A stretch of 64,000 bases of DNA, from assembly GCA_015179025.1 (NCBI GenBank), contig WHUX01000063.1:1-64000 (forward strand), written 5' to 3'. The DNA is from Terfezia claveryi. Lineage: Eukaryota > Ascomycota > Pezizomycetes > Pezizales > Pezizaceae. This document shows positions 1-64,000 of the stretch, piece by piece (positions within the stretch are counted from its first letter, which is position 1; every line of letters begins with the position of its first letter). The notes beneath the pieces are model-generated. The model was not told the origin of the DNA. It made no database searches and worked only from the letters and a program-made list of their open reading frames with translations. The translations under genes and the position numbers were made by a program.

Positions 1-330
1 AAATGCCCCCTTGACAACAAACTCTATTCACTACCAACAGAAACTATCAGAAAATGCAGCATATGTAACAAAGATAGCCACTGGTCTTATCTATGCCCAA
101 GACTTCCAAATGTCACTACTACAGGAGGAAAAGTTATACCAAGATGTAAGTATTGTCTTGGTTACCATAACCTGAACAAAAACTTTGTCAGCTCCTATGA
201 CACTAGAAAAAATAATTTGAAGGCCCTCAATAAGCCCTTCTACAATAGTAACCACCTGAAAAAGGCACTAGGAGTCCAGGATAATGATGAAAAGAGCATG
301 GAACCAGATTTGGTAATTGCTAATAGATAA
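1..330 (+). pseudogene. Gag-like zinc-knuckle fragment of the gypsy element
   Basis: Frame 1 is open from the window edge to TAA at 328-330. It encodes a CCHC zinc knuckle (CSICNKDSHWSYLC, a C-x2-C-x4-H-x4-C pattern, about nt 55-96), followed by a second Cys-rich stretch (CKYCLGYH). CCHC knuckles bind RNA in retroelement Gag proteins. The 5' end is outside the window. It sits only about 100 nt before the integrase remnant, so the pol region between them seems to be deleted. Assignment to Gag rests on the knuckle and on position. Confidence 0.55.
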
Positions 331-429
331 GAGATTATGAGTTGGAATGGCATTATGGAGAAGAGATGGAAAAAGATACAGTGTTTGACCACTGTACTTA
401 AGAGTCAAAAAGGTGAACAGTACCTATAG

Positions 430-1243
430 CAAAGGTACAGGATGGATTCATGTACCTGCTGAAGAATTTTGCTTGGAGGATGGTTATTCCTAAAGGACTA
501 CAAGTTAAAGGTAACCCTGCCTCTAAAGCCCTTATTCAACAAGCACATGTCACCACTGGATATGGAGGCCTTGCAAAAACAACAGTGAGCTTACCAATAA
601 GTACATCTTTCAGGATTTTTATAAGCAGGTTGAAGAATTTGTGAGGAGTTGTAAAACCTGCCAAATACCAAAGGATCCATACAGAAACCCCCTGGATTCC
701 TTACTCCTCTCAATGTACCTACTAGGCCATAGGGTAGCATGGCTATGGATTTTCTTAGTATAGAACCTATTATGATTTCATGTACTAAATTTACCCTTAG
801 TACAGAACTCCTGTTAATGATAAGCCTCACATGTTACATTTCATAAGTTATTAGTCATGACTGACAGGTATTCTGATTTTACATTTTTACTACCTGTTGC
901 AGATAATGTTGACACATTAGGAGTTATTGATATCTTTGAAAGATTCATTAAGCCTAATGTGGGATTTCCTTATGAAATTGTTTCTGACCAAGACCCCTTG
1001 TTTATGTCTACTACATTTCAAGATTGGATACAGAAAAATGGAATTATGCATAAAGCATCTTCCACATATCACCCCCAGACTGATGGGATAAGTGAAAGGA
1101 AGAATAGGACAATTATTCCTATGTTTGCAGCTAAGAAGCTGGAACAGGGAATGAATTGGGTACAAGCCACACCTTCTGTTCAAACAGAGGTGAATGCAAG
1201 AGTTAGTGCCACAAGAGGACACTCCCTTTCTTTACCAAGCTAG
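430..1243 (+). pseudogene. Broken Ty3/gypsy integrase (HHCC zinc domain plus DDE core)
   Basis: The integrase can be read across at least two frame changes. An N-terminal H2C2 zinc-binding region ends in VRSCKTCQIPK near nt 640-670. The DDE core follows: MDFLS (first Asp, about nt 740-755), then the longest intact piece at 857-1243, which includes IVSDQDPLF (second Asp) and STYHPQTDGISERKNR (Glu). These are the catalytic residues used for strand transfer in Ty3/gypsy integrases. In-frame stops and shifts between the zinc domain and the core mean no full protein is made. About 170 nt further on come segments similar to the GPY/F linker region. Confidence 0.8.
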
Positions 1244-1639
1244 GATACTAGCCTAATTTGTCTGCACCTATCCTACCTCACCCTATACCTACCTACTCAA
1301 ACCCTACAACCAGATTTTACCAGGTTGCTGAAAACCTTACTAAAGCAAAAAAGGACCAAATTAGCAAGCCAACAAATATAGAAGAGCCTCCCTGATTACT
1401 AAGTCAATGATCAGGTGATGCTATCAACAAAAAACCTACCAGCAAGGTACCACTCTCTAAACTGTCTCCTAAATGATAGGCCCTTCACTATTACCAAATA
1501 TTCACCATGGAGTCAAAATGCTAAACTTGACTTCACTGACTTCCCTGACCTCAATAATATCAACAATTCCTTCCACACCTCACTTTTGAAACCCTTCTTC
1601 CCTAATCCAATACAACTGTTCCCTTCCAGGACACTGGAA

Positions 1640-1850
1640 CAACCAGGACCAGTTAAGGAAGATAGGTATGAGGTAGAAAGAGTGTTGGAATTAGGTCACA
1701 ACCTAGAACAGGGAAGTTGCAGTACAAGGTGAAATGGAAAGGGATGGCCTCATAATATAATGAGTGGGTGTATGCTGATGGTGTTGATGAGTCATTGAAA
1801 AAACAATTCTGGTTGACTAGTAGTAAGCAAGCAACTTACAAAAAGAGAAA
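1640..1850 (+). pseudogene. Integrase C-terminal chromodomain remnant
   Basis: Two frames together give EVERVLE, then YKVKWKG, then YNEWVYADG, the three landmarks of a chromodomain (a strand with acidic residues, the VKWKG strand, and the aromatic cage followed by a helix). A frameshift near 1725 and a stop within the domain break it. In chromoviruses this domain directs integration toward heterochromatin marks, which would fit the repeat-dense setting here. It is preceded by SFHTSLLKPFF (about 1570-1605), a typical segment before the chromodomain in these integrases. Confidence 0.65.
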
Positions 1851-2100
1851 GGTTAGTGAGAATAAGCTTGCAAAAATAAGATAAGGAAAGAAACCTTGGA
1901 AATAATTAATGATGAAAGAAAGAAAGTCCTTGCTCCTCCTATTTATCTAATGCAGTCAAGATTGACAAAGGCAAAGAAAAGAGGTGGACTTACCCCAATT
2001 GATACTTAGACATTTCTTTAAGAAAGACAACCACAAAGGGTAATTAGTCAGTATTTTGATGACATTCCTATTGTTAAGATTTCAAGTAGGGGTATGATAA

Positions 2101-2899
2101 TGTAAGGTATGATATAGGAGCAAGTGGGAGTAGTACCTATATGATAGGAACAATAGGTATTATGGATTGAATATTAACTACTAATGTACATAAATCCAGA
2201 CCCTATTTATTTCCTAGGATGGAGATTTTATCTAAATAGGGAGGCATGTAAGGAAGTGGCTTACTCATACCCTATGACTAACCCTCTCCCTCACAAATGT
2301 ATTTTTTATGTATTTTCTTACTCAGCAAGCATCTCAAAACACACAACATTCTGTGTGCTATCTGCCTTGCTAATATTTACATGTTTCATATGTTTCACAT
2401 GCTTTACATGTTATCATATGCTTTCATATATTATCATATGCTTTATATATATAAGTCAAAGTTAAGACTTAACTATTTTGTACTAGATAGTATTTGGAAG
2501 TACTATCTAGAAGATCAGATGATGTTGATCTCAATCACATATAAGGGTCAGATGATGGTGCACTGCCTTAGCACTACCCCAGCACTGCCCTATTGGAAAT
2601 ATATATAGTCCCCTGAATTTCCCTTCAGTTGGACAGATAGTTAGAACTCAGAACATAATTAGAGTACAATCAATATAAAAGTTCTACTAGTTAATTCTCT
2701 AAGTACCTTTGGCACTCCTATACTACTTTACCTATTACAGTAATCTTATGCTACTGGTAATAACTTTAATAGTGAGACTGAACAATATACTATTAGTAAT
2801 CTACTTTATAGTATACATTACTAGCCTAAGATTATCTGATTAGATTGGATCCTTATCTAATCTAATCTGATTGTCCAGTCCCCCTAACAACACTTTACA
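2101..2899 (+). repeat. 3' LTR of the gypsy element
   Basis: Begins TGTAAGG and ends CTTTACA, the same termini as the two solo LTRs at 3694 and 8172. It shares with them an internal block around 2545-2610 (GGGTCAGATGATGGTGCACT and the following CAGCACTGCCC / TATATAGTCCCCTGAATT region, which probably includes the TATA box). It is about 799 bp, longer than the 643-645 bp solo copies, and contains extra AT-rich sequence. The start is inferred from the shared terminus; only one LTR is in the window, so it cannot be checked against its partner. Confidence 0.6.
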
Positions 2900-3430
2900 G
2901 TCCACTGGTTTCTGGCGAGTTCATGTACCTAGCTATGCATGCCTATGTCTGCGCATATAGATTGGGGATATCTTGCAACTGCACTTTGGGCATCCTAAGA
3001 GCAATTAGCAATACCTTCACATAGAGTCCGCGGGTTGTCTGGCGAGTTCACACACCTAGCTATGTCTGTATATATAGATGGAGAATATCTCAAGAGTACA
3101 CTGGGGAAGTTCTAACCTCAGCGCTAGCTGCTTGACCTTTTGCCAACTACTAGCTAGCTGTATTATATATCATACCTCTGAAAAGAGGGAGTGTACATGC
3201 TCTTGTATTCTGTTGGTTCACACAGCCCTGGAAATATGTGTCAGTTGATGTGGCAAGGAAATATGTATTGATTGGTTAGAAGGCAGATTTGCATATACTA
3301 GTATGACAGATCAGTATATGCATGTTTTAGGCTTTATATGCCTACCAGCTCTGAGTTTATCGAAGTGAATGATAGGAGCACTGATGGTGGGCTTGTTCAT
3401 ATGGACTTGTGCTTGCGAAAAACTCATGCT
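2900..3430. repeat. Left arm of a large inverted repeat
   Basis: The reverse complement of about 5830-6350 aligns along the whole of this stretch with scattered substitutions. Shared landmarks include CTAAGAGCAATTAGCAAT, TGTCTGGCGAGTTCAC, CTAGCTATGTCT, GATTGGT with AGAAGGCAGATTTGCA, and CTTGTTCATATGGACTTGT. The arm contains one or two units of the tandem array seen at 6180-7190, in opposite orientation. The gypsy element ends exactly at its outer boundary (2899/2900), so the arm probably continues beyond that insertion outside the window. Confidence 0.85.
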
Positions 3431-3693
3431 TTTAGAGATATATATGAGACACTTGTACTTTGGAGATATATATATATATATATGTGAAAAACTTATACTT
3501 TTAGAGGCTTATATATATATATGTAAGAAACTTGTACTTTTGAGGCTTATTAGTAGTGGTGGTCACTTCCTATTTGCAATAACGACAATTGCAATAACGA
3601 AGTACCTTGGTAGTTCTAAACTAAGCCTAAACTGTAAAAATTTGTAATTAACAAGTAACCACCTCTATGCATATTCTATCATGATTCTAATTA

Positions 3694-4336
3694 TGTAAGG
3701 AAGTCACATTCCATTTCCCAATGAAATGTAACTCCCGTTACATACCAACTTTTAACCTAGTGGAATAAGATATTATTAGGCCACCAGCGTCGGCTGGCAG
3801 ATGATAATAAAGGTATAGTAACTCATGTATTTCATTATAGTAATGAGCATGACTTATTGGAAGGGTCATGCGATACTTGTAGTTCTATTTCCTAGTAGTT
3901 TCTAGTAGTTTCTATCATGTTGATTTCAAATCATGTAATGGGTCAGATGATGGTGCACTGCCTCAGTACTGCCCCAACACTGCCTCAACACTGCCCCACT
4001 CTGGGCAGTATATAGTCCCCTGAATTCCCCTTTGTTGGAGGAGCGTTCAAGCCAGTGATAGAGATAGAAACAGAGTAGTAGATATCTACCAATAATAAAG
4101 TATTGAGCTATTATATTCTGGGCCCATTTGGGCCCATCTCCCTCTATATTCCAATAACAAGTTATAGGCTGGTCAGGCCTACCTTTTATAACTAGAGTGA
4201 CAATAGAATATATACAAGCAAGATATACTTAAACAGAAGCTATAGGTTCCGTGCACCTATAGTTTGCTGTAGTGAACTCTAGTACTGTCGCCCAGCAGTA
4301 GAGAGTTAGTTATGAAGTACACCGCCTTACTTTACA
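3694..4336 (+). repeat. Solo LTR (643 bp) with AATTA target duplication
   Basis: Starts TGTAAGGAAGTCAC, ends CTTACTTTACA, and is flanked by AATTA at 3689-3693 and 4337-4341. It is nearly identical to the copy at 8172-8816. The TATATAGTCCCCTGAATT block near 4010 is a plausible TATA region. No internal gypsy sequence adjoins it, so it is the product of LTR-LTR recombination. It is nested in the TIR element at 3556-4767. Confidence 0.92.
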
Positions 4337-4475
4337 AATTATACTTGTCCTGATGATCTTCCATCCATGCAACAAGTCTTTCAACGTCCTCTTTATTCCA
4401 TGTGCGCTCCTTCACATCCTGGCACTTCGTACCAGTTGAAGATATTGCTGTTTGGCTTTGCAAGGTTGAGAACAT
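4337..4475 (-). pseudogene. Small transposon ORF fragment with a WNKEDVERLVAWMED segment
   Basis: On the minus strand an ATG at 4475-4473 opens a frame of about 46 codons (the frame is open further upstream to about 4560). It contains RTWNKEDVERLVAWMEDHQD, a Trp-anchored helix of the kind found at the start of Myb-like or HTH domains in fungal transposon proteins. Before the solo LTR inserted, the frame ended just past this segment at TAG, so the ORF was already short. It probably represents the DNA-binding part of a transposase gene kept in a non-autonomous element. Family not determined. Confidence 0.35.
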
Positions 4476-5829
4476 CGCTTGTGAGGGTTGGAGAAATTTG
4501 TTGCTTTCGAGGACGTTGGGGATCGAGGTGTTCAGATAGATCTCTGAATTTTGTGGTGCTTAATGAAGTTGGTTTGCCTGATGACTAAGGCTCGTTATTG
4601 CTATTGCAATTCAAATATTTCTCGTTAATGCACTCGAGAGTGCATTTATGAGTTTGAGTTGTAATAACAATTGCAATAACAAGCCTGGCCAATCATAGTG
4701 GATGCCAAGGCGCCAAGGTGCTTTGTTATTGTAATTGTCGCTATTGCAAATAAGAAGTGACCACCACTAGTATATATGCAAGAATCTCATGCTTTTGAAG
4801 GTAAGAAACTCATGCTTTGAAGACTTAGATATATATGCATGAGAAACTTGTACTTTTGAGGCTTATTAGTATACATGCGAGAATCTCGTACTTTGGAGAC
4901 TTATATATATATATATGAGAAACTCATGCTTTTGGAGGCTTATATATATATACGCAAGAATCTTGTGCTTTGGAGACTTATATATAGATATATGAGAAAC
5001 TCGTGCTTTTGAGGCTTATTAGTATATATATGAGAAACTTATGCTTTTGGGTGATATATATATATACAAGACACTCGTGCTTTGGAGATATATATATATA
5101 TATATGCGACAAACTTATGCTTTTGGAGGCTTATATATATATATATGAGAAACTCATACTTTTGAGGCTTATTAGTATATATACGAGAATCTTGTACTTT
5201 TGAGGGCGAGAAACTCGTGCTTTAGAGACTTACATATATATGTACAAGAAACTTGTACTTTTGAGGCTTATTAATATATATGTGAGAATCTTCTGCTTTG
5301 GAAACTTATATATACATCTGTGAGAAACTCGTGCTTTTGAGGCTTATTAGTATATATGTAAGAATTTTATGCTTTTGAAGGCTGATATATATATATACAA
5401 GAAACTCATGCTTTTGGAGATATATATATATATATGTGAGACACTTGTGCTTTGGAGATATATATATATATATGCAAGAAACTCGTGCTTTTGAGGCTTA
5501 TAGATTGATTCTATATAGACCTAGAGGCTGCCAATGCATAAGTTTCTCACCTATACATATATATTAGTCTTACCTACGAATGCATGTATTTTTCTATGTC
5601 TCCAAAAGTATGAGTTTCTCATATATATATATATATATGCCCGCGAATGCATGCATGTTTCTATATATCTCCAAAAGCACGAGTTTCTTATATATATATA
5701 TATATATCTCCAAAGCATAAGTTTCTTGCATATATATATATATATCTCCAAAAGTATAAGTTTCTCGTATATATATATATATATCTCCAAAAGTATGAGT
5801 TTCTCACATATATATATATAAGTCTTCAA

Positions 5830-6350
5830 AAGCATGAGTTTCTTATAAGTACAAGTCCATATGAACAAGTCCACCATCAGTACTTCTATTACTCACTTTG
5901 GTAAACCCACAGCTGGCATGTATATGTAGCCTGAAATATATATGTGCTGATCTGTCACACCAGCATGTGCAAATCTGCCTTCTGACCAATCAACACATAT
6001 TTCCTGGCCGTGTCAACCGATACATATTTCTAGGGCTGCGTGAACCAATAGAATACGAGAGCACGTACACCTCCTCTTTTTACAGGTATGATATATAATA
6101 TAGCTAGCTAGTAGTCGGTAGAAGTTCAAGCAGCTAGCACTGAGGTTAGGACTCCCCTAGTATACTCTCGAGATATCCTCCATCTATATGCGTAGACATA
6201 GCTAGGTATGTGAACTCGCCAGACAACCCATGGACTCTATGTGAAGGCATTGCTAATTGCTCTTAGGACACTCAAAGTCCAGTTGTGAGATATCCCCAAT
6301 CTATGTGCACAGACACAGGCATAGCTAGGTATGTGAACTCACTACTAACC
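5830..6350. repeat. Right arm of the large inverted repeat
   Basis: Reverse-complementary to 2900-3430 over about 500 bp. The inner end joins the reversed minisatellite (5535-5870) and the outer end runs into the tandem array that begins near 6180. With the left arm it makes an imperfect palindrome of about 3.4 kb with a repetitive centre. Confidence 0.85.
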
Positions 6351-7190
6351 AGTAGACTTTATGTGAAGGCATTGCAAATTGCTCTAGGACGCCTAAAGTA
6401 TAGTTGCGAGATATCTCTAATCTATGTGCATAGACACAGGTATAGCTAGGTACATGAACTCACCAGAAACCAGTGGACTCTATGTGAAGGTATTGCTAAT
6501 TGCTCTTAGAACACCTAAAGTGTAGTTGCGAGATATCCCAAATCTATGTGTGTAAACACAGGCATAGCTAGGTACATGAACTCGCCAGAAAACCAGCAGA
6601 CTCCATGTGAGGGCATTGCTAATTTCTCTTAGGACTCCGCCGAGATATCCCCTATCAATATTCACAGATATAGTTAGGTATGTAAACTTGCTAGAAAACC
6701 AGTGGACTCTATATGGAGGTATTGCTAATTGCTCTTAGAACTCTGCAAGTGTCCTCCCAAGGTATTCCCTATTAATTACAAACATAGCTAGGTAAATGAA
6801 CTCGCCAGAAAACTAGTGGACTCTATATGAGGGCATTGCTAATTGTTCTTAGGACTCCACAAATGCACTCCCGAGATATGCCCTATCAATATGTACAGAC
6901 ATAGCTAAGTAAGTAAACTTGCCTAGTGGACTCCATGTGAGGGTATTGCTAATTGCTTTTAAGACTCTACAATTGTACTCCAGAGATATCCCCTATTAAT
7001 ATGTACAAATATAGCTAGGTATGTAGACTCACTAGCAAATTCACTGTAGGACTTCTAAGCTAATTGCACTTAGAACACACCTGAGATATCTGCTATCAAT
7101 ATACACAGATATAGCTAGGTACGTGGACTCACCAGCAAATCCATGGATACTGTGGAACTGCTTAGCTAATTGCTCTACTACTAGGGGTTG
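6180..7190. repeat. Tandem array of 107-125 bp units
   Basis: At least seven units are marked by GGACTCTATGTGA-like sequence near 6232, 6355, 6475, 6599, 6706, 6818 and 6928, with two weaker units near 7045 and 7145. Each contains CATTGCTAATTGCTCTTAGGA, then GAGATATCCCC, then CATAGCTAGGTA and GAACTCGCCAGAAAACCAG. The array overlaps the right inverted-repeat arm. Its position beside a hAT relic suggests subterminal repeats of a hAT element, but this is inference. Confidence 0.8.
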
Positions 7191-7559
7191 CTTATGGCAG
7201 TAGATAACTATATTAGCATGAGCGGTTACTACTTTGGAGACTGCTGAGGTCTGGGAACGGCTGGATTATGGGAGACATATATACAGGACAGAGTCCTAGT
7301 AGGATCCATGATGGAATGGTTCGGTGGAAATACAAATATAGCTTATCAGTATATATAGAAGCTCAAGTTCACCTAGTGTATGTAATGTATTGCTTATACC
7401 TAGCTGCCTTTGCCTGACTGCCCCTCTCTGCCTGACTACGTTTACCTGACTGCTATTACCATTATTCTCTGCGTGCACCAAGTAGAGTAGAAATATTGTT
7501 TGTCAGGTAGTTGTGCCAGAGCGCACACCTGCGTTACTGAGGCATACTATGATCTTATA

Positions 7560-9430
7560 GCACCTGGATTTTTTATGACTATGGATTGGCACTTGGGGGC
7601 AGAAACAATATATAGCTTGAGGGTGGAGATACATAAAATAGAGCACCAGGGCACTGTTCCATAATGCTGAACCTTAGAGCATAAAGCCTCAAGGTATAGC
7701 GTCATGGCATGGATTGTATTAAAAACTGGCCATGAAGTGCGTGCTGCAAGGGAGCGGTGCCCAGGTGACAATAGTCTTCTGCACTGCACTATTAACTATT
7801 AGTTTGTCTTTAGAATATCATGGGCATTAAGGGCTGCAAAGGCAAACTACAATTGTTTCTGATGTAGCATATGACTATATAGAATATGTTCTTTATCTAC
7901 AATGATATCTTAGACCATATAGAAAAACAGTAGAAATATATATATAAACTTTTAGCTAATCCTACCTAGGCTTTAAAGTTTCTCGCTATAATAAAAGTAT
8001 GTTAGTAGATCTTTAAGAAGTATTATTCTAGGACTGAAAAACAATCTCTTATCTACAACTTTGTAACTATTCTTAATTGATCTAACAAATTATCCTTGTA
8101 TAATGATTGAGAAAATTTTAATGTCTAAGATCCAAGTAGTATATAGCAGAACAGGAACTATATTTTATATATGTAAGGAAGTCACATTCCATTTCCTAAT
8201 GAAATATAACTCCCATTACATACCAACTTTTAACCTAGTGGAATAAGATATTATCAGACTGCCAGCATTGGCCGGCAGATGATAATAAAGGTATAGTAAC
8301 TCATGTATTTCATTATAGTAATGAGCGTGACCTATTAGAAGGGTTATGTAATACTTATAATTCTATTTCCTAGTAGTTTCTGAAAGTTTCTATCATGTTA
8401 ATTTCAAATCATATAATGGGTCAGATGATTATGTACTGCCTCAGCACTACCCCAACACTGCTTCAACACTGCCCCACTCTAGGCAGTATATAGTCCCCTA
8501 AATTCCCCTCAGTTAGAGGAGCGTTCAAGCCAGTGATAGAGACAGAAACAGAGTAGTAGATATCTACCAATAATAAAGTATTGAGCTATTATATTCTGGG
8601 CCCGTTTGGGCCCATCTCCCTCTATGTTTCAATAATAAGTTATAGGCCGGTCGGGCCTACCTTTTACAACTAGAGCGACAATAGAATATATATATATACA
8701 AGATATACTTAAACAGAAGCTATAGGTTCCGTACATCTATAGTTTGCTGTAGTAAACTCTAGTACTACCACCTGGCAGTGGAGAGATGGTTATGAAGCAT
8801 GCCACCTTACTTTACAATATATGGAGTATTATAAGTACAAATGAATTCTATTAGTATATAACTATTTTGGCTCATATGTTTTTTATAATATGATTTTCTA
8901 TGATACTATTTTCTATAACACCATTTTCTGTGATACTATTTTCCATGATTGGAAACTATTCATAATATACAAAAAAATATAATTCTTACCAAATTCACTT
9001 CTTAGGGTTCAGTTCAAAGATTATTTTGAACATAATTATGTTAAATACATGCTAGAAGCTCAAGTTTATAATATACTAGTAGATAATAGAGAACAATCTT
9101 ATATAATACATTAACTATAAGAGCATACCATAACCCAATTGGAGGATATACCAGAAATTAAGAGATACCTAGCAAATTCAATAATAATATTGAATTGAAA
9201 ATACTCTCAATCCTAGTAGAAGATATATGATAATGAATATCCTATGCTAGCATAAATAGTGAGAGATATATTAAGTATTCCATTTATATCTCTCTTAGTA
9301 GAGTAAATATTCAGTAGTACTTAAGATATTTTGCTATACTAATACAATAGAATAGTTTACCAGATGATAACTGCACTAATATTAACTAAATCATGGGATA
9401 TTATATACATAAAATATAGAATTCTAGAGG
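7560..9430 (+). pseudogene. Decayed hAT transposase, split by a solo LTR
   Basis: The clearest part is the C-terminal hATC dimerisation domain at about 9200-9420. Reading through stops gives YDNEYPMLA, VRDILSIPFISLLVE, IFSST, DILLY and LILTKSWD, which fits the fungal hAT pattern of ARDILSIP...VERxFS...Rxxl. Before the LTR, at about 8020-8130, KKYYSRTEKQSLIYNFVTIL fits the upstream conserved block (yYskt...aiatiLdPr). Many stops (mostly TAA/TGA) and very low CpG show long inactivity. The solo LTR at 8172-8816 lies between the two conserved blocks. The 5' boundary is uncertain. Confidence 0.7.
8172..8816 (+). repeat. Solo LTR (645 bp) with ATATA target duplication
   Basis: Starts TGTAAGGAAGTCAC and ends CTTACTTTACA. 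It is flanked by ATATA at 8167-8171 and 8817-8821. It is a close copy of the LTR at 3694-4336 and inserted inside the hAT transposase relic. Differences between the two copies are mostly C/T and G/A transitions. Confidence 0.92.
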
Positions 9431-10560
9431 TATAAATTAGACTAGTACATGTAGAAGAAGGCATAGCTAATTTGGATAAAGGTGAGATAATACTGGAGAA
9501 ATAAGCCCTCAGCTATAATATAGACTTCCTCTACTATATGGTACCACAGTCCTTAGATACCATTCAGAAATAGATAGATATAGATTCAGATACAGATTAA
9601 GATATGGAAGTACCTAGTAGCTGAATAATAGACAAGAACCTTCTAAATAACTTGGCAGATTTAATATTCAAGAATGCTAGCCTATTATATAGTTTCATAG
9701 AAGATTCTACCTCAAGTATGTCTAACTTATTTTATCAAAGTCTATTATATAGGCAAGTAGCAATACTATCTCCTTCAACTCTATATTAAAGTACCCAAAA
9801 GTACTATTTATCATAGTCTATAAGTTTGATACTATTGATAGTAAGTAGGTTTCAAAAGAAACTGTAACCTACATAGTATAGAAACTACAAAGTATAAGTG
9901 AGTAGAGATATTGATAGCATGAGGAGTATACTGGTAGGTAAGTATTAGTATAGGTTTTAGGGAAAATTTCTTTTCTATATTGTAAGTACTTTCTTCATTT
10001 AGGTTTACTATTTTAGTTAGTATATAGGATAGCTGGAGTTTTGAGGATTTTATAAGTAATATTTCTTTATTTATTTCTATTAGAAGTTACTTTTTGATTT
10101 AGTTTGCTTTGTTTTTAATAGTATATAAGATAGCCAGTTTTGTGTATAAGGATAGTATAAGCAGGATTAGAGAATTACTTTACCTCGATTTTGGAATATT
10201 AAGATTTATTTAGATATGAGTATTAGGAATTTGTCAATTAGTTTAGGTTTCTATATTTATAGAATTAAAGTGATTTATTTTATGAGAATTAGAGTATACA
10301 GAAATTGATAAGGTATCAATAAATATAATTCATATTAGCATGCAAGGTAGGGTAAGATTATATAGGAGAATGATAGGAAAATAGATAGAAGATTAGCTAC
10401 TAGTAGAATGCAGTTGAGAAATAGCAGTAAGGATTAAGTAGAAAGAAAAAGTTCAAGTCTGTAACAAGAGGAGGAATCTATAACAGGTGGAGCAATCCAT
10501 GACAGAAGGATAGATCCATGACAGGAGGAGTGATCCGTAACAGATAATGGAGAAAACACA
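9430..10560. other. AT-rich, CpG-poor stretch without genes
   Basis: No open frame of note. The sequence is dominated by TA steps and has almost no CG dinucleotides until about 10,545, where composition changes sharply. Short imperfect direct repeats of about 27 bp (GATCCATGACAG variants) lie at about 10465-10545. This probably belongs to the 3' part of the hAT element or to older transposon debris. Confidence 0.6.
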
Positions 10561-10741
10561 AAACCAAGACCGAGGTGAAACATGGGTGACTAATTCTTGG
10601 CGAGGACTCGGTCGATCACCGAGTAGTCACCGAGTTGGCGGTGAGTTGGCTTCGGAAGAATGGGCGTCGATGCGAGTCGGTACCGAGTAGGAAAAATAGT
10701 AGTAGAACTCGCCTCGACTCGAGCCGATGCGCACACTAAAC

Positions 10742-11394
10742 CAGTCTAACCTTGCTATACCGGACGACCAAAATCCAGCCATTTCTGTCCAAGGTTCCGG
10801 TATGAAATAATACAAGGGTACGTGGCACAAGACAAAAGTTACCAAAGAAGGAAAATTCTTCAACTTCCGAATGTTTGAACATTAAGCTCAAGATTCATCA
10901 GTCAACATGTTGCGTGCCGGAAAATAAAAGCGTCGAGCGCTCACCATATTAGAGAAGCACCAGATCTGTAAAAAGCGACAGGAACCTAAGCATGTGAAGG
11001 AGAAATTGAGTGAATTTGGAAATCATTTCTTAGACTCCGAGGTATGAAGAATGGTAAATCTATGTTGGTAGAGAAGCAAGGTCGAGCTGTACCAACATCC
11101 ACATATTGTCGGACATCTTACGTGATAGTAAGAAATGGCTTGAGGTCCATGTTACAGCAGCCGATTCATGGAAGTAAAGGAGCGAACATCTCAATACCCG
11201 GTTCTGGAGCAGTGTCTACTTAAGGATTCCGTTATAGCAAGGGTAAAATATATGTAGATAGTAGTAACTTCTCTGTATTCCGCTGTCCGGTCCGGTACCG
11301 TATAAGCAAAAATCCGTTATAGCAAGGGTGATTTAGGTGAAAAGTAACTGTTTCCGGTACAACGAGGTCCGGTATATGTAGCAAGGTTAGACTG
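10742..11394. mobile_element. MITE-like element with CAGTCTAACCTTGCTA termini
   Basis: The left end at 10742-10765 begins CAGTCTAACCTTGCTATACC; the right end, read in reverse from 11394, begins CAGTCTAACCTTGCTACATA and then the same CCGGAC. TA follows the right end (11395-11396), but the left flank is AC, so a TA duplication as in Tc1/mariner or pogo elements is only half present. Internal copies of CCGTTATAGCAAGGGT (about 11229 and 11311) resemble the inner TIR. There is no transposase, so it is non-autonomous. Family assignment is inference. Confidence 0.6.
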
Positions 11395-13015
11395 TAAATT
11401 TTTGATATTTGACTACCAAAGCCTAGTCTCCCCACGCCGACCTTGGCCCCCCTAGGTTAGCTGACCTGTTGTCCAGTTGTACCGTCGGACGCTGTAACCC
11501 ATGATTGATTATGCTATCCATGTAGAGGGGGGCACATAGTTCAATTATAATTGGTCGAACTGCTTTTGAGAAATTTTGCGAACGTTGAATACAGGCCTAG
11601 GTAAAGATCCTTGGTTTACCCCCGCTAATCTGAATCAGAAGTTTCGTTTAAGCGTTTCGATTTCTTTCCTCCACATTCGATACATAACCCTCCCAGAGTT
11701 TAGTTTCATCTAGCCTCGCCTTACGATTCGTCCAGTACAATTCCTTCGATTTTGATTCGTCTAGGATTTCGTTTATCCAATATAAATATGGAAACATTTT
11801 CCTCATGCCTGATTTGAAAACAGGCAAATATAATTCGTGAATACAACTGATAGTGATAACGTTACCTAGAATTTAGACCGTTCTATAAATAATCCCTCCA
11901 GACAGCTTGACCAATTACGGTACTTAGAAACTTGTAGGTAGTCTTACGTTGCTTTTGACAAAAAGCTTCTCTGCGTCTTATTTGTGATTACTTTCTTCTG
12001 TATATGGTATGAATCAGACCGTTTACATACTTACTGTATACATTTAACGGCCCAATCAAATTAGCGACATGTCATGTTGATTCAAGAAAATTTGATTCTC
12101 ACGGCTAATTGCAGGCACTTAGGCACATATAGAATTCGTTCACGCACACAGCACAAAAAGAAATCCCCAATCTCGGGATTTCGCACATGCTTTGTTTCCA
12201 GCTGCTTCTATTGGTTCGTTTAATCAAGAACATTAAATTGCCAACCAATTGGAATTAAATCACATAGGATCCCAAAACTATTAAAAAAAGAAAAAAAGAA
12301 TCATAATAAAAGTAGGTATAGGATAGCTGCCGACTCGCTCGCTTGATATCCTATTTTATCGATAAAGAGCACCCAATCATGAGAGGATGCTGCGTAGTCT
12401 GCTTCATGTAAAAAAAAACGCGCTACGGTGCAATAAACCAGAACTAGCAAATCGTTTAAAGAGGGGCTAGTGCAAGCCAGACTAGCAAATCGTTAAGTTT
12501 TTTTTATCCATGGACTTACGGATACGGTACGTAGCACTGGGACTTGATTGGACAGCTCTACACTCACCAATAAGATTACACTCTCCACTGATGTGAGTCG
12601 TTGGTCCACAAAGTGTTAACGTCCGCCTCAGCCAATCAATGGGTGTGCCTACTTGGCCCTCAATTTCATTTGTGATTTCTCAGAACTACAGGCTATCCCA
12701 TAGGCTCGATTGGTTTAATAAAGCTCTGGTTCGGATTTTGAGAAAAGCCGGTCCTAGCTGCCCTAAGTACGTATCTGTAGCTATAGGCAAAAATAATGTA
12801 ATAACTAGAACTGAAATTGACACTTCTTCCTAGCTTTTTATGGATTCGAATAAAACGAGTTTAGACAGACCCACCATTATCAGGCCGCAGCCAGTCGGGT
12901 CCTTGAGTTACAGACCAATACCGTACTGTATACCTAAGATTACCCTGAATACGAGCAGGCACCAATAACTGCCGCTAGGCTGCAGTGACGTGCGTGTCGG
13001 CAATCCCAAGCGGCA
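11395..13015. other. Intergenic, no gene recognised
   Basis: Normal base composition, only short unsupported ORFs. It holds a CCAGACTA motif at 12477-12484 and a duplicated fragment AGACTAGCAAATCGTT / GAACTAGCAAATCGTT at about 12452-12496, possibly small transposon debris. Confidence 0.5.
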
Positions 13016-13019
13016 GTTA

Positions 13020-14490
13020 ATATACATTTGGTAGCCTTGAACAATTGGTCAACAGCCAATAAGTTGTGAAAGTATCCCATGGTAGAAGAATTAGTAGCCT
13101 TGAACAATGGGTTGAGTTATTTTGCCTCGTTTGGGTTTTTAACATATCATATAGTCCAATTAGTTGCCAAGTTGTCCGAAGTCTGGAGCTTTGCGACTTG
13201 GTGGCGTCGAATAATGGGTGGTCTAAGTAGTTTGAATTGTTCCAATAAGCTGTCACGCTGCTCGCGGTCAATGATTGGTCCAATACGGCAGATCAGCCCG
13301 TATATTAGAGCTGTTCGAAGGTTAAGCTCGAACAATTGGTTGAATCGTTCGAGTTGTTACAATAGCCCAATAAACTGTCACGCTGTCCTCGATTAATGAT
13401 TGGCCCAATATACCAAATCAGTCGGGAGTCTGGAGCTGTTCGACGGCTAATCTTGAACAATTGGTTGAATTGTTCGAGTTGTTACAATAGCCCAATAAAC
13501 TGTAACGCTGTCCTCGATTAATGATTGGCCCAATATACCAGATCAGTCGAGACTCTGGAGCTGTTCGATGGCTAATCTCGAACAATTGGTCGAGTGTTAC
13601 AATAGCCCAATACTGTCACGCTGTCCTCGATAAATGATTGGCCCAATACACCAGATCAGTCGGGAGTCTGGTGGCTAATCTTGAACAATTGGTCGAATCC
13701 TTCGAGGTCAACATAGCCCCAATAAACTGTCACGCTGTCCTCGATAAATGATTGGCCCAATACACCAGATCAGTTGGGAGTCTGGAGCTGTTCAATGGCT
13801 AATCTCGAGCAATTGGTCGAGTTGTTCCAGTTGTTCGAGTTGTTACAATAGCCCAATAAACTGTCACGCTGTCCGATATTAATGATTGGCCCAATATACC
13901 AGATCAGTTGGGAATCTAGAGGTGTTCGATCGCTGATCTCGAACAATTGGTCGAGTTGTTCCAGTTGTTCGAGTTGTTAAACATAGCCCAATAAACTCTC
14001 ACGATAAATGATTGGCCCAATATACCAGATCAATCGGGAGTCTGGAGCTGTTCGATGGCTAATCTTGAACAATTGGTCGAATTCTTCCAGTGTCATATAG
14101 CCCAATAAACTGTCACGCTGTCCTCGATTAATGATTGGCCCAATACACCAGATCAGTCGGGAGTCTGGTGGCTAATCTTGAACAATTGGTCGAATTCTTC
14201 GAGGTCAACATAGGCCCAATAAACTGTCACGCTGTCCTCGATAAATGATTGGCCCAATACACCAGATCAGTTCGAGTCTGGAGTTGTTCGACGGCTAATG
14301 TCGAACAATTGGTCAACTTGTTCTAGTTGATCGAGATGTTAACTAGTCCAATAACCTGTCAAATAATAATTGGTCTAATATGCCGGAGTGGCTACTCTAG
14401 AACAATTGGTCGAATTCTTCGAGTGTTAACATAGCCCAATGAACTATCACGCTGTCCTCGATTAATGATTAGTCTAATATGCCATAACCT
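13020..14490. repeat. Minisatellite, about 11 units of 94-137 bp
   Basis: Each unit contains GAACAATTGGTCGA, then CAATAGCCCAATAAACTGTC, then ACGCTGTCCTCGAT, then AATGATTGGCCCAATA and ACCAGATCAGTCGGGAGTC. The ACGCTG landmark recurs near 13250, 13376, 13500, 13614, 13727, 13862, 14110, 14226 and 14447, with degenerate versions near 14000 and 14355. The outer units are most diverged. ORFs on both strands here are repeat artefacts. Confidence 0.9.
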
Positions 14491-14693
14491 TTATTTAGCT
14501 TTCTACTACTGCTTAAGATATCTGTCCTAATCTAGAAACTCATTCAAGACCACTCAACCCATTTCCCGTGGGTATATCAAAAATAACCTTTACCTCCACC
14601 GCCTCCATTTGCTTTCAAAGCTTTCTTACGCCCTCCCTCAGCCACTCGGATTTTTGCGTAAATATTCCTAATTTCTTGCATGCTTCAATTTCA

Positions 14694-14729
14694 TTCTGGA
14701 GCTTCTGGAGCTTCTGGAGCTTCTGGAGC
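14694..14729. repeat. Four copies of a 9-bp unit, TTCTGGAGC
   Basis: Four exact or near-exact copies in a row. It keeps frame in three frames (giving Ser-Gly-Ala repeats on the plus strand and Lys-Leu-Gln repeats on the minus strand), which makes short spurious ORFs look longer. Confidence 0.9.
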
Positions 14730-14874
14730 TTCTCGACCCACATGGAGTCAATACCATCAGGATTCTCCTGCCTTAACAGAGATTTCGGCGCTTGAATTTG
14801 GTATTGATAAGCTGCTGGTTCCAATATCGGAGCTGCTCGTCACAGGAACCACTGGGTTGGTTTTTCGATGACAT

Positions 14875-15192
14875 GTGAGGTTTCTTGTTGTAGATTCGCA
14901 AAGGTTCTATTTCTCCTCTACCTTTGACAGTGAACGCACTGATTCCTATTCTGATTTGTACCATGATACGGAGGTTTGTTGCGACGCTGATTTATGGGCT
15001 TATGTGGACGTGGAGATCGAGGCGGATGTGGTCGGTGATATGGAGACTCATTTACACGCGGATATCAAGGCTGATTTGCTCGCTGGAAAATACCCATTTG
15101 CACGGGGATATCGAGGCTCACTTGCACGAGGGATCTCGAGGCTGGTTTGCTCGCTGGATTCTATGCTGGGATGGACGCCATGGCTAGGCTGA
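14875..15192 (+). CDS. Unsupported ORF over a degenerate ~30-bp repeat
   Basis: A 105-codon frame with no recognised domain. Its 3' half lies on a degenerate direct repeat (about 14980-15260) built from GATATCGAGGCT followed by GGTTTGCTCGCTGG or CTTGCACGAG, which keeps the frame open and yields an Asp/Ala/Leu-rich peptide. The repeat extends past the stop codon, so the ORF is more likely a product of the repeat than a gene. Confidence 0.15.
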   Translation: MRFLVVDSQRFYFSSTFDSERTDSYSDLYHDTEVCCDADLWAYVDVEIEADVVGDMETHLHADIKADLLAGKYPFARGYRGSLARGISRLVCSLDSMLGWTPWLG

Positions 15193-15299
15193 TTGGGACC
15201 ATGATATCGAGGCTTGTTTGCACGGGAATTACTAGGTTTGTTTGCATAGTGATGCGGCGCTGATTTAGGCAGTGGCTTTGGGATGGCGCCATGTGTTTA

Positions 15300-17530
15300 G
15301 CTAGATTTAGATTAAATAATGAGAATAAAATACAAGTTTGGAAATGCATGAAATGCAAGTACCATAAAAAATAAAGCGCAATCGCGCCTACACTAGAAGA
15401 CCCTTCTCGCCGAGAGATTTTGAGTGCGTGATAGAAGGAGACAAATATGATATTTGCGGGAGAGGGAGGTGGACACGAGCGAAAGTAAGACTTGGAGTGT
15501 GCAGGCTTGGCACCGCGCACGAGACTAATTGAAACGGGGCCAGTAAAGGAATAGAACGAATAATGTAAGCAGAAAGCCGTGAGTTTCAGGAAAGAGGTGA
15601 AGAGATAGATTGCTCTGATTGATCTGATGTGCTTGGAATTGTTGGATTCGGTGACACATGTAAACACATGCATAACTCAACATATGTATAACTCATGTGA
15701 AGCGGAACGGTTAGAGTGAATATCATGTATAACCCCTGGGATTGCCAGTGGTGAATACGGAGTAGACAAGCAAGCAATACAGACAAGCAATTCGATAAGT
15801 TCTATATTCTCTTGCTACTATTATCACATAACATTACCTGCGCACAACGGGCTATGAACCCGGACTACACCACAATGTCTGAAATTATTTCCGGCAACGA
15901 GCGAGACATCAACCGCGGTTGTAGTCTAATTTGCCCGCTTTGGCTACGTAATATACCGTAATGGTAGCAGATTACCCTGAATCCAACGCTGCAAACCTAA
16001 GTATATTCGTGGTAATTGCACTATTATCCCGAACACTCATAGACTCATTTTTTTTCACAGCCCACGAGCCCAGTGCTCTGCTGAAGCATCACGATACGCA
16101 TAAAGAAAACCGATAATACTGTTCCCATATCCAGGCCAGAGATCTAGGCCCATAAGCCAAACAGCAGCCTGATATAACGATACTGCACAAGGAGCTGCCG
16201 ATAAACTGGACAAATAACCAATCACTCAGGTCTCTGCAAAACTCACGTCAACAATGGACAAAACTCCAATCCAAATCAAACCTTCATGAGCTTGAACAAG
16301 CAATTTAACATGCCGCCCAACTCATCCAACCCTATAAGGTGTCAACTACCCGTTTGATTTCTTGCTCTCCTAGCTGCCTTGCTTGCCAATCTCTCTGTGC
16401 GCTTCAGGGCTCAATTCGGATGGGGTTGTTACCGGAAGCGGGGATCTGGGTTTCAGTTGAGGCGTCAGTTGTTCGCTCGGCCGATGGGCACCTACTTATG
16501 TAGCAGGATGGCTGCAGTTCCGTTAGGCTGATGCGCCTAGCTTTGGATATGCGGACAGTACTACAGTACCACAGATATCTCAATTGTATGCGTATCGTTA
16601 TGGTTCAGCAGACGCTGGCTCATAACGTGTAAGAATACGAGGCTACGAGTGTTCGGAATGGTGGGAGAGCTTATTATCCTCTATTGCTACGACAGGAAAA
16701 TTCACTGACAACGAAATTTCTGAGATTCAGGTGGAGATCTAGCGTTTATACGTTTATCTATGTACATACAGATACCCTGTTCCTCGCCCTTTCCTACTTG
16801 TCTCGTGACAGTTCTCACGCACCGAATCGTATCAATTTCTGTGTATTGGAATTGCGATCTGCTGTGCTCCATAATTTATCGGCATCTGGGGAACGGGAGA
16901 GCGGATCGTCTAGCAGCCCCATCGGCGGTCACGGAAGGGGATCATACAGGTTTCCAAAGCTTGCAGAATTGAGGCTAGGATTTCACCTGGCTTCGGAGTA
17001 AGGCAGGGCGGAATGGAACAGCCATGCCCTATCCGCATACACATGGCTTCGTACTGAGAAGGGCCCACAGAAACACTGGCTTCATCACATCCGGAAATAC
17101 GCATGGGCTCATAAAAGTGCGGCCACCATACTCAGGGCGGTCGGCACATATGATCCAGGAGGAGCAGGGAGAAAGGTGGGACGGATAGAGGCCTTTGTCG
17201 GCTACCTATACCGACATTTAACCGGGAGAGGACGTTTCTACTTACCCCTTATTAAACTGGAGGGATCTCTTTCACATTATCGTCTTCCATATTTGCTTTG
17301 CCACTTGAGTTTGCTTTCTCACGGGAGTGGGCGCATGATTTACTGTTCAGTTTTCTTTTGCTTTGGATCGGGCCTCAGTCAGGCCGCTCGGGGTCATCTG
17401 GCAAGCGCCGGTTAAAAGTCAGCACGGTAGCTCCGATCCTTTTGATTCTCTCGGTGGTTTGGATTTCTAATTCACGTCTTTGCTTGGCCAATAATGGGCC
17501 CTTGAGTTTATGTTTATGTTGCGGTATATA
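15300..17530. other. Intergenic, no convincing gene
   Basis: Several ORFs of 60-170 codons occur on both strands, but none has a recognisable domain or a plausible intron-linked partner. A structured inverted repeat lies at 15863-15926 (arms GACTACACCACAATGTCT and the complement of AGACATCAACCGCGGTTG, loop about 23 nt). Confidence 0.5.
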
Positions 17531-17534
17531 GGTG

Positions 17535-17632
17535 GCGGACCTGGCAGATTAACTTTCCTTGTCCTTGAATCTACCCGGGTAGCTGATCATGGTGCATATC
17601 ATTAATGAGTATTTAAAAATAAAAATAAAAAA
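17535..17632 (+). repeat. SINE-like dispersed repeat, copy 1
   Basis: Starts CGGACCTGGCAGATTAACTT, continues CCTTGTCCTTGAATCTACCC and GATCATGGT, and ends in an A-rich tail (17615-17632). Four other copies lie near 20083, 28432, 39270 and 62383. The fixed head, conserved body and A-rich tail look like a SINE. This copy lies 70 bp before a foldback at 17704-17905. Confidence 0.6.
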
Positions 17633-17703
17633 GTACTCCGTAATTGGCCATCAAACACCCAAACACTAGTCTGATTATCCACTGATATAGTTGTGTCGGC
17701 TTT

Positions 17704-17905
17704 GTCTGACAAAAGTAACGTAATGGATGGGGTTGCGAGGCGGATGGGGATATGAGGCGCATTTCTAGCCAGACTATGAGAACTCGATAAGAAGCTCATC
17801 TGAATATGAACTAGTGGTTGACAGGCACCAGTTTACCTATGTTGGCGCAGTTCGTAAGTCAAAGCGCCTCGCAACCCCCCATCCACTACGTTATCCTACA
17901 GACCA
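17704..17905. repeat. Short foldback element
   Basis: About 39-bp imperfect inverted arms at 17704-17742 and 17865-17905; the best-matched part is TGGATGGGGTTGCGAGGCG against CGCCTCGCAACCCCCCATCC. The spacer of about 120 bp contains a CCAGACTA motif (17769-17776). No coding capacity. Possibly a small MITE. Confidence 0.6.
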
Positions 17906-18635
17906 AACTCCCAAGGCTCCTAACCGGAATCCAGAGAAAGAATATTCCGCTCCGATCCGCAACGGCGATCAACTCTAGTCTGGTTGGCACCCCCAACTCA
18001 AGCTTTGTCAGCCTGAATCAAGACTTCTTGACGACACCGGATAAACATCCCTCCCAGGTGTCTGATATATATAAGATCATATCTGCAGGTATTTGGAATT
18101 CGTTACATTTGTCATCGCAACCTTGACGATCCCGGCACAATTAATTGTCCGTGGGGAATGCTATATGTGAAAGTGAACAACAAAACTTAACAGACCACGT
18201 GGGTGTGTAAACCGTGAATGATACAGCGGGGAGTCTCCTGGAAACTACCTTGGTCTGAGGTATATTCCAGGGCCGGCATCGGTGAGTTGTTGTATCAATT
18301 TGGCAACTTCACCGTGGTATTAAGCCAAACCAACAAAGGGTTAGTCATATCCGCAACGAGCTGATTCCTATCTCAAGAGGTTGTGAAGTTTGGATAGCAA
18401 ATTCACAGGGTCATGCTGTCATTCGGCACTTGCAGGTTGATGGCATAGCATGCTAGTCTAAATTTCAAATTAATCCTCTCTGTGGGCCCGTTATAGAAAA
18501 TATTAGCAGATCCGTATGCACTAGTGCACCGGGACGTAATCGACGAGGATGGACATTTGTAATCTCAAGATTCCGTTTGTCCTAAAGGGTAGTTGGTCTC
18601 ATCAACATGGTGAAGCTTGCTTTGCTGTCTAAAAG

Positions 18636-18644
18636 TATAAAGAG
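18636..18644 (+). promoter_or_regulatory. Probable TATA box of the GST gene
   Basis: TATAAAGAG, about 122 nt before the GST start codon, in an otherwise mixed sequence. Position and orientation fit a fungal core promoter. Inferred from motif and position only. Confidence 0.45.
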
Positions 18645-18765
18645 GCACTCTTTTGCTTCACCCTGAACTCAGAATCCGCACCAATAGCAACAATCTTCAC
18701 CCAGTATTTCCGGTCATATATTCACATAACCTCTTCGCAAACCCATCCATCCAACCCTGAAAATA

Positions 18766-19573
18766 ATGGCAGTTCATGGAAAACAATTCACTCTCTTTGC
18801 TTCCCTTGGCCCTAACCCATGGAAAGTCACAGCATTGCTCCACGAGCTTGGCCTGGCAGACTCCTATGAGGTTGTGTACCTCAACCAACTCGCGAATGAG
18901 ACCAAGGATGAGAGACACACCAAGTACAACCCTAACGGTCGTGTGCCAACTCTCATTGACCATTCCAATGGTGACTTTGTCGTCTGGGAGAGCGGTGCCA
19001 TCTTAGAGTATTTGGTTGAAAAGTATGATACAAAGAGGAAGGTCAGCTTTGCAAAGTTGGAGGAAAAGATTCAGGCACAGCAATACTTGTTCTTCCAAGC
19101 GAGTGGTGAGTAGTTTGGCATTGAAGTTGCATTGGATCGCTTCTGACATGACTTGGGCCTTTAGGGCAAGGTCCATACTTCGGTCAGGCCCTTTGGTTCT
19201 GGAAGTACCACTCTGAGCAAGTAAGTGCCAAAGTTTCAGTGCCTGAGTGGGAAAAATGGATCCACATACTAAGATATTTCTCCCCAAGATCCCCTCTGCA
19301 GTAGAACGTTATACGAAGGAAATGGAGCGTGTCATTTCTGTCGTCGACAAGATCCTCGAGGGCAAGGACTATCTAGTTGCCAACAAGTTTTCATATGCAG
19401 ACATTTCCTTCCTCGTGTGGTGGCCTGTTGTTGATTGGATGTCCTCCGAGATCACTGAGCTCCAAGGATGGCGGGAAAAGTACCCCAATGTCTCACGATG
19501 GGAAACAGCTATTCTCAAGAGGCCAGCAATTGCTGCTGCCTTCAAGGAGAGGGATGCTTACAGGGCTAAGTAA
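18766..19573 (+). CDS. Ure2p-like glutathione S-transferase
   Basis: Conjugates glutathione to electrophiles or reduces peroxides; cytosolic. Three exons: 18766-19105, 19165-19220, 19289-19573, giving 226 aa, the usual length. The N-terminal thioredoxin-like domain has SLGPNPWKVTALLHELGL (residues about 13-30), YNPNGRVPTLID (glutathione-binding cis-Pro) and WESGAILEYLVEKYD (Glu-Ser contacting glutathione). The C-terminal helical domain has FQASGQGPYFGQ across intron 1, then SAVERYTKEMERV and DYLVANKFSYADISF. Intron 1 is GTGAGT...TTTAG. Intron 2 starts GTAAGT; the acceptor at 19288 is preferred because TACTAAG upstream serves as branch point, and a nearer AG (19273) would add five residues in frame. 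The family is close to GstA/Ure2p; a prion-like N-terminus as in yeast Ure2p is absent. Substrate cannot be told from sequence. Confidence 0.95.
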
Positions 19574-19574
19574 G

Positions 19575-21890
19575 CTGTTGGGTTTGGCATGACGATACAA
19601 GGTTGGTCCTGTGGGAGTCCTGGAATTGTGGTGGATATGATATTGACGATTGTGTGCCACTAGGAGTGCAGGTTATTCAATTATCGGAAAGGACTGGCTT
19701 GGCAGATGATATGTGGGACTTCAATCTCCTTCTTGTAACATTAGTGTTTGGAATGGAAGTTTTTGGATCTCATCCTTGACTCGTGAACCAGACTACCAGA
19801 CTACATCGGTGCGCCGTTGTCCATATTCCCCTGACTTTGAGAATAAAATAAGTGCCGCATGCCTGTCTCCATGTATATCATATCGTGATAACCCAGTTGG
19901 TACAATCCTAGATTGAAAGTAGAGCTCCCCTTGGTGCATACGGTCAGTCACAGGCATAAAGCCAGCCTTAACAGCTTGGAATTTATCGATATGAAGGACC
20001 AGTTAGTTGGTTATGATTGCTATAGATGATATGTGATTGTACTTAAGTAGTCCGTCGGTTCGCTTCAGCTTGGGCCACTGGCCTTTTTTATTTTTTAATA
20101 TTTTGGGATATTCATTACTCATCTGGGGACCATGATGAGCCAACTGGAAACCCGGGTGGATTCAGGACTGAGGCACGTTAATCTGCCGGTCCGGCGACTA
20201 AATACATGAAAGGAGTGAGTTTCAAGGAATTCTGGTAAGAATCTCGCATGGAACTCGAATGAATATGAAATCCCGCATGAACAAAGCAAACCTGACCACT
20301 AGCCAACCATATACACTTAGCTTGTCTTGAGCTTAAGCTTTTTTAAACACGAAAGTTAATCATGATCATGGCCTGAGCAGTTATGGCTGTCTGTGGTGGA
20401 TACAGGGTATTGTTCAAACTCGCTCTAGGGACAGACCCTAGACAAATCCACACCTATAGTGGCCATTATAAACCGCCGCGCTGAACTGTATGGGAATAGC
20501 GTATTTTCCCTTTCAGTTTCCGATCACCAGGGTAACTGGTCCTACGGAGAGTGGAGGGCTACTCAAGGTCTATAAACTTGGAATTTGATGCTCATATCAA
20601 CCTCAAACTCAATCCAAAAAGCCGCCCATAAATTCACAAGATAATTGCTGTTATGCAGGTGTCCAATGGAGAACTCAATTGCAGTTTCTTACTAGGTCCA
20701 GCATCAAGTGATTTCTGTCCCAATTTTGCATTAATCATCATCAACTACTATATACCCCCTGAGTTCCAAAAATCCACGGCCGCAAATGTCTACCTCGTAC
20801 AGTTAGGGAAGAGCAGGGCATGCGGGTATCCGGGCGGACGGCTAGGCCAAAGAGGGCGCGGGGGAGGTAGACCCAGAACATCCCCTGATTACCGGGTAGG
20901 AATGGAGAAGCAGGCGTGAAAGGGGGGAGTGGAAGCGTGGTTGGATGGGAGAGAAAAGCAAGGATAAACTACGTTCACTGCAGAACTGGGAAGGGGAACC
21001 TTGGAGCGAAACTGGACGTGGAGAAGAGTTGGAAAGATATGGATGAGCGGAAGAAATGGTTGAAGAAGTGAGTTAAGACGCGTTCTTCTCCAACTTTGAC
21101 CTACTTAGTCTGAGATTGGCGAGGGGTACCCGGTAAGTACAGGGACGGGGCGGCGGCGTTACTGTATGTATGCCTGTAATGTTTTCTTTGGCTCGGAAGG
21201 CAGGCCCGTTGTTCCGTGGGGTAGGTACTGTACTTGTCTTTGTAGGATGAGGGAACGGGCCGTCTCAATAATTAATATATATAGCCTTAGGATCCAACTT
21301 CAAAACAAAAAGAAAAAGGAAAACAGGGAAGAGCAGGGATTTTGCTACCCCTGTCCCCATACAAATCCCTCCTTCTGTACCGGACACTTCAGTCCAGATG
21401 ATGAATTGGGATCCTCGAGCCCCACGTGACTAGAATGCCCACGCCCGGGCCTAATGTCTTGTTCTCTTGCACGTCTGGGTCTCCCTGTGGACTCCCTATT
21501 CATTCATTCACAGTTTATGCATCTTGAGCTGTTTACAGTTCATTTCCTTTTTGTCACCGGTACCGTTCGAACCTTGGTACGCTGCCACATCCCTGTACGC
21601 GAGAATCAAGTAGCACGGCAGTGGGCCAATGGCGTGGGTATTGCTCTGATGCTCCGGAACCGAATCAATTACGTCGTCCGGGAAAGGCTATCTGTGTACT
21701 CCTCCGTATTGGAGTTTATTAACTTATCTTGAGGTCAAGGTCGTGCCAACAAAGCCTGCGACCAAGCATTCCCGCATGGCACTGTCTCAACTCGTGATTC
21801 CAAATCCTGAGAATACCTCACAAGTCAACAACACTTTGCGCGTGTCCATCCCTTTGCCATCACTTCAACCATCTGTTGCGACATCGAACT
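19575..21890. other. Intergenic, no convincing gene
   Basis: Short ORFs only. It contains two adjoining CCAGACTA motifs (19788-19803), the second SINE-like copy (20083-20195), and purine-rich and AT-rich segments (about 20900-21330). Some of 21450-21890 is probably the promoter and leader of the MFS gene. Confidence 0.5.
20083..20195 (-). repeat. SINE-like dispersed repeat, copy 2
   Basis: On the minus strand it begins GCCGGACCGGCAGATTAAC, contains TCCTGAATCCACCCGGGTTT and GGCTCATCATGGTCCCC, and ends in an A-rich tail (plus-strand T-rich 20083-20110). The head-to-tail layout matches the other four copies. Confidence 0.65.
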
Positions 21891-21891
21891 C

Positions 21892-24233
21892 ATGCTTGGG
21901 GCGGCCGAGATTCTTGCTGAAGAGGATGCGGGTATCTTACCGCAAGTCACCACAGAAGTACAATCACCATTTGCCAATGAGACCTCCTCATTGCTTGGGG
22001 GAGCGATAGATGATGGTGTAGTTACCAAAAACGATATCCTAAGAGAATGGGAACATGTCAACTGGTGGCGGCGGCCATCTGTATGTATCAGCCTCACTTG
22101 TGGTGGGATTGCTATCACGTCTAACCGTAATTACTTGCCTAGGTATACTGGCTGTTGATCCCATTTATCTTGTTTACCATGGCATATGGAAGGTAAGCAG
22201 TGCAGAGCGAAACTGCGACAGCTCGAACAGATAATCGCTAACATAAGCGATATTGGATCAGTGTCGCAGTGCCAAAGCTCAATATTATCATGGAATTGAT
22301 CTGTCGAGATTACTATGCGGACCAGAAGCTTCCCCAGGGAGATATCCTCCGGGTTGCATTGGGTGGTGTGGATGACCAATGCCAAACCCCAGAAGTTAGC
22401 CAAAAAACTCCTGATCCTAGACACTTTATTTTTTTCTTTGGTCTATACCCGCAATTGACCTAAGATCATGACGGGGAGCCAATTGTGCTAATTGACAGTA
22501 TAGATTCACGCATTAGTATCTCGCTTTGCCCTCTACCTTCAGCTTACGGCTGGGGCTCTCAGCGCGATTACAGCTCCAATCCTAGGGGCGTATTCCGATC
22601 GCAATGGCCGTCGATCAGTCCTCATGATTTCCTCTTTTGGCCTGCTGACGTCGGAAGTAACCTCGATATTTGCTGCAAAATATCCTCATATTTTTTCAGT
22701 AAATCTTCTTCTTTTTGGTGCTATTTTGGATGGTGTAACAGGAAGCTTTATGGTCGGTACGGCCATTGCTCACTCGTACGCCGCGGATTGTACAACTGCT
22801 GAGAAGAGAGCTGTCAGCTTTGGATATTTTCAGGGAGGCCTGTTCCTTGGTATTGCAGTGGGCCCAGCGTTGGGTGGCATGCTGATTAAAGCGACTGGAA
22901 ATGTGCTCAATATCTTTTATGCTGCACTGGTAAAATTATTTCTAGATCTTAAAATATGCCAGTGAGAAGAATGCTAATCTTAACCGCATTAAGGCTTCCC
23001 ATGGCTTTTTCATATTATATATCATAATTCTTCTACCAGAGTCTCTCACTCCGGCTCGAATGCGCATAGCCCAAGAAAAGCATGCTCATAGGCAGTCCTT
23101 GCGTGAGCAAGCTGCTAGCAGCCAGCCGAGGAGCTATGTCCACGCAGTTAAGGCATGGAATCCGTTACAGTCCCTGGCTATTTTCTACCCAACAGGCCCA
23201 GGAAGCAGTCCACGTCTACGGACTAACTTGGTCGTTTTGGCTGCCTGTGATACCCTCTTTTTCGGTGTTGGGATGGGTGGTATGACTGTCACTATCATGT
23301 ACGCTGAGATGATGTTCAAATGGGGCAATTACGAGGTACGCTCAATAGAAATCTGGAAGCTATGGGAAATTTGTCTAACCTTCAATGCTGATCAGTCCTC
23401 GATTTATCTGTCATTGGTCAATTCTGTCAGGGTGGTCATGCTTTTTGTGGTTATGCCCCTAGTGATTAAAGGTGTGAGCTCGATATGGAAGGACAGGGAA
23501 ACAAATGCGCCACCAGACGCCCCGAACGCTGAAAAGGCCATGCATCCTGGTGCAGACACGTTGGACATTGTGTATGTTCTCTCCTCTGGCAAAACTCTCC
23601 TCTCATTGGTTGTGCGGTTAATGAGAATCTACTGATAGTTTAATTCGCTTCGCAATCGTCACGGAGTTTATTGGTTACTTGGGATATGCTGTAGTCGCGG
23701 CTGGTGCGGGATTCACACTCGGTACGTATTATTCTATTGACCAAGGCATACGCTATGGTTCTGGTTCCACTGACCCCACAACAATGCTCTATAGAATGAG
23801 CTGCAACGATGCTAATTTTCACAAAGCTGGCATGATGACTGCTCTTGGTGGCGTTGGTTCTCCCACTATACAATCAGCCCTCACGAAACATATCCCTCGG
23901 GATAAAACAGGGCAACTTCTTGGAGCTGGTGCACTACTCCGTTCCCTGGCACGAGTCCTCTTTCCCACCATTTTTAATCTTATATATGCCGATACTGTTG
24001 GCACATTCCCACAGGCCGTATTCGTGTGCCTAGCGAGTGTGTTTTCATTGTCTGCAGGATGCAGTTATTTCATCACACCGCATCGTAAGTATTATCATTC
24101 TTGAGGGTCGCAGGAGGGTTACTTACTGATAACTATTGGTTCGTCAATAGTTAAATTACGCGAAGATAAGCATGGAAATGTGGTTGATGATGAGCATGTA
24201 TCGTTGTTGCCACCAACCCACGTCGCCTCTTGA
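21892..24233 (+). CDS. Major facilitator superfamily transporter
   Basis: A 12-helix proton-coupled carrier of the plasma or vacuolar membrane; substrate unknown. Proposed exons: 21892-22080, 22143-22192, 22262-22440, 22517-22929, 22994-23335, 23396-23571, 23639-23721, 23827-24084, 24151-24233, about 590 aa in a consistent frame. Conserved pieces: WWRRPSVYWLLIPFILF (TM1), PKLNIIMELICRDYYAD, SRFALYLQLTAGALSAI, then GAYSDRNGRRSVL, the MFS motif A after TM2. Further on: HSYAADCTTAEKRAVSFGYF, GPALGGMLIKATGNVL, LPESLTPAR and a cytosolic loop, then GSPTIQSALTKHIPRDKTGQ and a C-terminal acidic tail. The family is the fungal Zn/tetracycline-like group with a CRDYYAD loop. The exon 3-4 junction is the weak point: the only donor in the right phase is GTCTAT at 22441, which leaves about 14 extra residues before SRFALYLQ. 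The start ATG is the first in this frame. Confidence 0.88.
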
Positions 24234-24593
24234 CGAAACGGCTTAAGTCTCCGTTTCCTGGGACTAATGCTATAGACGCTCATTGTCAATTGGCTCTTGA
24301 AGCAACAAGCAGCATAGTTTATTATTTACCTTATCATCGGGCTACAAGACGGTGGATACCGAACCATGGAGGCCATTCTAGATAGACTTTATTTCCTACC
24401 TTTTTATTTTGCTGATGTGATGGGATGGGATTGGTGCTTGGGATGGAAAAGTCTCAGGAGTTTGAAACACCGGCATGCCTTATTAGCAATGGAAATGCTT
24501 TTCCAACACATTTATCATATTTTTTCATGTATCTCGTAGGATCAATTGACTTAACCCCCCACTTGCGCTGCGTCCAGCCTAACCTTCCAAACT

Positions 24594-25238
24594 ATGACGC
24601 CTATCGTAGGGCTTTGTCCCGCCAATCCCACTACTTTGGTTTCACCTAGCTTTCTCCACAATATATATCTCCATCCTATAATCGCTGCATCTACCCTCCC
24701 GAGATATCCCTCCCCTCTTCTCCCACACCAACCCGCATCTAATCCTTCTTTGGCGGCGATCACCCACACAACCTACCCTCCGTCCACCCCCCAAAAAAAA
24801 CCTGCATCTCGCAAGCCACAGATTTCCCCAACGAGGCTAAGTATCCTCTCCCCTTTCCCCCCTTCCCCTCCCCCCCTTCCTTCCCAAATTGAGTTCCACC
24901 GCAGGCCTCATGACCCCAAAACAATTTTCTACCTCGCGCGATTCATGTACGAGGTTTTGAATGCATGGCATCGGGTTAGATTATCCTTTCGCTTCCCCTA
25001 TTTGGGTGTTTGCACATCGAACTTTCCAATTAGACTACAACCCCTAGCAGAGGAAACCACTTCCAATTTCCACACTTCTCGGATCGAGCCCTGGGTAGAA
25101 ACCTCGCGTATAATAATAGAGTTTACGTATTTGTATGATTTACAGGATCATACATGCATATGCATATGCATAAGGAAGTCACGCTGCATGCAATACATGA
25201 CGAATATACAGGAGGTATTTCCACCACATGCAAAGTAG
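24594..25238 (+). CDS. Unsupported ORF, proline-rich
   Basis: A 214-codon frame. The first half is Pro/Ser-rich because the DNA is a polypyrimidine tract (about 24690-24900), the kind of sequence found in fungal promoters and leaders. The second half has no recognised domain, and codon use does not stand out. No conserved motif, no partner exon. It may be a chance frame in promoter-like DNA. Confidence 0.15.
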   Translation: MTPIVGLCPANPTTLVSPSFLHNIYLHPIIAASTLPRYPSPLLPHQPASNPSLAAITHTTYPPSTPQKKPASRKPQISPTRLSILSPFPPSPPPLPSQIEFHRRPHDPKTIFYLARFMYEVLNAWHRVRLSFRFPYLGVCTSNFPIRLQPLAEETTSNFHTSRIEPWVETSRIIIEFTYLYDLQDHTCICICIRKSRCMQYMTNIQEVFPPHAK

Positions 25239-25239
25239 A

Positions 25240-25757
25240 CCTTTTCAAGATCTAAAAGTTCAGGATGAACCGCTCCTGCCAGCACGTACCTTTAACCTTC
25301 TTGTGAGCCATGTGTTAACCAACTACAGTAAGCAGTAGTTTCATTGGTCAAGAAACCCAATCATGAAAATGAGACAGAAATGCGAGGAAACTCTGCAAAA
25401 CGAAATACAGTCTGCAAAAATGATATATTTATCGGCTTCCTACAAAACTCTCTCAATGTACCCTAGCAATTGTAGACCCTATGAAACACCCTCTTTTCAA
25501 TTGCCCGCTTGTTTTCATGTCTTAACTTCCTGATAGCATATTATGGTCCAAAAATGGTTCTGAATTCACGCCCCATGTAATGTTTTAAATACGTAGGCAA
25601 TATGGTAATTGTATTTTGCTGTAATAGGCCAACAGATACCTAGTATTGTTCTTAGTGATGTGCATGCTGCCTAGGTGTCTCTAGGCGTCGACCAACTTGA
25701 CATTTGGTGGCCCCCCCCTCTTTCTCTTATCAGTTGCAAAACTCACTCCTCACTCTT
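25240..25757. other. Intergenic, nothing recognised
   Basis: No supported ORF or repeat. The right part is the probable 3' untranslated region of the minus-strand gene at 25758-27833. Confidence 0.5.
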
Positions 25758-27833
25758 TCATCCATCGAGATTTGGCGGTCTCCATGCAATTAAATCAAAC
25801 GCTTCTATACTCCAAGGGCCGAATTCACTTGACTTTTGGTTGGCATCTCCCCCTTTTTCAGCCTTTGCATCTTCGGCTTTCTTGATTTGTTCTCTTTTCT
25901 TTCTTTCCCGTCGTCTCGGTGTAGGGTGAGGGGGCGTAGGAGAATTCCCGGTGGTGGCTTTTCCCTTGTTGCCTGGGTCTTCGTCATTGCCTGGACCTTC
26001 GTCATCATCTAGGCAGCCATCGACTGCAACCCTATTCGTGCCTATAGCATGTGGGGTCACCTTCTTCGCCCTTTCTCCTGTTTTCCCTTTCCCCTTCTCA
26101 TGGTATCCTGGTGTCTTATCACCGACTATGACCGGATGTTCTACACCAGAAGCTTGATACGCAGAGGAGGAGCCCAGAAGTGGACCTGGGCCCGATAACT
26201 TACTATTACCATGCACCCCCACTGAATTATTGTTCTCGGAAGCCTCTTGCCCGTCATAGCCACCTCCATCTCCGCCTCGTCCAAATATTCCAGGTATATT
26301 GACTGCGGATCCCATAATCTCAGCCGAGATTTTAGGAACAGCCGTTATTGACGCCGCTTTATCCATCCTGACGCCTCGCTCATTGGCAAGAATGGTGTCA
26401 CCCAATAACAAATCCTCAGCGCCCTGGGCCATGGTCACGGAATCGGCTAAGCTTCTCCGTCTAGAGCCTCCCGTCTCTAGAAACCCAGTAAGTTCCCCGG
26501 TGGTGGATCTAGCCTCGCTTGACCTCTCTCGTTGTATGGTACTTCTACAAAGAAGCATCTTTCTCTTTGTACTTCCCAATTTTATGGTCGTTGAAGGTAA
26601 GTTCTCTGACACCCTTTTTCGACCTCTGGACGCCAGCCAGCCAGACTCGGGGGCTAATGACAGGGTGTTATCGACGGTAAAATCTGTGCCACCTTTTGTT
26701 CTATCGACAGCTAGGGTTCGGGGGGTAGTAAAGGTAGGTCTTTTATATGCTGTTTGTTTATGTGACACTATAATCTCTTCTTCGGGTTGTTGAATTCTGC
26801 CATCTTCCACCAATGCAGCCTGTGGAGGTGGAGAGCGGGGTCGCTCCCAGGGGGGGGAGTCTGTAGGAACTGATCGGGTTGGTGGATCGAAAAGAGCCCT
26901 ACGGGGGATTTGAGGAGGCAAAGGTAGGGGCGTGGATACACTCTTTGACGAAATAACCACACCCATCGAACCGCGAATCTGGAACCGACCCACATCATTC
27001 CATACTGCCGAGACTTTAGGCGCCTGAGGCATAGTAGGGGGGGCCAACGGGGAATTACTACCAAACTGGGGGATATTGCTATTTTCAAACGGAGATTCAG
27101 GTGACCCTTCTCTAGAAGATACCCCATGACGGAAAGTGGCAGAAAGCATGCGAGAGGGTGCAGTTCCGCGGCTAGCAACTGCTGTAATGTTTCGAGTGGA
27201 CTGGGCACAATGCGGAGGGGGGGTCATGTCCAATATTCCTTCAGGCGGGTGGATAGGCCGCACCGGCGTAACGGGACTTTGCTCAGCTCGAACCGGTGGT
27301 CTCATGCTTGTTACAGATCTTGTTTGTGACTCTTTCCAACGGAAATCTGGCCTAGGCGTTGGGATATTAGTAGTCCCTGATCGAAACGGGCAAGCTGAAG
27401 CATCTCGCCGCATAGAATTCCTGATGCTTGCGGAACTACTGCGTTTTTGCCCAGCAGAGCGCTTTAAGATCTCAGTCAAGCTGACATGCTCTGCATCGCC
27501 GACTCCTCCAATCTTGCGAGGCAATGCTGGGGTGTGTACCGCCTGTTGCGTTGACAGCGGGGAATCTTGCGTCGATATCTGTAGCCTCATCCCTCTTTCT
27601 GGGTATAGGGGTTGCTGTTGATGGGTGACTTGCAACTGCCTGTGCTGTCCTAATTCAGTCAGAGGTTCAATCGACGGAGCGGGAGTCCCCACCTGTCGGC
27701 GCTCTAGTATGGGAGAGATCATGGCACTCAAATCCTGAACCACCGTCCCTTTGAACTCCTCCACTGTCACTAGGTGGTGTTCAAACTCTAATTCATCGCC
27801 GGCGTTGACCTTATCCGCTCGCTGGAGATACAT
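25758..27833 (-). CDS. Low-complexity protein of unknown function, 691 aa
   Basis: One uninterrupted frame of 692 codons, far above chance, so probably real. Residues about 12-48 look folded and acidic (ELEFEHHLVTVEEFKGTVV, then LSAMISPILERR). The middle (about 50-600) is Pro/Ser/Arg-rich and predicted disordered, with basic patches such as RSAGQKRSSSASIRNSMRR and RGRKRVSENLPS. The end is Gly/Asn-rich, then highly charged (RRRERKKREQIKKAEDAKA), finishing with WSIEAFDLIAWRPPNLDG. The basic patches suggest a nuclear protein. A stop codon two codons upstream of the ATG fixes the start if there is no intron; AG acceptors just upstream leave room for an upstream exon, perhaps 28018-28239. No family recognised. 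Confidence 0.6.
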   Translation of the reverse strand: MYLQRADKVNAGDELEFEHHLVTVEEFKGTVVQDLSAMISPILERRQVGTPAPSIEPLTELGQHRQLQVTHQQQPLYPERGMRLQISTQDSPLSTQQAVHTPALPRKIGGVGDAEHVSLTEILKRSAGQKRSSSASIRNSMRRDASACPFRSGTTNIPTPRPDFRWKESQTRSVTSMRPPVRAEQSPVTPVRPIHPPEGILDMTPPPHCAQSTRNITAVASRGTAPSRMLSATFRHGVSSREGSPESPFENSNIPQFGSNSPLAPPTMPQAPKVSAVWNDVGRFQIRGSMGVVISSKSVSTPLPLPPQIPRRALFDPPTRSVPTDSPPWERPRSPPPQAALVEDGRIQQPEEEIIVSHKQTAYKRPTFTTPRTLAVDRTKGGTDFTVDNTLSLAPESGWLASRGRKRVSENLPSTTIKLGSTKRKMLLCRSTIQRERSSEARSTTGELTGFLETGGSRRRSLADSVTMAQGAEDLLLGDTILANERGVRMDKAASITAVPKISAEIMGSAVNIPGIFGRGGDGGGYDGQEASENNNSVGVHGNSKLSGPGPLLGSSSAYQASGVEHPVIVGDKTPGYHEKGKGKTGERAKKVTPHAIGTNRVAVDGCLDDDEGPGNDEDPGNKGKATTGNSPTPPHPTPRRRERKKREQIKKAEDAKAEKGGDANQKSSEFGPWSIEAFDLIAWRPPNLDG

Positions 27834-28017
27834 GTCACACTACGCCCCGTCGACACTCATGATACACCAGTAAGTTTTGCAAGCAGAAGCCATGTAGACC
27901 TAAGTGATGGCCTGGAGAGGGCCTCACCACCAACGCTCGAGTTTCGTCGTACACGATCATTCTTTTATTGTAGGTATGAAAGCGCAGTAAGCCTGCGCAC
28001 CCGCAAAGCGCACGGAC

Positions 28018-28239
28018 TCATATCAGCCCCCTCCGTACCGACACAACAGACGTCTTGCTCAGACGACTAACCATCTTGCCACTTCTTGAGCTTCTGCTTC
28101 TTTTGCTATAGCCGCAAGAGCCCTCGTCAGTTCCGCACAAATCCATTAGGAGGTCAACATAAGTGGCACATACAGATGTCCAGAGTATTCTGAATTCGTC
28201 TATTGGAGCAGTCTGAGATGCGGGAACTTGATCCGCCAT
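28018..28239 (-). CDS. Short ORF, possible first exon of the 691-aa gene
   Basis: 73 codons beginning MADQVPASQTAPIDEFRILW, then a Cys-containing helical stretch (VCATYVDLLMDLCGTDEG) and a Ser/Arg-rich end. It lies 185 nt upstream of the 691-aa ORF on the same strand. Potential GT donors near its end (for example GTACGG at about 28040 on the minus strand) could join it to the larger frame, but I could not fix a phase-consistent junction. It could equally be a chance ORF. Confidence 0.25.
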   Translation of the reverse strand: MADQVPASQTAPIDEFRILWTSVCATYVDLLMDLCGTDEGSCGYSKRSRSSRSGKMVSRLSKTSVVSVRRGLI

Positions 28240-28431
28240 AGGTCATTCCTGCGGATTAACTTGGGCCTGCTGGAGAATGGAATAGAAGGGGAGTTGCGGA
28301 GGGCGCGTTTAACTCCCGACGTCGGTGGTCGTCACCAGAGACTGCCCACTCGGCACCGCTTGGCACTGGCTTCCGTCATGGCGGACCGACATCTACGGAG
28401 GCGAGACGGCCCCATGAGAGCGTAGGTAACA

Positions 28432-28540
28432 ATTTTTTTTTTTTTTTTTTTTGTTAAAAAAAACTCATTACTCGTAGGGGGTCCCAGTAAGGGGACCATG
28501 ATGGGCCAGCCTGAAGCCCGGCTGGATTCAACGCAACCAT
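28432..28540 (-). repeat. SINE-like dispersed repeat, copy 3
   Basis: Plus strand shows a T run (28433-28452) and A run, then GGGGACCATGATGGGCCAGC, CTGAAGCCCGGCTGGATTCA; this is the reverse of the shared body. The head (GGCAGATTAAC) is missing, so it is 5'-truncated, as SINE and LINE copies often are. Confidence 0.55.
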
Positions 28541-28750
28541 CCTCCACTACCATGGCCACGTAAGAAGGCACGATGCATTCGAGACCGAGGGTGGCCACCA
28601 TTTCCCACACTGGCATAATTCTTCGATATATTCAGGGTATCTCTAGCAATAACATACATACATGACCTTAGGTAGGAAGGGAAACACCAAATGCAATACT
28701 AAGAATACACATGCACTTAATATACTCTCTAGGGACCTCCTCTTCATCTA

Positions 28751-31700
28751 TCATAAGGATCCCTTCGCTCTAGAGGTCACCGCATCACCCAAGCTCGAAG
28801 ATGTATCCACATCCATTATTTCAATATTGTTCTTGCTCATCTGGTTTTTGGCCCGCTTATAGCGCCTCCCGCTTTCCCCCTTAGGAGCCAGTAAGATAAA
28901 ACTATACGGAGTGGCTTTGTGGCCCTCGGTAACTTGTACTTTTGTCTCTGGGATTAATTTATCCGCGGTCCTATCGGCTTCCCTTCTTACTTCGCTTTTG
29001 CGGGTTCCCGAGGTAACCAATGGCCAGTTTGTGGCGAACCTCCGTCTTTTGGTGATTCCCACGGTACCCCGAATGAAGTCCACAAGGAATTCCGCCTTCT
29101 TTCTAGCGTCCTGTTCTTGCTTGGTTGCATGTGCTCTTAACCGCAAGACCATTATCTTCACGTATGTCGCCTTATTCTCGTCAGATTCAACCAGATATCT
29201 TTCCTTCAAAGCCGTTAGAACACTGAAAATTCCTGTGGTAGGTCTGAGTCTCAAAGCAATCACTCTCTCCACAGTCCATTTTATTCCATTCAAATCTTGC
29301 GCCTCGCAATATGCTTTCATGATAACAGAATACCCAACCCGGTCGTAGTGATGCTGCCTTCCCCACTTCGATTTTGCTACTTGATTTAGGAGCTGTATTG
29401 CAGCGTGCGGTTGTCCGGCATTGATAAGCCTATCAGCAGAGTGAACTGCAACGTGATGAGTTATTGGAAGGGCGTTTTTGTCTAGGAAGTTGTAGACCTC
29501 TTCGACCCTGGCATATAATTTGTCGTACCTGAGAGTCGTACTTTCATCATTACCAGCGAATAACAGGTCCACATCATCAAACCCGGGCATCTCCCCCTGG
29601 CGCAATTTACGAGTGGAATCGCGAATAACAGAAATAATTGAGCAAGGGATTTCCAAGCCATGACATTTTGCAGCTTTAAGTACTTCGGAGACGATGGAGC
29701 TCCGAACTTTTGCCACAAGGGATGCTCGTAACGCCAGAATGATCATCTGAAACGAAGGTCTTTGCTTTTGAACCACAAATTCTTTCCAAATATGAAGTGC
29801 ATCTTCTGGTTTGTTCGCCTCAATCGCAGATGCCATTCGTAGTGCTATCGCTTCCCTATTCCGTGCGCCACTTGCACGAAGTGCTCTGTAGCTCCAATTA
29901 TATCTTTTAGATTCGTAGTGAACATTCTTCAGCAACATTTCTTTGCTGATATAGTCGAGAAGTTTGACCGAGGTTTGCATACGAAGGATCTTCTGATATG
30001 TGCGCCGTAGCAGTGATGCTGAAGCTCCGTAGTTTCGGCGAAGATCCTGAAACAAACTATTGAACGTGAAGCGATCCGGTCGGATTCCATGGGCGACCAT
30101 CTGCTGGAGCCAGTATGGGAGGGAACCTTCAGCTTCGGGTCCATTGGCATAGACCGAAGCTTTAATCATGATATTGTACGTTAGCTTGTCCGGATTGACG
30201 CCCCTCTCGAGCCCAAACTTGAAGAACGTCTCGGTATCGATATATATTTTGGCTTCTGCAAAGGCATTCAACACTGCATTAAAAGATCCTCTGGGAATGG
30301 CGAATCCCTGGCCATCCATGATGGTAAGGGTTTTTTGGAGGCTCTCCCAGTCCTTCACCTTCGCCTGCGCTGAAAGTAGGGCACCACAAGTTTTTGCTGT
30401 CCAGGATAAACCCCTATCTGTCATTCTTTTGAGGTATTTGTTGGCTTCCCCTTTCATACCCCTCTCCACGGCTGTCTGTATCATGATATGATATATCGCA
30501 GGCACCTTAGAGCGAGTTATCTGTTCCAGCCAATTGAAATGTCTGACAATTTTCTCCCAACTTCCGTCTGCTCGCATTGAGGAGAGGAGCGCGCTGTAAC
30601 ACCTAGGCGATATTGAAATTTCTCGGAAAACGGTATATCGTATCAGTCCTTGTGCCCTCTTGAATCTACCTAAATTAACATAAGCAGCAAGGACATATTC
30701 CCATGTTTCTGGTGTGAGTTTGATGCTAGGCTGATACTGATAGAAAAGGGTAAGGATTATCTCGTAGTCCAATCGTTCGAGAAGAGCTTTGAAGCAGAGA
30801 TCCAATAGCTCTCCATCAATTCCCATTTCCGACTTGCCTCCTTCATGTCCCGTGAACGGTCTGGGTGAAGGGCGCTCGCCAATGAATTTTCGAAGTTCCT
30901 CAACTGTGACATCTTCCTCAATGAACCTAGCAGGTACCTTGTGCAACCTCAAGACTGTATCATGAAGATCTTGAAGATAAGAGTCATAGTCATCATCGGA
31001 CGGGCCTCGCCTCATTTCGTCCAAAGCGGTATCCAAACTTAGTCCCATTTCGGGTTTCAAGTTAGCCCATTGATCTACCAGCTTCTTTTGTAGCTTCGCT
31101 CTTATTTCTAGCTCTTTCAGATACTTTCCAGTCTCTTTCAGTTGTATGACATCCCGCATTCGTCTCTTCCCGCGCTCGTCCAGGCTTGCTGCTACTTCAT
31201 TCCAATTGAAGAGCCTTATTGTATCTAGCCACCTCCCAGCTTCATTATACGCTCCCATTAATGCTTTAGAGGCCTGTCTCAAATCCTCAAGGTCCCTTCC
31301 ACCAACTCTATTCACATGCCAGAATTTCTCCGCTCCATCCACATCACCCTGTATGATTTTTCGAACCATATGCCGCATCCATGCAGTAGCAGTTGTACCC
31401 TCCCTAAATCTTATTTCCCGTCGCTTCTTCTGATAGTCACGTGTGGGTATAGTGGATCGCCAGACTCTCTGGCCTTTTCTGAGGGTTAGGGTTCTTCCGG
31501 GTGATCTCCAATGTGTACGATGCCACCTCCTCCTAATAGTATGCGCCCAAAATGCTGAGTGTTTCCCGGATTGTCGCACATTGATATGCTGCTGGCGCCG
31601 AGTTATATGCTTGGAACAGCCTACCACGGAGTAATCAGGTTTGGTCGTTACAGCTTCCTCCAGCGCACAATGGCTGCTGTGAAACAGTCTTCTGGGCCAG

Positions 31701-31867
31701 CAAGGTGGTTGAAAGGGGACATATCGAGGTTGCGTGGATTGGAGGCATCCAGGTATCCCCGTGTTTGATGCAGGGCAGTCTGACGTCGACTTCAACGGCA
31801 AAGTTATGAGCTGGCGAAGATATTTGAGGACTCTCAGTGATGGGGCCCTCACAACCGTGGGTTGCAT
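28751..31867 (-). CDS. Mitochondrial pentatricopeptide repeat (PPR) protein
   Basis: PPR proteins bind single-stranded RNA and act in organelle RNA stability, processing or translation. This is a single-exon gene of 1038 aa. The N-terminus is Arg-rich and almost free of acidic residues, with RRLFHSSH near residue 60, typical of fungal mitochondrial presequences. PPR helices are clearest at about residues 370-640: PETWEYVLAAYVNLGRFKRA, RCYSALLSSMRADGSWEKI, IYHIMIQTAVERGMKGEANK, SFNAVLNAFAEAKIYIDTE, LTYNIMIKASVYA and RFTFNSLFQDLRRNYGAS. A second helical block lies at about 660-930. The C-terminus is basic. It is transcribed away from the CPS gene (33309), with about 1.07 kb between them. Orthology to a named factor is not clear from sequence alone. 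Confidence 0.85.
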   Translation of the reverse strand: MQPTVVRAPSLRVLKYLRQLITLPLKSTSDCPASNTGIPGCLQSTQPRYVPFQPPCWPRRLFHSSHCALEEAVTTKPDYSVVGCSKHITRRQQHINVRQSGKHSAFWAHTIRRRWHRTHWRSPGRTLTLRKGQRVWRSTIPTRDYQKKRREIRFREGTTATAWMRHMVRKIIQGDVDGAEKFWHVNRVGGRDLEDLRQASKALMGAYNEAGRWLDTIRLFNWNEVAASLDERGKRRMRDVIQLKETGKYLKELEIRAKLQKKLVDQWANLKPEMGLSLDTALDEMRRGPSDDDYDSYLQDLHDTVLRLHKVPARFIEEDVTVEELRKFIGERPSPRPFTGHEGGKSEMGIDGELLDLCFKALLERLDYEIILTLFYQYQPSIKLTPETWEYVLAAYVNLGRFKRAQGLIRYTVFREISISPRCYSALLSSMRADGSWEKIVRHFNWLEQITRSKVPAIYHIMIQTAVERGMKGEANKYLKRMTDRGLSWTAKTCGALLSAQAKVKDWESLQKTLTIMDGQGFAIPRGSFNAVLNAFAEAKIYIDTETFFKFGLERGVNPDKLTYNIMIKASVYANGPEAEGSLPYWLQQMVAHGIRPDRFTFNSLFQDLRRNYGASASLLRRTYQKILRMQTSVKLLDYISKEMLLKNVHYESKRYNWSYRALRASGARNREAIALRMASAIEANKPEDALHIWKEFVVQKQRPSFQMIILALRASLVAKVRSSIVSEVLKAAKCHGLEIPCSIISVIRDSTRKLRQGEMPGFDDVDLLFAGNDESTTLRYDKLYARVEEVYNFLDKNALPITHHVAVHSADRLINAGQPHAAIQLLNQVAKSKWGRQHHYDRVGYSVIMKAYCEAQDLNGIKWTVERVIALRLRPTTGIFSVLTALKERYLVESDENKATYVKIMVLRLRAHATKQEQDARKKAEFLVDFIRGTVGITKRRRFATNWPLVTSGTRKSEVRREADRTADKLIPETKVQVTEGHKATPYSFILLAPKGESGRRYKRAKNQMSKNNIEIMDVDTSSSLGDAVTSRAKGSL

Positions 31868-32939
31868 TCTCTAGTTCTCCGCCCGTCAAGTTATGGGGCG
31901 TTTATCAATCCCAGTGCTGCGAAGATGTAAAATTTAAGTTTACGTAATCACGTGTGTCGAACAGTTTTGGCTTGGCAGATGTATCGGAGCTGACAAAGCT
32001 GCATGGCTAATCTATAACAAACGGCGGGGTTGCCAGCTTACGGTAGTGGGAAGGTATACATGTAGTAGAGATGAGATCACAGATATAATTATTTATAGAT
32101 ATATATTATATAAGTATATATGTGTACATACATACAGAACATATGTTCTCGTGGCCAGGCCGATTTGCAGTATGTACAGTACATACTTATATCAACCAGA
32201 CTAACACTTATATAGGTGGGATATTAGTCTGGCTGGCACAATAGCACGGATATCATAAATATAAGGTATGCCGGTAAATAATAAACCAGACTTTTAAATT
32301 TATCAAGGGCCAAGTATTTGTCTTTTAGGCCTGGTAGGACAAATAAACGGTTCCGGTCAGCCAAGCTTCGAAGATGCTACAGGATCTGATATCCACTGGG
32401 AATAATAGCATAGTAGTCTGGTTGATCAAAGGCCCAAACCAGACTTCATCGCTTGTATCTTGTGGCTTGCGTTTATTTGCCCTAGTCTCGTGCCCATTTG
32501 CCCACGTGCTTTGCTGTTCAAAAGAGGAGACCCCGCATGGCCACGTACTTGCAACCAGACTAACGACTAACTTAACGTTTTCTTGTACATTTGGCTTTGA
32601 AGTTAATAGGCAGCTTAGTCCGGTTAAGGAAACCTCCAAGTAAGGGTGCCGTAGGCTGGTTGGGGTGCCGAAGTAGGTATCGCGTGGTGGAATCCTAGTT
32701 TAGTTCTATCTTGTTATTGGTAGGCAAGTACGGTTGGATGACTCAATCCATTATCAGCTTTTGAGATTTTCCATTCGGCGGGAAAGCTTCATTAAAACGC
32801 CCCAAGACGCCGACTCGCAACTTCCCCCTCCCACAACCCAGACTTCCACAGTCCTCCAATTCGGCATCAGTCTGCAGAGAATACTGAAAAGCATTACACA
32901 ACTTAAGATTGCAGCGGGTGCAATCGATTGAACGCCCGT
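31868..32939. other. Intergenic between divergent PPR and CPS genes, with transposon-end motifs
   Basis: It must contain both promoters. Four copies of CCAGACTA or its complement lie here (32196, 32225, 32414, 32555), including the pair CCAGACTAAC / TTAGTCTGGCTGGCAC 20 bp apart at 32196-32236. These look like MITE ends, so small elements may have inserted in the promoter. An AT-rich tract with ATATAT runs is at about 32080-32140. No ORF is supported. Confidence 0.5.
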
Positions 32940-33230
32940 ATGCGGATTGGCTCCGAGTACACATCTCAGGTACTGTCTATTGTTATCTGATTACTTTTGT
33001 GGAATCCCCATACTGACTGGCCGTGGGTATATAGGATTACCTTTCAGGCACGTACTGCACTCTTCTGGCTGCATTGAGATTGTATCGGCGTCCTCTGCGG
33101 CCTGTGGATTCATTCCAAAGCTCATGGTTAAAAAGAAAAACAAATTTTCTCGTAATCGCATCATCCACGCCTAAAGACTAACAAAATTTTCTCCTGTTTA
33201 GACCACATCTGGAAAAATAGCTCCCATTAA
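32940..33230 (+). CDS. Arginine attenuator peptide (AAP) uORF in three exons
   Basis: In known fungi the AAP stalls its own ribosome when arginine is high and blocks translation of the downstream CPS small subunit. Here exons 32940-32969, 33035-33047 and 33202-33230 join to a 23-codon peptide whose last 17 residues are YTSQDYLSDHIWKNSSH. This matches the conserved AAP core (S/C-Q-D-Y-L/I-S-D-H-L/I-W-K/R), including the Asp and Trp needed for stalling in Neurospora and yeast. Intron 1 (65 nt) is GT-AG with CTGAC as branch point. Intron 2 (154 nt) starts GCACGT and ends GTTTAG after ACTAAC, so it would be a GC-AG intron. The exon 2-3 junction splits the Asp codon. The stop codon is 78 nt before the CPS start. 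No unspliced reading gives the core motif. Confidence 0.85.
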
Positions 33231-33308
33231 GACGAGTCATAGCTCACCGTTCTTACTACACACTTCAACTTTCTTTCGACATCAATTCATCTATAGCTTG
33301 TATCAAAA

Positions 33309-34717
33309 ATGTTTGCAGCACGTCGATTGTTTCAGCAAAGCAGGCATGCTCGTTCACTTGCAACTGTCACTGGCTCGACTGGTCGGCAAATGCCGCAGGT
33401 TGCAAGAGATCGATCGACTCCAATTTCTCACGATCGAGCAACCTTCACAATCAGAGTAAGTATTTAGCAGGAAATGGATCAATTCCGTATCAAACTGATT
33501 ATATTCTGTAGGATGGTCCTGTTTTCCATGGTAGATCTTTTGGGGCACGTACCAATATCTCCGGAGAGGCTGTGTTCTCTACGGCTCTTGTCGGTTATCC
33601 AGAATCGATGACCGATCCCTCTTATCGTGGCCAGATCCTCGTGTTCACCCAACCATTGATTGGGAATTATGGAGTGCCCAGTGACTCCCGCGACGAACAT
33701 GGACTGTTGAAATACTTCGAATCGCCAAACATCCAAGCTTGTGGTATTGTGGTTGCCGATGTTGCATTGAAGTATTCACACTGGACCGCTGTTGAATCCT
33801 TGGCGCAGTGGTGTGCACGGGAAGGAATCCCAGCTATCAGTGGAGTCGATACCAGGGCCATTGTGACCTACCTCAGGGAGCAAGGTTCGTCTTTAGCCAG
33901 AATTACGATTGGAGAAGAGTATGATGCCGATCAGGATGAAGCCTTCGTGGATCCCGAGCAAATCAACCTTGTGGCTAAAGTCTCAACAAAAGCTCCCTTC
34001 CACGTCGCCTCCACCGGTGATCTCCATGTTGCTGTAATCGACTGTGGTGTGAAGGAAAACATTCTCAGGAGCTTGGTCTCTCGCGGGGCCAGTGTGACTT
34101 GCTTTCCCTGGGATTATCCAATTCACAAGGTCGCCCACCATTTCGATGGCGTGTTTATCTCCAATGGACCCGGCGATCCCACTCACTGTGCACCTACCGT
34201 CTACCACCTCAGCAAACTCGTCGAGTCCTACCCCGGACCCATTATGGGTATTTGTCTTGGACATCAGCTTCTCGCATTATCTGCAGGCGCCCGCACAGTC
34301 AAATTGAAGTACGGAAACAGGGCTCACAACATTCCAGCTCTCGACATGTTGACCGGGCGTTGCCACATCACATCGCAGAACCACGGCTATGCTGTGGATG
34401 TCGGCTCCCTGCCAAAAGATCAATGGAAGGAGTATTTTGTCAATCTAAATGATGGGTCTAATGAGGGGATGATTCACCTCCACAAACCGATCTTTTCTAC
34501 CCAATTTCACCCTGAGGCAAAGGGTGGTCCACTCGACAGCTCATACCTGTTCGATAACTACCTAGACACTGTTGCTAAGTACAAGGCTCAACGAACATCG
34601 CCGGCTGAACGACCCAGTACAATGTTGAAGGATATATTGGGTAAGGAGAGAGTGGGTGTTGTCCCGGAAAGGGGTATTGCAGGGAGTATCGCGGCCACTG
34701 TAGGGGCAACCGCATGA
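33309..34717 (+). CDS. cpa1: Carbamoyl-phosphate synthase, arginine-specific small subunit
   Basis: Glutaminase subunit that feeds ammonia to the large subunit for carbamoyl phosphate in arginine synthesis; mitochondrial in filamentous fungi. Exons 33309-33455 and 33512-34717 (intron 56 nt, GTAAGT...CTGTAG) give 450 aa. Exon 1 encodes a basic presequence ([17 protein letters not shown]). The N-terminal CPS domain includes [20 protein letters not shown] and NYGVPS. The class I amidotransferase domain has [27 protein letters not shown], the nucleophile in [37 protein letters not shown], and [13 protein letters not shown] supplying His and Glu of the triad. All are intact. The AAP uORF just upstream shows it is the arginine-pathway enzyme (cpa1 / arg-2 type), not the pyrimidine one. 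Confidence 0.97.
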
Positions 34718-35324
34718 TGTATCATGAAGGGATATATCTGGTGGAGAGCAATAAGGCACTGGGGTCTAAGATGTATGATATTAGTTCATAGGAGTTATGG
34801 TTTTACCTTGATGTGTTCTCCTTGTATTTGTCCGTTGTGTTTTCATGTCCAATTTAAAATATCCACCTGTCGTCGATGAATATCAGAATCCATGTGAAAA
34901 TAAATAGAGTCTGTCATGAGTGCTTTGCCTCAACATACCGCCATGTCACAAATGCATCGGGTGCTCCTACTTAATCTCTGGCTGACGCTTCGGAATTCCT
35001 TTTGGAGATGTCGTAAAGACTACGCTGTTGGAAGAATCCCATACTGCAGTTGATACTTAGTTAAGACACCATTCATTGTGAGACAGGTGTCCATTAACAC
35101 CTTGTACTCTATACATTACCTTGGGTACTCTAGTTACTGCCGGTCATTAGACGTTCAAAAAAGCAATACGTAGCCTGGCAGACGGCGTCCAACGCATATG
35201 CTAGACTACATATTCAATGTTTTTAAATTACACGTGTAAGTACATACATTATACAACTATCTGCCTTCATACCACTCTAGGAGATGTAGCTTTAGCATAA
35301 ATCGGCGAGAACATGTGTAGTTGC

Positions 35325-35402
35325 GACGGCACGTAGTCTAGTTGGTAACACCGATGCGGTTAAGGTAATATACTTTTTTTTAAAAAAAAAATAAAATAAA
35401 AA
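35325..35402 (+). repeat. Possible tRNA-derived SINE fragment
   Basis: GTAGTCTAGTTGGTAACACC (about 35334-35353) fits the D-arm / box A of a tRNA gene (TAGTCTAGTTGGTAA). It is followed by GCGGTTAAGG and then a T run plus an A-rich tail instead of an anticodon arm and box B. A complete tRNA cannot be folded, so a tRNA-headed SINE fragment is a better guess. Weak evidence. Confidence 0.3.
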
Positions 35403-38400
35403 AAAGACTATACCCCTGCAGTCGGGGTAGCTTAATAATGAAACCGTTACGTAATCTCTTCACACTTCAATTCAAGATATTGCAAAAGCAACTACATACA
35501 TCATACGTTAGTTGTAGACATTGGTCAAATCCTGATATGAGCTGGCGAAAGAACCCCATAGAAGTATTCATCCTTGTGGATGACGAGCGGCTGTATGCAG
35601 CAACAGCGTGTCCTCTGAGTCAGAATAGGCGCAAAAGCTGAGGCACTAAGCACTACTCCGTATGTAATGGATGATTGAAACAAGATTTGAAACATTGTGA
35701 GAAAAAATTCTGATCTGCAGAATTACAAGAAATGGTGGAGCGCGATGCGCGAATTGAACTCTCCTTGCTGTAGACGGATTGGATTGCTGCATAGATAATG
35801 GCACAGGACAGATCCGCGCAATGCATGCAAGGGAGTATACATATGTAGAGATGCTTTAAATACACCTAATTCACAAACTGTAGTGTGTATGATACCGTAG
35901 CCTTGTTGTTTTCTTCTTCTTAGTTAACCTGTGTCTTACTTGACTTTATATTTGTATGAATTGATACTTGTTTTCTACAAGGCACCAGTTTACCCTGAAT
36001 CTCCTATGCGCGTTACCCTGAACTTGGTCTGGCCTGAATTAATCGACGTTGTATTCTATAGAAACACTATCCTATACTACTATATAATCCTTAATAAGTG
36101 ATGTTGTGCCAAGCACACATAGTTGTACAGAGATGTAACAAGGGTATGAAACTACAAGGAGGGGTGTGTGCATATATTATATCCCACTCAAGCATAATGC
36201 TTTATTTCTATACAATATCAGCTAAACCATTGGGCTATACCTAAGCATGGGCCATCTGCTTGAGGTTTACATAAAACATAGAGATGGGATAATATTTAGC
36301 TCTATAAGGTAGGGGTAGCATTGAGACACAGCCATGCATAATATCTCATATCCAGGCTTGAAGCATGTCAAGCATGTAGATAGTCTTCAATCCTAGTGTG
36401 TTGTGAACCTACAAATGGCCTTATATTTACTAATACCGGTGACATACAGCAAGAATTGCTTGCTCCCCAGCCTCCCGCCATGCGCAAGGCTATTATACTG
36501 AAAGAAATTTCTAGCACTGTGGACTGACAAGTCAATGTCCACTGCTTTCAGCATCGTACACGAAGGAATTCAAACACATGGAAACAGCCCTAGTTCGCCT
36601 TTGGGCGATCACACCAGGATAGCAATCACATTCCCTTGCTCTCCACAATGTTATGGTTTGGTTCTCACCGGTCAAGACATGGCCCATTCATTGGCCTAAC
36701 GTAAGCCCTGAAGTAGTAGGGATACCCTGACAGCTGGCCCGGGCCACAGCTCAAGGTTTTATCTTCAACTGATGAAATCTGTTATTCATAGTGTCAACAA
36801 ATCGTTGCAGCTCACGATGGCGCCTGTAGTGATCACCTACTTGACATAGCTTGTGAAATCAAATAACAAATACGAGGCTACCAGCATCCTGGTCTGATAG
36901 CAAGCCCGGGAATTTCCAACCAGTCAGCCAAGAACCAAAATTGTTCGCTGTTTTTGGACAAGGCAATTAAAGCACCCACTTCCGCTGATCCGTTGCGCGG
37001 AATTTTTGATTTTCCTATCCGTAGATCCGTAAGATCGCTTGCGCTTTTTACTTTCCCTCACTCACTTACATGTACGGGTATTCTACTCAGTTGGAGATGG
37101 TGGGCCGGAATGAGAAGACAGGGCTTTCCGCCTAAAGTTAGAAATAATAGCTACTATGATTAGAATACGGTACTCTCCTAGGTCGGCACCTACTTATAGG
37201 AGTTACTCTAATGAGCATCGTTAATAATCCCTGGTTAATGCCGGTGACACGGGTAGTTGGATTACCGGGTAGCCGGGTGAACGACGGCCGGATTATATAA
37301 AGATAGCACGCAGATCACATATCTTTGCCATATCAAGCTATAAGCATATGCATTATGAATGAGTACGCCTCTGAATACCGGAGGAGATAAAATGGCACAA
37401 GGTTATGTCAGGAAGGGTGCTATAGGGTATCATGAACTCACAAAATTTTAAAGGAAATTACAAGACAACATATCAAATCACCTCAATGAGAACAATTTCT
37501 TTGAGTCAAGCCACAAATTAAAAACACTCAATAAGTACGCCAATTAAGAGCAAGAGTATCAATTTTGGTACCGTAGTTTGCCATGACTATGGTAGCCTAT
37601 TGATATCGATAGACTTACCATGTACTCAGCTATGTAGGTAGTAATAGAGACCCTTCCAGTATGCTTTATACTTGTACCTACTAGAAACTAATTAACCAAA
37701 TATTATGTTATGGGGTGGTCTGGCCATTGTATTGCATTTTGGTTTACCACATTGAGAGTTGCTTAACCACTTTTGGCAATGCTAGACATCTTTACAAGCA
37801 GAATTAAGTACCAGTACTTATATGTGTTAAGTAACTACTAGACTACAAGTTGTTCAAATTTGTTAAGCTGATAAGAAGCATCTACAGCAATTTACTGCTC
37901 AAAGGAATGCGAGCGACTAGAGAGTATATTAGAGATTAAAGTGTGCTCAACACCGGCCTAAGGCGGGGGGTGTCAGGCAGCTTCTCCGGTGAGAAATAAA
38001 CTAACCTGAGAGCTTCTGTCTTCCTCTGTCCTTGACCTCTTCACACCATGTGCGTCTGCAGCATTCTCTATACCGTAGTCCCATAATCATTCTTCAGATC
38101 TGACCGATAGGCTTTTATCGCTAGCTGTATTCGCAATTCCCCCCTCCTCTTCTCGATCCGACACCTTGAGCCTGCGTGATTACAAAGATTCATTATTACC
38201 TGCGTATTCTACTGATATGGCAGCGAGCATTGACCCTAAGCACATAAGACAGAACACATCGCACCTGCAGGCAACCAACCTTCTGGGCTAGGCTATATCT
38301 CCCGTTGACCCCAAAGATTGCTGTACTTGGGGCTCATTCTGAGAATGTACACAGGACAGCAACGGTACAGGGGAAAGAGATTGCTAGTGCTATGGTCTAA

Positions 38401-39269
38401 CAGTGTATCGTGCACTCCGGCGGAAAAAACTCTTGTTCGCCACTGGACAATCACCCCAAGGCCCAGCTCACGAGTGAGGAGCCAGTAGAAAATTATTTGA
38501 TAGTCGAGCGTTCTGGATTTGCCTTCTAGGGGCAACGGCAAAAGAGGGTCACATTGAGATCGTTGGTATTACAATTACTCCTAAACCCTATGCATCCGGA
38601 GCCACCGGCGCCACCCGTTCCTATAGCTATACGAGTATTATATCCTAACTAAGAATTGGACCAAAGGTTGGTTGTTCGAGACTGTAGATGTGAGTGGCAA
38701 ATAGTATCGCCACCTGACAAAGAGAGCTGAACTCCTCGGTGACTACCATTGAAAGGGCAACCTGGCCTGATCAACATCAGTGCAGAGAGAAGGAAGTAGA
38801 GAATACGTGTAAGTTGATGGCGAATGTCGGGAATGCCCATAAAACATGTTTTAGAAATAGAAATCTTGCTTTTTAAACAAAAATAAAGATCTTATAACTC
38901 CATTCTCCATTGAAGATAACCTGCCCCCAGTTGTTAAAGGTTAGCACAAGGCTACAGCCTAAATTGCAGTGAGATTTATGATGCAGTTATCTAACTGGTC
39001 TGGAATTCTAGGATATTGATGTTCAAAATCCCTTAAGTATGGCACTACTCACTCTTGTACCAGATTGTGCTGCAGCCTCCTGGTTTTTCTAGCCTTAGCT
39101 ATCTGATCCAATGGTCAGCCTTGCCCCACTCAATTAACTATACGCGCGGTGTATTCGTATTCGGTAGCTGCTTCCCGGATTCAATTAGCCTATGATATAC
39201 CCCACCTGCACATTTATAACCGGCTGATCATGGAACTCTAGTTCGCTTGCTCTGTTTTTGCTTTGCGCG

Positions 39270-39393
39270 CCGGACCTGGCAGATTAACTTGCCTTGTCCT
39301 GAGGGATATCAGGATCCACCCGTATTTCTTGGTGTTCTTCATGGTCCGGGATCGAAAAAAAAAATTAAAATAAAATAAAAAATAAAATAAAAT
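39270..39393 (+). repeat. SINE-like dispersed repeat, copy 4
   Basis: The best-preserved head: GCCGGACCTGGCAGATTAAC, then TTGCCTTGTCCTGAGG, ATCCACCC, CTTCATGGTCCGGGATCG, and an A-rich tail with AAAAT units (39356-39392). The order and orientation match copy 1. Confidence 0.65.
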
Positions 39394-41964
39394 GGGAGCG
39401 AGGCTGGTGCCAACCAAACTAGCGAGCTGCAAGTGTGCTAATCCATTTCCTCCCCCACTTCTTGATTGATTGCCAGACTGGTTGGGTTGATCATTATATC
39501 ATTTCCATTGATATGATGTGATAGCGCCCGTGGAGATGCAACTAGACTAGCATATCAGTTAGTTACTTAGCTATTGGTGCAGTACATCGAGGAGATTATG
39601 CTATACTGACATTATGCATGGAGGGCTATGGCGCGTTATGGCTTGCCCCTTGAGGATGTTATATCCACAACAAGAAGTGCTTATGTCAGATATAGATATT
39701 GAAGCAATACAAATGTACTTCTCTCCCTACCAATAAATTCATTTTTTAAACTAGAAAATGCATTATTAAAGCGATCGTACGAATGTTTGTCTAGATCTCC
39801 CATGCAGCCAACCTTCAGCATGCTGATTGATATTCATATACATGTTCTCATGCCCATGTCCCCTTGAAACATCCATATTGTTCTTTCGTTCTTGAGTGTA
39901 AGCTAGAACTTACAATGCAAATGTTCTTGTTATCTTCTTAGGCTCCTTTGACCTACCGACTAGTTGACCCCCTGGTACTAGAATAAATGAACAGCTTTGA
40001 GCTACTCGTGACGTATCTCAACTCACAGTATACATATATATGTTTATGATCAGTGCAGTGGAACTTAGAGGCCAGCCGCTTAGTGAGTTGTAACATTTCC
40101 GATCAGTCTTCACCGCCAGACGCAACATATGCCTTGCCAAATTACAAATTATACTGTATTATGCCGCGTGATTTCTTGACCGTTGAGTAGAGAGCCCTGG
40201 TCATATTTGCCTAAGAAGGGTATCACCTGAACATTGTTGATAAATCTAATCCCAGGCTGTTTGTAAGATGTAATTGAATCCAAGAAGCTGAAAAAGAAGC
40301 ATCAATGCATAAATATTGATGATGATATGTTGACCACACATTATGGAAACTCGCCTGCTGCCTGGGAGGTGTTGTCTGGAGCCTTTGCGAAACCAAATAA
40401 AGTACTGGCTATAGCCGTCAGTATTGCACCTGCCTTGAATTTCTGGCTTGTTCACAATGCGGTCAGGTGGCTCAGCCTGAATTGGTATTGCTTTGAGGTT
40501 TCCCAAAACACCTGAGGTGTTCCCGGATAAACTAGCAATGGGTATGAATGCACCAGCAGTGATTCAGGCTCCACAGAAGCATTCGGCCGCAGTAGGCTGA
40601 AGGCCCTCAAAACTTTTATTGACTCCTCTATGATTAAGGCTGAGGTGAGATAAAAACCATATTGCGGTGTTCAGCCTCCTGTGCCTTAAAGATCGATTCA
40701 AACGCTCGGGTGATCATCGCTTATCTGACAACGGGCTGAAGTTGACTATATATAGATATAGTATGCGCTGCAAAGCTATGTCACGAAAATTTAGAATGAC
40801 AGTTCTCCAGCTTAAGAATTTAGGCGTACTTACTATAGTACTCACAAATGTTGTAATGTCCTCGGATCTATAACTAAGAAGTTAAAATTTCAAAAGCGAG
40901 ACATTGTGAGAATATATATACAGTATCTACTTCACTCGGTTTAACTTTTACGCTAGCCAGGGATCACTAGTCCTCTAATAAGCTTCATTTCTGCAGATAT
41001 GATTTACGTGTTGTTTGTTTGTTGCATCTTATACCGACTGTCATATAAGCGTTGATGAGACGAACTTCCGGTAGTTCCACTGCCTGTTTTGGTTCTACCC
41101 CAGTGCGCATGACCCAATCCTTGTAGTCTAACTAGGATATACACTGGTTGCCACAACGACCACTGAACTATGATAGGATACCACAAACTGAGTTTGCCTA
41201 GTAGTATGTGGTGGTTATTCTGATTGGCACAACAACTTCCTGTGCCCCGGTAATCGGGAAAATACAGAGTAGTCAACTAGGCAGCAATCCTACGCATCAT
41301 GTGGATGATCGCAGCCTACATAGTAGTTTGTTATAGTGAAGATGCAGCAGCTTGCTAATTAAAGTAAAACTTGTATCTCCTGCTACAACTTTCTCAATGA
41401 TAAACGCAGAGAGTACAAAACCTGAAAGGCTCCAAATAATACTAGACTACTAATGGGGAAAGGGAGGCCTGTATTCAGAGGACGTATAAGAGGTACATGT
41501 AATTACTCTATATATTATAATCCTGAACGCTAGAAGGCTGAAGGTTTTATTGGATTAGGCACATGCACATGCGGAGATAAGAAAACAAACGATTATTGAG
41601 CTCAATCCGTGAATTGAGGTCTTAAGCACACTTGAAGCCGACCGGTATTAGCTACCTTCTTTAACCCCTGGGTACCACCACGTCTGGTTGTCAATTCCGC
41701 GCAGCCTTATAATTTTGGCGGGGGTGTTGTGCCAACCAGACTAACCTAGTAAGGGAGAAGGAATTTATTTTGCATATACATACATATTTTATTCGTTTGC
41801 AAGTGGATACCGCTTAGAGAATATGCAACATATGTATGTGCATACCCTACAGTCAGAGCTACCGTATCTGTACCGATCGATCTAGACCGCCATACAGCGA
41901 AAAGTAAAGGATGGACAACGCCAATCAACAAAATGACTTCTCAGTGGTGAAATGAGACTGTTAC

Positions 41965-42021
41965 GGTGGAGCCGTTACTACGAGGCTAGGTGGAGCCGTT
42001 ACTACGAGGCTAGGTGGAGCC
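41965..42021. repeat. 24-bp tandem repeat, about 2.4 copies
   Basis: Unit GGTGGAGCCGTTACTACGAG plus GCTA at 41965-41988 and 41989-42012, then a partial copy to 42021. The copies are identical, so the duplication is recent. It lies about 410 bp upstream of the EST1/PIN gene. Confidence 0.9.
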
Positions 42022-42430
42022 TCATTGACTTACAACCGCGGGCCCTTCAAGTGTATGTAGGGGGTGGGCGGAATCTAGGCACGGGCTGGTTTGCTATGCG
42101 GACCAGCAACGAGGCTATGGATGAACACTATAAATATGGTCCATATCAACGCTCAGCAGCATGTTCGAACTTATTCTGGTTGTTCGACCTCAGAGAACCT
42201 TCCTTCTCCAACTCTCATCACAATAAACGCGCGCGACCCATTCCGTAGGTTTGTTGGCGCAACCCGTACCTATTTCCATCTTGTTTGCGTGCCAACCAGG
42301 CTATCTTGTTGCGCACTAGACGTCCGACAAAAGCAGACTAGTGCCACACAACACAACCTTGAGTACCACTCGGCTCAATCAAGGTATTCCCCCACACCAC
42401 CCCCCAACCAACCCCACGCTCACGCAACAG

Positions 42431-45400
42431 ATGTCAAACGCCCACGACCAACTTGCCGCTCGCATCACCACCGCACAGCGTAGAGAAGCAGCCCAGTTTC
42501 TATGCCACAAGTGCCCTCTGCATTTTCCTTCCGAACTGTCGTGGTGGAGACATCTAAAGGACTCGCACCCCGATACCTTAGCGGAGTTCACTACCGAGGA
42601 AGCTCTGGCAGATTATCGTGCCCTGAAGAGAGAAGAATGTAGGATCAGCAAATTGTAGGTGTTTTTTTGCTTTCCGTTTCCTATACGGAGGTGGAGCCGC
42701 AAATTGAATATACTGGCTGATGGTTGCTCAATGCATATGCAGGCGTTCGAGAATTGAGCAACAGCAGCAGTCTGAGAACTCGGCAGAATGGAGTCAGCCA
42801 GGGCAAGGACAGGTTGCCCGTGGATCCAGGGCCGCCAGAGTTGGTATAACCAAAGGACTGGAAACCCTCCGCTTAGAGAAACAACAGTCTGAGGGTAACA
42901 AAATTAAGGGGGATGACGAGGAGGACCTGGAAATGGCAGAATCTCCATCCTCTCCAATTAGATCTTCTGGGCGGAACAGACAAGCCCCACAGGCAGATGG
43001 AGGTAACAGACGATTTCGCACAGTGCAGCAGAAAAATCTGAGTGGAGGACGAGGCGGAGGTGAGTCCTATTTATACATAGCGTTATATTCATATTTGCTT
43101 TTTCTATGTGCTTCTGATGCTGATCAAGATCCTGGGACAGGGCGTCGTACTAAAGAACCTATTGATCCAGATTTCGACCGGAGTCTCCCAGAAGCTGCCG
43201 GGGCTAAACAAACTCGCCGCCTCTTTGATCCATCACAGCCGCTTAGTTTGTTCAAAAATGAGGATAGTACTAAAAGGCTTGACAACGCTCCCGCTGCAAT
43301 CGCTAGTAATACTGCCCAGGCCTCTTCCAGAGCACGTGCTCCGCGGGCGAAGAAGGAAAATAAAACACCCAAAGGGCGTGGTGAAAAATTAACAGCTTTA
43401 GCAATTTCCGCACCCGAGGTACAAAGCCGTGAGGCCGGTAAACACTTCATTATGCGTAACCTTGGGCATGACACACAAGCTCAGCAATCGGTGCAACTTG
43501 TGCTACATCCCCAATCGCAATCACGAATGGAGACCGAAGATGGATCGATCTCTGGAGATGACCCAAGCCTCAAGATGGTGAGACAGCCGGAGACTAGACC
43601 AATTTCTGGCGATCAACTTTTATCAGAAGTGAAAGGTATCTACGCAGGTCTCGTTATGGTTGAAGCCAAGTGTGTAGAGGTAGACGGAAAGCAAGCAGCT
43701 CAAGCAAAGGCCATGGAAGTTGAAGGGCTGAAACCACCACGTTTGACAAACGAGCAATGGCAGGCATTAATTGCGCTACATAGGACTCTGTTGCACGAAC
43801 ATCATGACTTTTTCCTTGCATCGCAGCATCCTTCATCTTCTCAAGCTCTTCGCCGGCTGGCGGCTAAGTATGAAATGCCAGCTCGAATGTGGAGGCATGG
43901 CATTCATTCCTTCCTCGAACTACTTCGGCATAGACTACCATACTCGTTGGAGCACATGCTGACCTTCATTTACCTCGCATACTCTATAATGGCTTTGCTG
44001 TACGAGACCGTTCCTGCATTCGAGGACACCTGGATCGAGTGTTTGGGGGACTTAGGGAGATACCGGATGGCGATAGAAGACGACGATATAAGAGACAGGG
44101 AAGTTTGGACCAATGTTGCAAGATCATGGTATTCGAAAGCTGCAGACAAGAAGCCCACAGTTGGAAGACTCTACCACCATATTGCCATTCTGGCAAGACC
44201 AAACGTCCTCCAGCAACTCTTTTTCTATTGCAAGTCTTTGACAGTGGGGCAACCATTCGCGTCGGCCCGAGAGTCGATACTCTCTTTATTCGAGCCTATT
44301 CTTTCCAGCAAATCTACAGCAAGCCGCAGCCAGCCTGTGGACGTGAAATTCATCACTCTACACGGAATCTGGTTCACACATACTGACTTGGATCGTTTCG
44401 ATGGTGTTTTGGACGAATATATGAGTTTGTTGGACAAGCACATCAGCAAAGTGGCCGAGAAGTGGACTGTGTCAGGATGCCTAGTCGCAGTTTGCAACAT
44501 TGCAGCGCTATACCAATACAATTCTCGCACAAGTAAGCTTAGACAAGCTTGGAGGGAAGGTACTGTCACCATTAAGGAGGAAGAAATGGAAAATTCTACG
44601 GCATTGAATATTGGTGAGACCACAGGTAATGAGTATGATAGCCTTCTCCCTCCGCTCCCCCGCGAGGCTTCCTCAGAGCATGCTACCCCGCTTCTTGCCA
44701 TCACTTCCGGCAAAGCGCAAAGTCCGTTTAATGAGACCAAAGCGTCAGTGGCTGCTGCAATCAAACAAGAGGCAGGAGATGAAGGTTCCTGGGTCCCTTT
44801 GGAATATGCCATAAAAATGAGCTTCTCAATTCTCGGGCTTGTCCTTGAGCGCGTCAATGACAACCATGTTCTTCCTCATGTTCACACTTTCATGGTCTTT
44901 CTTTATCATATGACAAACTCGACTCCTGCAATGCGACTTATCGAGCAAGATTTTCCCTTTGAGAGTCTGGCTAGTTTTCTTAATTCGTTGATTATGGCAG
45001 AAGCAAGGTCATTGAGCCAAGTGGAATCGACAATCCATTTCGAACTTGATGAGTTCCCCAAGAGGCAAGGACGCCCACTTCCTGAGGATTGGACTTTACG
45101 AGGGCTTGAATTCACTAGAGATTATTTCCCACCAGGCTGGATAGAAGGGGCTAAGGTCGATGATGAGGAAAGGCTGCTTGAGCTCCCTTCCTTTCTTGCA
45201 GCAAGAAAGGAGAGAATTCTTTGGTTGGGTTATATGATAGCGAAGGTGAGCAGTGTAAGACGAAGGCTTGCACATTCAGCATTGACCAGTGTGATAGGGC
45301 GGTGATTGGTTAAGCTACAGCGCAAAGACCGAAACATTTTCTGTACACAGAGGTGTTCTTGAGCGAATCAAGGCCTACAAAGAGGCGGCACAGATTAAGA

Positions 45401-46484
45401 AGGAAGAGGAATGCATGCCATATATCAAACCCGAGGCAGAGTCGGATGTGGAAATGGGAATTCCCTCCATTGCTGAAGATGACTTTGGCGACTTCGAAGA
45501 TCTGGAAAAATCTGAGGATCTTCAGCAACTCCGTGCGTTAAAATTAAAGCAGCGTGAGCTCAAGACTCAACTACAATCCGGGGGAACCTTGGGGGAGGAA
45601 GAAATGTACCATGAGTCCAGCCGCAGCAGGGTCTCTGCTCGGGAAGCTCTTCGACCAAACTTCACGATTCTCGTAGTCGATACAAATTTCATGCTTTCGT
45701 CCTTGGACGTATTTAAGTTAATGGTTGTAAACAATGATTGGTCTGTCGTTGTTCCTAACACGGGTATGTTCCCACAATTCAGTGCTGACTGCGGCCTAAA
45801 TACTCGGGAAGGGGAGCCTTACTAAATTTTACTATAGTCATGACAGAATTGATGGGGCTCACCAGCTCCCCCACTGTGGGTTCTGCCGCCAGTAACGCTA
45901 TCGCCGCTATTCAGGCCAGCATCGTTGCCAAAAAGGACCTGCGTATAATTACTGCCAAGGGCAGTAACGTCACCAACATGGGCACGAATATGGGATTCTA
46001 CAAAGAGAAATTAGAGGAGTATTACGAAGGCGCCGACATGAGCATTGATGATGTGATAATCGCCATCACCGAAGCCCAAGGGAAGCTTCGTGTCGAAATG
46101 ATGCGAGCGAATGGAAATGATGCTGGAACTGCCCAACCTGCAGTCTTGGTCACTGATGATCGAAACATGCGTGTGAAAGCGACTGCAAAGAAAATTCCCG
46201 CACTTTCTGCTTCGGCAGTGAAGGCTATACTCCAACCCCAGGCTCCGAAACTTCAAGCATCAAGAATGAAAAGGAAACCAACCGTTACTACTACCCCTTT
46301 AGCGAGTCTGAGGCAAACTTTCCCCGAAGCTACTGAAGAGGATCTTCTAAATGCTCTTCAGGAGGCGGATGAGAATCTCGAAGTTGCAGAAATGAATCTA
46401 TATACTAACATTGCAACTAAGTCACCCGGTATGCAAAAACGAAGGCTAACAAAAGAGCAAGGGAGGGTGGCCGGAGCAGGATGA
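42431..46484 (+). CDS. SMG6: EST1/SMG6-type protein with C2H2-like finger, EST1 domain, PIN and CUE domains
   Basis: Related to SMG6/EST1A, which cuts mRNA in nonsense-mediated decay and is linked to telomerase in some species. Exons 42431-42654, 42743-43059, 43129-45245, 45328-45763, 45838-46484 are in phase and give 1246 aa. Residues about 20-45 contain CHKCPLHFPSELSWWRHLKDSH, a C2H2-like finger. The EST1 helical region (about 385-560) has EHHDFFLASQHPSSSQ, TWIECLGDLGRYRMA and VGRLYHHIAILARPN, the 14-3-3/TPR-like core and DNA/RNA-binding part. PIN (about 997-1150): FTILVVDTNFMLSSLDVFKL, VMTELMGLT, SIDDVII and VLVTDDRNMRVKA, keeping the acidic metal-binding residues. A CUE-like segment follows (about 1183-1220: LASLRQTFPEATEEDLLNAL), suggesting ubiquitin binding. 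Intron 2 (69 nt) has no stop and is in frame. The intron 3 boundary (GTGAGC...CAAAG) is the least certain. ATG 42431 is the first in frame. Confidence 0.9.
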
Positions 46485-49157
46485 AAGGTGAGCAAAGCAT
46501 GAATCTAGAAGCAGTCCCGTCCCCGACGTTGCGCCTCAAGTCAGCCCCATCATAAATAAGGCTATACCGCTTTTCTTATTCGTTTTTAGCAACATCACCA
46601 AATAACGTGGTATTGCGAGGCGGGACTATGTCTGAGGACAAATGTCCCACGATCCCCCAGGCCAAAGCACTAGAAGGACATTTCCTACTTTTCTTTTCGC
46701 AAAGTTTGTTGCTAGTTGCTGTTGGTTGTTGCTGGTTGCTAGTCTTGGGTGGAAATGAAGTGCTTGAGTAGCATTGATTGGTAGCGGTGGATTGGCACAG
46801 CTGAAGGATGGATAATGAAGATTCACTGTGGGGGTTTTATGGTTATGGAGGCAAACACCAACCTATGAAGGCAACAGTAACACAATCTTGGGAATTATTA
46901 CTGAAAGCATTCTACGCAAGGCAGTCAGATTTCTGTTGAACTAGTCCCTCTCTCTGCTTACCTTTTGAGGTTTTTCGTTTCCTTTGCATTCACAAGCGTT
47001 TCATAATCTCCTCACCCTTGTTTCCTTAAATTACTTTTCTTAACATAAAAAAGCGAGTCTTGATTTCACTGGAAATGAAGGGATTTACGGAAAAGTTAGG
47101 TGGTTTTCTAAATAAGGATATTTAATACATGAGGGAACTTGGGTATGTTACTATAGATTTGGTAAAATGAATGGTGCTTATGAACATAAAAATACCTCGT
47201 CCCCCCGCCCCCTCCTCCTCAACCGAGGGGGCAATCACCACTTATTCATTGTTGGGGGGGGGGGGTTGAATTTGGTGTGTATACCCTAATGTGTACCTGG
47301 TTGCTCTGACAGTGCTTCAACAAAATACAGAAAAAGGCACCCGGTATACTCTTTACGGCGGAGTTATTCAATAACATTGCTCCTTTGCTATTCGCTTGTT
47401 TAGCTGGATCCTTGGATGATGAGCCGCCAATAATAGGCTGGGCGAATTTCGACGAGTACGGAAAATCAGGGGTCTATAGAGGCTAGACGGGAATACATTC
47501 AATCTGATCGGACTAGGACAGGCTCGAGCTTCGCAAGCGTTGGGAAATCACAGATGGGGCAATTCTATGAAGAATATGAAGACACAGGTGTTGAGGAAAG
47601 GACAATTGAGAGCTTTCATAGAAGGCTAGAGAGAGACCTTAATTATTAGAAGGTACAGACTATCAACATCACGAGGAATGCAATGAGGGATGGTGGGTGG
47701 TTGGCATTGTCATGGTGAGTAACAACGGCATAGCTTGTGCTTGCTATTACATATATCTATCTCTGCAAGGCAATGCATGAGAAGGACTTGGGAACAACGC
47801 ACAGAGCAACATTATGCACATCTCCGGCGGCGGTGGCAAACTGAGGGATGGTTACTTATGCTTAACCGCAGATACTTAACGAAACGCCGATCTTCCCTAT
47901 AGACGAGACTGGAATCTTGACATTTAGGTCGTCTGGTTATAACATTTAGGCAGCAGCAACGTGTGGAGGGGCTAGTGGAAGCCCAGACTACTACGACACC
48001 CTGTGGATGAGCACGGATTAGGCAACAGCAGGTCACTCGTAGGGGAGGGACGAAAAATACGAAAAATTTCTGCACTCGACCGGGCGATGTGCGCAGTCAG
48101 AAGAGATTCGTTCTTCAGCGCGGAATCCGCGCGATGACGCTATTGCTGCCAAGCGATAGTCATTGGTAGCCTTCCTTCAACACCAACTGGGCTACGGTAC
48201 ACTCAGTCACAGAACATGTGGACCAAAGCTTTCGTTTATGAGCGAGATTACGATTGGAATCAGGGGGAACAGGGGCCTTTTTTTTTAGAGTAGCCTTTTG
48301 AACGTTGTAGTAAGTCCTAATTCGCAGTTTCCAACAGAAGGCCTGTGGAGGGCCCCCGCATGCATAGGATTCCGCGCAGCCAATTCCCCCCCTTTCTATC
48401 TCCGTGACTCCGCGGGCCTTATCGGTAGCTAATTCTGCGTAAATTTCTTCGCAAACACAAAACACGATTTCCTAGCCTTGTCGTCCTCAACAGAAGGGTG
48501 TAGCTTATTCTGCAGTAGGCAATACGCCAATTGTGTCAAAGCACTCTGCTTGCGCTCTATTGACTGAACCTGATTACAAAACGGGCGATAGAAGGGCTGA
48601 CAGCGATACTGTCACCCCAGGGTGTATAATGTTGTCCTAGCACACGAACACCTCATTTGAATTGGTTGAATAATCTCACAGATGCAGTCATATATCCAAC
48701 CAAATTATTGAACTTCAGCTATTGAATCATCCAATTAGGTACAGTACTCCCTGGCTTCTTTTTTTCCGATTCTGACAGATCACAACACCGCGGGAGGGTT
48801 GAGGACAATAGTTTTTTATTTGGACCCCTCCGTACCCGCTCTCATGAGTTGGTGAGTTGTTATTCTTTGCTGATGGTTATTTGATAACTCCCAAGGGGAG
48901 TGCCTTTTGGGTCGATATTATATCTTGTGTGTTCTTGTTCGCTATGAATACAGAGCATTCAGCGCTCTGGCTTCCTATACTAAGGCTTTCGTGCTGAACA
49001 TACACCGTACCATTCCCCCTTGAATTGGTACGTTGAACTGCATAGTTTGCTTTTCTACCAGTTCTCATACTGGCCGCCTGCTTAGATGAAAATCGTTGCT
49101 GTTTGTGTCAAGGCTCACGCTGGGGCCTGTTGTGCCAAACACCCGACCATTGTTCAG
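46485..49157. other. Intergenic, no convincing gene
   Basis: Only short ORFs. Simple sequence includes GTTGCT/GGTTGC repeats (46705-46745), a C-rich then G-run pair (47203-47270), and a CCAGACTA motif at 47983-47990. Nothing else recognised. Confidence 0.5.
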
Positions 49158-50035
49158 CCCCTTGTTTATTGGTGCTGTAGATAGTTCGAATCATGCCTAG
49201 ATCGCATAGCCAATGCTGCCGTAACATAAAATGCCTTCTGAGAACCAAACATCGATTATAGAAGCTTCTAGGCCTTTCGGTAGATGTAATTGCTTCTCAT
49301 ATATGTATGATGAAAAATACCGTGGGCTAGCAGTCATTGGTCGGCGCTGGGTATTATAAACTCGGGTATAAGCAGAGCAGCAGCCCGTATAAAACCGCAA
49401 CCAACGCCCAACCACCTATTGTTTCAGTCCCTGTTGATTGGTGCTGTAGATTGTTTCGAATCAGGCCTATATAGATCGCATAGTCGTAGCATAAAATGCC
49501 TTCTGGTGTAAAAGTGAGAACCAAACATCGATTATAGAAGCTTTTAGGCCTTTCGGTAGATGTAATAGCTTCTCATATATGTGTGATGAAAAATATCATA
49601 AGGTACCGTGGGCTGGCAGTCAGTCATTGGTCGGCGCTGGGTATTATAAACTCGGGCATAAGCAGAGTAGCAGCCCGTATAAACTGATAAAATCGTACCG
49701 CACCCAACACCGGACTACCTATTGTTTCAGTCCCTGTTGATTGGTGCTGTGAATTGTTTCGAATCAGGCGTATGTAGATGGCATAGCCAATACTGAAGTA
49801 GCAAGAGATTGCCTTCTGGTGTATAAGTGGGATCCAAATGTCGATTATATAGGTTTCAAAGTCTTTTAGGCCATTCGTTATATGTAATAGCTTTTCATAT
49901 AATGTGCCACAGTGATAATAATATCATGGGGTATCGTTGGCTGGCAGTCATTGTTCGGCCCTTTGGTATTATCAGCTCGGGTATAAGCAGAGCAGCCCGT
50001 ATAAACTGATAACATCGTACCACACCCAAAAACTG
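49158..50035. repeat. Three tandem copies of a ~280-310 bp unit
   Basis: Units start near 49158, 49435 and 49735, each at TTGATTGGTGCTGT (TTTATTGG in the first). Each contains GTTTCGAATCAGGC, then ATAAAATGCCTTCTG, ACCAAACATCGATTATAG, TTTAGGCCTTTCGGTAGATG, CAGTCATTGGTCGGCGCTGG and AGCAGCCCGTATAAAC. Copies 1 and 2 are closest; copy 3 is more diverged. No coding frame is kept across units. Confidence 0.88.
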
Positions 50036-52900
50036 TACTTTGTACAAAGCCTCAGGACTATAAACCTCAGGTAAGTTTGTGAAAAGGCAGAGGGTTTTTA
50101 TGGCAAGTCGACTGGTTGCATGTAAATGCACCTTAGTCTCGGTCCCGCTGGGCGTTGCATTAAGTTGTATTGCATAAATAATTATGCAGCTTGGGCGACA
50201 ACCCTTTGATTCTTCATTCAATTTTTTTGTTGGTAGCATGACACCTTATGCCCGAACGTGTGTTACTCAAGAATAGATGTTTCTCTGGGGTAATTGTAGA
50301 CCCTTTTTTCGTTGCAATTGTTTTTTCTTGTTTAGTAAAAAAATTTATAAAGGTCCTGTGGTGGTATGTCGGGCGAGATGATGTAAAGAAATCAGTCGAA
50401 ATGAATATTTATTATTGTTTTCGATAATATTATTGACGGTATGCTGAAATATTTCTGTGCAGAAGAAGGAGTGAATTGTATGGTAAGTAGCTTGACAATT
50501 GTTTCTGCTCCTCCGAGATGGCGGGTCGCTATGGAAGGTTAAAGCCGTAAAAAATAATAAGGTGGGGGGGGGGGGACGGCTTATAAAATACTTTAGGGGC
50601 CTCTCCAAGTGTCTCACATTGACAAGCAGTCCAAGTAGACTATTGTAACTGCACAGTTTCCCATTAGTTGTTAAATGACACGCAACAAATTCTTCCGTGG
50701 GATCTTCCCCTCCCGCATCCGAACCATCCCGAGACTAAACCACCTCCCCACCAGTGAAAACACCAGAGTCTGAAGCGTCAGCTTATCTCACAGCTAGTCG
50801 GGTTTATCTGAAGTGGGTTTATTTGGATAACCATACGTTTCTGTCAGTATTTTGCTTTGAAGCATTTTGCGGCATCCGAAAATCAGTTCTTCGCCTGGTC
50901 AATGTCAGGGCGAAGGCCCAGTAACTGACGGAGGCATCCCTCATCGAATTCAGCCCTCGAGCAGAGCACCACCCAATAACTCATCGGACGGGAGGTCCGA
51001 GCGGCTAGTTGGGGCGGGGTCGTATACGGCATACTCGACGGAAAACGTGGCATGCCCACAGCCAATCGTAACCACCCCTGCCTACGTTCGTACCACACAC
51101 ACTACATTTAGTCGCATAAGACGTGATTGTTTAGCCATTTGATATGCAATGTAGTACCTGTGGGCCGCGCCAAGTGTGCGCACCACGCAAGTCCCAAGAT
51201 ATACTCTATAATGCCTAGCGCATAATAGCTGGTTCGCAAAGCTCTCTGCCTTTTCTGCCTACGGGGTACAGTCCGTACGGACTGTTCCTGGCATTACGTG
51301 GGGTGGGTATAATGTACATCCCATAATTCTTTCTGCCTCTTCAAAATAAGTCCGCACTTAGCGTGCATAAGCGAGCTGCAAGTATTAAGCCCGGCCGCAG
51401 AGCCTCCGATCTTCGGTGGGATGGGTTGCAATCAGACACATTTGGTTGCACAGGCATTTTGTGTAACCACACTTATCTCGATTAGCGAACTCTGACTAGC
51501 CAGACTAATCTGATCGAGACTAGACTTGGTGGTGCCATTGGTTGGCACTATTTGCGCACCATCTGACTGGAAAAAAATCATGTAGGTACATAAATCTCTA
51601 CATAAATTCGTATGGACAATCCTTTACAATACTTGGACCGAATAGAATCATTCATTTAGCCAACTGCGTAACCATATGCCCCTTGCATCCCAGCTTGACA
51701 ATCTGATTCTACCACTCGATTACAACTGGCAAAAACAGCTAGAGAACTGCGACCCCGCCAGCCCGCGAAATCATGATCACAAATCAAAATCTCAGGGCGG
51801 CCGCGGGCGAGTATATTTTTTTTTTATAATTCCTAGCAAAAATTCACAACGGTTTCAGCATCCTATTTTGGCAAGTCTGCGCAATCGGAATATGCTGCTC
51901 TGCCAGTTGGCCCGGGTACGACCTTACATACCTATGAAGGTAGCTTACTTATATATATGCTAACATTGCTCCTGGGCCTCTGCCGAAACTCGAATCAACA
52001 ACATGGAAGTTGGCATTCGATTGGGATATAATCAATAAACAGGCTGGCTACTAAAGTAACCGCGGGGTCCGGAATCGATGAGTACAGCCGAGTCCTAGGT
52101 TCCTCAATTGACCTTGCTATCCTAATACAAGCTAGTCGGTCACGAATTCTCAGTCATGTAAGCATGGCTGGTATATGTAAGAAGAGAGCACGGTCTCAAT
52201 TCAAAGCTCAAGCTTGCTGGGTGAAGAGATAGATTCGATGAAGGTCAAGGAGGTTAACTAGAGAACTCTTGACTCCATATATAACGTCTGAACGGGTAAC
52301 TTTGATACATGCTATGAACTACAAAGAAAGTTTCTGTCATCGCCCCGACCATTCCTCCGCCATCCCATCTATATCTTCAATGTAAACGGCACGGAAAAAT
52401 TTGGAGAAGTCAAATTTGGAGAAGTCGAAGGTGAAACGAGGCCAGGTTCAAATCTAGAGCATGAAGCGCCATCGGATTCTGACCCAGTGTTTGCTTGTCT
52501 ACAGGTTTGGCAGCCCCGCAAATCTTCTCTCCTCTTCCTCCTCCTCAGCTCCCCGCCCACAACCATCACCACCTAATATTTCACGACAAATACACTCCAG
52601 TTCCAAGATTGTCATATTTATGATGTTTCGACACATCATATACATGATTTTATTAATAGCTGAGGAAGCTTGGCCGACTTCTTGGGGGCTTGTACTGTGC
52701 ACGGTTAGTTAATTGATTACGGGCCGGATAGGGATATAAGAGGAATGGAGTAGCTAGGTATACTTGTAGCATGTATCAGATATATAATACCAGCTCTTGA
52801 CTTTCGCCTTTACATATCCAGTGCTTGCGCCATACCAGCGTCTTTAACGTAGTGAGCCTTTTGTGCCATCTCACTTCTAACAGGTTCGCTTCCTCTTTCC
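50036..52900. other. Intergenic, no convincing gene
   Basis: No domain-bearing ORF. It contains a G run (50562-50573), an 18-bp perfect palindrome (51268-51285), a CCAGACTA motif (51500-51507) followed by TTGGTTGGCAC (51538), and AT-rich segments. Confidence 0.5.
51268..51285. repeat. 18-bp perfect palindrome
   Basis: ACAGTCCGTACGGACTGT reads the same on both strands. Such sites may bind dimeric factors, or may be the footprint left by two joined transposon ends. No gene starts nearby. Confidence 0.9.
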
Positions 52901-52919
52901 CTCAAGCTTATATAATTTG

Positions 52920-53200
52920 CTAATCTTGATGAGAAGGATCGATACCCCATGATAGGTGAGCCCCCTCTTTTGGCCTATGCTCATTGATCTGCCATGCAAT
53001 GGCCCTGAAGCTGAAGAGATTCCATGGGAAGCCAGGAATGAACATCACATTCTGAAAAGTCATGCCGCGTACGATAGCAGTACCTCTTTGGAGAAGTTGC
53101 ATGAGGCTTGCTCCTGTGTTGACCGCTTGTTGCCATGTTCAGGGTTCGGAAAGGTCATTGATTTCAATAATATGCACTGAGCAGTATGGGTTTGCCCACC
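52920..53200 (-). pseudogene. Possible Ty1/copia pol remnant (protease to GAG-pre-integrase region)
   Basis: The minus strand encodes GTAIVRGMTFQNVMFIPGFP followed by WNLFSFRAIAW, which fits the copia pattern G-x-v-x...l-x-n-V-l-y-v-P-g-l-x-x-N-L-l-S, located after the protease active site in Ty1/copia polyproteins. The open frame is only about 60 codons, and no integrase or RT was seen beside it, so it is at best a small fragment. Confidence 0.35.
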
Positions 53201-55370
53201 ATTTCGTTGGTTGTGATTGTTGCCCATCGGTTATCTATTTCTGGGAGCGATCTTTTTTGGTCGCATGACGGCTTTCGTGTATGAGGGCTTCTCCAGTATT
53301 GACGTAAAGGTTTCAATAAGGTTGCGGCAGTAGAAGGAATGTCGGATCTAGTGAATACAGCAGTGTCGGCTACTTACCAAAGAGATCTGAACGGATGTTC
53401 CGGTATTAACTGTGTCCGCAAGTTTCAATCATAAGGCTCAAAAACGAGTGTGTTCTCCGTCCTTCCTGTCATCATCATACTTCAGGACGAAATCTGTCCT
53501 TCGTACGTATCACCCAATATCTGACACCTGTCTGCTGCAGTATCGCATGCTTGTATCCATAGGTAGTTGGATACCTTATGACGTCGTCCCAATTGTCTTG
53601 GTCTTTGCCATCTAGACTAGTGTTAGGCTTCTCGTGTTAGTTGTCTCGTAGCTTCATGCGAGTGTACACGTGCCCAGATACACCTACTCCTCCCCTCTAT
53701 TCGACTCCAACGCTCCACGTAGGTAGGTTAAGCGTTCTTAAACGTAGGAATGTAATTCATTGGAGGGCACTATGGTCGGATGCTGTGGAATCTCCCATGG
53801 TTAACATATAGCGGTCGCAAGAGTGCAAGGTGCCTGTATCAATTATTATGCAAGTTCAATTGCTCGGCACGATCCGACCGGACGGAGGGATGTGATTATA
53901 GATCATGAGCTCATTCGTCGATGTGTTGTTGCTCAAGATTATTCGCAAGACTGCCAGTGTTTGCCGATGGCCGATGTGATCATGAGTCGTGGGCTCAATC
54001 AATTCGTCCATGTGTTGCTACCAAGGGCGCGGCCTCTCCGCGAAGGCAAAGCTGTGAGGAGAATATTTAGATTTGAATGAACATCAAGGAGAATAACTAT
54101 GTTCTCGTGCCATTAACTAGGGAACTCATGAACCCCAATATAACTTCCACGCTGATACCTGTGATACATAAGGTTTCTGCCATCGCCCCATCTGATTATC
54201 CGATGCCGTAGGATTACCTCTACGTCACGTCTTGTCTTCGGTATCCAACAGACTATAATAGATGAGCTGCAGGTAAAGCACGTTGTAGATAGATGGGAAC
54301 AAGGGTATTTGCGAACAAGCATTGGTGAAGTTCATGGCCCCCAGAAATAACACCCCACTAAAGTCTTTGCACCTTCGCATTTTGGGAATTTGTCTTGGCA
54401 TAATATTTAGCGTGGTCATGCAGGCATAACCTCGGAGCATATAATATGTATATGCACTTTCCGGAGGAATTTACATCTACACATAGTGTTATTTGATATT
54501 GTGACCCATGCTCAGGCAGTGATACTTCGGTCCTTGGGAGGCTTTAGCTACCTCCGTATACAATTCGGTTATGCCCATCAAGATGTAATTGCCAGCGGCT
54601 GCTTGAACAATTGCACAGAAACCAGGTAGCCCTTCCCTGACAATCTGAGGAGAGTATACATATGTCGTGCGAATTAACCACACCGAGGATCTTAGTAATT
54701 ATAGCTTTCAATCTTAGGAGGAGTTGATCTAGATTAGTTGTTGAATTCACGGGGGTACTGCAGATTAGAGCTCGCTCTTGGGCAATAATCCGGCACCAGG
54801 GGCGCGCTCAATTGCGGTACCGACAACACTCGACCACTGACAGCAATGTAAGGTCTAGTTGCACACACTCAAGTATAAACAGTACTACTCAAGTACTCCC
54901 TTGGGGACAGGCAGGCACGTAACCCTGGCGAGTCCACTTGGTCAGGAGATTGGCAGAAGATGGAGTAATTGGGAAAAGATGGATGAGCGGGGAAGGTGGC
55001 TAAAGAAAGTGAAGGATGGGGGGAAGAATCGTTCGTGGACTTGGTGGAGACATTCTTTTCCAACCTTGATCTGGTATGAGCGAGGGTGGGGGTTTGTTTT
55101 AAAAGGGGAAGACCGGAGGGAGGAGATTATATTTGTGTCGGGGAAAGGCCGGTCAGGGGCGTTGTGGAGGAGGACGGGGTTATTTCTCTTATATCAATCT
55201 CTTTGGTTCGGGAGGCTGGGCGTTCATGTAGCCCGTTGTTCCGTGGATGTACCGGGGCCCGCCTTTCAAGGTGAGGGAACGGGGCCGTCTCATAGCCTTA
55301 GGCCCCAGCTCTTGCACTATAGGCTCCACAGACGTATAGACTTCAAGAAGAAAAAAATGAATAAACTCAA
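53200..55370. other. Intergenic, no convincing gene
   Basis: Short ORFs only. A 218-codon frame at 54859-55515 runs over purine-rich DNA and into the hairpin at 55382-55473, without a recognised domain; I do not call it a gene. Confidence 0.5.
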
Positions 55371-55381
55371 GTACTCCAGCT

Positions 55382-55473
55382 ATTTACAGCCCTGGCCGCC
55401 CGCCCGAGATAGCATACCGAAGATAGCATACCGAAGTATGCTATCTCTTGGGCGGGCCGCCAGGGCTGTAAAT
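55382..55473. repeat. Long near-perfect hairpin
   Basis: Arms of 35 and 37 nt (55382-55416 and 55437-55473) begin ATTTACAGCCCTGGC and end GAGATAGCATA, with only one substitution and a 2-nt length difference. The 20-nt loop contains a third copy of GATAGCATACCGAAG-like sequence. Transcribed from either side it would make a stable stem. It could be two fused transposon ends. Confidence 0.9.
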
Positions 55474-55499
55474 TGTCGACACTTTGGTGGCATTGCCAG

Positions 55500-58400
55500 C
55501 CCCCCCCGCAAATGAAGACACCGTATTTATCAACCAGACTACGTTATTTATTTATTTCAAAACAAGCGAATTGAACTAGATCTAAAACCACAAGAACAAA
55601 TATTCATAATAGAATGAGGACTATGGAGGAGAGATATATTTGTGAAGTTGTTGTCCTATAGAGATCGAATCGATATTGTGAATATGGCAGGGGTTTGCAT
55701 ACCTAGAATCCCTGGAAAGATTTGAAGCTTAGAAGTTGATATTGGCATAGCCCTTGCTTGGTTTACTGCCAACCATACCAGCACAACTATAGCTAGAAGT
55801 TCTGCACGTACTAAAGTGTCGACAACTTTGGCCGCCCACCCAAGGGATAAAAATCCGTCCTAAGCTTATACAACTAGCCCGGGCAGGTTCAGCTGCCGCT
55901 CTGGCTTGCTCAGTCTCACGCACAACGCAATCTAGGATGAGTTACATAGATCCAAGTATTTCTGTATCTCTTGTTCCTATGCTAAGCTAAGTAATATTTG
56001 CGTTAGGGCTGTAGGTCTAAGTGCAGTACTCTCGCCGGATGGTTATAAAAAGCCCTGAAGGTATAAACTCTGCGCACCAGTGGTATCAATGGTACTGCAC
56101 TACGTGAAGAAACTAGGTATATCTGAAACAAAATAACCCGGCGTCCGTGAAACAAAAAAGCTTTTGAATCAGTAATAGCTAGATATTATTCCAACCTATA
56201 ACCTCCTGATTATGCACCTACACACCCAACTTCTAAATCTTATTGTAATGAAAATAAATTGCTTTTTCCGGTTATCCGCAGGGATCCCTGCCTGCATATG
56301 TACCTAGTCCCCCGCATTCCGGGCATGTTCGGGTTCAGCACCAGCTCGCTTACCACTCCCGCAATCCTTGCCCTCTGACGTCTCTCTATAGCAGGGGTCT
56401 CTCTCTATAAGCGGGGGGTCATGCGACCAAACTCCAGCAGCATACAAATCTTTGCCGCCTCTCCCACCTGTGTACGTGTATGGCTGGAACACCACCATTG
56501 CCGACACTTTAGCGGTCATAGTCGCCAGGCTTTCCATATAGACCTTTGCGGCCAGTTGCTCTGGCAGCAATCAGGACTAACAAGAAACGGTGATATCAAA
56601 TCTGGACTTGCTCTGAGGCCAAGAGGGGAGAGGAGTGATAAACCTCACCGACTTGTTTAGGAGATGAATAGATCTAGTGTGCTAATCTTTTCATGTAGCG
56701 CTAACTGGAAGAGGAAATCTAGGTTAAGTTAGCCAGAAGATCATGTTGGTCTGCAATAATCATGTTATTTAATTTACAAGTTTCGTTCAGCACCAGCCAC
56801 TTCTTCATCTGTCCCATATTAGCATAATAGATCTGATCACACATATATTGGACGAAGCCATAGAAATAGATATGTCGAAATCATGGGTGGTCGGAGTACT
56901 AGGTACATTAACGTTGTTCAAGAACCGGAAACCGGATGGCAAGAGTCCACAGCCACAAATCTCCATACGAATATGAACAGGACTACCAGGCCATACAGAG
57001 TAGTTTCCTAAAGGAGATTATGGGGTTTTCTGTTTGCTGATTGGCCCCACGTGACTGGAATCCCCGTACTGGCGTAAGGCAAACCGTTTGGTGGTGCTTT
57101 TGGCCTCAATACCTCAACGCAGGACCACTGTAGGATAGTTTCCGTGAATATTACTTACCCAAGAAGAGTGGAGGTGTAGTTTCAATCCACGTCTTTGGTG
57201 GACATGATGCTGGCTGGTCAGCTGATGCTTGTGGCAGCTGCGAGGTATTAGGTCTATTAGCAATATATGAGGAACCATAGGTCAAAATCCCGAATACATT
57301 ATAAATTCTGGAACTTCAACACGACAGGATGTGTGCCAAGCCACATACTAAAACCTACCTATGGCTGCACAACAATACCGTGGATTATAGTCTGGTTCGT
57401 GGATTACAAGAGACATTGCTATCAAAAGAGAACTACTGTAGGCAAATCATTAACTACACCCAGTCGTCCTTATATATACCATGTGGTATAATTCAATATA
57501 TGTATTACAACCAGACGCACGGCGCGTACGCGCCGTGATATAAAGTAGCCGACAATGCTATAGTTAACCAAGCTGCTACACTTCCGCCGTACTACTCGTC
57601 ACCACGCCTACGTATACAACTCCCTCGCTTTACTGCGTTACATTCACCATGGAAACAGTCCCCGTTCTTGCCGGGTGGATTGTTTATGGCCACACCAAGA
57701 ATGTAAATCAACAACACCCACCATGAATGTTATTCTACTGGTGAAGGAGATGGAGCTAATACAGTGAGCAGCACTGGAAACCTGATTTACCACTATGCAG
57801 TTACAGAAACTGCCCTCCCACGACGCCCACCATGACCGAGATCGCTGCGCCCCGGACTACCACAACAATTCCAATCGTCGCCGCTTCGAACAGCGACGAC
57901 TCCTATCTCGACTGAATCCGCACCCCGCTGACCACGACCACCACCCTGTCTGGCGAAAAAGGTCCTGACTGCTGGAGATGCTGTTACCTATACCGGCCAA
58001 ATCGGTTCTTCATCCCCATGAACCCCTCTAGCGAAATTGGTTCAGTCTGTGGAGAATGGCTGGCGAAAGATACTGTTGCTGAATTCGGATCATCCCAGAC
58101 CCTGCACTGGATACCACCGCCCTCCGTCGGATACAAGCACTCACCTGGGGGGAATGATCTACTGTGAAGAAGAAATAGAAATTGGTAATTCTGTGGTTTT
58201 CACATTTGTTGAGTCCTGGAGCTATATCTGACGAAATTGGGCCCACAAGCCTGCCTCACTAGCTGAGCCTTGGGAGTGCTGCTAGTTATGCCTGATCAAA
58301 TCGGTTCCCGTCCACTGAGTGCTGGGAGTGCTCCTCTTTGCTACGAGGGTCTGATCGAGACTACCTCTTTGGAGGGGTAGTGCAACCAGATTAGGAAGTG

Positions 58401-59486
58401 CTCTTCCTGGGCCTAGCGAAATTAGTTCCTCATCACTCACGGTGACAAAGCCGGCCTCCCTCTGACCACGACGACCACACTCACACAAAACTGCTCCCCC
58501 TCCAGTACTACCATCCATGAAACCAACCTCCCACCCACCACCCACTGGCACAGAAACCAGTGCAGATAAGGCAGCAGAGGCAGAAGGATTTGGTATACAG
58601 ATGGAAGTGAGAAAATAATGGGATGGGAAGTTGTGATTGTGTTGGTGGTTGTAATTCTGACCTCTATATGTAGGGAGCAAAAACAGGGATACAGGGAGAA
58701 GGAGATAAAAAGTAATAGTGTTGGAACATTTGTAACTTAACCTACTACACGTTTGTTGTTTGATTCAATTGTGTTTTATAGGAGGAGTATTTTTGCAGTA
58801 TAGTAATGGAGCGGGAGCATCGAGGATGACACTTGGGATTGGTATGATTGTTCAAATTAGACCAAGAAGTGTAAAACGGATACATCAAGAACGAAGTGAT
58901 TTGTCTCTAGGGCGTCCGTAATCTGTCCGGCGGCGTTCGGGCGCCACGGGAGACACTGAGTGGAGAGCGCACTTGCGTCCAAAGAGCCGATCTGATGATG
59001 ACGGAGATACATGGGTGATCACACAAGTTGGGCGTTCACATGTGTGTTGGAAAGAGGCTACAGACGAGCAGACAATCCAGCACTGCCTGTAGGCGAAAAG
59101 GAGGTGAGGGGAGAGAGGGGGGAGGGGAGAGGGGGGAGGTTTGTTAAGTGATAATAGGAAAGAAACAAGAGAAATAGGAGAACTTCCCATCAACCAGAGT
59201 ATCTGGGCCGCGGCTTCCAAGACTCAGCTTAGCAACCATTCTTGCAGGGTGCAAAACCTCTAAAGGTGATTCATCTTGACCAAGGTACTGCAAGGGAAAC
59301 CCACAGGATCTGAAATATAAGTGTAGCTGCTCAGGGGCAGCTTAAAACCATTATTGTTCGCCGTCGCCCAGAAAAAGAACTTTCGAATTTAAAACGGGTC
59401 AGCTAACAAGCTCGGTTCTAGAAGGGATCTATTACGGCCCCCAAAACTTGGAATAGCCACCGGGCTGGGAGCATCGCGCCTCAAAG
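55500..59486. other. Intergenic with decayed repeats and a possible pseudogene
   Basis: It contains a CCAGACTA motif (55534-55541), a TAGTCTGG (57388-57395), a 20-bp palindrome (57518-57537), paired CTCTCTATA-type repeats near 56383-56410 resembling Tc1/mariner ends, and GTCGACACTTTGG-like repeats near 55474, 55815 and 56503. At about 57650-58560, stretches of Thr-rich coding-like sequence (PLTTTTTL twice, AVTYTGQIGSSSP) occur in different frames with stops, perhaps the relic of a Thr-rich surface protein gene. Nothing intact. Confidence 0.45.
57518..57537. repeat. 20-bp perfect GC-rich palindrome
   Basis: CACGGCGCGTACGCGCCGTG is its own reverse complement, inside AT-rich sequence. It follows ACAACCAGACG (57508), a relative of the CCAGACTA end motif, and lies about 120 bp from TAGTCTGG (57388), so it may be the join of two transposon ends. 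Confidence 0.9.
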
Positions 59487-60426
59487 ATGAGCACCATAGC
59501 CAATTGCCCGAACGTCAGTAACCACTCTTCTGGCCCCTCTCCAGGCACAATTGCCCACCAGGCCCGTCGGCCTGCACTCATTCCGTATTCCGCCGATCTC
59601 TCGGCTTATATATCTGCTTCATCATCTTCCCATGCATCTTTTCATATCAGTCCCTTCGGCACGATTCTTGGTGCTACATTCAGTCCACCACTGAGTATCA
59701 GTATCGGTAAAGCGCCCCTTTTTGTATTGCCACCTTCACTTCCAGACGGAAGGTGTCCTAATAACCTAAAACCTGCCTGGAGGAGAAGAGGAGGCACAGG
59801 GGATTTCAGCCCCTTTGGATGGGTTAGTGAGGAGGAGGACTTAGATGAAGGGTCTGAGGTAGTTGATAAAGGGGGGAGGAAAAGAGCTAAGACAACCAGC
59901 AATAGTGGGAGAAAGGCTAGGTTTAGGAGGAGTTTGTCACTGGGCCCAGTAGACATCAATATCGGGAAGGTTGATATTGATGTAATGGATGTCGACGATG
60001 AGGATGAGGAGAGGAAGGAGGTGGAAGGTGATGTTTTTAGCTGGGTAAGTTGATCACACTTTTCTTTCTTTGTTTGATTTTATCATATATTCGGGCTAAT
60101 ATCAGTAATAACAGGTCAACTCCTCGTCTCCAATCGATGACTTCCCATCCAAGCCCTTACCCAATCTTGCCTCTCTCACCCAGACTAATCTCTCCCACTC
60201 GTCGGGTAAAAGTCACCTCGAACTTAATCGCCGCCCACGCAAGCTGAATCTCAATGGCGAGACTGACAGTCCCCGTACATGGTCAGTGCCAACCAGTCCA
60301 ACGAGTGGGACATTTGGGGCCGATTTGGAACTGCAGCGACGGAGACTGGAAGAAGCGGGGCTGGGCATTGAAAGTGTGGTTGGGTTCCAGGGCGGCGGAG
60401 TAGAAGAGGTGGAGAGGAAAGCATAG
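59487..60426 (+). CDS. Two-exon protein of unknown function, 289 aa
   Basis: Exons 59487-60044 and 60115-60426, joined by a 70-nt intron (GTAAGT...AACAG) with GGCTAAT as branch point. The exon 1 frame alone stops just after the donor, and the second frame is open for 103 codons to TAG at 60424, supporting the splice. Residues 35-75 look folded (ASFHISPFGTILGATFSPPL). Next come an acidic stretch (SEEEDLDEGSE), two basic patches (GGRKRAKT, GRKARFRRSLSLG) that may be nuclear localisation signals, another acidic run (DVMDVDDEDEERKE), and in exon 2 a Ser/Pro-rich part ending in LELQRRRLEEAGLGIESVVG. No family recognised; a small nuclear fungal protein is a guess. Confidence 0.75.
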
Positions 60427-60559
60427 CTAATTTTCGACTCATTCTCAATGACGACAACCAGAACAACGGAGCAATGAAAAGGTGGTAAAACCTATAATGA
60501 TTGTCTGCGATATCCATGACGTTCACGTTTTTTTTTCCCGCTCTCTTTTACTTTTTTTA

Positions 60560-60708
60560 GCATCTTTGGAATCTTTGGATTCTTTGGATATTTTAGTTTT
60601 CATTCACTAACTAGCACTGCTGTCAAAAAGGTCATGGCCCAAAAGCCATGGCCCCAAAAAGTCATGGCCCCAAAAAGTCATGGCCCAAAAAAGTCATGGC
60701 CCAAAAAA
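60560..60708. repeat. Two short tandem repeats
   Basis: About three copies of a 9-10 bp ATCTTTGGA / TTCTTTGGA unit at 60560-60592, then about five copies of a 16-18 bp unit GTCATGGCCCCAAAAA at 60625-60708, which vary mainly in the length of the A run. They create a spurious Pro/Lys/Met-rich ORF. Confidence 0.85.
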
Positions 60709-62382
60709 ACTACGGAGCATCAGGCTCCACAAGCGTTTCGAGGCTACAGGTGGATAATAGCAGGGTTTTTATCGGCGCACTTCGGCTGGCAATTGTGTTA
60801 TGATACTTTTAGATTCAAGTTCTGTCTTACATCTTCTACTACTATTGATCAAACCACTTTGCTTCGCTACGGTTTAAAGTTCTATTCCAGTTGTGAGGTT
60901 TTATTATTGACTCTTTCTTTTTTGTTTTAGTCCGTTGACGTGTTGGGGAGGATCTACATTTTTCTATGGAGTAAGGAGTTCAATACATTAAGCAAAGAAT
61001 AGTAGCCGGTCCAAGCGGTGCAAGACTACTTGGACGCCCAGCTGTGTGATATTGAATATAGTCTCGTGCGATTAGTCTTCGCCCACTTAGCCCAAATGTC
61101 CTGCGACAGAAAGATAATTGAGCACCCGGAATTCTTCATCTGAAGTGGGTATATATATAACATATCAGGATGTGACTTCTATAGGTAGAATGAAGCGGGT
61201 CTTTAATAATTCTTCTTCGAGGGGTTAGCTGTTTTGGTTGATTTCGGGTTAAAAAATCCAATAACCCAGTTGAGGGTAACAGCTTGGTTCTTTACCACCT
61301 TTTTTTTTTTTTTTAATATTTAAAATTTTTTTTGAACCTTTAGGGCTATCTATCTACATTCCCCCTGCCGGTGGCAGCTACTGGGAATGATCTTTCCACC
61401 TAGACCCGTATCCTCAACCTGCTTTATCTGAAATTGTTTTTTTTTTTTGTTTTTTTTTCCCTTCATTGTTTAACTAACAATTTTTATTTTTTTTCCTTTT
61501 TTTTCCCCAAAGAGCGTGATATAACTATTGTACTGTCACTACACGGCCACTTAAAACCTGGGGGTTACTAGGCAGTAAAAAGATTCTGATGAGAGGGACA
61601 GAAAGTCCCTAGAAGAGGTGGAAATATAAACAAGAGCGGAAAGACCCACTTATGCATGTAGCACCAAAAAAAAAAAATGCGGCACATATATTTAATGTGC
61701 CTGCTCATAGGGGATGGGGGAAAAGAGAGGACACTCCGGCGCAGGGGGAGGGGGGGGGGGGGGGCGGGGAAGCAGAGGAGGCAATGCAGATGTTGAAGTT
61801 GTTTGATTTTTCTTGTTTTACCTCCCCCTTTACATTGGGCTTCATACTTTCTTGTCTAGAGGAGAGTGTAATCTGGTCTTGTGGCACACCCTAATGCTGC
61901 TTTCACAAAAGGATGAATTCAAAAGGGGCATGTGGGCTTGTTCCTAGTCTCTTGCTCTCTTGCCCTAATCTGGCCTGTGTGTTCATCCTCATGTTCATAT
62001 TCTCGTTCATGCCCTACCATGCCCTACCAGCCGCTCGCAGTTTTGGCTATTTCCAGAGCAGAGGGGAGTGGGAGGAGGTCGTGAGCGTGAGAGAGGAATG
62101 AAAAAGAAAGCCAAGTAACTGAGCTTGAAGCCAACCCAGGCTACTGCGTATGGGCCTCTACTTCAGTAAACCGTTCAGAAGTCTCGAGAATTTGTATGAA
62201 ACATTTTTTTACGTATGGGGTAATATGAAACATGGGCTTAAGTGCCACATATGCAGGTTTCTTCTTTCAAGAGCGTACTTTCGTTTGCACTAGGTAGTGC
62301 TGGGGACGCTCCAAGACCAGATACAAGTGTCCATGATCAGAATAGCGTCCAGCATCCAGTCTCAAGCCTAATCTGATATCTT
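60709..62382. other. Intergenic, homopolymer-rich, no gene
   Basis: Long T runs at 61301-61330 and 61437-61505 and a G-rich tract at 61744-61771 (GGGGGAGGGGGG-type, a possible G-quadruplex). Only unsupported ORFs. Confidence 0.55.
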
Positions 62383-62490
62383 TATTTTTCTAAGAAAAAA
62401 CTCAGTCACCACCCTTCCGGGCAGTATGGCGAGCCACCTGGAAATCCGGGTGGATCCAGGAGTCAAGCAAGTTAATCTGCCGCTCACGCA
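62383..62490 (-). repeat. SINE-like dispersed repeat, copy 5
   Basis: On the plus strand: T-rich tail, AAAAAACTCAGTCACC, GGCGAGCCACCTGGAAATCC, GGGTGGATCCAGGAGTCAAG, AAGTTAATCTGCCG. This is the reverse complement of the shared body and head. Confidence 0.65.
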
Positions 62491-64000
62491 TAGACATAAA
62501 TCGGTAATAATCGGGGAAACTGGAGGAAGGGGAAATAATATTATGAGAATCGGAGAATAATCTGAGTGTATGGGATAGGTGAGGAAAAAAAGCCCCTTTG
62601 CGTCCAGATCATCCTTACTCCACGAATGTCAATCGAAAAGAAAATAGACTATGTGATAAAAATGACTCTCTTTTGTCCTGTCAACACTGCGATCTTGCCC
62701 AGCCCCATGCGGCTGCGGTCGACACCCAAATCCACTTCGGTTTTCGATAGAGGATGCTGAAATTGTTCCCTACTGCGTCCCAGGCATCTGTGTCTTTATT
62801 GTCTTGCCTCTATATGTGTGTCGAAATGGGGCCACGCAGTGGCTCCCGGTATGGGCTCCTCTTCCCCCCCTCGGTGTTTTGAGCACTCAAAAATGATGTA
62901 GGCCCCGTCTTCTACTTCAAATCATGGTTTACCCAAGCGGGGGAAATGGCCTTGTAGATTTTATAAAGCCACGGGGCCCGATTGGTACGGGTCCATGTGT
63001 GGGCTGCAAGTACGTGTCCATTCCAGTCGGTCCTCCGTACCCCCCAGCCTGGTGGGGGACATTCCTAGGGTGTACGTCTCGTCTCGCCTTGGAAATGCTT
63101 CTGAGGCATCCAGCCGTAGCTGTTTTGGGGGTGACCTGCTATCGGACTTAGCGAAAACTCTAGGGAGTCCTTTGATCTGATTTCTCATTCCCTGGGATAC
63201 CGATGTGACTTCCGACCCAATTAATCGAGGTATCCAAATGGCCTCCGGGTGATACTTTATTTGGCTCTCAATCCCCGAGCTCAATGGTGCCCCTCTTGTC
63301 AGGACCAAGGCCATCTGTTTGGAGGATTGCTAGCATGTAGGCTTTGTGGTTCGAGCGGTCGTCCCCTAGGGCGAAGAGTTACTAGGTCCTGGAGCGGGGC
63401 TTGCCGAAAGTCGCTGATGTTCCCGAAGCTTATCTCGTGGGGTTCTGCTGCCGTTACTCTGCAGGCGGCGAGTCTAATCTGACTTTGGGGACATGTGTCG
63501 TACGGGAAAATGGGGAAATTGATACTTGTTCGTTATTTTGCATATTTACCACTGAACTGAAGTATTGGGGATGGTGCTTGCCTTACCCTGAGTCAATAAG
63601 ATTTATTCTTTAGAAGACGCAATACTTCGAGTGGATTGAAGGAAGAGGCAGTCTGGCCCACGCGGGCTATGTACAAGCAACAGTAAACTAGTTGATGCTG
63701 AAAACTAGAAGTGCCACTAAACGTAAGGGAAAGACTTCGCCTTGAACTTGTAGGTAAGGAGAGAACGCTGGAAAAAAAACTGTAAGAAACTATAAAATGA
63801 AAAAGGCTGCGTCCATCGCAAGCTGTAATATAGATAAGAATATTAAGGCTTTCCACCCGGCATCCCATTCGGCTCTTTAATCCATATGGGGCGGTCAAGA
63901 TCGTTGCAGGGGGATCAGTCTGGATCTCTCTCTTGATATGGTATCTAGGCCCCATTTCTCCATGGGCCAGTCACAGTGTGGGTAGGCTGGTGAGCAAATC
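62491..64000. other. Intergenic, no gene recognised
   Basis: ORFs of 60-120 codons on both strands between 62900 and 63955 have no recognised domain. Composition is near that of the gene blocks, so part of a gene beyond the right edge cannot be excluded. Confidence 0.45.

Follow-up and report, generated by a model that had tools for sequence, protein, structure and literature searches.

In Terfezia claveryi, placed in Pezizaceae, the code for a predicted arginine attenuator lies in three pieces upstream of the gene for the small subunit of CPS, and very probably regulates the enzyme only in those mRNAs from which both of two predicted introns have been spliced out. The locus sits in the first 64,000 nt of contig WHUX01000063.1, the whole of which was analysed here and is called the window, within an assembly of 72.6 Mb in 794 contigs. 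The features of the leader and gene are as follows.

32739 to 32745, plus strand: TGACTCA, one of five TGASTCA sites in the 64 kb.
32940 to 32969, plus strand: predicted uORF exon 1, ATG...CAG, encoding MRIGSEYTSQ.
32970 to 33034, plus strand: predicted intron 1, 65 nt, CAG/GTACTG, branch site ACTGAC, end TATAG; acceptor second of 15, intron rank 7 of 212 candidates.
33027 to 33201, plus strand: competing candidate intron, TGG/GTATAT, sharing its acceptor with intron 2; rank 1 of 212.
33035 to 33047, plus strand: predicted exon 2, 13 nt, GATTACCTTTCAG, encoding D-Y-L-S plus one base.
33048 to 33201, plus strand: predicted GC-AG intron 2, 154 nt, CAG/GCACGT, branch site ACTAAC, end TTTAG; acceptor best of 15, intron rank 2 of 212.
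33202 to 33230, plus strand: predicted uORF exon 3, completing D, then HIWKNSSH and TAA.
33309 to 34717, plus strand: CPS small subunit coding sequence, 450 aa plus stop, 100% identical to P0001 (Terfezia claveryi).
33456 to 33511, plus strand: GT-AG coding intron of the CPS small subunit, 56 nt.

Joined, the predicted exons 32940-32969, 33035-33047 and 33202-33230 read MRIGSEYTSQDYLSDHIWKNSSH, followed by the stop codon TAA at 33228-33230. The coordinates that the initial annotation had given for the pieces, introns and stop agree with the sequence to the base: intron 1 stops directly 5' of GAT, an Asp codon, and intron 2 interrupts the following Asp codon (G/AC). That intron 2 starts with GC and not GT is a point absent from that annotation.

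The CPS small-subunit gene lies downstream, its ATG at 33309 standing 78 nt after the uORF stop. P0001, to which its product is identical, is a class I glutamine amidotransferase-like protein, and the ORF is 95% identical to Tirmania nivea P0002 and 80% identical to the homologue P0013; the putative assignment as the arginine-specific small subunit follows from the names of homologues, such as P0013, and from the leader. The TGACTCA at 32739-32745, which we take to be a Gcn4/CPC1-type site, suggests that transcripts start downstream of 32745, which would make 32940 the first ATG, and does so weakly because five such sites occur in the window. On the minus strand, a 1039-aa open frame with PPR repeats (28751-31870) is divergent from the CPS gene, with a common upstream region, and a further 693-aa open frame (25758-27839) had no Pfam match at E 0.001. 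On the same contig, an Est1 DNA/RNA-binding domain frame (42708-45305) and a PIN domain frame (45789-46484) are likely to form one Est1/Smg-type gene spanning 42708-46484. An ARAGORN scan of the window gave no tRNA.

The arginine attenuator peptide counts as a textbook case of an arrest peptide, and the joined peptide is assigned to it by profile and position, its function being predicted. Against Pfam PF08252 (Leader_CPA1, cut-off 18.5 bits), it reached 48.3 bits (E 6.4e-13), the same bit score as that of P0083, an annotated leader-CPS fusion of Pseudogymnoascus. A further match, at E 1.6e-4, was to PDB 2xl1_A, entitled 'arginine attenuator peptide', which we take to be the Neurospora crassa arg-2 attenuator, with 11 of 15 aligned residues identical and the run TSQDYLSDH shared in full. 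Both matches uphold the reading of the peptide as a putative arginine attenuator. The 2xl1 attenuator sits upstream of the CPS small subunit, as in Terfezia, whose frame differs in being in three pieces. The Saccharomyces cerevisiae CPA1 leader shares SDHIWK and the ...SSH end with the Terfezia peptide and, unlike the three-piece frame here, is one continuous frame. With residues 1-40 of P0083 as the query, two proteins were obtained from five candidates, P0083 itself and P0121; both are predicted fusions with the same PF08252 leader as Terfezia, compared here as proteins, in which the gene models fuse the leader to the enzyme. The core pattern QDY[LI]SD was held by P0083 alone among the 120 CPS homologues listed. 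A six-frame search of the whole 72.6-Mb assembly gave no contiguous PF08252 match over the cut-off; because none of its five scored candidates passed (best 16.8 bits, with the exon 3 region alone, one of the five, at 13.3 bits), the profile was satisfied in this search only by the joined exons.

A 12-residue core motif, [FY]T[SC]QDY[LI]SDH[LI]W, a hand-written consensus for the attenuator core, was searched for, at most two introns being allowed (GT-AG or GC-AG, each 45-200 nt long). The real leader reached 12/12 with two introns, 8 with one and 4 with none, in agreement with the earlier claim that the core appears only once two introns are removed, and exactly one pair of such introns yields it in full; restricting the donors to GT lowered the two-intron maximum to 9/12. 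None of 400 dinucleotide-shuffled leaders held the full core (best 8, reached by one shuffle), nor did any of 268 other pieces of the window (best 7); the core in the leader is more than chance. Use of a hand-written motif makes the test somewhat post hoc; the Pfam and PDB matches are independent of that motif.

For splice-site scoring, an intron model was built from the window, read on both strands, together with 79 loci of the same genome (L082-L160, several of which overlap). From 100 acceptor groups, it retained 44 introns whose posterior exceeded 0.8, the CPS coding intron among them. Donors in this set were GTNNGT in 32 of 44 and GC in two, the median branch distance was 19 nt and the median length 59.5 nt. 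The model was limited to introns of 45-150 nt that have coding flanks and fit a preset NCTRAY branch pattern, the longest of them being 134 nt, so the rarity of a 154-nt leader intron cannot be judged from it; such a length would be in keeping with Cryptococcus neoformans, where the sections concerned give UTR introns as longer than usual, averaging 118 vs 63 nt (PMC7049704).

In the leader, where 212 candidate introns and 15 AG acceptors were scored, the acceptors at 33201 (14.0) and 33034 (13.7) were the best two, followed by 33047 (13.6) and a fourth at 6.0. The branch sites lie at 25 nt (ACTAAC, intron 2) and 23 nt (ACTGAC, intron 1), and acceptor and branch were properties unused in finding the peptide. 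Intron 2 scored 18.5 and intron 1 scored 15.3, with donor 32982 joined to acceptor 33034 just above the latter at 15.4. The donor of intron 1 fell below all but one of the 44 model introns on one matrix and below all 44 on another; its U1 pairing (-7.1 kcal/mol) is at least as stable as that of 77% of model introns because exon 1 ends in CAG. Intron 2 has the make-up of a putative GC-AG intron, with CAG/GCACGT, ACTAAC at 25 nt and TTTAG, and its GC donor, of a class that is rare in fungi, pairs with U1 at -4.5 kcal/mol, at least as well as 25% of model introns.

Several further sequence elements lie within the predicted exons and introns. At 33042-33053 (TTTCAG/GCACGT), an acceptor-like sequence is joined straight to a donor-like one, and exon 1 also ends in CAG; a zero-length recursive splice through this junction would yield the exon-skipped form. 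Intron 2 holds an exact 10-nt direct repeat, AAATTTTCTC, at 33142-33151 and 33184-33193, the second copy just past the branch site. Intron 1 holds GATTACTTTTGTG at 32989-33001, identical to exon 2 at 10 of 13 positions; 27 of 2000 intron shuffles equalled this, and its reading as a decayed exon 2 duplicate was left as possible chance.

No mis-spliced form keeps the full core. If intron 1 were kept, or donor 33027 used, a 16-aa uORF would end within intron 1. Intron 2 kept would give 58 aa, the alternative donor 33052 would give 21 aa, and acceptor 33047 with intron 2 kept would give 19 aa; skipping exon 2, whose 13 nt are 3n+1, would shift the frame into a 127-aa uORF that overlaps the main ORF, reaching 247 nt beyond the first base of its ATG. 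PF08252 scores covered the 58-aa and 21-aa forms, the 16-aa form being too short for scoring; through the first half of the core alone, these two passed by a narrow margin (19.1 and 22.0 bits).

The competing intron at 33027-33201, which would remove exon 2, scored 19.6 vs 18.5 for intron 2, a point against the two-intron reading, and the form spliced in this way would carry MRIGSEYTSQVLSIVI with a 143-nt gap to the main ATG and lack the core. Its rank invites a reading that we regard as unlikely: that two mutually exclusive leader forms compete, their ratio setting the share of arginine-sensing mRNA. Donors 32970 and 33027 would decide whether the 13-nt exon is included, so that the gain of the ribosomal feedback loop would be set in the nucleus, with nitrogen or symbiotic state perhaps as the cue. 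Intron 1, if removed first, would destroy donor 33027, because that donor lies between its branch site and acceptor, and the attenuator would result; use of 33027 first would lose exon 2 and leave the 16-codon uORF without the core. Both donors required for the attenuator are non-consensus, donor 33027 pairs with U1 (-5.4 kcal/mol, at least as well as 52% of model introns) more strongly than donor 33048 does, and a nutrient-switched 20-nt microexon is reported for Trichoderma Xlr2 in the passages concerned (PMC11121469). However, any 400 nt will hold many candidate donors, the donor matrix was built on 44 introns, and donor 32970 pairs with U1 more strongly than 33027.

The same unusual donors would also suit a relic, in which transcripts of a former attenuator have come to begin past exon 1 or to keep their introns, and no peptide is made. 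We consider this very improbable, since a relic should decay, whereas here the three pieces still carry an intact 12-residue core and stop codon, and no branch/acceptor pair in the leader surpasses the two required. Equally improbable, in our estimate, is an assembly error in which the GC donor is truly GT, intron 2 is ordinary and only the short exon is unusual. The GC donor does rest on one copy, and GT there would give GTACGT, a donor found in 3 of 44 model introns; set against this, GC-AG introns seem to be real in this genome (2 of 44 model introns, the clearer being AAGGCGAGT in locus L137) and make up 1.009% of fungal introns on average (PMC7072748, Table 1). A structural RNA switch in the leader was set aside because the fold of 32900-33320 was no more stable than that of shuffles (z +1.68; 97 of 100 shuffles at least as stable), and the one match of an Rfam scan lay below the gathering score and outside the leader.

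Under the preferred reading, the leader would act as an arginine attenuator of the ordinary kind, its frame being complete only when the 13-nt exon is included, and the splicing, stalling and decay that we infer would run as follows. In spliced mRNAs, scanning ribosomes would often pass the poor uORF start, which has C at -3, and make the enzyme from the main ATG, which has A at -3. At high arginine, those ribosomes that translate the uORF would halt on its stop codon, their exit tunnel occupied by the peptide; scanning to the ATG 78 nt further on would be blocked, and the mRNA would become open to nonsense-mediated decay. With the coding intron of the CPS gene 225 nt beyond the uORF stop, an exon junction further downstream could flag the stalled mRNA for decay. 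The essential Asp is kept, D11 of the joined peptide being the first codon of the 13-nt exon and presumably corresponding to CPA1 D13. For CPA1, the parts of PMC7969011 concerned describe an inefficient uORF context, making a poor start common to both uORFs, and stalling at the uORF stop at high arginine, an effect lost with D13N. Leaky scanning and decay by NMD have been added to the attenuator mechanism, as outlined in the relevant passage of PMC11550727, and the Cryptococcus CPS mRNA is described, in the section concerned, with strong uORF occupancy that rises 5-fold in a upf1 mutant (PMC7049704).

The difference from known attenuators appears to be the exon structure, making this a known regulator in what looks, on sequence grounds, like an unusual and fragile form. 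Among the literature matches listed, no three-exon attenuator was apparent from titles and the starts of abstracts; Hood, Spevak and Sachs 2007 lay outside that scope, and an earlier description is possible. A literature search found no paper that prints the core letters. The nearest likeness for exon 2 is the 20-nt microexon of Trichoderma Xlr2, also very short, from a filamentous ascomycete and deciding function by its inclusion; unlike the Terfezia exon, it lies in the coding sequence of a transcription factor, has canonical donors and was shown by RNA-seq, and the Xlr2 passages mention no leader peptide (PMC11121469). According to the same passages, functional microexons were undescribed in filamentous fungi before the Xlr2 exon; they also note predicted microexons for three fungal genes and, in S. 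pombe, one that is functional (PMC11121469).

Only after exact splicing through a 13-nt exon, followed by a GC-AG intron, does the attenuator core of Terfezia claveryi become readable. Since a six-frame profile search misses this leader, surveys that report leader loss in fungi may have to search across splice junctions. One short leader would link splicing to nascent-chain sensing, should its isoforms vary.
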